DNA from: Acidobacteriota bacterium
GTDB lineage: Bacteria; Actinomycetota; Acidimicrobiia; Acidimicrobiales; RAAP-2
Direction: 5' to 3'
Assembly: GCA_018971185.1 (NCBI GenBank)
Contig: JAGXBH010000016.1
Span: forward strand, 1 to 43,219
DNA length: 43,219 bases
The notes beneath the pieces are model-generated. The model made no database searches. It had not been told where the DNA came from and saw only the letters and a list, made by a program, of their open reading frames with translations. Of the stretch, positions 1-43,219 are shown piece after piece. A program made the translations under genes and the position numbers. How positions within the stretch are numbered: the first letter of the stretch is position 1; each line of letters begins with the position of its first letter.

Positions 1-63
1 CGAGCGCGCTCGGGCGCGCGACCCCCCGGCGGAGCGCGTGCTGGCCAGGGGTCGCCGACTCAC
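1..63 (-). CDS. Start of the next dcw gene, probable FtsQ (truncated by window edge)
   Basis: A GTG at 63-61 overlaps the murC-murB stop TGA (62-60) in a GTGA junction, the same coupling used throughout this cluster. The 21 visible codons give a basic, Ser/Arg-rich N-terminus without a membrane segment yet. In the usual dcw order the gene after murB (or ddl) is ftsQ, a divisome protein with a short basic cytoplasmic tail before one membrane helix, so the fragment fits. The assignment rests on position and composition only; another gene could follow in this lineage. Confidence 0.45.
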   Translation of the reverse strand, partial: MSRRPLASTRSAGGSRARARS

Positions 64-2342
64 CAGGACTCCTTGAAGCCCACCAGGCGGTGCTCGGTCT
101 CGAGCCAGACGCCCGTCGCCTCACCCACCCTGGACCTCACGTCGCGCATCAGCTCCCACACGTCGTTGGCCCGTCCGCCCGGATCGGCGATGATGAAGTT
201 GGCGTGCTTGTCCGACACCGCGGCGCTGCCGCGACGATATCCCTTGAGCCCGGCGGCTTCGATGAGGCGTCCCGCCGAGTCGCCCTCGGGGTTGCGAAAG
301 ACGCTCCCCGCGTTGGCGCCTCCGGGCTGATGCTCGCGGCGCCATCGCACGATCTCGCTGATCTGGGCCCGCGCCCGAGTGGGGTCGCCACGTCGCAGGC
401 GTAGCGCCACCCGCGTGACGATGGCGTCCTCGCCCACCGCGCTCGATCGATAGGAAAAATCCATCTCGCGGGCGTCACGCCACCTGAGGCGACCGTGCGC
501 GCAGACCTGCACGCGCGAGACGCTGGCGCGCATCTCCGAACCGTGCCCGCCGGCGTTCATGGCCACCGCGCCGCCGAAGGTGCCCGGGACCCCGACCGCC
601 CACTCGAAACCGACCACGCCCTCACCGGCGAGCCGTCGCGCCACCACGGGCAGGTCCAATCCCGCGCCGACGACGACGAGGACCCCCTGTTCGTCGTCGC
701 TGACCGACATGTCGAGGAACTCGCCCGTCAAATGGACCGCGACCAGGTCGTGCCAGCCGTCGGCCACCAAGAGGTTCGAGCCGTTGCCGATCACCACGAC
801 GCGCCGGTCCAGGTCCGCCACACGCGCGCCGAACTCCCTGAGATCGTCCTCGTTGTCCAGGGTCACCAACGCGGCGACCGATCCGCCCACCCGATACGTG
901 GTGCGCGCACCCAGTGGGGCGTCGTAGGTCACGTGAGGTCCGGTGCCGAGGAAGAAGCGCCGCACGCCCTGCGCGGGACTCTCTCTCGGTGGAGCCGCGA
1001 CGTCGAGCAGATCGAGCACCTCGTTCACGTTGCCCGCACCCAGTAGCAGCACGAGGTCCGCGTCACGCGCGACCTGGTCGAGGGTGGCGGCGGCCGTCGC
1101 CAGGGTGGGCGAATAGTGCACCTCGCCACGGCCGCGCGCGCGCAGCGACTCCGCGACCACCTCGCCGGTCACCCCCTGGGGGTTGGCCTCGCCCGCGGTG
1201 TAGATATCGGTGACGATGACGACGTCGACGTCGTCGAAGGACGGGGCGAAGCCCGCGCCGACGTTGATCGTCCGCGTGACGCGATGCGGCTGGAACACCG
1301 CCACGATCCGTTCATATCCCGCCGCGCGCGCGGCGGCGACGGTCGCGGAGATCTCACCGGGCAGATGCGCGTAGTCGTCCACGACGTCCACGCCACGCCA
1401 GGTGGCGACGCGCTCGAATCGCCGCGGCGCACCGCGGAACCTCGCCAATCCCTGGCGCACCGCGTCGATCGGCACGTCGAGCGACAGGGCCAATACCGCC
1501 GCGACGGCGGCGTTGGCCAGGTTGTGACGTCCGGCCACCGCGATCTCGAAAGCCACCTCACTGGTGCCCCGCAGCGTCGCCCGTGACCCGTGGCGCGAGA
1601 GCTCCACGTCACCCAGCACCCACTGCGCGTCCTCACGGGTCCCCACGCTCGTCCAGGCGCGCCGCACCCGCGACGCCACCCTTCGCGCGCCGGGGTCGTC
1701 GCTCCAGACCACCACGGGACCGGTGGTGCGCTCGAGGACCTCGGCGAAGGCCGCCTCCAGATTGTCGAGCGAACCGTAGTGGTCGAGGTGGTCCGCCTCC
1801 ACGTTCAACAGGGCCAGGGCGAAGGGGGTGAGTTCCGCGAAGGCCCCGTAGCTCTCGTCGACCTCGAGGATCAGATCGTCGACGCCGTGGTGGCCCGCGA
1901 ATCCGACGCCACGCACCGGCGCGCCCACCAGGCGCGAGTCGTCGCGACCGGCGGCGCGCATGATGTGCACGAGCATGGAGGTCGCGGTGGTCTTGCCGTG
2001 GGTCCCCGTCACGCCGAGCACGCGCGAGAGCGCGGACAACTCACCGAGCACCTGCGCGCGCGTCATCATCGTCACCCCGCGCGCTCGGGCGAACTCGAGC
2101 TCGGGGTGGTCCGCCGCAATCGCGGGCGACCACAAGACAACGTCCGCGTTCACGACGTGGCGCGCGTCGTGCTGGGTGGCGACGTCGACCCCGCGCTCGC
2201 GCAACTGCTCGAGGACCGCAGCGTTCGCGGCGTCACAGCCGCTCACCACGCAGCCGAAACCTTGCAGGTAGGCCGCGAGGGCACTCATCCCCGCACCGCC
2301 TATGCCCACGATGTGCACGCGCACCCCCGTGGCGAACGTCAC
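60..2342 (-). CDS. murC-murB: UDP-N-acetylmuramate--L-alanine ligase fused to UDP-N-acetylenolpyruvoylglucosamine reductase (MurC-MurB)
   Basis: This 760-residue cytoplasmic protein joins two peptidoglycan precursor enzymes. Residues 1 to about 455 are MurC, which adds L-Ala to UDP-MurNAc using ATP: a nucleotide fold start with GIGGAG at 13-18, the ATP loop GTHGKTT at 113-119, and DDYAHLPGE at 322-330. Residues about 465-760 are MurB, the FAD-dependent reductase that makes UDP-MurNAc: TYRVGGS, GNGSNLLVADGW, VPGTFGGAVAMNAGG, and GSVFRNP with the expected proton-donor Ser near 680. A Glu-rich C-terminal segment WLETEHR follows. No stop or frameshift separates the halves. The GTG start at 2342 is chosen because it overlaps the murG stop as GTGA; the frame stays open upstream but that extension shadows murG. 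MurB makes the substrate that MurC uses, so the fusion joins consecutive steps. Confidence 0.93.
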   Translation of the reverse strand: MTFATGVRVHIVGIGGAGMSALAAYLQGFGCVVSGCDAANAAVLEQLRERGVDVATQHDARHVVNADVVLWSPAIAADHPELEFARARGVTMMTRAQVLGELSALSRVLGVTGTHGKTTATSMLVHIMRAAGRDDSRLVGAPVRGVGFAGHHGVDDLILEVDESYGAFAELTPFALALLNVEADHLDHYGSLDNLEAAFAEVLERTTGPVVVWSDDPGARRVASRVRRAWTSVGTREDAQWVLGDVELSRHGSRATLRGTSEVAFEIAVAGRHNLANAAVAAVLALSLDVPIDAVRQGLARFRGAPRRFERVATWRGVDVVDDYAHLPGEISATVAAARAAGYERIVAVFQPHRVTRTINVGAGFAPSFDDVDVVIVTDIYTAGEANPQGVTGEVVAESLRARGRGEVHYSPTLATAAATLDQVARDADLVLLLGAGNVNEVLDLLDVAAPPRESPAQGVRRFFLGTGPHVTYDAPLGARTTYRVGGSVAALVTLDNEDDLREFGARVADLDRRVVVIGNGSNLLVADGWHDLVAVHLTGEFLDMSVSDDEQGVLVVVGAGLDLPVVARRLAGEGVVGFEWAVGVPGTFGGAVAMNAGGHGSEMRASVSRVQVCAHGRLRWRDAREMDFSYRSSAVGEDAIVTRVALRLRRGDPTRARAQISEIVRWRREHQPGGANAGSVFRNPEGDSAGRLIEAAGLKGYRRGSAAVSDKHANFIIADPGGRANDVWELMRDVRSRVGEATGVWLETEHRLVGFKESW

Positions 2343-3457
2343 GACGCGCGCCCCACCGAGACGACGACGCTCGCGATGGCTCCCGCGGCACCCGGGTGCG
2401 CCATGAGCGAGCTGGCCCGCGCGGTGCGCTCCCATTCGTCGGGTACGAGGAGTTCCTCGGCCGCGCGCGCCAGCGACTCACCGGTGCACGCGCTGTCGGC
2501 GACGACGCGGGCGGCACCGGCACTCGCCAGGGCGCGCGCGTTGTGACCCTGGTGGTCACCCGGGGCGCCGGGCAAGGGGACCAGGATTGCGGGCAGGGAC
2601 GACTCGGTCAGCTCGGCGATCGTGATCGCTCCGGCGCGACAGATCGCCAGGTCCGCCACCGCCCACCAGAGCGCCATGTCCGCGAAGTCGATGATCCGAT
2701 AGTCGAGATCGCCCACGTCGCCACGGCGCGCGCGCACCGCGTCGTAGTCCCGACGACCCGTGATGTGGATCAGGGCCAGATCGGCGCGATCGCTCCACGC
2801 CTTCGCCAGTTCGACCGCGGCGTCGTTGACCCGTGATGCTCCGAGCGACCCGCTCATCACGACGACGACGCGTCGCGCGAGGTCGATGGGGGGCGAGAGA
2901 CGGGCCTTGGCCCGCTGGCGCTCCGCGAGAGAGCGGTCGAGCGTGGAGATCTCGTGGCGCACCGGAGCGCCCGTCACGACCGTGCGAGGTCCTGGCGAAC
3001 CCCAGGCGACGCAGCGAACCGTGGCGAAACGGGCGAGGATCCGATGGGTGACGCTCGGGGTGGCGTCGAGGTCGACGAGGACCAGCGGGCGTCGCCAGAG
3101 GACCGCCGCGGCACCCACGGCCGCCGCGGCGTAGCCCCCGACCGAGACCACGACCCGGGGGCGCCAGCGGCCGACGCTGACGATCGCCCGGGCCAGGGCG
3201 GCCATCAGCGCCCCGAGGGCGGCGACGTTGTCGCGCACGGCGCGCGGGGTCCAGGAGCGACGGATGCCCCGCCCCGGCAGCAGGGTCAGGGCAATCGGTC
3301 CGGTCCCGAGGATTGTCGCCTCCTGGCCACGTCGTGATCCCACGAAGCGAAGTTCGTCCTTCGAGAGTCCGGCGTCGAGCAGTGCCTCGGCGATGGCGCG
3401 CATCGGAAAGACGTGACCACCCGTCCCTCCGCCGGTGAGAACCACCGGACGAGTCAC
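2339..3457 (-). CDS. murG: UDP-GlcNAc:lipid I N-acetylglucosaminyltransferase MurG
   Basis: This GT-B glycosyltransferase (372 aa) converts lipid I to lipid II on the inner face of the membrane. Visible motifs are the N-terminal glycine loop GGGTGGH at 9-15, the second glycine loop SVGGY near 105-109, the donor-side loop SGSLGASRVN, CRAGAITIAEL with the uridine-contacting Glu, and DHQGHNA near the C-terminus. The acceptor-side His-Glu-x-Asn motif common in MurG is not present: the aligned stretch reads VDLDATPSVTHR (128-139). The GTG start at 3457 overlaps the ftsW stop as GTGA. The reading frame continues far upstream but that part is the ftsW gene in another frame. It lies between ftsW and murC-murB as expected in a dcw cluster. 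Confidence 0.93.
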   Translation of the reverse strand: MTRPVVLTGGGTGGHVFPMRAIAEALLDAGLSKDELRFVGSRRGQEATILGTGPIALTLLPGRGIRRSWTPRAVRDNVAALGALMAALARAIVSVGRWRPRVVVSVGGYAAAAVGAAAVLWRRPLVLVDLDATPSVTHRILARFATVRCVAWGSPGPRTVVTGAPVRHEISTLDRSLAERQRAKARLSPPIDLARRVVVVMSGSLGASRVNDAAVELAKAWSDRADLALIHITGRRDYDAVRARRGDVGDLDYRIIDFADMALWWAVADLAICRAGAITIAELTESSLPAILVPLPGAPGDHQGHNARALASAGAARVVADSACTGESLARAAEELLVPDEWERTARASSLMAHPGAAGAIASVVVSVGRAS

Positions 3458-4689
3458 GAGCGCGGGGCGCGAAGGGTTCGACGGTGCGCGTAGTCGGCCC
3501 GTGAGGCGCGCGCCGGAACCGCCACGTTGAAGAAGCTCGGTTCGCTCGCCCCGATCACGAGGTGCGCCGAACGACTGCGGTCGTGGGCGATGTTGTAGAG
3601 GAGACCGACTGCGGCGAGTTCCGTGATCAAGGCGGTGCCGCCGTAGGAGAAGAAGGGCAGGGGGATTCCGGTCACCGCCCAGAAGCCTACGACCGAGGCG
3701 ATGTTGATGGCCGCCTCGAGCACGATCCAGGTGGCGATGCCCACCACGACCAATCGATACACCTCGTTGGTGCACTGGCGCGCGATGCGGGTGGCCACCA
3801 TCAAGAAGCCCACGAACAGGGCGATCACACTGAGGGTCCCGACGAGACCGAGCTCCTCGCCGATGATGGTGAAGATGAAGTCCGTGTGAGGATTTGGTAG
3901 CAGTCCCCACTTCTCGCGACTGTGGTCTAGGCCGAGTCCCGTCAGTCCCCCCGCGCCCAGGCCGATGCGCGACTGCAGGAGTTGGTAGCCGCTGGTCGCC
4001 AGGTTCGCGTTCGGATGGATGAACGACATGAGGCGACGCACGGAGTAGGGCTCGAGCATGGCGTAGACGCCCACCACCGGTACCCCCAGTAACAAGATCG
4101 CGTTGATGATCGGTCGCGGCAATCCGGCCACGAAGAGCACCACCAGGGCGATCGCCACGACCACGGTGTCGGTGCCCACGTCGTGTTCGAGCAGGATCAA
4201 CCCGATGCCCGCCACCAAGGGCGACATCCACAGCGCCAGATGCTGCCAATTGCCGATGCGCCGGTGGTGGTGCTGGACGACCCAGACCGTGTAGAGGACG
4301 ACGAAGAGCTTGAAGAACTCCGAGGGCTGGATCTGGATGAAGGGGGTGGGCAACCAGCGCTTGCCCCCATTGACCGTGATACCGACGAGTTCCACCGCGA
4401 CCAACAGGCTGAGCCCGATGCCGAGGAGCATGGGTGCGAGGTTGATCAGCCACCGAAGTCGCAGTCGAGCCACCAGCCAGAACACCACCACGCCGATTCC
4501 CAGATAGATCACGTCGCGTATCGCCAAGGCGAAGGACGTGCCGCCGTTGAGCGCGGACTGCGCATCACTCGCTGAGCCCACCATGATCGTGCCGTAACCC
4601 ACCATCAGCGCGGTGAGGACCAACAGCGTCGTGCCGGCGCGGTCGCCCCGGGGGAAGGGCTCGAGGACCCGCGAGAGGAGACGGTTCAT
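3454..4689 (-). CDS. ftsW: Peptidoglycan glycosyltransferase FtsW (SEDS family)
   Basis: This 411-residue polytopic membrane protein polymerises lipid II at the division septum together with the class B PBP FtsI encoded upstream. About ten hydrophobic segments follow a short basic N-terminus. Typical SEDS stretches are visible, including the KRWLP-type loop, the PSEFFKL segment, the GYQLLQSRIGLGAGGLTGLGL block, and the late NIASVVGFWAVTGIPLPFFSYGG region. The start ATG at 4689 is three bases after the mraY stop. In most dcw clusters murD sits between mraY and ftsW; here it does not. The C-terminal cytoplasmic tail of about 40 residues is basic. Confidence 0.95.
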   Translation of the reverse strand: MNRLLSRVLEPFPRGDRAGTTLLVLTALMVGYGTIMVGSASDAQSALNGGTSFALAIRDVIYLGIGVVVFWLVARLRLRWLINLAPMLLGIGLSLLVAVELVGITVNGGKRWLPTPFIQIQPSEFFKLFVVLYTVWVVQHHHRRIGNWQHLALWMSPLVAGIGLILLEHDVGTDTVVVAIALVVLFVAGLPRPIINAILLLGVPVVGVYAMLEPYSVRRLMSFIHPNANLATSGYQLLQSRIGLGAGGLTGLGLDHSREKWGLLPNPHTDFIFTIIGEELGLVGTLSVIALFVGFLMVATRIARQCTNEVYRLVVVGIATWIVLEAAINIASVVGFWAVTGIPLPFFSYGGTALITELAAVGLLYNIAHDRSRSAHLVIGASEPSFFNVAVPARASRADYAHRRTLRAPRS

Positions 4690-4692
4690 GGT

Positions 4693-5727
4693 CTAGACCA
4701 CCTTCGCCGTGCGCACGAAGTCGCCGTAGAAGATCCCGAGCCCGAGTGCCGCGAGCAGACCCGCGAGGATCCAGAATCGGATGATGACCGTGATCTCGGG
4801 CCACCCTCGTAGTTCGAAGTGGTGGTGGAAGGGCGCCATGCGAAAGAGTCGCCGATGGAAGACGCGAAAGCTGACCACCTGCAGGATCACCGACGCCGTC
4901 TCGGCCACGAAGAGTCCGCCGATGATCGGCAGCAGCAGGTCGAGGTTCATCAACAAGCACAGGGCGCCGAGTCCCGTGCCGATCGCCAGGGATCCGGTGT
5001 CGCCCATGTAGATCCGAGCGGGGGCGGCGTTCCACCAGAGGAATCCGAGGCAGGCGCCCACCAGCGCGACCGCCACCAGTCCGAGGTCGAGCGCGGAGTG
5101 CAGGTGGTAGATGGCGAAATGGCGAAACTGCCAGTAACCGATCACCGAGAGGACCCCGAAGCAGAAGGCGCCCGCCCCCGACGCGAGTCCGTCCAGTCCG
5201 TCGGTGAGGTTCACCGCGTTGGAACTGCCGATCACCACGAACATCGCCATCGCCACCCAACCCAGCTCTGACAGATTCCACCCCGGCCACGTCACCCGGG
5301 TGAAGGAGAGGTGTGTCGAGGTGTGGACCCAGCCGATGGCCAACGTCGCGAAGAGACCGGCGATGATCAATTGACCGGCGAACTTGCCACGCTTCTTGAG
5401 CCCCAGGTTGCGGGCGTTACGAATGCCCAGGTAGTCGTCCAACAGTCCCAGTGCCCCCGACGCGATCGTCACCCCGATCGCCAGTATCCCCCCACGGGTG
5501 AAGACGATCGCCGTACCCACGTGGCCCATCAGGTAGCCCAACACCGTTGCCGCGACGATGATCACCCCACCCATGGTCGGCGTACCCGCCTTCACCAGGT
5601 GGCTCGCGGGGCCGTCCTCGCGAATCTGCTGGCCCAGCGAGCGCTGGCGCACGAATCGTATCCACAGGGGCGTCACGAACAGCGCGAACAGGAACCCGAC
5701 GCCACCTGCCTCCATCAAACTCAGCAT
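4693..5727 (-). CDS. mraY: Phospho-N-acetylmuramoyl-pentapeptide-transferase MraY
   Basis: MraY transfers phospho-MurNAc-pentapeptide from UDP to undecaprenyl phosphate, giving lipid I, at the inner membrane. The 344-residue product has about ten membrane segments and the family signatures: the DDYLGIRNARNLGLKKRGK loop, NLTDGLDGLASG with the catalytic Asp pair, and the HHHFE motif near the C-terminus. The ATG at 5727 overlaps the murE stop by one base (TGATG); a TTG three bases earlier would add one residue but is less likely. murF, usually between murE and mraY, is absent. Confidence 0.95.
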   Translation of the reverse strand: MLSLMEAGGVGFLFALFVTPLWIRFVRQRSLGQQIREDGPASHLVKAGTPTMGGVIIVAATVLGYLMGHVGTAIVFTRGGILAIGVTIASGALGLLDDYLGIRNARNLGLKKRGKFAGQLIIAGLFATLAIGWVHTSTHLSFTRVTWPGWNLSELGWVAMAMFVVIGSSNAVNLTDGLDGLASGAGAFCFGVLSVIGYWQFRHFAIYHLHSALDLGLVAVALVGACLGFLWWNAAPARIYMGDTGSLAIGTGLGALCLLMNLDLLLPIIGGLFVAETASVILQVVSFRVFHRRLFRMAPFHHHFELRGWPEITVIIRFWILAGLLAALGLGIFYGDFVRTAKVV

Positions 5728-7127
5728 CAACTGCCCTTCAACAATTCACGTACGACCTCGCGGTCGTCAAAGTCCTCCACCCGATCGGCGAACGTCTGAG
5801 TGGTCTCGTGCCCCTTGCCGGCCACCACCACCACGTCGCCGGGTCGCGCCTCCTCCAACGCCCGAGCGATGGCCACACGACGATCGGCTTCTCGCCGGAC
5901 GTCGGCGGGACCGACGACCCCAGCCATGATGGCATCAATAATGGCATCCGGCGACTCGTGTCGAGGATTATCCGAGGTCACGACGGTCAAGTCCGACATC
6001 TGCGAGGCGACGCGACCCATCGCGGGTCGCTTGCTCGCATCGCGGTCACCCCCGCAGCCAAAGACGCTCAGGACCCGTCCCTCGCAAAGCTCGCGCACCG
6101 ATGCGAGGAGACGCTCAAGACCCTGGGGGGTGTGAGCGTAATCGACGATCACTGTGAACTCACCTTGATGGACGACCTCGAAACGACCCGACACCGCGGC
6201 GACTCCGGCCATCGCCGCGGCGACCTCGTCCTCGCGCGCACCGAGTTCGACCATGATCGACATGGCCACGAGGGCGTTGTCGATGTTGTAGTCGCCCACG
6301 AGCACCGTGTTGACGAGGTGTCCGCGCCAGAAGAAGGCGGTACCCGACAGGCTGCTCGTGACGTCACTGGCGTCACGACGCGACACGGTCGTCACCGCGA
6401 GCGCGGTCGAGGCGGCGAGTTGCGCGCCGTAGGGGTCGTCGACCCAGATCACGGCGCGCGAGGAGTACTCGGGGCCGAAGAGCCGCGCCTTGGCCGCGAA
6501 GTAGGACTCCATCGTGTGGTGGTAGTCGAGGTGGTCGTGGCTCAGATTCGTGAAGGCGACCACGGCGAAGTGGCAGCCGACGACCCGCTGTTGGTCGAGC
6601 GCGTGACTGGAGACCTCCAGGGCCACCACCGAGGCGGGTCGGCTCGGGTCGAAGTCATGACGTAACCGCGCGAGGCTCCGGAAGAGTTCCGGTGCCGCCG
6701 GCGTCGTGCGCTCGTTGGTCAGGGTGCCGATGACGGCGCCGTTCCATCCGAGGGAGCGAGCCAGGTTCGCGACGAGCGAGGTCACGGTCGTCTTCCCGTT
6801 GGTCCCGGTGACGCCGACCAACTCGATCCCGGTCTCGGGGTGCTCACTGACCGCAGCACTCGCCTGCGCCAGCACGCGATGGATGCGCGACGCAGGAATG
6901 ACGACAACCGGCACCGCTGAGGTGATGGCGCGCGGACTCACGACGGCCACCGCTCCCCGCGCGACGGCGTCGCGCACGAAGTCGACCCCGTCGGCGTTCG
7001 ATCCCGGTAGCGCGAAGAACAAGGTGGGATAGACGCACCGGCGTGAATCGATCTCGATACGGTCGACCTCGACGCTCGCCGTCTGCACGTCCAAGGTCTC
7101 GTCGGTCAAGACGTCGCCCAGTTGCAT
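5727..7127 (-). CDS. murE: UDP-MurNAc-tripeptide synthetase MurE, meso-DAP type
   Basis: MurE adds the third residue of the stem peptide to UDP-MurNAc-L-Ala-D-Glu in the cytoplasm. The 466-residue product shows the N-terminal uridine-binding domain, the ATP loop GTNGKTT at 108-114, the EVSSHAL and TNLSHDHLDYH motifs, the carbamylated Lys expected at KARLF (213), VDYAHTPQGLE, and DNPRHE at 386-391. DNPR is the signature of enzymes selecting meso-diaminopimelate rather than lysine, so the wall should be DAP type (established for the family; the residue preference here is inferred). The ATG at 7127 overlaps the ftsI stop as TGATG. The frame stays open upstream but only as a shadow of ftsI. Confidence 0.95.
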   Translation of the reverse strand: MQLGDVLTDETLDVQTASVEVDRIEIDSRRCVYPTLFFALPGSNADGVDFVRDAVARGAVAVVSPRAITSAVPVVVIPASRIHRVLAQASAAVSEHPETGIELVGVTGTNGKTTVTSLVANLARSLGWNGAVIGTLTNERTTPAAPELFRSLARLRHDFDPSRPASVVALEVSSHALDQQRVVGCHFAVVAFTNLSHDHLDYHHTMESYFAAKARLFGPEYSSRAVIWVDDPYGAQLAASTALAVTTVSRRDASDVTSSLSGTAFFWRGHLVNTVLVGDYNIDNALVAMSIMVELGAREDEVAAAMAGVAAVSGRFEVVHQGEFTVIVDYAHTPQGLERLLASVRELCEGRVLSVFGCGGDRDASKRPAMGRVASQMSDLTVVTSDNPRHESPDAIIDAIMAGVVGPADVRREADRRVAIARALEEARPGDVVVVAGKGHETTQTFADRVEDFDDREVVRELLKGS

Positions 7128-8968
7128 CACGTCACGTCCGAGGCGATGCTGGCCGAACCGGTGAGAGGCCGGACCGTCGTGCCGCTGGAGGGGATGCTGT
7201 AGTGGCGCAGCGCGTAGGACATCACCCGCTGGAACACCGGCGCGGCGGCCGACCCCCCGTAAATGGTGGTCTGGGGTCGCTCGATGTCCACGAACATCGA
7301 CAGGACCGGATTCGTGGCCGGGGCGTAACCCACGAAGGTGGCGTAGAAGGCCCCGTTGAGCAGGAGGTCCTTGCCGGGATAGGGGATGTTCGCCGTCCCG
7401 GTCTTGCCCGCTACGGCGTAGCCAGGGATGATGGCGTTCACGCCGGTTCCCGCGAGCACCACCTGTTGGAGCATGGTGTTCATCGTCGAGGCGACGGCCG
7501 GCGTCAGGGCCTGACGCTTCGCGCTGGGAGCGGCGGGGAGCGTCACGCCGTTGGGTTGCACGTAGCCGCGCACCAAGCTCGGCTCGACGAACGTCCCCCC
7601 GTTGGCCACGGTGTTGTACGCGTCGAGGACCTGGATCGGCGGCACCGCGTCCACTTGGCCGATGGGCAGGGCCGCCTGGTCGCTCGCGTACCAACTGGCC
7701 GCGTTCACCAAGAGTCCCGCGGACTCGCCCGGGAAGTTCACCGCGGTCGTCTGGCCGAAGCCGAGGCGCTGGACCTGCGCGAGGATGCCGTTCTCCCCCA
7801 CCTTGGTTCCGACCTCGTAGGTGCCGATGTTCGACGACTGGGCCAGGATCTGGGTCGCACTCAGGTGTTCGAGACCGTGATTCTCCGCGTCGTGGAAGAC
7901 TCGGCCGCCCACCACCATCGAGTTGGGGATGGCGAAGACGCTCGAGGGGGTGATCACGCCCGCGGCCAACGCGGCGGAGAACGTCACGACCTTGAAGACC
8001 GAGCCGGGCTCGTAGGCCTGGGTGAAGGCCAGGTTGTTGATCGTCTGTTCGATGCCGGGCACACCCACCGACGTGCCCCACGCCGGGATGGGACCCAGCA
8101 GGCCCGCCTTGGTCGCGGTGTTGACGAGCGAGGCGTCCGCCAGGATCTGCCCGGTCTTCACGTCCATCACCAACGCCACCCCCGTCAATCCGCCGACGGC
8201 GCGCAACTGCGTGGCCAGAGCCCGCTCGGTCACGAACTGCAGGGGTGCATCGATGGTGAGCTCAAGACCCACCCCGGGCTGCGCGGCCTTGACGACGTGA
8301 CTGTAGGTACTGGGCAGGGCCACCCCGGAGGACGAGACGAACTCGCGCGTGATGCCGGTCTGGCCGGCCAGCTTGGACTGGTACTGGTACTCCAGGCCCG
8401 TCGATCCCGCGCCGGAAGCGTTGGTGCGGCCGAGTAGCGACTCGGCCAGGGTGCCGTTGGGATAGGAGCGGCTCGACGCGTCCTGCACGACGATCCCTGG
8501 GAAGTTGCCGTTGGTGATCGCCTTGCCGTCGGTCAGGTCGAGTTGCCCGTTCAAGATGACGTAGCCGCTCCCCTTCCCCTTCTTCGACAGGAGCGTCGTC
8601 AACTTGGCCACCGGAACCTTGACCAGTCCGCTCAGGGCGAGTGCCTCCTGGTGGGGCTGGGCGATCTGCATGTCGTCGGCGATGACCATGGACGTGGGTT
8701 CAGAGATCGCCAGCACTTGTCCGTTGCGGTCGTAGATGCCCGCGCGAAGCGCGTTGGTGGTCAGATCATGACGCACTTGGTCGACCGATAGCTGCGCGTA
8801 GTGCGCGTGGTCGAACACCTGCAGCGCCACCAGTCGCGCGGCGAGGGCGGCAAAGACGATGATGAACAGCCCGCGCACCAGTTGAAGGCGCCGCGGGGAG
8901 AAGGCGGGGCCCGAGCTGCGTCGGCCGAGCTGACGGCGCGCGTGGGTCGGCGACGCGTGAACGCTCAC
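7127..8968 (-). CDS. ftsI: Division-specific class B penicillin-binding protein FtsI (PBP3)
   Basis: This 613-residue septal transpeptidase has a basic cytoplasmic start, one membrane anchor at about 32-52, a dimerisation/pedestal domain, and a C-terminal transpeptidase domain. The active-site triad is complete: SVFK at 323-326, SSN at 378-380 and KTGTA at 522-526. No PASTA repeats are seen. It should pair with FtsW encoded downstream. The GTG start at 8968 overlaps the stop of the ftsL-like gene (GTGA), and its own stop overlaps murE (TGATG). Confidence 0.95.
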   Translation of the reverse strand: MSVHASPTHARRQLGRRSSGPAFSPRRLQLVRGLFIIVFAALAARLVALQVFDHAHYAQLSVDQVRHDLTTNALRAGIYDRNGQVLAISEPTSMVIADDMQIAQPHQEALALSGLVKVPVAKLTTLLSKKGKGSGYVILNGQLDLTDGKAITNGNFPGIVVQDASSRSYPNGTLAESLLGRTNASGAGSTGLEYQYQSKLAGQTGITREFVSSSGVALPSTYSHVVKAAQPGVGLELTIDAPLQFVTERALATQLRAVGGLTGVALVMDVKTGQILADASLVNTATKAGLLGPIPAWGTSVGVPGIEQTINNLAFTQAYEPGSVFKVVTFSAALAAGVITPSSVFAIPNSMVVGGRVFHDAENHGLEHLSATQILAQSSNIGTYEVGTKVGENGILAQVQRLGFGQTTAVNFPGESAGLLVNAASWYASDQAALPIGQVDAVPPIQVLDAYNTVANGGTFVEPSLVRGYVQPNGVTLPAAPSAKRQALTPAVASTMNTMLQQVVLAGTGVNAIIPGYAVAGKTGTANIPYPGKDLLLNGAFYATFVGYAPATNPVLSMFVDIERPQTTIYGGSAAAPVFQRVMSYALRHYSIPSSGTTVRPLTGSASIASDVT

Positions 8969-9444
8969 CGCTGCGTCCTTGATGTGACCGGCGCGTAACC
9001 AATGAATTTCGGCAGAGGCAGGATCGCATCAAGCGACGTGGCGGGAACCTGCGTCACTGACGTGGGGTTCACAAGATGGAGGGCGTTGGCCTGGGCCACC
9101 ACCGCACTGGGTGTCGAGAGATTGGTGAGCGCCCCCACCTGCGTGGCGTAGGTGGACTGGTCCTGGAGGACCTGGCTCTGCAAGCGGTGCAGTTCGACCT
9201 GACGATTCGTCTCGAGCATCGAGCCCATCAGCGACACCGCGAGGGCCATACACACGATGATCACGGACTTCTTCATCGAGGAGATCGACGCCAGACGACC
9301 CTGGCGGTGGGCGTGCCGGGGCAGCGTCGCACCTCGGGTCGTCGGCGTGGGGGCGACGCGCGGCGACGGGCGGGGCCGTGTGCGCGTCGGCGAAACGGGT
9401 GCTCGCGGCGTGACGTCGCGACGAGGAAGGCTGATGACGCTCAC
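8965..9444 (-). CDS. FtsL-like bitopic divisome protein
   Basis: This small protein of 159 residues has a Pro/Arg/Thr-rich cytoplasmic tail of about 55 residues, one membrane helix (VIIVCMALAVSLMG), and an extracytoplasmic segment that begins like a coiled coil (VELHRLQSQVLQDQ). Its C-terminal part carries the P-x-S/A-VVAQANALHLV pattern typical of actinobacterial FtsL-like proteins. Position between rsmH and ftsI is the canonical ftsL site. FtsL acts with FtsB and FtsQ to activate FtsWI. The GTG start at 9444 overlaps the rsmH stop (GTGA) and was preferred over the longer frame, which would run inside rsmH. Sequence conservation of FtsL is low, so the call relies on topology and synteny. Confidence 0.8.
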   Translation of the reverse strand: MSVISLPRRDVTPRAPVSPTRTRPRPSPRVAPTPTTRGATLPRHAHRQGRLASISSMKKSVIIVCMALAVSLMGSMLETNRQVELHRLQSQVLQDQSTYATQVGALTNLSTPSAVVAQANALHLVNPTSVTQVPATSLDAILPLPKFIGYAPVTSRTQR

Positions 9445-10382
9445 GGCGCCACCTTCTGAGCGGTGCGCAGTCGCGCCGAGCGGGCGCGCGGATTGGCCTC
9501 GACCTCGCGAGCGGTCGCGAGTTGGGCACTCGCCCGAGTGAGGTTCACGCGCGCCACGGCGCCACAGACGCAGCCGAGTTCCACGGGGCAGTGGCATCCG
9601 CCCGTCGCCGCCTCGTGCAGGGCGCGCTTGACCGCGCGATCCTCGCCCGAGTGGTACGAGATGATGGCGAGGAGACCTCCGGGCGCCAAGACGTCGAGAG
9701 CGCCTTCGATACCGGCGTCCAACTCGTTCATCTCATCGTTGACCACGATGCGCAGTGCTTGGAACACGCGAGTGGCCACGTGCCCGCGACGCCGCGCCGC
9801 CGCCGGAACCGCTCGCTCCACCGCGGCGGTGAGCTCGCCGGTCGTCTGCGGCTGGGCGTCGAGGATGGAACGCGCGATGGCGCCGGCGAAGCGATCCTCG
9901 CCGTTGGCGCGAAGCTGGCGGACGAGTTCGTGCACTTCGACCGTCGCGAGGTACTGCGCGGCGGTGACGCCGCGCGTCGGGTCCATCCGCATGTCGAGCG
10001 GGGCATCGGCGCGAAAGGAGAAGCCTCGACTCGACTCGTCGAGTTGGTGTGACGAGACCCCGAGGTCCATGAGGACCCCCGTGACAGGTTCGCCCGCGAG
10101 GAAGTCGGCGTTACGCGCGACGACGTCGCGAATCGTGGCGAAGGTCGCCTCGACGATTCGCACGCGTGACGCGAAGGGAGCCAATCGTCGGGTCGCGGCG
10201 TCGCGCGCCTCTGGGTCACGGTCGATGCCGAGGACTCGCCGGATGGGCGACGCCGCCAGTAGGGCCGAACTGTGGCCGCCGCCTCCCATCGTGGCGTCGA
10301 CCAGCACCCCCGTCGGCTGGCGGGCGAAGAACTCGACGATCTCTCGTTCGAGAACGGGCTGGTGATAGGTGTCCTGGGCCAT
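9441..10382 (-). CDS. rsmH: 16S rRNA (cytosine1402-N4)-methyltransferase RsmH (MraW)
   Basis: RsmH methylates C1402 in the ribosomal P site using S-adenosylmethionine. The 313-residue product starts with the family N-terminus YHQPVLEREIVEFF and shows VDATMGGGGHSSALL (SAM loop), GIDRDPEA, the LMDLGVSSHQLDESSRGFSF block, and the C-terminal CHCP..CVC region seen in actinobacterial homologues. The ATG at 10382 is chosen because it has an AAAGG ribosome site at 10393-10389 and matches the family start. An in-frame GTG at 10499 overlaps the mraZ stop as GTGA but would add 39 residues with rare AGG codons and no family match, so it is less likely though not excluded. A 13-bp inverted repeat fills the gap to mraZ. 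Confidence 0.92.
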   Translation of the reverse strand: MAQDTYHQPVLEREIVEFFARQPTGVLVDATMGGGGHSSALLAASPIRRVLGIDRDPEARDAATRRLAPFASRVRIVEATFATIRDVVARNADFLAGEPVTGVLMDLGVSSHQLDESSRGFSFRADAPLDMRMDPTRGVTAAQYLATVEVHELVRQLRANGEDRFAGAIARSILDAQPQTTGELTAAVERAVPAAARRRGHVATRVFQALRIVVNDEMNELDAGIEGALDVLAPGGLLAIISYHSGEDRAVKRALHEAATGGCHCPVELGCVCGAVARVNLTRASAQLATAREVEANPRARSARLRTAQKVAP

Positions 10383-10393
10383 CTGCAGCCTTT

Positions 10394-10450
10394 CAATCGC
10401 CGAACGCGGCGGGCGGGCGGAGAATGGTGCCCTGTCACGTTCGGCGATTG
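10394..10450 (-). promoter_or_regulatory. 13-bp perfect inverted repeat in the mraZ-rsmH gap
   Basis: Arms at 10394-10406 and 10438-10450 are perfectly complementary (CAATCGCCGAACG on the transcribed strand) around a 31-base loop. The 3' arm abuts the AAAGG ribosome site of rsmH directly. It could act as an attenuator or mRNA processing site, or set rsmH translation relative to mraZ. No U-run follows, so a simple terminator is unlikely. Confidence 0.6.
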
Positions 10451-10495
10451 CCAGGCTGCGCATGGTCCGCGACCGGTGCAGCGATTCACTCTCCT

Positions 10496-10918
10496 TCACT
10501 CGTCGTCACCTCGGATGAACGTCTCCTCGGCCACGCTCACCTGGGCGGCGTAGCGCTGGGGATTCCACAATTCGATGTGATCGAGGTTCCCCGCGACGAT
10601 CACGTCGCCCTCGAGTTGGGCGAACTCTCGGATCACCGGGGGCAGGGGGAACCGACCCTGACGATCGACCTCCACCTCTGAGGAATTCGTGGCCCAGAAC
10701 CGCGACTGGCGCCTCTCGTCCGCGCTCCCGTGTCGTCCGGCCTCGAGGTACTCAGCACTCTTGCGCGCGAACTCGCCCGGCGTCCACAGGGCGACGCAGC
10801 CGTCCATGTTGGGGCTCAGATGCCCCCCGTTTTCGAACTCGCGTCGGAACTTGGCGGGCAGGATGAGTCGACCCTTGTCATCCAGCGAATGCTGAAACTG
10901 GCCAACGAACAACAACAT
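10496..10918 (-). CDS. mraZ: Transcriptional regulator MraZ
   Basis: MraZ is the conserved first gene of dcw clusters, a DNA-binding regulator that represses its own promoter. The 140-residue product has two SpoVT/AbrB-like repeats: FVGQFQHSLDDKGRLILPAKFR near the N-terminus and SSEVEVDRQGRFPLPPVIREFA in the second half. The ATG at 10918 is chosen because it gives the family start MLLFVGQF and has AAGGGG shortly upstream; the longer frame to 10972 would read through the operator repeats. Immediately upstream lies a 10-bp phased repeat array that matches the expected MraZ operator layout. Confidence 0.94.
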   Translation of the reverse strand: MLLFVGQFQHSLDDKGRLILPAKFRREFENGGHLSPNMDGCVALWTPGEFARKSAEYLEAGRHGSADERRQSRFWATNSSEVEVDRQGRFPLPPVIREFAQLEGDVIVAGNLDHIELWNPQRYAAQVSVAEETFIRGDDE

Positions 10919-10936
10919 ACGACCCCTTCGTGGACT

Positions 10937-11002
10937 CTCCACTGCGCTCCACTTCGCACCACCATACTCCACTGCACACCACTACTCGCCAATTTGTGCC
11001 AA
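10937..11002 (-). promoter_or_regulatory. Probable MraZ operator: seven phased TGG repeats at 10-bp spacing
   Basis: On the mraZ-coding strand GTGGAG or GTGGTG occurs five times in exact 10-bp steps (10982-10977, 10972-10967, 10962-10957, 10952-10947, 10942-10937). Two weaker units, TTGGCA (11002-10997) and TTGGCG (10992-10987), continue the same phase. MraZ is known in E. coli and Mycoplasma to bind TGGGN direct repeats separated by five bases, that is, a 10-bp period. The array ends 18 bases before the mraZ start codon. Binding by this MraZ is inferred. Confidence 0.8.
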
Positions 11003-11006
11003 TTTT

Positions 11007-11067
11007 GGGTCGGAACGACCCCCGCAAGGTCAGTAGGGGGCCCCACTCGCGTGACGGGTCCCGTCAC
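11007..11067. repeat. Two short perfect inverted repeats between the lipoate-ligase-like gene and mraZ
   Basis: GTGACGGGTCCCGTCAC (11051-11067) is an odd palindrome with 8-bp arms, and GGGTCG-GAA-CGACCC (11007-11021) has 6-bp arms. The first lies just after the stop of the upstream gene and could be its terminator hairpin, although no U-run follows. The second lies in the mraZ promoter region. Confidence 0.4.
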
Positions 11068-11091
11068 CGATACGCTTCGTCCCGGGAAGGG

Positions 11092-11751
11092 TCAGGCGAT
11101 GAGGAGGAGTTGACGCACCTCGACAGGCGCCGACCGCTCAATCAGTTCCAGCGTGAGATCGTCGCCGTCGAGGTCCAAGGTGACCAGGGTGTGATGCTCC
11201 AGCGCGGCCGCCAGGCCTTGGGGGACGTGGGTCAAGACGTCGAGCAGCATGGACGACGCACGCGCGTGGAGCACCGTGGAGAGGAAGACCCCCTCGCGCA
11301 CGCGCCACTGGGTGACGCCCACGGCCTTGCGGCCATCGACCATCACCTCGCCGGGACCCCTCGCAGCGAAGCAGGCCACCCGCGACGCCAGGTCCCCGGT
11401 CATCGGCCCCTCGTGCAGGGCGACCTCACCGTGGAGTCGCGACGCGAGAGCCGCGCGCCACCATTCCCCCACGTGTCGCGACATCGCGTGCACGTCGGGC
11501 GACCAGCGCTCGTCACCCGCCGGGATCCACCAGTCGAGCCACACGTCGTCGGGCTGCAACACGACCACCCCGCCCCCGCCGCGGCGGCGTCGTAGGGCCA
11601 CTTGATCGCGCTCGGGTTCCTTCAACACCTCGATCGACTGACTGCCCCCGAGCACGAAGGTCGGCTCGGCGCAGCGCACGACCAACATGGTCGGCGCGGC
11701 GAGCGCGCGCAGGGCGCCGTAATCGTAGAGTTCCTCCACCTCGACGTTCAC
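11092..11751 (-). CDS. Lipoate/biotin protein ligase family protein
   Basis: The 219-residue product resembles the LplA/LipB/BirA catalytic fold. The RRRRGGGGVVVLQP stretch corresponds to the substrate loop RRxSGGGxVxH, with the usual His replaced by Leu, and GRKAVGVTQWR corresponds to the Lys-containing KIxGxAQxR motif. Such enzymes attach or transfer lipoyl or octanoyl groups to E2 or GcvH proteins. The GTG start at 11751 overlaps the stop of the HNH gene (GTGA), so the two are co-translated. No lipoate-dependent enzyme lies nearby. The altered loop means the true acyl substrate is uncertain. Confidence 0.72.
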   Translation of the reverse strand: MNVEVEELYDYGALRALAAPTMLVVRCAEPTFVLGGSQSIEVLKEPERDQVALRRRRGGGGVVVLQPDDVWLDWWIPAGDERWSPDVHAMSRHVGEWWRAALASRLHGEVALHEGPMTGDLASRVACFAARGPGEVMVDGRKAVGVTQWRVREGVFLSTVLHARASSMLLDVLTHVPQGLAAALEHHTLVTLDLDGDDLTLELIERSAPVEVRQLLLIA

Positions 11752-12254
11752 GAGGCGCGGGGTAGGAACGGCGCCCAGAGCGGATCGGGATCAGGCAGGT
11801 GGCGCCAACGCCACCACGGGCCATCGGGGACCCGAGGCTCGAAGTGCATGCGCCAACCGATCTCCTCCAGCAGCCGGTCGCCCTTTTGCATGTTGTGACG
11901 ACGACACGCCGCCACCACATTGGTCCACTCGTGACGCCCGCCGCGACTTCGCGGCACCACGTGATCGATGGTATCGGCGTGCTCGAGACAGTAGGCGCAA
12001 CGATAGCCGTCGCGAAGCAGCAGGGAGCGGCGCGTGAGGGGCGGGGTGCGCACCTTGGAGGGCAGGCGGACCATGTCGTGCAGACGCACGATCGAGGGGA
12101 TAGTGACGCTGAGCGAACTCGAACGACACACGGGGGGCACGTCGGCCACCGCGATCGGCTCGGCGCGGCCCGCGAGCAGCAGGACCACGGCGCGCCGTTC
12201 ACTCACCAATTGCAGTGGCTCGAAGGTGGCGTTGAGGAGAAGGACTCGCCCCAC
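11748..12254 (-). CDS. HNH endonuclease family protein
   Basis: The 168-residue product has an N-terminal NATFEPLQLVSERRAVVLLL segment typical of a widespread actinobacterial and cyanobacterial HNH family, then a C-terminal zinc/HNH module: CAYC, the central TIDHVVPRSRGG, and NVVAACRRHNMQKG. These residues bind a divalent metal and form the nuclease site. The gene sits among housekeeping genes, not in a mobile element, and the cellular role of this family is unknown. The GTG at 12254 is supported by a TAGTTT hexamer exactly six bases upstream, suggesting a leaderless transcript. Confidence 0.82.
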   Translation of the reverse strand: MGRVLLLNATFEPLQLVSERRAVVLLLAGRAEPIAVADVPPVCRSSSLSVTIPSIVRLHDMVRLPSKVRTPPLTRRSLLLRDGYRCAYCLEHADTIDHVVPRSRGGRHEWTNVVAACRRHNMQKGDRLLEEIGWRMHFEPRVPDGPWWRWRHLPDPDPLWAPFLPRAS

Positions 12255-12260
12255 GGATCA

Positions 12261-12266
12261 AAACTA
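12261..12266 (-). promoter_or_regulatory. -10 element TAGTTT for the HNH gene (leaderless)
   Basis: TAGTTT at 12266-12261 is followed by six bases (TGATCC) and the GTG start at 12254. The first three bases TAG are also the stop codon of the upstream 82-residue gene, so promoter and coding end overlap. Confidence 0.6.
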
Positions 12267-12512
12267 CCTTCCCACTCGCTGGAGATCGGACCATTCGGCC
12301 GCCTGGAGCACCTGCTCGGGGTCCAGTCGTCCCTGCGCACCGGCCACCGTGTTGACGCGAAACGACCAGTAGCGCGCGTCGGGCATCGGGAGCCACGGGT
12401 AGTGGCGCCACCAGTGCCGCCGCCGCAGTCGCCATGCGGCGCGCGCGACCGCCGCGGCGTGGCGCGGCCGTCGTAGCAAGAGCCGCCCGAGTCCGGGGAC
12501 CCAGAACGTCAC
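12264..12512 (-). CDS. Small basic protein of unknown function
   Basis: I do not recognise this 82-residue protein. It starts with a hydrophobic/Arg-rich half containing many Trp and His residues (WRLRRRHWWRHYPWLP), followed by a more conserved-looking half PDARYWSFRVNTVAGAQG, then a Leu/Glu-rich tail. The GTG start at 12512 overlaps the ROK kinase stop (GTGA), which argues for a real, coupled gene. The same frame extends to 12536 but that start lies inside the kinase gene. Its stop codon TAG doubles as part of the -10 hexamer of the next gene. Confidence 0.65.
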   Translation of the reverse strand: MTFWVPGLGRLLLRRPRHAAAVARAAWRLRRRHWWRHYPWLPMPDARYWSFRVNTVAGAQGRLDPEQVLQAAEWSDLQRVGR

Positions 12513-13381
12513 TTCCCCGCCTGCCACGCGACGCACGCCGCCCCGAGAATGGGCCCGTCACCACCCAATGCCGAACGTCGGATCTCGAGCGTGCGCGAGT
12601 ACGCCATGGTCGCCAACTCACGCGCTGCCGTCGTCGCCGTCGAGAAGAACTCGTCACCATAACCCAACGCCACGGACCCCGCGACGAAGCAATGGTTGAA
12701 GTCGAGTACCGAAGCCAGAGTGCCAATCGCGCGTCCCACCAAGGTGGCCGTCCGTCGGCGCACGGCGTCCTCGGCGAACTCGGGCGCGCGGCCGGTCATC
12801 TCACTGATGGCCCAACCCGACGCCTCCGCCTCGAGACAGCCCCGCGAGCCGCACGAGCACCGTCGCCCCCCGGGAACGACGTTGAGATGTCCGATGTGTC
12901 CCGCGTTGCCCGACCCACCGTACAGGAGGCGCCCGTCCATCACGAAGGCGCCACCCACGCCGGTCGAGACGACCAACGACGCGTAGTCCGACACGTCGCG
13001 CGCCGCCCCGAAGGCGCCTTCGGCCAGGGCGAGGGCGTGCACGTCGCCGGCGATGGCCACCGTCATCCCCGTGGCCGCGACCAACTCCTCGCGTAGTGGA
13101 AAGTCACGCCACACCGGGATGTTGAGCGGCGAGACCGTAGCCCCACCTGAGGACATCGGCCCCGCGCACGCGACGCCGAGCGAGGTGACCTCATCACCAC
13201 CACGCACCTCCTCCAACAACTCGATCACGTGGTCCATGAGCTGCGCGCCAGCCGACTTCACGTCGATGCGATCACGTCGCAGCACGACCCCTTCGGGCGT
13301 CACCACGGCGGCTTCGGCCTTGGTGCCACCGATGTCGAGAGCGAGACACGGAGCGGTGGTCGCCGCTCCGGGCGACGTCAT
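12509..13381 (-). CDS. ROK family sugar kinase (glucokinase-like)
   Basis: The 290-residue product shows the phosphate-binding DIGGTKAEAAVV near the N-terminus, a GDVHALALAEG segment with the catalytic Asp region, STGVGGAFVMDG, and the ROK zinc motif GHIGHLNVVPGGRRCSCGSRGCLE, which holds the structural zinc through one His and three Cys. ROK kinases phosphorylate glucose or related sugars in the cytoplasm; the exact sugar is not readable. There is no N-terminal helix-turn-helix, so it is a kinase rather than a NagC-type repressor. The ATG at 13381 overlaps the DUF3040 gene stop (ATGA). Confidence 0.88.
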   Translation of the reverse strand: MTSPGAATTAPCLALDIGGTKAEAAVVTPEGVVLRRDRIDVKSAGAQLMDHVIELLEEVRGGDEVTSLGVACAGPMSSGGATVSPLNIPVWRDFPLREELVAATGMTVAIAGDVHALALAEGAFGAARDVSDYASLVVSTGVGGAFVMDGRLLYGGSGNAGHIGHLNVVPGGRRCSCGSRGCLEAEASGWAISEMTGRAPEFAEDAVRRRTATLVGRAIGTLASVLDFNHCFVAGSVALGYGDEFFSTATTAARELATMAYSRTLEIRRSALGGDGPILGAACVAWQAGK

Positions 13382-13764
13382 TCCGACGAACGGCGTTGGC
13401 GCGACAACCAGTCGCGAAGGGAGCGCGCCCGCGGGCCGAGCGCACCCGCGGCGTCGTCTCCGGGGCGCGGATGGGTGATGTCACGCCATCCGGCGCGGCC
13501 CATCAATCGAGCGTTTCGCTCGATGACGATGGCCGAGACGAACATCAACGCCACGCCGAGCAGGCCAGCGTAGATGTTCTGGGAGAAGAAGGCGATCAAG
13601 ATCGCGAGTCCCACAACGAACCCGGCGATGCCCCAGCGGACACGTCGAGCGCCGTGCGAGTACACGTTGGTGTCACGAACGTTCTTGGCGAAACGCGGAT
13701 CCTGCTTCGACAGCGACTCTTCGAGTTCCGCAAGAATCTTCTGTTCGTGCTCCGACAGTGGCAT
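13378..13764 (-). CDS. DUF3040 family membrane protein
   Basis: The 128-residue product begins MPLSEHEQKILAELEESL, the hallmark N-terminus of the actinobacterial DUF3040 family, followed by two membrane helices (about residues 45-90) and a basic cytoplasmic tail. In many actinobacteria such genes lie near the dcw/mraZ region, as here. Function is unknown. The ATG at 13764 has a clear AAAGGAG site and is preferred over the ORF start at 13791. It heads a coupled run with the ROK kinase and the small unknown gene. Confidence 0.85.
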   Translation of the reverse strand: MPLSEHEQKILAELEESLSKQDPRFAKNVRDTNVYSHGARRVRWGIAGFVVGLAILIAFFSQNIYAGLLGVALMFVSAIVIERNARLMGRAGWRDITHPRPGDDAAGALGPRARSLRDWLSRQRRSSE

Positions 13765-13875
13765 CGTGACTCCTTTCTTGTCTCGTCCCAATCGTATCTC
13801 CTAACTTTCCCAACTGCGACGTCGCCGAGCAAGGCCCTTTGATGAAATCTCCGTAATAAAGTGCCCAGCACCACG

Positions 13876-13887
13876 GCGAGTACTCGC
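13876..13887. repeat. 12-bp perfect palindrome GCGAGTACTCGC
   Basis: A perfect 12-bp palindrome, partly extended by matching outer bases, lies about 110 bp upstream of the DUF3040 start. It has the form of a dimeric regulator site; no regulator can be assigned. Confidence 0.4.
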
Positions 13888-14250
13888 TGGGGGAAGTCGT
13901 TGGGGGCGCGACGAGATTCCTCGATGGACCGCGAATTGACCACCAAGACTTGTGCGCCGTTTCACATCGCGGCGTCCGAATCCGCCACGCCTTCGGGCGT
14001 CACTCGGCCACCAACGCGTACGCCGGCCCGCCCGGGGTCCTCAAGCGCCGATCCCAGCGGGCCGAATCCTTGCGCATCCACTGCTGCCCCTACCGTCGCC
14101 AGGTCGACGCTCGGCGCCGGCACCGCGACCCCTCCCGGCGACGAGCGAGTGGTCCAGAGAGCCCGAGCCCGCCCGCGACCCACTCGCGGCGTGAGGTCCC
14201 GGTCACGGTGATCATCCCCGCAGCGGCCGAAGACGTCGTTCCCACCTGAT

Positions 14251-14256
14251 TATGCT
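14251..14256 (+). promoter_or_regulatory. -10 element TATGCT for nhaA (leaderless)
   Basis: TATGCT is followed by exactly six bases (CGACAT) and the nhaA ATG at 14263. No ribosome site is visible, which fits a transcript starting at the A of the ATG. Confidence 0.6.
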
Positions 14257-14262
14257 CGACAT

Positions 14263-15408
14263 ATGTCCCACGCCCTTGGGCGGGTGCGACGAGTCCTCGA
14301 CCACCAATACGCCGCCGCCGTCACCGTCGGTGCCGGCGCCGTCGTGGCCCTGATCTGGTCGGCCGTCGCCACGCACAGCTACCAGGTCGTCGTCACCCAC
14401 GACTGGTCGACACGTCACCCGATCAACCTTCATCTCATCGTCCTCAACGGCGCGATGACGCTCTTCTTCGCCGCCGTGGGGCTCGAGCTCTCGCGCGAAG
14501 TGCGTGCGAATCTGCGCCACCACCTACGTGCGTCGCTCTCGCCGCTGCTCGGGGCGGTGGGAGGAATGGCGGGGACCGCCCTCTTGTCCCTGGCGATCGG
14601 TGCCCTCATAGGCTCTCCGGCGCTGCGCCGTGGCTGGGGGGTCCCCATGGCCACCGACATCGCCTTCACCTTGGGTGTGCTGGCTCTGGCGGGGAATCGG
14701 GTGCCCGCGCATCTGCGTCTGTTCCTGCTCACCCTCGCGATCGCCGACGACGTCCTCAGCGTCGTGGTGCTCTCGACCACGGGGGTCTCGCGCGTTCGTG
14801 GCGCGGGCTTCCTCGCCCTCGCCGTCGTGGTGATCTTCGGGGTGTGGCTGAGCCGACGCGCGTCGGCCGCGGTCACCTGGGGCGTCATCGTGATCCCCCT
14901 GTGGCTGGCCTTCGCGGGAGCGGGCATCGAACCCGCACTCTCCGGGGTCCTGGCTGGCCTGATAACGCCCGTGCACTCGGCGCCATCGCGCCGACTCGAG
15001 GCCGCGGTGATGCGCTGGTCCGTCGCGTTCGCCCTCCCCCTGTTCGCCCTCGTCGCCTGCGGCGTGGCGTGGTCCGACGTGGGCCTCACGGGCGCCACCG
15101 GCAAGATCATCGGCGGCACAATCTTGGTGCGCGTCATCGGCAAGATGTTGGGGATCGGCGCGGGCGTGGCCCTCGCCGAAGTCCTCGGTGCCCGGCGTCA
15201 CGCGAGTCTGACGCCTGGTGTGCTGGCCGGCGCGGCGATGCTGTGCGCCATCGGATTCACCGTGCCCCTGTTGTTCGCGGGCGCCCTCTACTCCCCCACC
15301 AGCGCCACCTACGGCGCGTTCACCCTCGGACTACTCGGCGCCTCCCTGGTGGGCGGTGTCGCGGGTGTGGCGATCCTGCGCCGCGCCACCCACGTCGCGA
15401 CGTCATGA
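14263..15408 (+). CDS. nhaA: Na+/H+ antiporter NhaA
   Basis: The 381-residue product has about eleven to twelve hydrophobic helices and NhaA signatures: LHLIVLNGAMTLFFAAVGLELSRE early, the MATDIAFTLG loop (Asp132), and the ion-binding Asp pair in AIADDVLSVVV (Asp162-Asp163). NhaA exchanges cytoplasmic Na+ for external protons and supports pH and sodium homeostasis. The start at 14263 is supported by the upstream TATGCT hexamer. The next gene, a Fur-family regulator, has its own promoter. Confidence 0.92.
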   Translation: MSHALGRVRRVLDHQYAAAVTVGAGAVVALIWSAVATHSYQVVVTHDWSTRHPINLHLIVLNGAMTLFFAAVGLELSREVRANLRHHLRASLSPLLGAVGGMAGTALLSLAIGALIGSPALRRGWGVPMATDIAFTLGVLALAGNRVPAHLRLFLLTLAIADDVLSVVVLSTTGVSRVRGAGFLALAVVVIFGVWLSRRASAAVTWGVIVIPLWLAFAGAGIEPALSGVLAGLITPVHSAPSRRLEAAVMRWSVAFALPLFALVACGVAWSDVGLTGATGKIIGGTILVRVIGKMLGIGAGVALAEVLGARRHASLTPGVLAGAAMLCAIGFTVPLLFAGALYSPTSATYGAFTLGLLGASLVGGVAGVAILRRATHVATS

Positions 15409-15449
15409 CCAGCGCCCGACCGGGCCATCTCATTCGCAGGTCCGCGCCC

Positions 15450-15455
15450 TAATCT
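15450..15455 (+). promoter_or_regulatory. -10 element TAATCT for the Fur-family gene (leaderless)
   Basis: TAATCT is followed by six bases (AGGACC) and the ATG at 15462, the same spacing as at other genes in this window. Confidence 0.6.
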
Positions 15456-15461
15456 AGGACC

Positions 15462-15902
15462 ATGAACGCAGAAGCGACGCCATGTGACGAGGTGCTCGAG
15501 ACCCTGCGACTCCACGCCAAGCGAATCACCGAACCCAAGCGCGCTGTCGTGCAGGTCCTCGTCGACGCCCACGAGCACTTGACGGCGGAGGAGATCACCC
15601 AGCGCGCCCAGGTACTGCGCGGCGACGTCAGCCCCTCGACGGTGTATCGCATCTTGGAGGAGCTCGAGGACCTCTCCCTGGCGGTGCACTCGCACGCGGG
15701 CCATGCGGCGGCCGTCTACCACCTCACCGGTCAGAGTCACGGTCACGTGACCTGTGAGAGCTGCCACGTGACCTTCGAGGTCTCCTCCGACTCCTTCAAT
15801 CGTCTCGCCCGCGAGCTCATGGACACCCTCGGCTTCGAACTCGACCGACATCACGTCGCCCTCTCGGGGCTCTGTGCGCACTGTCGCGCGACGATCCACT
15901 AG
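15462..15902 (+). CDS. Fur family metal/peroxide-responsive repressor
   Basis: The 146-residue product has the N-terminal winged helix (RITEPKRAVVQVLVDAHEHLTAEEI, then SPSTVYRILEELEDLSL) and the C-terminal dimerisation/metal domain. The structural zinc site is complete: CESC (98, 101) and CAHC (138, 141). A His-rich stretch (HSHAGHAAAVYHLTGQSHGH) supplies sensing ligands. It could be a Zur-, Fur- or PerR-like sensor; the ligand pattern does not decide. Neighbours nhaA and an ABC exporter do not reveal its targets. A candidate palindrome near the peroxiredoxin promoter in this window is one possible target but this is speculative. Confidence 0.88.
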   Translation: MNAEATPCDEVLETLRLHAKRITEPKRAVVQVLVDAHEHLTAEEITQRAQVLRGDVSPSTVYRILEELEDLSLAVHSHAGHAAAVYHLTGQSHGHVTCESCHVTFEVSSDSFNRLARELMDTLGFELDRHHVALSGLCAHCRATIH

Positions 15903-15965
15903 CGAACCCGATGGTGATCCGCGCCCAACCCGAGGGGCACCCTCGATAGTGTGCGAAGTGGGCCT

Positions 15966-16883
15966 ATGTTGAAGATCGACCACCTGAGCAAGCGCTACGG
16001 CGAGACCATGGCGGTCGATGACCTGGACTTCGAGGTGACGCCCGGCGTGGTCACGGGATTCCTCGGGCCCAACGGCTCGGGCAAGTCGACGACGATGCGC
16101 GTCATCATCGGGTTGGACCGACCGACCCACGGTCGCGCCACCATCAACGGCAAGACCTACGACGAGTTCAAGGCGCCCCTGCGCGAGGTGGGTGCCCTGC
16201 TGGACGCGAAGGCGCTCGATCCGAGCCGGTCGGCCCGCAACCACCTACGCGCCCTGGCCACCGCGAATCGAATTCCGATCAAGCGCGTGGACGAAGTACT
16301 GGAGTTCGTCGGCGTCGCCTCGGTCGCTCACAAGAAGGTGGGCGGATTCTCCCTGGGCATGAGCCAACGACTCGGAATCGCCAGCGCTCTGCTCGGCGAC
16401 CCCGGGATCCTCCTCTTCGACGAGCCGGTGAACGGCCTCGACCCCGAGGGCATCCGCTGGATCCGTGACTTCTTCCGCTCACTCGCCAAGGAGGGGCGGA
16501 CCGTCTTCGTCTCGTCGCACCTCATGAGCGAGATGGCCGTGAGCGCCGACCAGATCATCGTCATCGGGCGGGGGAAGTTCATCACCTCGGGCACGGTGGC
16601 CGAGCTGACGGCGAACGCCACCGGCACGGTCTACGTGCGCTGCGCGGACGCCACACGACTCGGCGAGGTGCTCGGCGCACTCGAGGGGGTGTGCGAGCCC
16701 GCCAATGAGCAGGGCCTGAACGTGAGCGGCCTCAGCAGCGACCAGGTCGGGGAGGCCGCCTTGTCCGCCGGCATCGCCATCTACGAGTTGACGCCGCAAC
16801 GCGCGTCGCTCGAGGACGTGTTCATGAGCCTCACCGCCGACTCCCTCGAGTACGGACACCACGACGCGGGCGTCGCGCCATGA
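15966..16883 (+). CDS. ABC-2 type transporter ATP-binding protein
   Basis: The 305-residue ATPase has Walker A GPNGSGKST, an LGMSQRLGIA signature region (a variant of LSGGQ), Walker B LLFDEPVNGLDPEG, and the switch His in VSSHLMSEM. The layout matches DRR/CcmA-type exporters that work with a separate ABC-2 permease. The next gene overlaps its stop (ATGA) and encodes that permease. The ATG at 15966 is preferred over an in-frame GTG at 15951 because MLKIDHLSKRYG is the usual family start. The substrate is unknown. Confidence 0.88.
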   Translation: MLKIDHLSKRYGETMAVDDLDFEVTPGVVTGFLGPNGSGKSTTMRVIIGLDRPTHGRATINGKTYDEFKAPLREVGALLDAKALDPSRSARNHLRALATANRIPIKRVDEVLEFVGVASVAHKKVGGFSLGMSQRLGIASALLGDPGILLFDEPVNGLDPEGIRWIRDFFRSLAKEGRTVFVSSHLMSEMAVSADQIIVIGRGKFITSGTVAELTANATGTVYVRCADATRLGEVLGALEGVCEPANEQGLNVSGLSSDQVGEAALSAGIAIYELTPQRASLEDVFMSLTADSLEYGHHDAGVAP

Positions 16884-17668
16884 GCGACTCGCCCACCCTG
16901 GTCGACACGACGCGCTCGGAGATGCTCAAGTTCCGCACCGTGCGCGCGACGTTCATCGGACTGGCCACGCTGGTCGTGCTGACCATCGGCCTCGCGGTCT
17001 TGATCACCATCGTCATCCGTACGAACTGGAACCAGCGCTCCCTCGCGGACAAGCTCGCCTTCGACCCGGTGGCGACCAGCCTCGCGGGCATCTTCTTCGC
17101 CCAGTTCGCGGTGGGCGTCATGGGAGCACGCTTCATCACCGCGGAGTACGCGTCGGGCGCGATCCGCACCACGCTCACGGCGGTGCCGCGACGCGTCCAC
17201 CTGGTACTGGCCAAGGCCATCGTCCTGCTGGTCACCTTCTTCGTCGTGAGCGAGGCCGTGGTCTTCGCCGCGTTCATCACGGGACAATCGATCTACCGAT
17301 CCGGCCATCTGCCCTCGGTGAGTCTGGCGGACTCGACCGTGCTACGAGCGGTCATCATGGCGGGGATCTACCTGACGCTGCTCACCTTGATCGGCTTTGG
17401 CCTGGGTCTCATCCTTCGCACGACGTCGGTGACGATCAGCGTGTACGTCACCATCCTGCTCATCATCCCCATCATCGTGAACTTCCTGCCCTCGAGTTGG
17501 CAGGATCACATCACCAAGTACCTCCCCTCCAACCTCGGCGAGTCGATGCTGTCCCAGACGCCGTCGGTGCGCTCCTTCGCGTGGGGCACGGCCGCCCTCC
17601 TGCTCGCGATCTACTGCGCGGTCATCGTCGCGGTGGGCGCAGTGACCCTCGTGCGTCGCGACGCCTGA
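16880..17668 (+). CDS. ABC-2 type transporter permease
   Basis: The 262-residue product has six hydrophobic segments and the organisation of the ABC-2 permease family. The N-terminal LVDTTRSEMLKFRTVRATF stretch before the first helix is typical of actinobacterial members, as is the large loop containing FITAEYASGAIRTTL. It should form the membrane part of the exporter with the upstream ATPase, to which it is coupled by an ATGA overlap. The substrate cannot be told. Confidence 0.85.
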   Translation: MSDSPTLVDTTRSEMLKFRTVRATFIGLATLVVLTIGLAVLITIVIRTNWNQRSLADKLAFDPVATSLAGIFFAQFAVGVMGARFITAEYASGAIRTTLTAVPRRVHLVLAKAIVLLVTFFVVSEAVVFAAFITGQSIYRSGHLPSVSLADSTVLRAVIMAGIYLTLLTLIGFGLGLILRTTSVTISVYVTILLIIPIIVNFLPSSWQDHITKYLPSNLGESMLSQTPSVRSFAWGTAALLLAIYCAVIVAVGAVTLVRRDA

Positions 17669-17690
17669 GCCCTCGCCGCGACGTCGTTTC

Positions 17691-17736
17691 CTTACTCGTC
17701 GGTTACCCGACGATGAGTGCGTTACCGCGTAGTTAC
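17691..17736 (+). repeat. Four YTTAC repeats in two 11-bp-spaced pairs upstream of the carboxyltransferase gene
   Basis: CTTAC at 17691 and GTTAC at 17702, 17721 and 17732 are spaced 11, 19 and 11 bp. One-turn spacing on one face of the helix suggests a binding array for a regulator of the carboxyltransferase gene. An imperfect hairpin (ACTCGTCGG-TTAC-CCGAC...GAGT, about 17694-17718) overlaps and may instead be a terminator for the exporter genes. Confidence 0.35.
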
Positions 17737-17785
17737 TGGTCACGGGCTGTTCTGAAAAAAATGACCTGTGCCATACTCGTTGTCG

Positions 17786-19624
17786 ATGATTGAATCCACT
17801 GAACCAAGTGGGCCGTCCCACGACGAAGACTTCGACCACGCGTTCTTCGGTGAGGGGCACCCGGTGGGGCTGCCGACCTTCGCACCCGAGGTCGAGGCGC
17901 ACCTGAAGAACCGGCGCAAGGTCAACAGTCCCGGCGAACTACTCGCACTCCAAGAGCTCGTGCACTTCAAGGCCAGTCACGGCCGCTGGCGCATCGCCAA
18001 GGACCTGGTCGGCCTGATCCGCCGTGGGCCGGCCGGCGAGCGCGACGAGTCGTATCTGGACAAGTTGCGCCGCGAGAGCGGACGCGGGAAGTCCGAGTCG
18101 TCGACCTACGGTCTCGCGGACTTCGACGGGCACGCCGTCGTGCTCTACGCGATGAACTGGGACTTCTTCGCGGGCTCGTTGGGCGTGGTGTCTGGTGAGG
18201 CCTTCCAGGCCGCCGCCGACCTGGCCATCGCCAGGCGGTTGCCCTTCGTGAGCGTGTACGTCTCCAGCGGCGTGCGCCAGCACGAGAACTTCGCCGGCCT
18301 CACCCAGATGACGCGCATGGTCGAAGCCATCCGGCACTACAAGGAGAAGGTCAACCTCCCCCAGATCGCGGTGCTTTTGGGCAACGTCTGGGGCGGCGTC
18401 TCGGCGAGCGCCGTGCCCAACGCCGATCTGATCCTCGCGACGTCGGGCACCGACTACGGGTTCGCCGGGCCCAACGTCATCGAGGCCTTCGAGGGATCGG
18501 CCGTCCCGTCGGGCTCCCAGAGTGCCGAGGCGAACCTGCTCGATCGCAACATCGACGTCGTGCTACCTGACGTCAACGGACTCGTCACCTACGTCGCGAG
18601 CCTGCTGTCGTCGACGACCAAGCCGGACCGACAGCACCAGCTCAGCGCCGACACGGTGCCGGCCATCCGCAACATCAGCGCCCCCGACGCCCGTCGCAGC
18701 TTCGAGTTCGGACCCGTCGGCATCCACGGCCCCTTCTTCGAGATCCCTCGCGACGCCGAGTTCGTCCGTCCCTCGCCGACGCGCGCCGCGTCGAGCGACC
18801 CGTCCGACGCACTGGTCGAGCGCTACCAGGACCTCATGACCGACGCGAATCGCATCGACCTCGAGTTCATCGCCCGCTACGCATTCAGCGACGCCACCGC
18901 GGTCTACAACTTCGTGCAGGAGCCCGACTTCCGTCGCTACCCGGCCATCGTGGGGGCCTTCGCCAAGATCGGCGCCCAGCCCTTCGTGATCGTCGGCACC
19001 CAGCCCTCGTACCAGCGCATCGGCGACAACGTCGTCAAGCGCCCCTCGAATCCCGCGCCCGAGGACTTCGCCTTCATGGAGCGGATGCTCGACATCGGCC
19101 AGCGCCTCGGGCTGCCCGCGCTCTTCGTGACCGACACCCTCGGCGCCAAGCCGACGTTGGAGAGCGAGCGACGCGGACAGAGCCGCGCGATCGCCCGCTC
19201 GATCCTCAAGGGCATCGACTACCGCGAGCCCGTCATCACCCTGGTCGCGGGGGCGCTGGGTTCGGGGGGCGGCCTCGCCACCACGCCAATGGCCGACCAC
19301 GTGATCATGCTGGAGAAGGCGATGGCCTTCGTGGCCGAGCCCCGTTCCGCGGCCTCGATCCTCTACAAGACCGCCACGCCGACGCACGAGCAGGTCAAGG
19401 TCACCGTCTCGACCATGCGCTCTACCGCCGCCGACCAACTCGACCTTGGACTCATCGATGAGGTGGTGCCCGAGGACCCCAACCCCTTCATCACCGTCGA
19501 GATGCTGCACCAGTCGATCCTCGCGGCCTACGTCGAGCTCGCGACCCTCTCGGAGAAGAAGCGCCGTGCCCGACGTCAGGAGCGGATCCGCAACCTGCGC
19601 GCCTTCGAGATCATCCAGGAGTAG
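17786..19624 (+). CDS. Acyl-CoA/acetyl-CoA carboxylase carboxyltransferase, AccD-AccA type fusion
   Basis: The 612-residue cytoplasmic protein carries both carboxyltransferase halves. The N-terminal half has the beta-like crotonase fold with FDGHAVVLYAMNWDFFAGSLGVVSGEAF and later GNVWGGVSASAVPNADLI. The C-terminal half has the alpha-like GALGSGGGLATTPMADHVIMLEKAMAFVAEP and the closing LIDEVVPE. It transfers CO2 from carboxybiotin to an acyl-CoA, usually acetyl-CoA to malonyl-CoA. Unlike bacterial AccD it has no CxxC zinc ribbon. No biotin carboxylase or BCCP gene is in the window, so partners are encoded elsewhere. The ATG at 17786 is chosen over an in-frame GTG at 17768 because a CATACT hexamer lies eight bases upstream. 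Its 3' end overlaps the convergent CoA-transferase by 14 bp. Confidence 0.8.
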   Translation: MIESTEPSGPSHDEDFDHAFFGEGHPVGLPTFAPEVEAHLKNRRKVNSPGELLALQELVHFKASHGRWRIAKDLVGLIRRGPAGERDESYLDKLRRESGRGKSESSTYGLADFDGHAVVLYAMNWDFFAGSLGVVSGEAFQAAADLAIARRLPFVSVYVSSGVRQHENFAGLTQMTRMVEAIRHYKEKVNLPQIAVLLGNVWGGVSASAVPNADLILATSGTDYGFAGPNVIEAFEGSAVPSGSQSAEANLLDRNIDVVLPDVNGLVTYVASLLSSTTKPDRQHQLSADTVPAIRNISAPDARRSFEFGPVGIHGPFFEIPRDAEFVRPSPTRAASSDPSDALVERYQDLMTDANRIDLEFIARYAFSDATAVYNFVQEPDFRRYPAIVGAFAKIGAQPFVIVGTQPSYQRIGDNVVKRPSNPAPEDFAFMERMLDIGQRLGLPALFVTDTLGAKPTLESERRGQSRAIARSILKGIDYREPVITLVAGALGSGGGLATTPMADHVIMLEKAMAFVAEPRSAASILYKTATPTHEQVKVTVSTMRSTAADQLDLGLIDEVVPEDPNPFITVEMLHQSILAAYVELATLSEKKRRARRQERIRNLRAFEIIQE

Positions 19625-20792
19625 GCGCCTGCGAGTCCATCAACTCCGGGTTGTCGGCGCCGAGGCGACGGGGCCCACTACGCAGTGGGGGTCGTACGCC
19701 GTCGACGCGCAGGGGCGAGCGCATCGCCCTGAGCGTCCCCTGGGGCGTGGACATCTCACCCACGAAGTCGCCGTCGCGCACCGCGGGCTGGTCGAACGCC
19801 CCCGCGACGTCGAGGACGGGCGCGTGCGGCACATTGGCGTCTGTAAGGACCCCTAGCCAGTCCGCGGTGGGCCGCGAGACGAAGACTCGTTCCAACGCCT
19901 CTCGCAGTGCGTCTCGATCGGCGACGCGCTGGGCGTTGGTGCGCCACCGCGAGGCCGCGTCGAGGTCCGAGGCTTCCAGATTGAGGGCGGTGAGGAGCCG
20001 CGCGAACTGCGCGTCGGTGCCCACCGCCAGCATGACGAGGCCGTCACCCGTTCGCACCGGGCCGTAAGGGGCGATGGACGGATGGTCGTTGCCGAGGCGG
20101 CGCGGGTTGACCCCGGTGGCCAGGTAGCCCTGGGCCTGATTGACCAACGCGCTCATGGTGCATTCGAGCAGGGGGGCTTCAAAGTGCCGTCCGGGCCGGC
20201 CCGTCTGGCGTGCGAAGAGGCCAGTGACCAGCGCGATCCCCGCGTAGAGTCCCGTCACCACATCCGCGACGGGTGCCCCGACCTTGACCGGTCCCCCCTT
20301 CGCGTCGCCGGTCACGCCCATCAGACCCGATCGCGCCTGGGCGAGCACGTCGAAGGACGGGGACCCCTCGAGCCCACTGCCCGTCGCCGCCGGCGTGACG
20401 CTCACCCACACGCACTCCGGGTTGGCCCGACGGAGGCGCGCGATGCCCAGGGCCTCGAACTGCGAGGGGAGAAAGTTCTCGACCACCGCGTCCGCCACCT
20501 CCACCAGAGCGGCGACCTTCGCGAAGTCCTCGGGGTTTCGCAGATCGGCGACGATGTTGCGGCGATGACGGTTGACCGCGAGGTAGTAGGTGGCGTCCTC
20601 ACCGAAGGTGGGAGGGGCGAGCGAACGCACCGGGTCCCCGTCGGGACCCTCGACCTTGATCACGTCCGCCCCGAGATCCCCCGCGATCATCGCGGCGAGC
20701 GGCCCGGCGAGCACCCGCGAGAGGTCGAGGATCCGCACGCCCTCCAGGGGCAGACCCGAACCCACGTTGACCTCGCCGAGCTCCCACACCAC
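19611..20792 (-). CDS. CaiB/BaiF family (class III) CoA-transferase
   Basis: The 393-residue product shows the family start LPLEGVRILDLSRVLAGPLAAMIAGDLGADVIKVE, the SFDVLAQARSGLMGVTG block, and PVADVVTG, in which Asp177 aligns with the catalytic Asp of formyl-CoA transferase. Such enzymes move CoA between carboxylic acids; the acids are not readable here. The GTG at 20792 has TAGGGT exactly six bases upstream, which supports a leaderless start over the internal GTG at 20765. It converges on the carboxyltransferase gene with a 14-bp overlap of coding ends and no terminator between them. Confidence 0.87.
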   Translation of the reverse strand: MVWELGEVNVGSGLPLEGVRILDLSRVLAGPLAAMIAGDLGADVIKVEGPDGDPVRSLAPPTFGEDATYYLAVNRHRRNIVADLRNPEDFAKVAALVEVADAVVENFLPSQFEALGIARLRRANPECVWVSVTPAATGSGLEGSPSFDVLAQARSGLMGVTGDAKGGPVKVGAPVADVVTGLYAGIALVTGLFARQTGRPGRHFEAPLLECTMSALVNQAQGYLATGVNPRRLGNDHPSIAPYGPVRTGDGLVMLAVGTDAQFARLLTALNLEASDLDAASRWRTNAQRVADRDALREALERVFVSRPTADWLGVLTDANVPHAPVLDVAGAFDQPAVRDGDFVGEMSTPQGTLRAMRSPLRVDGVRPPLRSGPRRLGADNPELMDSQAPTPG

Positions 20793-20798
20793 GCAAGA

Positions 20799-20804
20799 AC
20801 CCTA
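20799..20804 (-). promoter_or_regulatory. -10 element TAGGGT for the CoA-transferase gene (leaderless)
   Basis: TAGGGT at 20804-20799 is followed by six bases (TCTTGC) and the GTG at 20792. Confidence 0.55.
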
Positions 20805-20869
20805 GACCGGATCGGACACCGGGCCCGTCGTGACTCCCGCGCCGGCAGGCCCACGCGCGAATCCTCGCC

Positions 20870-20888
20870 CCTCGACGTGACGTCGAGG
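20870..20888 (-). terminator. Hairpin after the HSL esterase gene
   Basis: CCTCGACGT and ACGTCGAGG form perfect 9-bp arms around a single base, 25 bp after the esterase stop. There is no U-run, so termination strength is uncertain. Confidence 0.5.
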
Positions 20889-20913
20889 CGCGGGCCGGTC
20901 GGCGGTCGCGAGC

Positions 20914-21837
20914 CTAGGCGTCACCGATGAGGTCGCGCAGGTGAGCGGCCAGATCGTCGACGATGCCCATCGCGTCGGGGATGACGTGACCCATTCGCAA
21001 GAAGCCGTGCAGCATCCCCTCGGCCTCGAGGAGCTCGACGGGAACGGCGAAGTGCTCGAGCAGACCCGCGTAGGCGACGCCCTCGTCGCGCAAGGGGTCG
21101 CATTCGGCCACCACGATGATCGCCGGCGCGGCCCCGCTCAGGTCCTGGGCGAAGAGCGGCGTCACGCGCGCGTCCGTGTGATCGGTCCATTCGCCGAGGT
21201 ACGCCTGGTAGTCGAGTCGCAGTTGCGCCATCTCCAAGAGGTACCCCGTGGCGTAGCGGTGCGAGGAGTCCGTCACCACCTCGGGGCCGAGGGTCGGGTA
21301 GATCAGGACCTGGCCCGCCAGCGCCAACTCACCGCGGGTGCTCGCCGCGGCCACCGCCACCAAGGACGCCCCCGCCGAATCACCCATGGCGATGACCTTG
21401 GTGCCCGGTGCCGCGAACTCCTCGACGTGTCGTACCACGTAGCGCAGGGTGTCGATCGCGTCGTCGATCGCCGCCGGGAACGGGTGCTCGGGGGCCAGAC
21501 GGTAATCGATGGCGAGGAAGCGCAGGGAGGTGTCGACGCTCAAGCGCCGACAGAGGGCCTCGTGCGTGTCGAGGTCGCCGACGACGAAGGAACCGCCGTG
21601 AAAGTAAACGACGAGCGCCCCGGAGCGCTCGACGGGCGGGACGAAGAGCCGGAACCTCAGGGTGCGGTCCTCCAGCGCGATCACCCCGTCACGCACATCC
21701 GCCATCTCCTCGAGCGGACCGCGCTGGTCCAGCGCCCGCTGTCGAAATTCACGACGCCGATCGAGCGACGTCATCACCTCCGCGGTGCTCGGCTCGGGCA
21801 GCGAGCTCAGGTATCTCTCGTAGTCGGGATGTATCAT
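20914..21837 (-). CDS. Alpha/beta hydrolase, hormone-sensitive lipase family esterase
   Basis: The 307-residue product has the HSL (family IV) signatures: oxyanion-hole motif FHGGSF, nucleophile elbow GDSAGA, the acid residue in AECDPLRDEG, and the catalytic His in GMLHGF. No signal peptide is seen, so it is probably cytoplasmic and acts on short acyl esters. The start ATG at 21837 lacks a clear ribosome site. It lies 69 bp downstream of the amino acid ABC ATPase gene on the same strand and could share its transcript, but the functions are not obviously linked. Confidence 0.87.
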   Translation of the reverse strand: MIHPDYERYLSSLPEPSTAEVMTSLDRRREFRQRALDQRGPLEEMADVRDGVIALEDRTLRFRLFVPPVERSGALVVYFHGGSFVVGDLDTHEALCRRLSVDTSLRFLAIDYRLAPEHPFPAAIDDAIDTLRYVVRHVEEFAAPGTKVIAMGDSAGASLVAVAAASTRGELALAGQVLIYPTLGPEVVTDSSHRYATGYLLEMAQLRLDYQAYLGEWTDHTDARVTPLFAQDLSGAAPAIIVVAECDPLRDEGVAYAGLLEHFAVPVELLEAEGMLHGFLRMGHVIPDAMGIVDDLAAHLRDLIGDA

Positions 21838-21906
21838 CGCCGCGCCCGATCGACGCTGCGGCCACCGGGATCGTGGTCACCTCGACTGCGAGAGGGAGCG
21901 CCCACG

Positions 21907-22668
21907 TCACAGCACCTTGGAGAGGAAACTGCGCAGCCGCTCGGACCGGGGATTGGCGAGGACCTGGTTGGGCTCCCCCGACTCCTCGATGACGCCCTGG
22001 TCGAGGAAATAGACGCTATTGGCGACCTCGCGAGCGAACCCGATCTCGTGGGTGACCACGATCATGGTCATCCCGCTACGGGCCAGGTCGCGCATGACGT
22101 CGAGGACCTCGCCCACCAGTTCGGGATCGAGGGCCGACGTCGGCTCGTCGAACAGCATCAACTTGGGATCCATCGCCAGAGCTCGCGCGATGGCGACCCG
22201 CTGCTGTTGGCCACCGCTGAGCTGGGAGGGGTAGTTCTTCTCCTTCGCGTCGAGTCCGACGCGATGCAGGAGTTCGCGCGCGCGCTGCACGGCCTTGTCC
22301 TCACTGGTCCCGCGGACCTTGACCTGGCCGATGGTGATGTTGTCGAGCACCGTGAGGTGTTGGAAGAGGTTGAAACGCTGGAAGACCATACCGATGTTGG
22401 CCCGTTGTCCGCAGATCTGCTTCAGACTGCGCTCGTAGAGCTTGTCCCCCCGCTGCTCGTACCCCACCAGTTGGCCGTCGACGCGAAGCTCACCGGCGTC
22501 GTGCTGCTCAAGATGGTTTATGCAACGAAGGAACGTGGACTTGCCCGAGCCGCTCGGCCCGATGAGGCACGTCACCTCCCCCGCGCGCACCGTCAGGTCC
22601 ACGCCCTTGAGGACGGTGACCGCGCCGTAGGCCTTGGTGACGCCCCGGGCTTCCACCATGGCGCTCAT
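21907..22668 (-). CDS. Polar amino acid ABC transporter ATP-binding protein
   Basis: The 253-residue ATPase has Walker [10 protein letters not shown], the [20 protein letters not shown]-loop region typical of the GlnQ/HisP group, signature [15 protein letters not shown], Walker [15 protein letters not shown], and switch His in VVTHEIGFA. Its ATG overlaps the permease stop by one base (TGATG). With the permease and binding protein upstream it forms a complete importer for a polar or charged amino acid. Confidence 0.92.
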
Positions 22669-23681
22669 CAGGTCATCACCGGACGCGGCGTGCGCATCTT
22701 GGACGCGATGCCACCAAGGTCACGGCGCAGTCGCTGGATCGGCGTCAGGGGCTGATTGCGCAGCGATCCCCGGGCGAAGTACCGCTCCAGGTAGAACTGA
22801 CCGATGGAGAGCACGGTCGTCACCACGATGTACCAGAGACTGGCGGTGATCAACAGGGGGACGATCTCGTAGTTCGCACCCGAGATGAGCCCCTGGACGC
22901 CGAAGAGCTCGAGGACCGAGACGGTCGAGGCGATGGAGGACGTCTTGAGCATCGAGATGACCTCGTTGCCGGTGGGCGGGATGGTCACCCTCATCGCCTG
23001 GGGCAAGATGACCAGTCGTAGCGTCTGGGAGCGGGTCATGCCGATCGACGTCGCGGCCTCGATCTGACCCTCATCGACCGAGATCAGACCGGAGCGCACG
23101 ATCTCGGACATGTACGCGCCCTCGTTGAGCGCCAGCCCCACCAGCGCGGCGAGGAACGGGGTGAAGAGGGAGTTCGTGTCGATATGGAGAAAGGTGACTG
23201 GCAGGAACGGAATGCCGATCGACAGCTGGGGGAAGATCAGGTGGATGTTGAACCAGAAGGCCAATTGGGCGATGACCGGAGTCCCCCGGAAGAACCAGGT
23301 GTAGACCCACGCGGTCCCCGAGAGGACGCGGTTCGGGGACAGCCGCATGATGGCCACTATCACCCCGATCGCGATTCCCACCAGCATCGATATCGCAGTC
23401 AGCTGCAGGGTAAGCCAGAGTCCGTTCAGGATCTCTCGTGAGAGGAAGAACTGTCCGACGACGTCCCAGCTGAACCGCCACACCATCACCGGATGGCACA
23501 CCTTGGCACCATTGACCACCCGGCACACCGTTTGGCCCGTCATCGAGGGGATCTTGGAGAAGACCGTATGCACGACCATCGCCACCGCGATGACGGCGCC
23601 GAGCACGCCCAGCCACCGCCCGTAGTGACGCAGCGGGACTACCTCGAGATTATGGGCACCTTGCGGTGTCGTCGGACCCAT
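22668..23681 (-). CDS. Polar amino acid ABC transporter permease
   Basis: The 337-residue product carries a HisM/GlnP-type permease domain with the EAA loop ([30 protein letters not shown]) that docks the ATPase. An N-terminal extension contains one extra helix followed by a loop of about 25 residues with two Cys ([10 protein letters not shown]). The C-terminal tail of about 35 residues is basic. Only one permease gene is present, so it probably forms a homodimer. It starts 18 bp after the binding protein gene. Confidence 0.9.
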
Positions 23682-23699
23682 GCGACGACGAGGGAGTCG

Positions 23700-24587
23700 C
23701 TAGGACTTCGCGCCGTTGAGAATCATCTTCGAGGCCGGGATCTGACCTGACAGGGCACCCCAGTTCTTGAGGATCGCGGTGTAGGTCCCATTGGCGACCA
23801 GGGTCTTGAGCGCGGCTTGGATTGCCTTGGCCAACTTGAGCCCGTTCGGGGTCTTCGAGGTGGCGATGCCGTACGGGGCGACGTTCACCGGCTTACCCGT
23901 CAACTTGAAGATCCCCTTCGCGGTCGCCACCACGTAGCCGGCGACCTGGCTGTCGAGGAATCCCGCGTCGGCCTGTCCGGACTCGACCGCGGTGTTGGCC
24001 TGCGTCTGGGTCTGGAAGATCTCGACGTTGACCTTCTTGCCGCCCGTGCACTTGACGTTGGACGCGTCGGTCTGCTCAGTGGTCGTCGCCTCGACGGCCA
24101 CCTTGAGTCCGCAGAAGCTCTGGAGGTTCTTGAACACGAACTTCGACGAGCTCTTGACGTAGACGCCCTCGCCCGCCTGGTAGTAGTCCACGAAGTTCAC
24201 CTGCTTCTGACGCGCCAGGGTGGGGGTGAAGGAGGAGTTGCCGATGGCGTAACGACCGCCCTGGATACCGGCGATGATCGTTCCGAAGGTGACGTTGTTC
24301 TCCTTGTACTTGACGCCGAGGGTCGTCGCGATCGCCTTCATCAGGTCGAGGTCGAAGCCCACCATGGCGGTGCCCCGGAAGAACTCGTCGGGCGGGTAGG
24401 AGGCGTCGGTCGCCACCTGAAGGGTCGTGCCCTTGTAGGCCGCCGGCACGAGGGCGGCGTCCTTGGCGTTGTAGACGCCCGAGGTCGAACTGGCACCGGC
24501 CGTGCTGACGGTCAACGTCGTCGCGGCGAGCAGCGAGGCCGCTCCCGCGACCACGAGCACCGAACGCAGTCGCGCGATTGTCTTCAT
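23700..24587 (-). CDS. Amino acid ABC transporter substrate-binding protein (family 3)
   Basis: The 295-residue product has a signal sequence (basic start, then VLVVAGAASLLAATTLTVSTAGAS) without a lipobox Cys at the expected place. The mature part is an SBP_bac_3 domain: LQVATDASYPPDEF, GFDLDLMKAIA, GGRYAIGNSSFTPTLARQKQVNFVDYY, and a late PYGIATSK. Ligand class is a polar amino acid by family; the exact ligand is not readable. The ATG at 24587 has a GGGGAGA ribosome site. It is the first gene of the importer operon. Confidence 0.9.
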   Translation of the reverse strand: MKTIARLRSVLVVAGAASLLAATTLTVSTAGASSTSGVYNAKDAALVPAAYKGTTLQVATDASYPPDEFFRGTAMVGFDLDLMKAIATTLGVKYKENNVTFGTIIAGIQGGRYAIGNSSFTPTLARQKQVNFVDYYQAGEGVYVKSSSKFVFKNLQSFCGLKVAVEATTTEQTDASNVKCTGGKKVNVEIFQTQTQANTAVESGQADAGFLDSQVAGYVVATAKGIFKLTGKPVNVAPYGIATSKTPNGLKLAKAIQAALKTLVANGTYTAILKNWGALSGQIPASKMILNGAKS

Positions 24588-24649
24588 GAGGTCTCCCCTA
24601 ATTTCCCTATGGCAACATCTTCACTGCGGCACTTCTCGCTACATCTCAC

Positions 24650-24725
24650 TGGAGCGGACGACCGGGCTCGAACCGGCGACCTCGACCTTGGCAAGGTCGC
24701 GCTCTACCAACTGAGCTACGTCCGC
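24650..24725 (-). tRNA. tRNA-Gly (anticodon GCC)
   Basis: A full cloverleaf is readable on the minus strand: acceptor GCGGACG pairing with CGTCCGC, D-loop AGTTGGTAGA, anticodon GCC at 24692-24690 in loop TTGCCAA, and the T-arm GGTTCGAACCC. The 3' CCA is encoded (24652-24650) after discriminator U. GCC reads the GGC and GGT glycine codons that dominate this genome. Confidence 0.96.
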
Positions 24726-24735
24726 GTGGTGACCC

Positions 24736-24741
24736 AGTGTA
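24736..24741 (-). promoter_or_regulatory. -10 element TACACT for tRNA-Gly
   Basis: TACACT at 24741-24736 lies ten bases before the mature tRNA 5' end, leaving a leader of about three to four bases. TGGACG sits 16 bp further upstream as a possible -35. Confidence 0.5.
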
Positions 24742-24816
24742 GCCGATTCGACACGCCCGTCCAGTCGCTCGTCGTCAAGCCGTAACACGTGGCCGCCGAG
24801 GAAGAACGACCGAGCC

Positions 24817-25248
24817 TCAGCGTCCCGTGCTACCAAAGCCGCCCGTGGCCCGAGTGGAGTCGGGGAGCGAGTCGACTTCGGCGAAGTCCACGTCGGGGAC
24901 GGCGAGGACGACCAATTGCGCGATGCGGTCCCCGGGGCTGACCGAATAGGCCTCGTGCGGATCGAGGTTCACGAGCGCGACCTTGATCTCGCCGCGGTAG
25001 CCGGCATCGATCAGGCCGGGGGCGTTGGCGCACGTCACGCCGTGGCGCGACGCCAGGCCACTGCGCGGCAACACGAATCCGGCGTAGCCGTCGGGGATCG
25101 CGAGGGCCAGTCCCGTCGCCACGGTCGCCCGCGCGCCGGGGGCGAGCTCGCACCCCTCGACGGCCACCAGGTCGCCTCCGGCGTCCCCGGGGTGCTGGGC
25201 CCGCGGCACGACCGCGTCGGGATGGAGACGGCGCACCTGAATCCTCAT
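24817..25248 (-). CDS. dut: Deoxyuridine 5'-triphosphate nucleotidohydrolase (dUTPase)
   Basis: dUTPase hydrolyses dUTP to dUMP and pyrophosphate, keeping uracil out of DNA and feeding dTMP synthesis. The 143-residue product has the five trimeric dUTPase motifs in order: PGDAGGDL, RSGLASRHG, NAPGLIDAGYRGEI, PGDRIAQLV and RATGGFGSTG. The ATG at 25248 is chosen because a TAGTGT hexamer lies seven bases upstream, overlapping an alternative in-frame GTG at 25257. Confidence 0.94.
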   Translation of the reverse strand: MRIQVRRLHPDAVVPRAQHPGDAGGDLVAVEGCELAPGARATVATGLALAIPDGYAGFVLPRSGLASRHGVTCANAPGLIDAGYRGEIKVALVNLDPHEAYSVSPGDRIAQLVVLAVPDVDFAEVDSLPDSTRATGGFGSTGR

Positions 25249-25255
25249 CACCGGC

Positions 25256-25291
25256 ACACTAGCCCCGCGCGCCGCCGCGCTTGGGTAGTCT
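25256..25291. promoter_or_regulatory. Compact divergent leaderless promoters for dut and orn
   Basis: TAGTGT (25261-25256, minus) lies seven bases before the dut ATG and TAGTCT (25286-25291, plus) six bases before the orn ATG. Only 24 bp separate the two hexamers, so polymerases at the two promoters should interfere. No clear -35 is visible for either. Confidence 0.55.
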
Positions 25292-25297
25292 CACTGG

Positions 25298-25855
25298 ATG
25301 CTCGCATGGATGGACCTCGAGATGACCGGCCTGGAACCCCACCGTCACGTCATCGTGGAAATCGCCACCGTCATCACCGACGATGACCTCAACATCGTGG
25401 CGGAGGGCCCGGACCTGGTGATCCACGCCACTTCAGAACAACTCGCCGAGATGGGCGACTTCGTCACCGAGATGCACACGAGGTCGGGCTTGTTGCCGGC
25501 GATCGTGGCCTCGACGGTGAGCGTGCGCGACGCGGAGGTGGCCACTCTCGACTTCCTGAGGGCCCACATCGCCCAGGAGCGCACCGTCCCGCTCTGTGGG
25601 AACTCGATCGGAACAGACCGACGTTTCCTCCAGGAGTACATGCCCGAGCTCGAGAGCTTCTTCCACTATCGCAACGTCGACGTCTCCACGATCAAGGAAC
25701 TGGCACGGCGCTGGCACCCCGACGTCCTCGACGCCACTCCCGACAAGGCCACGACGCACCGCGCCCTCGACGACATCCGTGAATCCATCGACGAACTGGT
25801 GCACTACCGTACGACGCTGTTTCCCCCTCACGGCGACGCGATAACGTCGAAGTGA
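25298..25855 (+). CDS. orn: Oligoribonuclease
   Basis: Orn degrades very short RNAs, including pGpG from c-di-GMP breakdown, to mononucleotides. The 185-residue product shows the DEDDh exonuclease residues: WMDLEMTG (Asp6, Glu8), GNSIGTDRRFL, and the late H-x4-D in THRALDDI. Because this window also encodes a GGDEF-EAL protein, Orn is a plausible finisher of its pGpG product. The start is fixed by TAGTCT six bases upstream. Its stop overlaps the ATG of the acyl-CoA synthetase gene (TGATG). Confidence 0.94.
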   Translation: MLAWMDLEMTGLEPHRHVIVEIATVITDDDLNIVAEGPDLVIHATSEQLAEMGDFVTEMHTRSGLLPAIVASTVSVRDAEVATLDFLRAHIAQERTVPLCGNSIGTDRRFLQEYMPELESFFHYRNVDVSTIKELARRWHPDVLDATPDKATTHRALDDIRESIDELVHYRTTLFPPHGDAITSK

Positions 25856-27600
25856 TGCCCCGCGCCACCCGATCTCTTTCAGAGGTTCGAGCGGCGATCA
25901 CGGCCCCCGGCCAACCCTTCGAGACGACGTCGATCGACGTCCACGGCGTGCGCTTCACGTCGTGGAAGAACGGACCGACGAACCTGGTGGAGGTGCTCGC
26001 ACACTCGCGCAACCACGGGGACCGCGAGTTCATCGTCCACGAGGGTCAGCGCCTCACGTTCCAACAGCACTTCGACTGGGCCGCGACCATGGCGCATCGT
26101 CTCATCGAACACGGCATCGAGCCCGGCGACCGCGTGGCCATCGCCGCGCGCAACCTCCCCCAGGGCATCGCCACCTTCTGGGGGGCCCTCGCGGCGGGTG
26201 CCGTCATCGCGCCACTGAACGCGTGGTGGACCAGCGAGGAACTGGCGTACGGTCTGAACGACTCGGGAGCCAAGGTCCTCGTCCTCGACGAGGAACGACT
26301 CGCTCGGCTCCGCAAGCAGTTCAACGGCCTCAAGCACCTGCGCCACATCGTGGTGATCAGCGACGACCCGGCCCACCCGGCCGACCTGGGCAAGCCCCAC
26401 GACGTCATCTCCTTGTGGGGGTACCGTGAGTTCCTCGGCGACGTCGCGACCGGCGTCCAACTGCCCGCCGTCGACATCGACCCCGACGACGACGCCACGA
26501 TCTTCTACACCGCGGGCACCACGGCGAAACCCAAGGGTGCGGTGGCCACTCACCGCAACTCCGTGGTCAGCGTGATGTCCCTCGCCTTCGCCAACGAAAG
26601 CCGCGACCTCGCCGCCGGCGTCGGCGATACGGCGCGGCGCGAGATCAGCTTGCTCAACATCCCGCTCTTCCACGTCACCGGCGCCCTCGCCGGGCTCGTC
26701 GCGCACACCGCGACGGGGGGGACGCTCGTGACCATGCGCCACTTCGACGCCGGACGCGCCCTGGCGCTGATCGAGCGCGAACGCGTCACCACCATCGGCG
26801 GCGTACCCACGATCGTCCAGCAACTCCTGGCCCACCCCGACCTCAAGAAGTTCGACCTGTCGAGCGTGCGCTACGTGACCTACGGGGGGGCGCCGGTCCC
26901 CGAAGACCTGCCCTCGCGCATCGCGGCGGCGCTGCCGCGCGCCATCGCGAGTAACGGCTACGGCCTGACCGAGACGTCCGCGCTGGTGGCCCAGATCAGT
27001 GGCGAGGAGTACGCGGCGCACCCCACGAGCTGCGGCCTCGCGCTACCGGTGTGCGAGATCGCCGTCGTGCCCGAGTCCTTCGACGGCACCGAACCCACCG
27101 CGGCCACCCGCTGCGCGACCAACGAGGCCGGTGAGCTCTGGGTGAAGGGGCCCAACGTAGTCCGCGGGTACTGGCACAAGCCCCAGGCCACCTCGCAGTG
27201 CTTCTCACGTGGCTGGGTGCGCACCGGTGACATCGCGCGCGTCGACGCCGAGGGACTGATCTACATCGTCGACCGCTCCAAGGACATGATCATCCATCGC
27301 GGCGAGAACGTCTACCCTTCGGTCGTTGAGGCCGAACTGAGTCAGCACCCCGCGGTCGCCGAGTGTGCCGTCATCGGCCTGCCCCACGTCGACGACGGCG
27401 AGGAGGTGGTCGCGGTGGTCGTGCTGCGCGAGGAGGGACTCGCGAGTGTCGCGCAACTCGCCGACTTCCTCCGGCCGCGACTGGCGACGTTCGAGATGCC
27501 CGCGCGGTTCTACGTCCGGCCGTTCGCCCTACCGCGCAACGCGCAACTCAAGGTCCTCAAGCGCGAACTGCGCGAGGCGCTCGCCCACGAGACCTTCTGA
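25855..27600 (+). CDS. AMP-forming acyl-CoA synthetase (class I adenylate-forming enzyme)
   Basis: The 581-residue product has the full adenylate-forming core: the phosphate loop YTAGTTAKPKGAVATH, the YGLTETSAL motif, GWVRTGDIARVDAEGLIYIVDR, the hinge DMIIHRGENVYP, and a C-terminal Lys in NAQLKVLKREL. It activates a carboxylic acid as acyl-AMP and passes it to CoA; sequence alone points to fatty or related acids but not chain length. The ATG at 25855 overlaps the orn stop by one base. A strong hairpin follows its stop. Confidence 0.87.
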   Translation: MPRATRSLSEVRAAITAPGQPFETTSIDVHGVRFTSWKNGPTNLVEVLAHSRNHGDREFIVHEGQRLTFQQHFDWAATMAHRLIEHGIEPGDRVAIAARNLPQGIATFWGALAAGAVIAPLNAWWTSEELAYGLNDSGAKVLVLDEERLARLRKQFNGLKHLRHIVVISDDPAHPADLGKPHDVISLWGYREFLGDVATGVQLPAVDIDPDDDATIFYTAGTTAKPKGAVATHRNSVVSVMSLAFANESRDLAAGVGDTARREISLLNIPLFHVTGALAGLVAHTATGGTLVTMRHFDAGRALALIERERVTTIGGVPTIVQQLLAHPDLKKFDLSSVRYVTYGGAPVPEDLPSRIAAALPRAIASNGYGLTETSALVAQISGEEYAAHPTSCGLALPVCEIAVVPESFDGTEPTAATRCATNEAGELWVKGPNVVRGYWHKPQATSQCFSRGWVRTGDIARVDAEGLIYIVDRSKDMIIHRGENVYPSVVEAELSQHPAVAECAVIGLPHVDDGEEVVAVVVLREEGLASVAQLADFLRPRLATFEMPARFYVRPFALPRNAQLKVLKRELREALAHETF

Positions 27601-27614
27601 TTCTCGACGACGCA

Positions 27615-27646
27615 ACGCCCGCCACCGCCTCGGCGGTGGCGGGCGT
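27615..27646. terminator. Bidirectional terminator-like hairpin between the acyl-CoA synthetase and peroxiredoxin genes
   Basis: A 15-bp perfect stem (ACGCCCGCCACCGCC and its complement) with a two-base formal loop (a CTCG tetraloop after opening one pair) lies between two convergent genes. No U-run is present on either strand, as is common in high-GC actinobacteria. Confidence 0.75.
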
Positions 27647-27653
27647 GTGCCGA

Positions 27654-28289
27654 CTACAGGTTGGGCTGCGGGGTGGTGCGCAGGTACGGCTTGATCTTGG
27701 TGAAGCCCTTGGGGAACTTGGTCGCGGCCTCGTCGTCGCTCACCGAGTTGGCGATGATGACGTCCTCGCCATTGGTCCAGTTCACGGGCGTCGCCACCGA
27801 GTAGCCCGAGGTCAACTGCAGTGAGTCGAGCACGCGAAGGATCTCGTCGATGTTGCGCCCGGTGGAGGCCGGGTACGTCAACGTCAGCTTCACCTTCTTG
27901 TCGGGACCGATGATGAAGACGCTGCGAACCGTGAGGGTGTCGTTGGCGTTGGGGTGGATCATGTCGTAGAGGTCGGCCACCTTGTGGTTCTCGTCGCCGA
28001 TCAACGGGAAGTTGAGGTCGGCGCCCTGCGTCTCGCCGATGTCGGACTTCCACTGGTTGTGCGAGGCGACGTCGTCGACCGACAGACCGATGATCTTGGT
28101 GTTACGAGCGTCGAAGTCCGCCTTGCGCTTGGCGAAGCCGCCGAGTTCGGTGGTGCACACCGGAGTGAAGTCCTTGGGGTGCGAGAACAGGATCCCCCAA
28201 CTGTCACCGAGCCACTCGTGGAAATGGATGGTTCCTTCCGTGGTCTCCGCGGTGAAGTCCGGGGCCACGTCGCCAAGGCGAATCGTCAT
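27654..28289 (-). CDS. 1-Cys peroxiredoxin (Prx6 subfamily)
   Basis: The 211-residue product reduces hydrogen peroxide and alkyl hydroperoxides. The active site HPKDFTPVCTTE has the peroxidatic Cys45, and there is no other Cys in the protein, so it is of the 1-Cys kind. The length and the YPASTGRNIDEILRVLDSLQLT block fit Prx6. The electron donor is not encoded nearby. The ATG at 28289 has an AAGGAG site. Confidence 0.93.
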   Translation of the reverse strand: MTIRLGDVAPDFTAETTEGTIHFHEWLGDSWGILFSHPKDFTPVCTTELGGFAKRKADFDARNTKIIGLSVDDVASHNQWKSDIGETQGADLNFPLIGDENHKVADLYDMIHPNANDTLTVRSVFIIGPDKKVKLTLTYPASTGRNIDEILRVLDSLQLTSGYSVATPVNWTNGEDVIIANSVSDDEAATKFPKGFTKIKPYLRTTPQPNL

Positions 28290-28304
28290 AGCTGCTCCTT
28301 GTAT

Positions 28305-28362
28305 GGATGACGCCAGTCCCTCGACTGGGCATCCCTAGTCTACTCGGAGAACTCGAATTCTC
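28305..28362 (-). promoter_or_regulatory. Peroxiredoxin promoter with 5'-end hairpin and upstream palindrome
   Basis: A -10 element TAGACT lies at 28342-28337, placing the transcript start near 28330. The first bases of the mRNA fold into a hairpin, CCAGTC-GAGG-GACTGG (28328-28313), whose stem could be extended by flanking GGATG/CATCC. Just upstream of the -10, GAGAACTCGAATTCTC (28347-28362) is a 16-bp palindrome with one mismatched pair, placed where a regulator could block or activate. Confidence 0.5.
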
Positions 28363-28428
28363 TGAAATCTCTATTTGATTTGTAGGTTATTGATCCGTGT
28401 CGGGCTCGTTTCCTGTGAGACTGGAGGG

Positions 28429-29112
28429 ATGCCCTCACACACCGTCGCCGCCTTCGACCTCGACGGGACCCTGACCGAGGGGGGCAGCGTCTTCGCGTGG
28501 CTGCGCTTCATCGGTGGTGACGCCACCGTCGCGCGCGCGGCCCTCCCCCTGCTGGTCCCCCTGACCATCGGGGCGGTCCGGTCCGGTCACTGGGCGGACT
28601 CGGCCAAGGAGCGACTGTTCCAAGCGGTCCTCGCGGGTCGCGACCTCGCCGAGGTCACCCGGGCGTCACGCGACTTCATCGTCGAGCACCTACGTGACGA
28701 AGGTCGACACGAAGTGCTGGCGCGCCTGCGTTGGCATCTCGAGCACGGCCACGACGTCGTCATCGTCTCGGCCTCCCCCCAGATCTACGTCGACATCCTC
28801 GCCGAGGAACTCGGGATCGCGGGCGGGCTCGGCACCCGCCTCGCGGTGGACGACCGCGGTCGCCTCACCGGCAGCTACCTCGGCAAGAACTGTCGCGGCA
28901 CCGAGAAGATGCGACGGCTCAACGAATGGATCACGGCGCGTGGCTACGACGAGGAGCCCGTCATCTACGCCTACGGCAACTCCCGCGGCGACCGGCGCCT
29001 GCTCGCGGGCGCCACCCACCCCTTCGACGCCGGCAAGATGGGTCGATGGGGGGCGTTGCGCGCCTACCCGCGACTGGCCGAGGAGATTCGCGCCACCCCC
29101 GAGGACCGCTAG
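28429..29112 (+). CDS. HAD-IB family phosphatase (SerB-like)
   Basis: The 227-residue product has HAD motif I FDLDGTLTEG, motif II in IVSASPQIY, and the Lys and Asp motifs in GTEKMRRL and YGNSRGDRRLL. The helical cap region with LFQAVLAGRDLAEV matches HAD-IB proteins such as phosphoserine phosphatase relatives and actinobacterial lysophospholipid-associated hydrolases. The substrate is uncertain. The ATG at 28429 is the family-consistent start; a GAGACT hexamer lies six bases upstream, so a leaderless transcript is possible. Confidence 0.85.
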   Translation: MPSHTVAAFDLDGTLTEGGSVFAWLRFIGGDATVARAALPLLVPLTIGAVRSGHWADSAKERLFQAVLAGRDLAEVTRASRDFIVEHLRDEGRHEVLARLRWHLEHGHDVVIVSASPQIYVDILAEELGIAGGLGTRLAVDDRGRLTGSYLGKNCRGTEKMRRLNEWITARGYDEEPVIYAYGNSRGDRRLLAGATHPFDAGKMGRWGALRAYPRLAEEIRATPEDR

Positions 29113-29205
29113 CGAATCCGCGACGGTCGCGCGAGCCAATCTCAACGGCGACACAATGGCGTCACCGTTCTTGGTCAAATGGGCTTTTTTCGCGGGCGGC
29201 AACGT

Positions 29206-29211
29206 TACTCT
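29206..29211 (+). promoter_or_regulatory. -10 element TACTCT for the GGDEF-EAL gene
   Basis: TACTCT is preceded by AT-rich sequence with TTGGTC and T-runs and followed by a short leader carrying GAAGGGTGG before the GTG at 29234. It argues against the in-frame ATG at 29156 as the start. Confidence 0.45.
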
Positions 29212-29233
29212 TGCCCTGAAGGGTGGTGGCCAC

Positions 29234-31438
29234 GTGTCGGATCGAGAGCAAGACGCCGTCTCGTCTCCCCTCGCGAGTACTCTCGCCACGAGCCAAGGGA
29301 CGGACGTCGGCGCCGTCGCACGCGGCGTCTCGGACACCGAGTACTTCTCGATGCTCGACGCCATCGGCCACAACACGGAGGACGTCATCATCATCGTCGA
29401 CGACCAAGGTCGCGTGGCCTACGGCAATCCCGTGGCCGAACGGGTCTTCGGCGTGCGAGTGCGGGAGACCCTCGGCACGCCGGCGCGCCTCTACCTGCAC
29501 CCCGATGACCTCGAGGACAACCTTCGCTTCTTCGCCGACCTGCTGGAGAAGCCGGGAACCTCGGCCCGGCGCGAGTTGCGGACCATGTCGCCGCGCGGTG
29601 ACGTGCGAGCCCTCGAGGTCGTCTGCACCAACCTGCTCGACGACCCGTCGATCCACGGGGTCGTCATCAATGGGCGCGACGTGACCGATCGCAACGAGAG
29701 CTACGCGCGCCTCGAGGCGCTCGAGGAGAGGTTCCGCCTCGCCTTCGAGGAGAACATGGCCCCCATGACGTTCACCGACGCCGACGATCGGATCCTGGCG
29801 GTCAACGACGCCTTCTGCGAGATGATCGGATTCTCGCGCGAGGAACTGATCGGCTTCGACTCGACACCCTTCACCTACCCCGATGACGTGGGCGTGACCG
29901 AGGAGACGCACCGGCGCGTCCTCAACGGCGACGCACAGCGCGTGCGCTACGTGAAGCGCTACCAGCGCAAGGACGGCCAGGTCATCGACGTGGAAGTCTC
30001 GAGGTCACCGGCGCGCGACGCGCACGGACGCATCCTCTACTTCGTCTTCTCCGAGCGCGACATCACCGAGGAGCGCAAGCTCACCGCCCAACTCTCGCAC
30101 CAGGCACTGCACGACTCGATCACCGGACTCGCGAATCGCGCCCTCCTCGAGGCCCAATTGACCAGGGCCCGCGCGAGCGTCAAGCGACGCGGCGGGTTCA
30201 ACGCGCTGTTCCTTTTGGACCTCGACGACTTCAAGGGCGTCAACGACACCCAGGGCCACCTGGTGGGTGACGAACTTCTGATCGGCGTGGCGCGGCGCTT
30301 CGAATCCGTGACCCGCCCGTCGGACACATTGTGCCGATTCGGCAGCGACGAGTTCATCTACCTGGCCGAGGGTCTCACGTCACCGAGCGACGTCAACGGC
30401 ATCGCCGAGCGTCTCCTCGCGGTCCTCACCACGCCCTTCACCTTCGACAACGTCACCATCGAGCAACGCGCCACCGTGGGCGTCGTGACGTGGGGTCGCG
30501 ACGACGCCGACGTCGATCTCCTACAGAACGTGGACGTCGCCCTCTACGAGGCCAAGCGCCACCATCGCGGCGGCTTCGTGATCTACGAGCCCTCGATGCG
30601 CGAGGAGGCCAGCCATCGCTTCATGATGGTCCAAGAGTTGCGCAACTCCCTCGCCCGCGGTGAGCTGCGCCTGCACTACCAACCCATCGTCCGACTTCCC
30701 GACACCACCGTCGTGGGCTTCGAGGGCTTGATCCGCTGGCACCACGCCGAGCGCGGTTGGGTGCCCCCGAACGACTTCATCCCCCTGGCCGAACGTAGCG
30801 ACATCATCCTCGACATCGGCGCGCTCGCCATCGAGTCGGCCGTCGCGGCCGCGAGCGCCTGGGCCGCCGAGGTCCCCGACGGAGCGCCGCGCCCCTTCGT
30901 CTGCGTCAACCTCTCCGCGCGACAGTTCTACTCGCCCCACCTGGTGCCGCTCATCGAGTCGGCCCTCGAACGCCACGGGCTCGACGGGTCCCAACTCATC
31001 CTGGAGATCACCGAGGGGGTCGCGGTCTCCAACTTCGGCGATGCGCTCAACACCCTCGAACGCCTCGAGCGCATCGGGGTGGCCATCGCCCTCGACGACT
31101 TCGGTACCGGCTTCTCGTCGTTGTCGTATCTGGCCAAGATCAACCCGCGCATCATCAAGGTGGACCAGTCCTTCGTCCAACTGGCGAGCGAGAGCCCCCG
31201 CGACGCCACGTTGTTGGAGGCCATCGTCTCGCTCGGACGCAATCTCGACATCACCATGCTGGCCGAGGGCATCGAGACGAGCGACCAGCTCAATCGCCTG
31301 GTGAACCTGCATTGCTCGTTGGCCCAGGGCTTCCTCTTCTCCCCCGCCATCGAGGTCGACCTCGCCCGGGGACTGGTGGGTCGGGACTTCCGCAGCCAGG
31401 TGCGCCTCGAGACAGCGCCCGACTCCTACTCCATCTGA
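29234..31438 (+). CDS. PAS-PAS-GGDEF-EAL cyclic di-GMP signalling protein
   Basis: The 734-residue soluble protein has two PAS domains (about 38-155 and 160-283), a GGDEF domain (about 290-455) and an EAL domain (about 470-720). The diguanylate cyclase signature reads GSDEF (370-374) in place of GGDEF. The phosphodiesterase signature reads EGL (497-499) in place of EAL, while the other EAL residues look intact: ITEGV, DDFGTGFSSLSYL, KVDQSF and AEGIET. The EAL half is probably active and the GGDEF half may be active or only bind GTP. No membrane helix is present, so the PAS domains probably sense a cytoplasmic cue. Orn, which clears pGpG, is encoded 3.4 kb upstream. Confidence 0.88.
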   Translation: MSDREQDAVSSPLASTLATSQGTDVGAVARGVSDTEYFSMLDAIGHNTEDVIIIVDDQGRVAYGNPVAERVFGVRVRETLGTPARLYLHPDDLEDNLRFFADLLEKPGTSARRELRTMSPRGDVRALEVVCTNLLDDPSIHGVVINGRDVTDRNESYARLEALEERFRLAFEENMAPMTFTDADDRILAVNDAFCEMIGFSREELIGFDSTPFTYPDDVGVTEETHRRVLNGDAQRVRYVKRYQRKDGQVIDVEVSRSPARDAHGRILYFVFSERDITEERKLTAQLSHQALHDSITGLANRALLEAQLTRARASVKRRGGFNALFLLDLDDFKGVNDTQGHLVGDELLIGVARRFESVTRPSDTLCRFGSDEFIYLAEGLTSPSDVNGIAERLLAVLTTPFTFDNVTIEQRATVGVVTWGRDDADVDLLQNVDVALYEAKRHHRGGFVIYEPSMREEASHRFMMVQELRNSLARGELRLHYQPIVRLPDTTVVGFEGLIRWHHAERGWVPPNDFIPLAERSDIILDIGALAIESAVAAASAWAAEVPDGAPRPFVCVNLSARQFYSPHLVPLIESALERHGLDGSQLILEITEGVAVSNFGDALNTLERLERIGVAIALDDFGTGFSSLSYLAKINPRIIKVDQSFVQLASESPRDATLLEAIVSLGRNLDITMLAEGIETSDQLNRLVNLHCSLAQGFLFSPAIEVDLARGLVGRDFRSQVRLETAPDSYSI

Positions 31439-31459
31439 CCTCGCGGCGCGCTCGCGAGG
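31439..31459. terminator. Bidirectional hairpin between the GGDEF-EAL gene and wzt
   Basis: CCTCGCG and CGCGAGG (31439-31445, 31453-31459) form a 7-bp stem with a 7-base loop in the 24-bp convergent gap. Confidence 0.6.
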
Positions 31460-31462
31460 GAT

Positions 31463-32614
31463 TTAGACCTGACGAATGGAGGCGTCGAGTTCGACCAGGC
31501 CGCCCTCGCGCCCCCCGTAGGTCACCTGCATCGTCGCCACCTTCTCGCCCCACGCCTTGACGTTGGAACCGCGGGGGTCGACGACGCCGACGTTGATGTC
31601 GAAGACGCCGTCGAGCAGCGGGATGTTCGGTAGGTCGACGCCGATCGTGTTGACGCCGGGTCGCAGGTTGATCGGCGCCCCCTGCGCGTCGGAGCGGCTC
31701 ACGAGCACACCGGCTCGCGTGAAGATCTCCATGACGAAGTTGCCGCTGTAGGCGGTGGCGGAGGTGACGTGGACGTCGAAGTGCATGCTCGCGCCGCTGT
31801 GCACATCGAACGACCCCGAGGGTGTGGTCACCGAGTCGATGTGGACCTCGGCCGAGTGATCGTTGACCTCATTGGAGGGCGTGTCGCCCAGAAGGTGCTC
31901 ACGGAAGATCCGCAGCGAATCCGACACCGTGCCGTTGGCGATCATGAGTCCCGACTCGAGGACGATGGCGCGACTGGCCAGGGAGCGCACCTGGTCCGCC
32001 GAGTGCGTCACGAGCAGGATCGCGCGACCCTCCTCCTGGAAGTTGCGGATGCGGTCGATGCACTTCGCCTGGAAGCGCTCGTCGCCCACGGCGAGCACCT
32101 CGTCGACCACCAGGATGTCGGGGTTCACGTTCACCGCCACGGCGAAGGCCAGCCGCACGTACATGCCGCTCGAGTAGAACTTCACGGGGGTGTCGATGAA
32201 GTGCTGGATCTCGGAGAAGTCGACGATGTCCTCGAAGATCTGGTCGATCCTCTTGCGAGTGAAGCCCAGCATCGCGCCATAGATGTAGACGTTGTCGCGG
32301 CCCGAGAGTTCCAATTGGAAGCCCGCGCCCAACTCGAGCAGTGCGGCCAACGAGCCGCGCAATCGGATCTCGCCCGACGTTGGTTGCAGGACACCACAGA
32401 TGCACTTGAGCAGCGTCGACTTCCCCGACCCGTTGTGACCGAGGATGCCCACCGTCTCGCCCTCTTCGACCTCGAAGGAGATGTCCTTCAAGGCGGAGAA
32501 GTCCTCGGTCGAGCCGGTCTTAGGGTGGAGCAGTCGCTCCTTGAGCGACTGGTGCCGCTCGTAGTGGATCTTGAAGTCCTTGGAGACGTTCGCGACGTCG
32601 ACGACGGTGGTCAC
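31463..32614 (-). CDS. Polysaccharide export ABC transporter ATP-binding protein (Wzt/TagH type)
   Basis: The 383-residue product has an ATPase domain (1 to about 245) of the polysaccharide and teichoic acid export group: Walker A GHNGSGKST at 59-67, the GRDNVYIYGAMLGF block, the short signature YSSGMYVRLAFAVAV, and Walker B ILVVDEVLAVGDE. A C-terminal beta-rich domain of about 135 residues matches the position of the Wzt carbohydrate-binding domain. It works with the permease immediately upstream; the GTG directly follows the permease stop TAG with no gap. No glycosyltransferases lie nearby to identify the polymer. Confidence 0.88.
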   Translation of the reverse strand: MTTVVDVANVSKDFKIHYERHQSLKERLLHPKTGSTEDFSALKDISFEVEEGETVGILGHNGSGKSTLLKCICGVLQPTSGEIRLRGSLAALLELGAGFQLELSGRDNVYIYGAMLGFTRKRIDQIFEDIVDFSEIQHFIDTPVKFYSSGMYVRLAFAVAVNVNPDILVVDEVLAVGDERFQAKCIDRIRNFQEEGRAILLVTHSADQVRSLASRAIVLESGLMIANGTVSDSLRIFREHLLGDTPSNEVNDHSAEVHIDSVTTPSGSFDVHSGASMHFDVHVTSATAYSGNFVMEIFTRAGVLVSRSDAQGAPINLRPGVNTIGVDLPNIPLLDGVFDINVGVVDPRGSNVKAWGEKVATMQVTYGGREGGLVELDASIRQV

Positions 32615-33553
32615 CTATAACTCCGATTCGAAGTTGCCCTCGAGTCGCCCGAAGATCACGAGCGAGATGAGGAACACCGCACACATGATCGCGAACATCC
32701 CCAGGTTGAGGTAGAGGAACGAGGTCGCCGACCACTTGGGCAGCATGTGCAAGAGGGCGTGACCCGCCAGCAGCGAGTGCACGTCGGTCTGGACGTAGAA
32801 GGCGCGCTGGAAGGTCAGGACCAGCAGGGTCATGGGGTTGGAGAAGTACAGCAACGTGAGGCCGTGACGGTGGATCTGCGGCGCGAGGGAGTTGGAGTAC
32901 GAGTAGACCACCGGCGACATCCAGAACCACAGCTGCAACAACACCTCCATCAGGTGCTTCATGTCGCGCAGGTAGACGGTGATGGCCGACATCACGATCG
33001 CCACGGCGGAGGCGAACAGGTAGAGCGTCGCGAAGGTGATGGGCAGGATCGCCAGCATGGTCCAATTCGGCGCGTGGCCGAAGATGACGAGGAACAGCGC
33101 GAGGACGCCGAGTTGGATCAAGAAGTAGATGACCGCCGACCCCACGCTGGCCAGTGGGAGGATCTCGCGAGGGAACGATACCTTCTTCACCAGCCCCGCT
33201 CGGTCGACGATCACGCCGGTCGCGGAGTTGACGGCGTTCTGGAAGAGGTTCCAGACGATGAGTCCCGAGAAGAGGAAGATCACGTAGTTGGGGTAACCGT
33301 TCTTCAAGAAGACCGAGAACACCAAGTAGTAGATGCCCAACGTGAAGGCCGGCGCGAGCATCGACCAGAGCAGACCCAGCGCCGACCCCTTGTACTTGAT
33401 GCGGATGTCCGACACCACCAAGTTGCGCAGCAGTTCGCGTCGTTGCAGCAGATTGTGCAGTCGCGCGCGCAACTTGATGCGCGCGCTCACGACGCGCACC
33501 GGCGCGTGACTCAGGCCCTCATGAACCGCCTCTGACGAGGTGGCGTTCTCCAT
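32615..33553 (-). CDS. Polysaccharide export ABC-2 permease (Wzm/TagG type)
   Basis: The 312-residue product has a cytoplasmic amphipathic start (LLQRRELLRNLVVSDIRIKYKGSALGLLWSMLAP, typical of Wzm/TagG) and six membrane helices. It exports an undecaprenyl-linked polymer with the ATPase encoded next. Its ATG overlaps the clpP stop as TAATG, so the transporter is coupled to clpP. Which glycan is moved (wall polymer or surface polysaccharide) is not evident. Confidence 0.9.
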   Translation of the reverse strand: MENATSSEAVHEGLSHAPVRVVSARIKLRARLHNLLQRRELLRNLVVSDIRIKYKGSALGLLWSMLAPAFTLGIYYLVFSVFLKNGYPNYVIFLFSGLIVWNLFQNAVNSATGVIVDRAGLVKKVSFPREILPLASVGSAVIYFLIQLGVLALFLVIFGHAPNWTMLAILPITFATLYLFASAVAIVMSAITVYLRDMKHLMEVLLQLWFWMSPVVYSYSNSLAPQIHRHGLTLLYFSNPMTLLVLTFQRAFYVQTDVHSLLAGHALLHMLPKWSATSFLYLNLGMFAIMCAVFLISLVIFGRLEGNFESEL

Positions 33554-34140
33554 TAGACCCCTTGGCGCAGCGCGGACCGATCGATGACGGCGTCGATGAA
33601 GCCATACTCCAGGGCCTCCTCGGCCGTGAACCAGCGGTCGCGGTCCGAGTCAGCTTCGATGCGCTCGAGGGACTGACCGGTGTGAAAGGCGATCCGCTCG
33701 GCCAGCATCGTCTTCATGTAGACGATCTGCTCGGCCTGGATGGCGATGTCCGAGGCCTGGCCCTGCATCCCGCCCATGGACGGCTGGTGCATCAGGATGC
33801 GGCTGTGGGGCAACGAGAAGCGCTTCCCCTTCGTCCCCGCGCACAGCAGGAATTGGCCCATGGACGCGGCCATTCCGACGCAGATGGTGCGGATGTCACA
33901 GTTGACGTACTGCATGGTGTCGTAGATCGCCAGACCGTCGGTGACCGACCCCCCCGGCGAGTTGATGTAGAGACTGATGTCCTTGCCCGGGTCCTCGGCC
34001 TCAAGGAGGAGGAGCTCCGCGCAGATACGGTTCGCCGCGCTCTGGTCGACCTGGGAACCGAGGAAGACGATGCGCTCGCGCAGCAGGCGCTGGTTGAGAT
34101 CGTTGGCACCGAAGGTGTCCGACATGGAGGAGTTGATCAT
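33553..34140 (-). CDS. clpP: ATP-dependent Clp protease proteolytic subunit
   Basis: The 195-residue product has the ClpP Ser-His-Asp triad: Ser93 in GMAASMGQ, His118 in ILMHQPS, and Asp168 in DSDRDRW. It lacks a long propeptide. ClpP forms a 14-subunit barrel fed by ClpX or ClpC; clpX is not adjacent, which is unusual, and the next genes are an exporter pair. The ATG at 34140 is supported by TAGATT six bases upstream. An internal ATG at 34125 is possible. Confidence 0.94.
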
Positions 34141-34146
34141 GGAACT

Positions 34147-34193
34147 AATCTACCGTGCCTCCCCTACGGCGCGGACTCACTGGGGCCTAGACT
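34147..34193. promoter_or_regulatory. Divergent promoters for clpP (minus) and tRNA-Leu (plus)
   Basis: TAGATT (34152-34147) lies six bases before the clpP ATG and TAGACT (34188-34193) ten bases before the mature tRNA-Leu 5' end. The two hexamers are 35 bp apart. Confidence 0.55.
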
Positions 34194-34203
34194 CTGGGCG
34201 TTG

Positions 34204-34283
34204 GCGGGCGTGGCGGAATTGGCAGACGCGCTGGTTTTAGGTACCAGTTCTTCGGAGTGTGGGTTCGAGTCCCTCCGCCCGCA
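34204..34283 (+). tRNA. tRNA-Leu (anticodon TAG)
   Basis: The acceptor GCGGGCG pairs with CGCCCGC, the anticodon stem is CTGGT/ACCAG with TAG at 34238-34240, and a class II variable arm (TTCTTCGGAGTG) follows. The T-arm reads GGGTTCGAGTCCC. The next bases after discriminator A are CCG, so CCA must be added enzymatically. Confidence 0.95.
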
Positions 34284-34654
34284 CCGACGTTCGCTGGCCG
34301 CAGCCCACGCGACTGCGCCCACGGCGCGCTGGCGCCTCACCTGAGCGCCTCCTCGGCCACCGTGGTTCGTACCGACCCTCGTCGCACGACTTCCCTTGGT
34401 GTCGTCACGGATCGTCGCGCTCCAACGCCTACTCTCGGGGCTCCAGAGTTCGAACACGGGGGCCCGCCGTGGACCCGGCCCATTGCACGAGATGGCAGGT
34501 ATCTCCCGCGAATCGGGGTAACGGTGCGTGCGAAGGTGTCACGGGGCCCGTGGACCTGCTAGCGTGGCATTCGCTGTCTATGCCGCATTTCCGCGGTGGA
34601 GCCGATTCGACTGTGACATATCGAGTTGGGCTCATCTCAACTTGTAGGAGTCAT
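34284..34654 (+). other. 371-bp gap holding the helicase leader; no gene seen
   Basis: No reading frame here looks real; the long frame in phase with the helicase has no family match and lacks a start signal. The 3' part probably carries the helicase promoter and 5' untranslated region, with a hairpin at 34624-34642. GGCGC-GCTG-GCGCC (near 34324-34337) could help end the tRNA-Leu transcript. Confidence 0.45.
34624..34642 (+). promoter_or_regulatory. Hairpin immediately upstream of the helicase ribosome site
   Basis: AGTTGGG and CTCAACT pair (seven pairs, one G-U) around a CTCAT loop and end two bases before the TAGGAG ribosome site at 34645-34650. Since the protein ends in a cold-shock domain, a temperature-sensitive leader is conceivable. 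Confidence 0.4.
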
Positions 34655-36454
34655 ATGTCCATGTCCTTTGCCGACCTCGGCGTGCCGTCGAACCTCGTCG
34701 AGCGTCTCGCCGCGCGTGGCATCACTGAGGCGTTCCCCATCCAAGAGGCCGCCTTGCCTGACGCCCTCGAGGGTCGCGACGTCGTGGGGAAGGCGGTCAC
34801 CGGGTCGGGTAAGACCCTGGCCTTCGGCCTGCCCTTGATGGCCCGATTGACCAAGGCACGACCGCGCAAGCCCCACGGGCTGGTGCTCGTCCCCACGCGC
34901 GAGCTCGCCGCACAGGTTCAGAAGGAACTGGCGAACCTGACCGACGACCGGGGTCGACGCGTGATCTGCGTCTACGGCGGCACCTCGTACAACGTGGCGC
35001 GCAAGGCGCTGAACTTCGGCGTCGACGTCGTGGTGGCGTGCCCGGGACGGCTCGAGGACATGCTCGAGCAGGGCGCCTTCGACCTCTCCCAGATCACCAC
35101 CGTGGTCGTCGACGAAGCGGACCGCATGGCCGACATGGGCTTCCTGCCCGCCGTGCGTCGCATCATGGCCGCAACGCCGCCCGAGCGCCACGTGATGCTC
35201 TTCTCGGCCACCATGGGTCCCGACGTCAAGTCGCTCGTCAAGGAGTTCACCGACGACGCCGCCGTGCATGACGTGGTCGGCGAGGAGGCGCCGAGCGACG
35301 TCGATCACTACTTCTGGCGCGTGCCGCGCGACCAGCGTCCCCAATTCGCCGCCGACATCATCGAGGAGTACGAGCGCGCCATCGTCTTCACCCGCACCAA
35401 GCACGGGGCTGACCGTCTCGCCCGCCAACTCGGGGAACGCGGCATCTCGGCCGTCGCATTGCACGGTGACCGCACCCAGGCGCAGCGAGAGCGCGCCCTG
35501 CGCAGCGTCAAGAGCGGTCACGTCCAGGTACTGGTGGCGACCGACGTCGCCGCCCGCGGCATCCACATCGACCTGCTACCGGTCGTGATCCACTACGACC
35601 CGCCAGCCCAGGCGACCGACTACCTGCACCGCTCAGGTCGCACCGGACGGGCCGGGGCCACCGGCGTGGTTATTTCCCTAGTGGGAGAGGACGCCGTCGG
35701 ACAAGTGAAGCGCCTGCAGCGCGCCCTCGGTCTCCCGATGTCGGTCGAGTCCCGCGAGGACGCGCCCGCCATCCGATTGGGAGCTGTCGATGACGCCGCC
35801 GCGGCAGAGCGCATCGACGAGCGTGGTGGCAAGGGTCGTGGTGAGCGAGGGGCACCTCGTGAGCGTCACACCCCCGCACGTGGCGAACGCGGGCCTCGAT
35901 CCTTTGAACGGCGTGAGCGACCCACGGGCGAACGGGGCGGTGCCGCGCGCGGTGCGCGCAACGACCGTGACGACAACGGCCGTGGTTACAACGACCGCAA
36001 CGAGCGACCCGCCCGGCCCGAGCGCGGTTTCAACGAGCGTGGCGGACGCTCGATGTCGGAGCGCAACGAGCGTGGTGCGCGACCGGGGCGTGACGTCGCC
36101 GACCGTGGCGAGCGATCCTTCGCGGATCGCGACCGAAACGACCGTAACGACCGCGGTCCACGCGGATTCAACGACCGCAACGAGCGACTCGCTCGACCCG
36201 AACGCTCCGCGGGCGCGTCGAAGGCGGGCCACCGCGAGGCGGTCGTGAGCTTCTTCAACGACTCCAAGGGCTTCGGCTTCGCCAGCGACGACAAGGGGGA
36301 CGACCTCTTCATCCACTTCTCGAGCATCCAAGGCGACGGGTTCAAGTCACTCAGCCAGGGGCAGAAGATCATCTTCGAAGAGGCACACGGACCCAAGGGT
36401 CGCGAGGCGCGCAACGTGCGCGTCGTCGGTGGTGCGCGCGAACGCCGATACTAG
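34655..36454 (+). CDS. DEAD-box RNA helicase with C-terminal cold-shock domain
   Basis: The 599-residue product has two RecA-like helicase domains: motif I AVTGSGKT (47-54), PTRELA, DEAD (153-156), SAT (184-186), VATDVAARGIHI, and HRSGRTGR (325-332). A linker of about 145 residues rich in Arg, Gly, Asn, Asp and Glu (about 385-525) follows, with repeated NDRNER-type units. The last 70 residues form a CspA-like cold-shock domain with RNP1-like KGFGFA (538-543) and RNP2-like LFIHFS (551-556). It should bind and unwind structured RNA, perhaps in the cold or on ribosomes, with the tail adding RNA affinity. The ATG at 34655 follows TAGGAG by four bases; a second ATG at 34661 has better spacing and would remove two residues. 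The FKBP gene follows after eight bases. Confidence 0.9.
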   Translation: MSMSFADLGVPSNLVERLAARGITEAFPIQEAALPDALEGRDVVGKAVTGSGKTLAFGLPLMARLTKARPRKPHGLVLVPTRELAAQVQKELANLTDDRGRRVICVYGGTSYNVARKALNFGVDVVVACPGRLEDMLEQGAFDLSQITTVVVDEADRMADMGFLPAVRRIMAATPPERHVMLFSATMGPDVKSLVKEFTDDAAVHDVVGEEAPSDVDHYFWRVPRDQRPQFAADIIEEYERAIVFTRTKHGADRLARQLGERGISAVALHGDRTQAQRERALRSVKSGHVQVLVATDVAARGIHIDLLPVVIHYDPPAQATDYLHRSGRTGRAGATGVVISLVGEDAVGQVKRLQRALGLPMSVESREDAPAIRLGAVDDAAAAERIDERGGKGRGERGAPRERHTPARGERGPRSFERRERPTGERGGAARGARNDRDDNGRGYNDRNERPARPERGFNERGGRSMSERNERGARPGRDVADRGERSFADRDRNDRNDRGPRGFNDRNERLARPERSAGASKAGHREAVVSFFNDSKGFGFASDDKGDDLFIHFSSIQGDGFKSLSQGQKIIFEEAHGPKGREARNVRVVGGARERRY

Positions 36455-36462
36455 GAGACGCC

Positions 36463-36834
36463 ATGACCGATAAGCCACTCGTCGAACCCCACCTCGGAGA
36501 CGCCCCATCGGATCTCCTCATCGAAGACATCGTCGTCGGCACGGGCGAGCCCGCCGCCGCCGGTCAGACCGCCGTCGTGCACTACGTGGGCGTCGGGGCG
36601 ACCAGCGGCGAGGAGTTCGACGCGTCGTGGAACCGCAACGAGACCTTCTCCTTCACCCTGGGTGCTGGCTACGTGATCAAGGGGTGGGATGAGGGCGTCC
36701 AGGGGATGCGCGTCGGTGGGCGCCGACGCCTCGTCATTCCCGCCCACCTCGGCTACGGGAGCCGAGGCGCTGGCGGCGTCATCGCTCCCGGCGAGACCCT
36801 CATCTTCGTCGTGGACCTCGTGGAGCTGCGCTAG
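36463..36834 (+). CDS. FKBP-type peptidyl-prolyl cis-trans isomerase
   Basis: The 123-residue product is a single FKBP domain: VVHYVGVGATSGEEFDASW, GYVIKGWDEGVQGMRVGGRRRLVIPAHLGYG, and GETLIFVVDLVEL, with the aromatic pocket residues in place. There is no signal peptide, so it assists cytoplasmic protein folding. A TAGGAG site overlaps the helicase stop codon, suggesting co-transcription with the helicase. It converges on the LON-domain gene with only four bases between coding ends. Confidence 0.92.
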   Translation: MTDKPLVEPHLGDAPSDLLIEDIVVGTGEPAAAGQTAVVHYVGVGATSGEEFDASWNRNETFSFTLGAGYVIKGWDEGVQGMRVGGRRRLVIPAHLGYGSRGAGGVIAPGETLIFVVDLVELR

Positions 36835-36838
36835 GGCG

Positions 36839-37477
36839 TCACACGAGGGGCGTACGACTGTCCACGTTGAGCATGCGCTGATAGTCGCCGTATCGCTCGC
36901 AACAGACCTCGACGAGGTATCGCAGTCGCTCGTTGGGGTCGCGCAGCGAGATGACCTTGAACTGATCGAGCAACGCCATCGGCGTCATGGAACACAACTG
37001 CCAGCTGCGCACCCAGGGATCCTCGTCCATGTGGCAGTTCGTCGCGAAGACCTCGTCGGCCGCCACTTCGCTCTGCAGGCTGCGAAGGGCCCGCACCGAC
37101 GACTCCGCCAGGCGGAGGAGCTCGGGGTCGATCATCACGTCGTCACACCACCGCTCCTCGGCGAGGGCGCGCGGATAGGGCTGATCCTCGAGCCACGAGG
37201 TGATGGCAAAGCACGATCCTCCCTCGGCGACCACCAATACCTTCCCGTCGTCCAGGCGCTGCTGACCGCGGATGGTGAGCATCGTGCCCACGAAGGTCCG
37301 CTCGTCACCCCCACCCACCTCGGAGCCGCGCGCGATGAGGCACGTGCCGAAACGCTGCGACTCGGCGACGTCGTCGAGGAGCTGACGATATCGGGACTCG
37401 AAGACGCACAGACCGACGACCTGATGAGGAAAGACCACCATCCCCAACGGGAACATGGCAACTTCGGCGCTCGTCAC
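36839..37477 (-). CDS. LON substrate-binding domain protein (stand-alone)
   Basis: The 212-residue product begins with the Lon N-terminal PUA-like fold, MFPLGMVVFPHQVVGLCVFESRYRQLLDD, continues with IRGQQRL, and ends in a helical bundle (WQLCSMTPMALLDQFKVISLRDPNERLRYLVE). It lacks the ATPase and protease parts of Lon. Such proteins are widespread in actinobacteria and of unknown role. The GTG at 37477 has TAGGCT six bases upstream, favouring it over the internal ATG at 37456. Confidence 0.87.
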   Translation of the reverse strand: MTSAEVAMFPLGMVVFPHQVVGLCVFESRYRQLLDDVAESQRFGTCLIARGSEVGGGDERTFVGTMLTIRGQQRLDDGKVLVVAEGGSCFAITSWLEDQPYPRALAEERWCDDVMIDPELLRLAESSVRALRSLQSEVAADEVFATNCHMDEDPWVRSWQLCSMTPMALLDQFKVISLRDPNERLRYLVEVCCERYGDYQRMLNVDSRTPLV

Positions 37478-37483
37478 GCGGCC

Positions 37484-37489
37484 AGCCTA
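37484..37489 (-). promoter_or_regulatory. -10 element TAGGCT for the LON-domain gene (leaderless)
   Basis: TAGGCT at 37489-37484 is followed by six bases (GGCCGC) and the GTG at 37477; it lies just after the rdgB stop, giving the LON gene its own transcript. Confidence 0.55.
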
Positions 37490-37506
37490 GAGGCGCGCAG
37501 TCGCCA

Positions 37507-38091
37507 TCACGACGCCAACGCCGCCGCCAGGGCGCGCAGCGCGCGGGCGCGATGCGAGGTGGCGTTCTTCTCGTCGGTCGAGAACTCGGCGAGGGTCCGC
37601 CCGGCGCCGTCGTTCGGTTCGAAGACCGGGTCGTATCCGAAACCGTTGGCGCCGCGACCGGCGACGGCGATGCGCCCCTCGAGAACGCCCTCGACCCAGA
37701 GGGACTCGCCCGAGGGGTAGGCCACGGCGATGACGGTACGAAAAGCGGCGCCGCGCTCGGGCGCGGCGACGCCCGCCAACTCCTCGAGGAGCTTGGCGAC
37801 GTTCTCCTCGTACGTGGCCCCCTCGCGGGCGTAGCGTGCGCTCAAGACCCCCGGACGACCGCCGAGCGCCTCGACGAAGAGACCAGTGTCGTCGGCGATG
37901 GCGGCCACCCCCGTCGCTTCGACGAGTGCGCGCGCCTTGAGCAGGGCGTTGCCCTGCAGGGTCGACTCACTCTCCTCCACGTCGGGCACGTCATCGGGGC
38001 GCGCGAGGAGGGTGACACCGAGATCGCCCAAGACCGCCCTGATCTCCTCGGTCTTGTGGGGATTGGCCGTGGCCAGCACGAAGGTGGTCAC
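37507..38091 (-). CDS. rdgB: XTP/dITP diphosphatase (non-canonical purine NTP pyrophosphatase)
   Basis: RdgB removes ITP, dITP and XTP from nucleotide pools. The 194-residue product shows [12 protein letters not shown] (nucleotide loop), the metal-binding [33 protein letters not shown], and the terminal SHRARAL. The GTG at 38091 overlaps the rph stop (GTGA). In mycobacteria the rdgB homologue also follows rphA. Confidence 0.94.
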
Positions 38092-38831
38092 GGTCGTGGG
38101 CGCGGCGCGACGGAGAGCACCTCGCGCTGCGCGGCGTGGATGGCACTGATCCCCGCCGCCGCCAGATCGAGCAGGACGTCGAGTTGGGTCCGCGAGAAGG
38201 GGGCTTGCTCGGCGGTCCCTTGGACCTCGACGAATCCGCCGTCGCCCGTCATCACCACGTTCATGTCGGTGTCGGCCCGGCTGTCCTCCTCGTAGGGAAG
38301 GTCGAGCATCGCGACTCCCCCGACGACGCCCACCGACACTGCGGCCACCAGATCGCGTAGCGGGTGCTCGGTGAGGACGCCGCGCTGGACCAGTCGCGTC
38401 AGAGCGTCGTGCAGAGCCACGTAACCACCGCAGATCGACGCGGTGCGGGTCCCCCCGTCGGCCTGGAGGACGTCACAGTCCACCGTGATCGACACGTCGG
38501 GCATGGCCTCGAGTCGCGTCACCGTCCGCAACGAACGACCGATCAGTCGCTGGATCTCCTGGGTGCGCCCGGACTGGCGACCCTTGGCCGCCTCGCGGTT
38601 CGCCCGTTCCGGCGTCGAACCCGGGAGCATCGAGTACTCCGCGGTGACCCACCCCTTACCGGTGCCGCGCAACCACCGCGGCACGTCGTCTTGCACCGAG
38701 GCGGTGCATAATACGCGGGTGCGCCCGAAACTGACGAGCACCGAACCCAGCGCCATCTCGGTGTAATCGCGCTCGAAGCTGAGCGGGCGCGCCTGCTCCG
38801 CCGTGCGCCCGTCGGCACGAAGCTCAGTCAT
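38088..38831 (-). CDS. rph: Ribonuclease PH
   Basis: RNase PH trims tRNA 3' ends phosphorolytically. The 247-residue product matches the family along its length: an N-terminal [40 protein letters not shown], the GRSLRTV block, [21 protein letters not shown], and the EVQGTAE motif near the C-terminus. The ATG at 38831 follows GAGGAG by four bases and starts [10 protein letters not shown]; a longer frame to 38969 has no family support. Confidence 0.95.
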
Positions 38832-38887
38832 GGTTCTCCTCGTTCTCGGTCCGACCGACCACGGTAGTGGAGATTGCGCGGGCGTGA

Positions 38888-39853
38888 CTAGAAGTAGATG
38901 ATCCTCTTGGCGCGCTCGACGACCTCGTCGATGTCGTCGCTCCACGCGCCGGTCGAGAGGTACTTCCATCCGTCGTCACAGGCGATGGTCACGATCGTGG
39001 CCCGCTGGTCGTCAGGCACCATGTTCGCGCACTTGACGGCGCCGGCCATGATCGCTCCCGAGGAGATCCCCACGAAGAGGCCCACCTCGGTCATGCGTCG
39101 CGTCCACTCGATCGACTCCTTGGGGCGAACCACCACCTTACGGTCGAGCATCTCGGCCCCGTGGTTATCGAGGAAGATCGGCGGGATGTAGCCGTCGTCG
39201 AGGCTGCGCAGTCCGTCCACCATCTCGCCACTCGGCGGTTCGACCGCCCAGACCTGGGTGTCGGGCTTGTTCTCCTTGAGGTAGCGCCCCACGCCCATCA
39301 GCGTGCCCGAGGTGCCCAGGCCCGCGACGAAGTGCGTGATCTCGGGGACGTCGTGCAGGATCTCGGGCCCCGTGGAGCGATAGTGCGCGAGCGGATTGCT
39401 CGGGTTGGCGTACTGGTATAGGAAGACCCACTCGGGGTGCTCACTCGCGAGGCGCTGCGCCAGGCGCACCGCCCCGTTGGAACCCTCTGTGCCGGGCGAG
39501 TCGATGATCTCGGCCCCCCAGGCGACCAGCAGTTGTCGCCGCTCGGGGGACACGTTCGAGGGCAGGACGACCTTGAGGTGATAACCCCGCAGACGACAGA
39601 CCATGGCCAGGGCGATACCGGTGTTCCCCGAGGAGGGCTCGATGAGTACCTGGTCGGGCTCGCCCGGCACGAGCGCACCCTGCGCCTCGGCGGCGTCGAT
39701 CAGGGAGATCGCCACACGGTCCTTCACCGAGCCCGCCGGATTGCGCCCTTCGAGCTTGGCCAGGATGGTGACGTTGGACTTCGGCGAGAGCGCACTGACG
39801 TCGACGATCGGCGTGTCGCCGATGAGTTCGAGCACCGAGGCGTAGCGAGCCAC
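38888..39853 (-). CDS. cysM: Cysteine synthase, CysM type (CysO-dependent by context)
   Basis: The 321-residue PLP enzyme has the cofactor Lys44 in [10 protein letters not shown], the substrate loop [25 protein letters not shown], and a late SSGAIMAG. Its neighbours cysO and mec identify it with the mycobacterial CysM that uses O-phosphoserine and the CysO thiocarboxylate as sulfur donor rather than free sulfide. The GTG at 39853 overlaps the cysO stop (TAGTG). The C-terminal tail is short, ending KRIIYF. Substrate preference is inferred from context. Confidence 0.9.
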
Positions 39854-40134
39854 TACCTCGCCCCCCCGGCGACGGCGGGGAGCAGGGTGATCTCGTCGCT
39901 CTCGGCGACGGGCGCGTCGACGCCGCCGAGGTAGCGCACGTCGTCGTCGTTGACGTAGACGTTGAGGAAGCGGTGCAGCGAACCGTCGTCGTTGAGCAGT
40001 TGGCCCTTCACGGCCGGGAAGCGCGCGGTCACGTCGGAGAGGACCGCCCCGATGGTCGACCCCTCGACCGTGATGCTCGTGGCCCCGCCCATGGCCGGAC
40101 GCAGGACGGTGGGGATACGCAGCAGTGCTGACAT
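39853..40134 (-). CDS. cysO: CysO-like sulfur carrier protein (ubiquitin fold, MoaD/ThiS family)
   Basis: The 93-residue protein has a beta-grasp fold pattern and the family blocks RIPTVLRPAMGGATSITVEG, HRFLNVYVNDDDVRYLGGVD and LLPAVAGG. In mycobacterial CysO the C-terminal diglycine carries the thiocarboxylate. Here GG (90-91) is followed by two more residues, Ala-Arg, so the carrier probably must be trimmed before activation. The JAMM protease encoded just upstream is the obvious candidate. The ATG at 40134 gives the family start; the longer frame is a shadow. Confidence 0.9.
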   Translation of the reverse strand: MSALLRIPTVLRPAMGGATSITVEGSTIGAVLSDVTARFPAVKGQLLNDDGSLHRFLNVYVNDDDVRYLGGVDAPVAESDEITLLPAVAGGAR

Positions 40135-40175
40135 GAGATCTCTTTTCGACGACGAATTCAATACCTGACCAACCC

Positions 40176-40228
40176 CGTCAACTTTAATCGTCGTACGCTG
40201 CCCGCGTGACCCGCGACGATCGTCGCGG
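40176..40228 (-). promoter_or_regulatory. Region between mec and cysO: 18-bp palindrome and possible promoter
   Basis: CCGCGACGATCGTCGCGG (40211-40228) is a perfect 18-bp palindrome lying 21 bp after the mec stop, a likely hairpin that ends or weakens the mec transcript. TTGACG (40181-40176) further on could be a -35 for a separate cysO promoter in an AT-rich stretch. Confidence 0.45.
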
Positions 40229-40249
40229 TGTATCTGCGACCACGCGGAT

Positions 40250-40690
40250 TCAGTGATCGGACGGGCGCGGCGACGTCTCCTCGGGGGCCAACCCCTCGAC
40301 GCGGACCAGTTCCTCGACGACCTCGCCCTCGACGATGGAGTAGCTACGCAGCTCGCTGGGTACCTGCGCCAGGGAGACGAGGACGTAGTGCCAGGCCGGG
40401 TCGGGCGCCTGGCGGATGTCCGTCGGGCTGGGGTACGCCGCGGAGTGGGTGTGGGAATGGAAGACGCCGACGACCTCGAGGCCCTCGTCGTCAGCGCGAC
40501 GAAAGGTGCGCAGGAGTACCTTGGGGTCGATCTCGTAAACCTTGGCCGACGCCGCGATGTTGTCGCTCGCGACGACATCCACGACGACGCCCTCGCTCGT
40601 GCCCAGGAGCAGTCCGCAGCCCTCGTCGGGGAGGGCGCGGATGCAGGTGGCGAGCATGGCGGCGCGCTGGCTGGCGGTGATCGTGAGCAT
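40250..40690 (-). CDS. mec: JAMM/MPN+ metalloprotease Mec
   Basis: The 146-residue product has the complete JAMM zinc site: Glu23 in DEGCGLLLG, His78 and His80, Ser88 and Asp91 in HSHTHSAAYPSPTD. In mycobacteria Mec releases cysteine from the CysO-cysteine adduct formed by CysM. Here it may also remove the two residues beyond the CysO diglycine. The ATG at 40690 has TATGGT seven bases upstream; the longer frame to 40822 has no support. Confidence 0.92.
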   Translation of the reverse strand: MLTITASQRAAMLATCIRALPDEGCGLLLGTSEGVVVDVVASDNIAASAKVYEIDPKVLLRTFRRADDEGLEVVGVFHSHTHSAAYPSPTDIRQAPDPAWHYVLVSLAQVPSELRSYSIVEGEVVEELVRVEGLAPEETSPRPSDH

Positions 40691-40697
40691 CCTTGCC

Positions 40698-40736
40698 ACC
40701 ATAGTGAAGTCCCCCGGCGCGCGTCCTGGGTACGCT
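40698..40736. promoter_or_regulatory. Compact divergent leaderless promoters for mec and smpB
   Basis: TATGGT (40703-40698, minus) lies seven bases before the mec ATG and TACGCT (40731-40736, plus) six bases before the smpB ATG, 27 bp apart. Confidence 0.55.
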
Positions 40737-40742
40737 GAGTGC

Positions 40743-41264
40743 ATGGCCCGCGCGAAGCAGATGCAAGAACGGCGCGCCAAGGCGAAGTCCGACGCCGCCG
40801 GGGGCGACCGCGTCGTCGCCACGAATCGGCGAGCCCGGCACGACTACGAGATCATCGAGACCCTCGAGTGCGGCATCGTCCTCACCGGTTCTGAGGTGAA
40901 ATCCCTGCGTGAGGGCAAGGCCCAGATCGCCGAGGCCTACGCCAGGGTCGACGAGGGTGAGTTGTGGTTGTTCCAGTCCCACGTCCCGCCCTGGGCCTTC
41001 GCCGCCGGATTCGGTAGCCACGATCCGGATCGACGCCGCAAGCTCCTGGTGCACCACCACGAACTACTGCGCTTGATCGACAAGACCAAGACCCAGCCCC
41101 TGACCATCGTGCCACTCAAGATGTACTTCCGCGACGGCCGGGCCAAGGTGGAGATCGCCCTGGCCAAGGGTCGAAAGCAACACGACCGCCGCCAGGCCAT
41201 CGCCGCGCGCGACGCCAATCGCGAGATCGCTCGCAGCATCAGGAACGCCGAGAAATTCTCCTGA
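40743..41264 (+). CDS. smpB: SsrA-binding protein SmpB
   Basis: SmpB binds tmRNA and mimics the anticodon arm during rescue of stalled ribosomes. The 173-residue product has the beta-barrel core NRRARHDYEIIETLECGIVLTGSEVKSLREGKAQIAEAYARV, the DPDRRRKLLVH block and the basic C-terminal tail. tmRNA is encoded 59 bp downstream on the same strand. The ATG at 40743 has TACGCT six bases upstream. Confidence 0.95.
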   Translation: MARAKQMQERRAKAKSDAAGGDRVVATNRRARHDYEIIETLECGIVLTGSEVKSLREGKAQIAEAYARVDEGELWLFQSHVPPWAFAAGFGSHDPDRRRKLLVHHHELLRLIDKTKTQPLTIVPLKMYFRDGRAKVEIALAKGRKQHDRRQAIAARDANREIARSIRNAEKFS

Positions 41265-41285
41265 CATTTCCGCGGCCCCCTGCGG

Positions 41286-41291
41286 TAGAAT
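41286..41291 (+). promoter_or_regulatory. Possible ssrA -10 element TAGAAT
   Basis: TAGAAT lies 32 bases before the mature tmRNA 5' end; CTGACA overlapping the smpB stop is a possible but widely spaced -35. A leader of about 25 bases would be removed by RNase P. Confidence 0.4.
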
Positions 41292-41323
41292 TGATTCCCG
41301 GCCAGATTGGTCGGAACTGACGA

Positions 41324-41671
41324 GGGGATGATTGGTTTCGACGTCTGACGTTGAGGTGAGAGAAGCGAGCCGTGGTCTCCGGAGCCACGCTAAAGAGCCG
41401 GAAACAAAAAATAAACGCCAAGCCTCAGCTTGTGCTTGCTGCTTAGGCAGCAACGTCCACCTGTGCCCAGTCCCGCGGCGCAGATTACGGGCGTCAAAAA
41501 AGTGGGACTCACCTTCGACACTCGCTAGTGGTGTGGTCGGGACAACTTAGCTAACTACGGATCACCGCTGGCGCACACAGTGGTGGTGATCCCGACAACT
41601 TCCTGTGGGCTGCGCTCGGAGAAGGATCACCAAGAAGCAGACGGACCCGGGTTCGATTCCCGGCATCTCCA
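41324..41671 (+). ncRNA. ssrA: Transfer-messenger RNA (tmRNA)
   Basis: The 5' end GGGGATGATTGGTTTCGAC and the 3' GGGTTCGATTCCCGGCATCTCC are diagnostic; GGGGATG pairs with CATCTCC in the acceptor stem and CCA is not fully encoded (ACCG). The tag frame ends in codons for AKPQLVLAA and a TAG stop at 41444-41446, a typical -LAA degradation tag. The resume codon is unclear: a run of six A residues (41406-41411) puts the expected Ala-Asn start out of frame with the tag end. The upstream in-frame residues read KQKIN. Confidence 0.95.
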
Positions 41672-42051
41672 CCGACCGGCGCGTGCGCGCCGTGGTTGCG
41701 ACCATCGCCGCTGGTGGATACCCGATGGACGGATCGGCGAGTTTTTGAGTTTGGCCGTCTCCGCCGCCGAGGACTTCGCCGGGCCCGGAGCTCGGGCGCC
41801 TCTCGAACGTCCTTGGTGGCATTTGCGAACGACATCGATGGCGTTGCGTGACCGACCAATTTGGTTACGAGGTTGCCAACCAAATTGGTCGAGGCTTCTA
41901 GACCAAGAATCGGCTCGAACTTCGATATCTTCACGGAAACTTCACGATTTCTCTTTCGAATTGTGTTACGTTCTGCACCACTCGGACGAAGTTACTCACT
42001 AGTAAGCGTCACCAATCGTGAGTACAAAGCGCCGGGGATGTTCGGGGGGAC
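41672..42051 (+). other. 380-bp gap between tmRNA and livH; regulatory repeats, no gene
   Basis: A CGGCGCG-TG-CGCGCCG hairpin (41675-41690) may end tmRNA. A 14-bp perfect inverted repeat lies at 41853-41891. The 3' part is AT-rich with a possible TACGTT -10 (41967-41972) and a leader that can form a TACTCAC/GTGAGTA stem (41993-41999, 42018-42024). No credible reading frame was found. Confidence 0.55.
41853..41891. repeat. 14-bp inverted repeat made of two ACCAAWTTGGT palindromes
   Basis: Arms 41853-41866 and 41878-41891 are perfect complements. Each arm contains an 11-bp palindrome, ACCAATTTGGT (41855-41865) and ACCAAATTGGT (41879-41889), with centres 24 bp apart. This looks like a double operator for a dimeric regulator controlling the liv genes. 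Confidence 0.6.
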
Positions 42052-42933
42052 ATGAATATTTTCTGGATCAGCCTGGGGCAGGGTCTTGCGGTCGCCGCGA
42101 TCCTCGCCCTCTCGTCAGTGGCGTTCACCCTGGAGTACGCGGTGAGCCGGGTCGTGAACTTGGCCCACGGTGAAGTGCTCACTATTGGTGCCTACGCCGC
42201 CTACGTCAGTGAGGTGAATCTCCATCAGAACATCTACGTCTGCGCGATCATCGCCACCGTGTTCGGCTCGTTGGCCGCGGTGGCGATGAACTGGACGGTG
42301 ATCGAGCGATTCCGCAACCAGAAGTCGCTCTCGACACTGATCGCCACCCTCGGGGTGTCGTTGGTGCTGCAGAACATGCTCCTGATCATCTTCGGCGGTG
42401 CCAGCCTCTCGTACGCCTTCTCCCAGGGCAACCTCCTGCACGTGGGACCCTTCTACTGGACCACCCTCACCATCGAGGTCATGGTCTCGGCGGTCCTCGT
42501 CGCGTTCCTCATCTACGTCCTGCTACAGCGCACGCGACTGGGCAAGGCCCTGCGTGCCGTGTCGCAGAACCGTGAACTCTCCCAGGTGAGTGGAATCCCG
42601 GCACGGGGAATCGTGATGCGCACGTGGGCCGTGGCGGGCGCGGTCTCGGGGTTCGCGGGATTCCTCTACGGCGAGACCGTCGGCACCATCTCACCCACCA
42701 TCGGCAACGGGTTCTTACTCCTTTCGATCACCGCAGCGGTCGGCGGAGGTCTGGGGCGTCCCTACGCCACCCTGGGCGGGGCGCTCACGCTCGGTCTGGT
42801 GATGTCCATCGCCGGCACCTACGTGTCCTCGGCGTACCAGTTGGTGATCGCCTTCGGCTTCCTCGTGGTCATGCTCCTGATCAAACCCAACGGCATCTTC
42901 GTGCGTGGTTCGGCCCAGATGGTGCGTGCCTGA
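42052..42933 (+). CDS. Branched-chain amino acid ABC transporter permease (LivH type)
   Basis: The 293-residue product has eight hydrophobic segments and LivH signatures: LALSSVAFTLEYAVSRVVNLAHGEVLTIGAYAAY, then LQRTRLGKALRAVSQN.ELSQVSGIP, the loop that contacts the ATPase. It forms the membrane channel with the next gene product. Ligands in this family include branched-chain amino acids, urea and amides; which one applies cannot be told here. The ATG at 42052 follows a GGGGGGA stretch. Confidence 0.9.
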   Translation: MNIFWISLGQGLAVAAILALSSVAFTLEYAVSRVVNLAHGEVLTIGAYAAYVSEVNLHQNIYVCAIIATVFGSLAAVAMNWTVIERFRNQKSLSTLIATLGVSLVLQNMLLIIFGGASLSYAFSQGNLLHVGPFYWTTLTIEVMVSAVLVAFLIYVLLQRTRLGKALRAVSQNRELSQVSGIPARGIVMRTWAVAGAVSGFAGFLYGETVGTISPTIGNGFLLLSITAAVGGGLGRPYATLGGALTLGLVMSIAGTYVSSAYQLVIAFGFLVVMLLIKPNGIFVRGSAQMVRA

Positions 42934-43219
42934 TGCTGCAATACTGGACCGCCATCCTCACCGAGGCCACCATCTTCGCGGTGCTGGCGCTGGGCATCGA
43001 CATGATCTGGGGCTGGGCCGGCGACTTCGACCTGTCGGCGTACGCCTACTTCGCCCTCGGCGTCTACATGACGATCGTCATGACCATCGGCAAGCCCCAG
43101 TCGCCCGTGGAGTACATACTCGGTTGGCACCTCCCCTATCCCGTCGCCGTCGTGATCGCGGTGGTCGTCGTCGTGGCCTTCGCCGCCATCATCGGAGCGA
43201 TCGCACTGCGCAGCCTGCG
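42933..43219 (+). CDS. Branched-chain amino acid ABC transporter permease (LivM type), truncated by window edge
   Basis: The ATG at 42933 overlaps the livH stop by one base (TGATG). The visible 95 codons give LivM-like sequence: a first helix (IFAVLALGIDMIWGWAGDFDLSAYAYFALGVYMT) and a second helix (VAVVIAVVVVVAFAAIIGAI). The gene continues beyond the window. Confidence 0.88.
   Translation, partial: MLQYWTAILTEATIFAVLALGIDMIWGWAGDFDLSAYAYFALGVYMTIVMTIGKPQSPVEYILGWHLPYPVAVVIAVVVVVAFAAIIGAIALRSL

Follow-up and report, generated by a model that had tools for sequence, protein, structure and literature searches.

The window, by which we mean the whole stretch of 43,219 nucleotides that was analysed, carries on its minus strand a dcw cluster that begins with mraZ, continues with mraW and contains, further on, a gene for a penicillin-binding protein. 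Upstream of mraZ, seven TGG units follow one another at exact 10-bp steps over 66 bp of the minus strand (11002-10937), and 18 bases separate the last of them from the mraZ ATG (at 10918, minus strand). The initial annotation had described five GTGGWG units and two TTGGC units at this place, and the sequence reads exactly so. Tandem Repeats Finder also calls a period of 10 at the array. From the distal unit to the dcw genes, the features are as follows.

10993..11002, minus strand: unit 1 (slot -4), TTGGCACAAA, degenerate (TTGGC)
10983..10992, minus strand: unit 2 (slot -3), TTGGCGAGTA, degenerate (TTGGC), off the GTGG consensus in the window
10973..10982, minus strand: unit 3 (slot -2), GTGGTGTGCA, in the -35/-10 spacer region
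10963..10972, minus strand: unit 4 (slot -1), GTGGAGTATG, in the -35/-10 spacer region
10961..10966, minus strand: -10 hexamer TATGGT, predicted by homology, ending in the GT of unit 5
10953..10962, minus strand: unit 5 (slot 0), GTGGTGCGAA, overlapping the predicted -10
10943..10952, minus strand: unit 6 (slot +1), GTGGAGCGCA, likely in the 5' untranslated region
10937..10942, minus strand: unit 7 (slot +2), GTGGAG
10923..10929, minus strand: Shine-Dalgarno-like GAAGGGG, read from the sequence
10496..10918, minus strand: mraZ, 140 aa; PF02381 in two stretches, E 1.9e-21, 76.3 bits (cut-off 23)
9441..10499 (open frame coordinates), minus strand: mraW/rsmH, the next dcw gene; PF01795, E 8.5e-89
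7127..8968, minus strand: penicillin-binding protein (ftsI/pbpB-like) of the dcw cluster; PF00905 and PF03717

That the array precedes a true mraZ, as had been claimed, is clear from the PF02381 score. An AlphaFold2 model of the encoded protein, calculated as a monomer, has a pLDDT of 88.6. Its best structural match is the MraZ of Mycoplasma genitalium (9qlg, TM 0.81), and among the best matches it also resembles MraZ solved with promoter DNA at a TM of about 0.8 and 25-29% identity; the matches include 9sz7, entitled 'MraZ in complex with 4 box promoter'. A PF02381 score above the curated cut-off and a two-lobed fold thus place the protein in the MraZ family. Members of this family form ring-shaped oligomers of 8, 9 or 12 subunits. 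In named relatives, which are MAGs labelled Acidimicrobiaceae or Actinomycetota/Actinomycetes/actinobacterium and, in one case, Acidobacteria, MraZ is 83-94% identical.

An in-frame GTG at 10972 would open a 158-aa frame that crosses part of the array. We rejected this N-terminal extension of MraZ because the open frame of four distinct relatives (L013, L014, L017 and L073) starts one codon before the ATG, and because a 10-bp period keeps no reading frame. Directly upstream of the dcw cluster lie a weakly matching LplA/LipB-like ligase (window 11092-11751, minus strand; score 27.4 bits, cut-off 27) and an HNH nuclease (window 11748-12254, minus strand).

Comparison with known MraZ boxes and with chance

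MraZ boxes are TGG-cored direct repeats that recur every 10 bp, and an MraZ operator sits immediately before mraZ, the gene that opens the dcw cluster; the array has both properties. The E. coli mraZ operator was reportedly described by Eraso et al. in 2014 as a series of TGGGN repeats. Before mraZ of E. coli K-12 the phased boxes read AGTGGGAAAT TGTGGGGCAA AGTGGGAATA AGGGG, that is, three GTGGG units and a degenerate one. They share with the window GTGG-core direct repeats, 10-bp steps and the position directly upstream of mraZ, but have a G after TGG in each unit, whereas A, T or C stands there in all seven units of the window. In the accessible part of PMC7761207, the E. coli boxes are placed downstream of the -10, as is the MraZ-bound dcw operator of Burkholderia cenocepacia, which consists of four 7-nt repeats with 3-nt spacers; the boxes of the window, in contrast, number seven and cover the -10 from both sides. 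The M. gallisepticum site, given as (AAAGTGKN3)3 in excerpts of PMC5282649, likewise consists of 10-bp direct repeats with a GTG core bound by a homologous regulator, although the second core G may be T. Mollicute sites, including the four-box complex of M. genitalium (PDB 9sz7, 9r4j), have three to four boxes, in contrast to the seven found here. MraZ of C. glutamicum has also been studied, as PMC7761207 mentions. A literature search, limited for subscription papers, found no description of a seven-box or an Actinomycetota-wide MraZ operator, and the portions available of PMC9602371, PMC9395523 and PMC5138195 hold nothing on box number.

The array is longer than chance would produce. The longest in-phase TGG run is seven. 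When the 200 bp upstream were shuffled 20,000 times with dinucleotides preserved, the maximum was four, which arose in three shuffles, and none gave five or more; in a pooled null 0 of 3,120 reached five of the seven slots. Within the genome assembly (~89% complete) the exact four-unit pattern occurs in this array alone, as four overlapping matches. Looser patterns elsewhere in the genome did not exceed their reversed-pattern controls, with 16 one-mismatch four-unit matches against 31 and four two-unit GTGGWG matches against four, so that no second MraZ target array was seen in the ~89% covered. Single or double MraZ boxes may still occur elsewhere in the genome.

Conservation, promoter register and recognition sequence

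The regions upstream of mraZ were taken from 34 same-genus, 22 same-order and 90 other Actinomycetota genomes and from 12 named loci, and were read outwards from the MraZ motif without alignment gaps. L060, L065 and L085, in which a regular expression found no DxKGR motif, were left out. Five duplicate upstreams (L066, L068, L070, L074 and L093) were dropped from the deduplicated counts and are still included in the distributions of in-phase number and in the base-after-TGG and off-phase counts. The phylum sample comprises 90 of the 145 genomes with a match, namely 30 automatic loci and 60 picked from a score-ordered list, and therefore leans to high-scoring MraZ. Close relatives are eight distinct upstreams with 83-94% MraZ identity. 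TGG is found at the seven slots as follows.

Unit 1: 1/8 close relatives, 10/32 other genus members
Unit 2: 7/8 close, 20/32 other genus, 0/14 order
Unit 3: 8/8 close, 28/32 other genus, 13/14 order, 34/61 phylum
Unit 4: 8/8 close, 29/32 other genus, 5/14 order, 46/61 phylum
Unit 5: 8/8 close, 10/32 other genus, 13/14 order, 52/61 phylum
Unit 6: 8/8 close, 30/32 other genus, 10/14 order, 30/61 phylum
Unit 7: 8/8 close, 26/32 other genus, 0/14 order, 8/61 phylum

The initial annotation had staked its reading on the 10-bp spacing being kept in close relatives, and it is kept: the five strong units are TGG in phase in all eight. In slots -2 to +2 of the window and these eight, 22 of the 25 box columns (G, T, G, G and the G at +4) are invariant, compared with 11 of the 25 others. 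TGG out of phase occurs in only 1-3% of sequences per position on average, and the array holds its place with respect to mraZ and the -10 across 51-94% MraZ identity. In slot -4, some of the other genus members have a clear AAGTGGG or AGGTGGG. The slot of unit 5 is TGT, mostly TGTC, in 20 of the 32 other genus members, so that many congeners have four to six TGG boxes. In L014-L036 and other congeners, TGTGTCAC mostly takes the place of GTGGnG where a box falls on the -10, which leaves a hole in the array exactly at the -10 in many of them. By eye, a perfect 13-bp palindrome, AATTGTCACAATT, can be read in place of unit 1 in L010, L069, L071 and L075, some 50-60 bp upstream of the -10 region; it is possibly the site of a second regulator. 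The window's copy (11005-10992) is broken.

The boxes stand in a fixed register to the predicted promoter. TAnnGT occupies the same place in relatives as the window's -10 hexamer, and in order-level relatives it follows TTGACg by 17 bp. In 14 of 20 order-level upstreams the array can be anchored to a TAnnnT hexamer that shares its final T with a box; two boxes lie in the -35/-10 spacer, one overlaps the -10 and one comes after it. AAGTGGnG-type boxes take the same register on the predicted promoter in 61 of 88 distinct upstreams from other Actinomycetota, where usually 2-4 units are in phase, not seven. Because the choice of hexamer rewarded nearby TGG and -35 matches, this register is partly selected for. 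No such -10-anchored array was seen in 27 of the 88 phylum upstreams, L099, L103 and L107 among them, or in 6 of the 20 from the order. In several of the 27 an element resembling TATGCAAGAAT seems to precede the boxes, and a second operator layout may thus exist within the phylum.

A -35 matching in at least 4 of 6 positions is found in 14 of 14 order-level promoters (16-18-bp spacer, typically TTGACg at 17 bp) and in 36 of 61 from the phylum. The corresponding counts in the genus are 0/1 for the window, 2/8 for close relatives and 1/32 for other members, or 3 of 41 distinct promoters. This rarity is no artefact of selection, since the choice of hexamer gave the same reward there. Across these 41 mraZ promoters the -10 is well kept while the -35 is nearly absent. 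Unit 2 occupies the -35 site of order-level relatives, shifted by 3 bp, and TTGGCG at a 20-bp spacer is the best-scoring -35 candidate in the genus, with 3.0-3.6 of 6 to TTGACA; we did not accept it. A spacer of 20 bp is poor for a sigma-70 promoter. A plain promoter scan found no classical sigma-70 promoter in the window.

The A or T after TGG had been taken to signal a recognition sequence shifted in this lineage, a view that the base counts per group do not sustain. The base after TGG is A in 51, T in 31, C in 11 and G in 8% of units in close relatives; T in 41, G in 31, A in 15 and C in 13% in the rest of the genus; mostly G (39%) or C (36%) in the order; and A in 50, G in 20, T in 18 and C in 13% of 189 units from other Actinomycetota. 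Information at this base is 0.15-0.35 bit in every group of relatives. The position is thus weakly specified in all groups, with A the commonest base across the phylum sample, and the third G of TGGGN is the E. coli form, not the general one. The next base is G in 92% (close relatives), 89% (rest of the genus), 73% (order) and 68% (phylum). Read from these sequences, the box consensus is AAGTGGnG.

Number of boxes in the genus and the phylum

The largest number of TGG units in phase within seven slots is, in other Actinomycetota (n=89), 2 (18 upstreams), 3 (45), 4 (24), 5 (1) or 6 (1), and hence 2-4 in 87 of the 89. It ranges from 1 to 5 in 20 sequences of the order and from 2 to 7 in the genus, where 19 of 44 upstreams have six or seven. 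A genome-wide search with a pattern of six exact units matched 23 of 99 genus genomes. In 22 of these 23 (the window's array included) the array lies directly upstream of mraZ, seven units being present in ten of them; 77 of the 99 do not have six exact units in a row. Among 396 phylum genomes, six of which belong to the genus, nine have a six-unit match. Outside the genus there are six matches in 390 genomes, of which only that in G102 is upstream of mraZ. Fisher's test for 22/99 against 1/390 gives p 1.4e-15, with genomes treated without correction for kinship. The array had been called longer than usual, which is borne out at the level of the genus: the length is genuine and hardly seen elsewhere, but in most members the exact units number fewer than six. 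Boxes have been added in this genus on either side of the core.

One genome, G214, has on contig C13 (215025-215107) a period-10 short tandem repeat, TGGTGACTCG-like, that mimics the six-unit pattern; there is no mraZ in the locus.

Predicted operator function and its alternatives

We consider it probable, at roughly 0.85, that the array is an enlarged autoregulatory operator laid over the whole mraZ/dcw promoter, which MraZ is predicted to bind with a likely repressive effect. The encoded MraZ ring would bind the seven AAGTGGnG-type boxes and so restrain its own operon. One ring would hold about four neighbouring boxes at once, as in the solved four-box complex, and seven boxes would offer several overlapping registers, and hence higher occupancy, or room for part of a second ring. 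Bound MraZ would then shut out RNA polymerase between roughly -48 and roughly +18 and so repress its own operon. The almost complete lack of a -35 in the genus suggests that, with the operator growing across it, the promoter core lost strength or came to need other factors.

Counting against an operator of the full length are unit 1, which is TGG in just one of eight close relatives, and unit 2, which is off consensus. It is possible, if the less favoured reading, that only units 3-7 are MraZ boxes and that units 1 and 2 are either remnants of an upstream or -35 part of the promoter or the site of a second regulator. Both are TTGGC and not GTGGnG, the site of unit 1 is a perfect palindrome in four close relatives though broken in the window, and unit 2 lies near the old -35. 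Yet both units keep exactly to the 10-bp phase, other genus members often have TGG in these slots (slot -4 in 10/32, slot -3 in 20/32), and as a -35 unit 2 would have the unfavourable 20-bp spacer.

The initial annotation had proposed that MraZ forms an extended arc. The solved complex has four boxes, so seven might be used by a single ring in different registers, by two rings or by one ring that the DNA wraps. The last of these is a speculative form of the enlarged operator, to which we give little credence. Seven boxes would engage nearly the whole ring, about seven of eight subunits holding one box each, with the DNA wrapped around the ring, or an opened ring lying along the DNA, like a small nucleosome; the genus would have made a three-to-four-box operator into a full-ring, strongly cooperative dcw switch and given up the -35. 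With 2 to 7 boxes in a fixed frame and the regulator available, the genus offers a natural series in which box number can be set against affinity, cooperativity and ring opening. Such a series bears on the way in which straight DNA is read by a closed MraZ ring and on why box counts differ between bacteria. It also links the growth of the operator with the almost complete lack of a -35 at the promoter from which the cell-division cluster starts.

Activation in place of repression seems unlikely. A polymerase without a good -35 would need MraZ bound upstream, and both the scarcity of the -35 in the genus (3/41, against 14/14 in the order) and the failure of the promoter scan would fit such a role; but actinobacterial promoters often lack a -35, and protein bound to the boxes, which span both the -10 and the predicted start, would stand in the way of polymerase. 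As far as the accessible text of PMC8475190 goes, the data from E. coli and M. genitalium are of repression, cell-division genes rising in an M. genitalium mraZ mutant, while in M. gallisepticum MraZ overexpression with raised FtsZ speaks for a positive effect and MraZ may be an activator.

A G-quadruplex formed by the G-rich array in DNA or RNA, in place of a protein operator, is very improbable. One is reported for the S. aureus mraZ promoter region in the part of PMC11796246 available, but the array offers GG only, with loops of 8, and not four runs of at least three G at short distance; moreover, a quadruplex needs neither the exact 10-bp step, which is kept in eight of eight close relatives, nor the sequence between the GG pairs. 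Least credible of all is a young period-10 simple tandem repeat without function: Tandem Repeats Finder does report the array, and the G214 repeat away from mraZ is a true example that matches the six-unit pattern, but no loss of phase or copy number is seen in close relatives, the box letters stay while the spacers differ, and the place relative to mraZ and the -10 is kept down to 51% MraZ identity.
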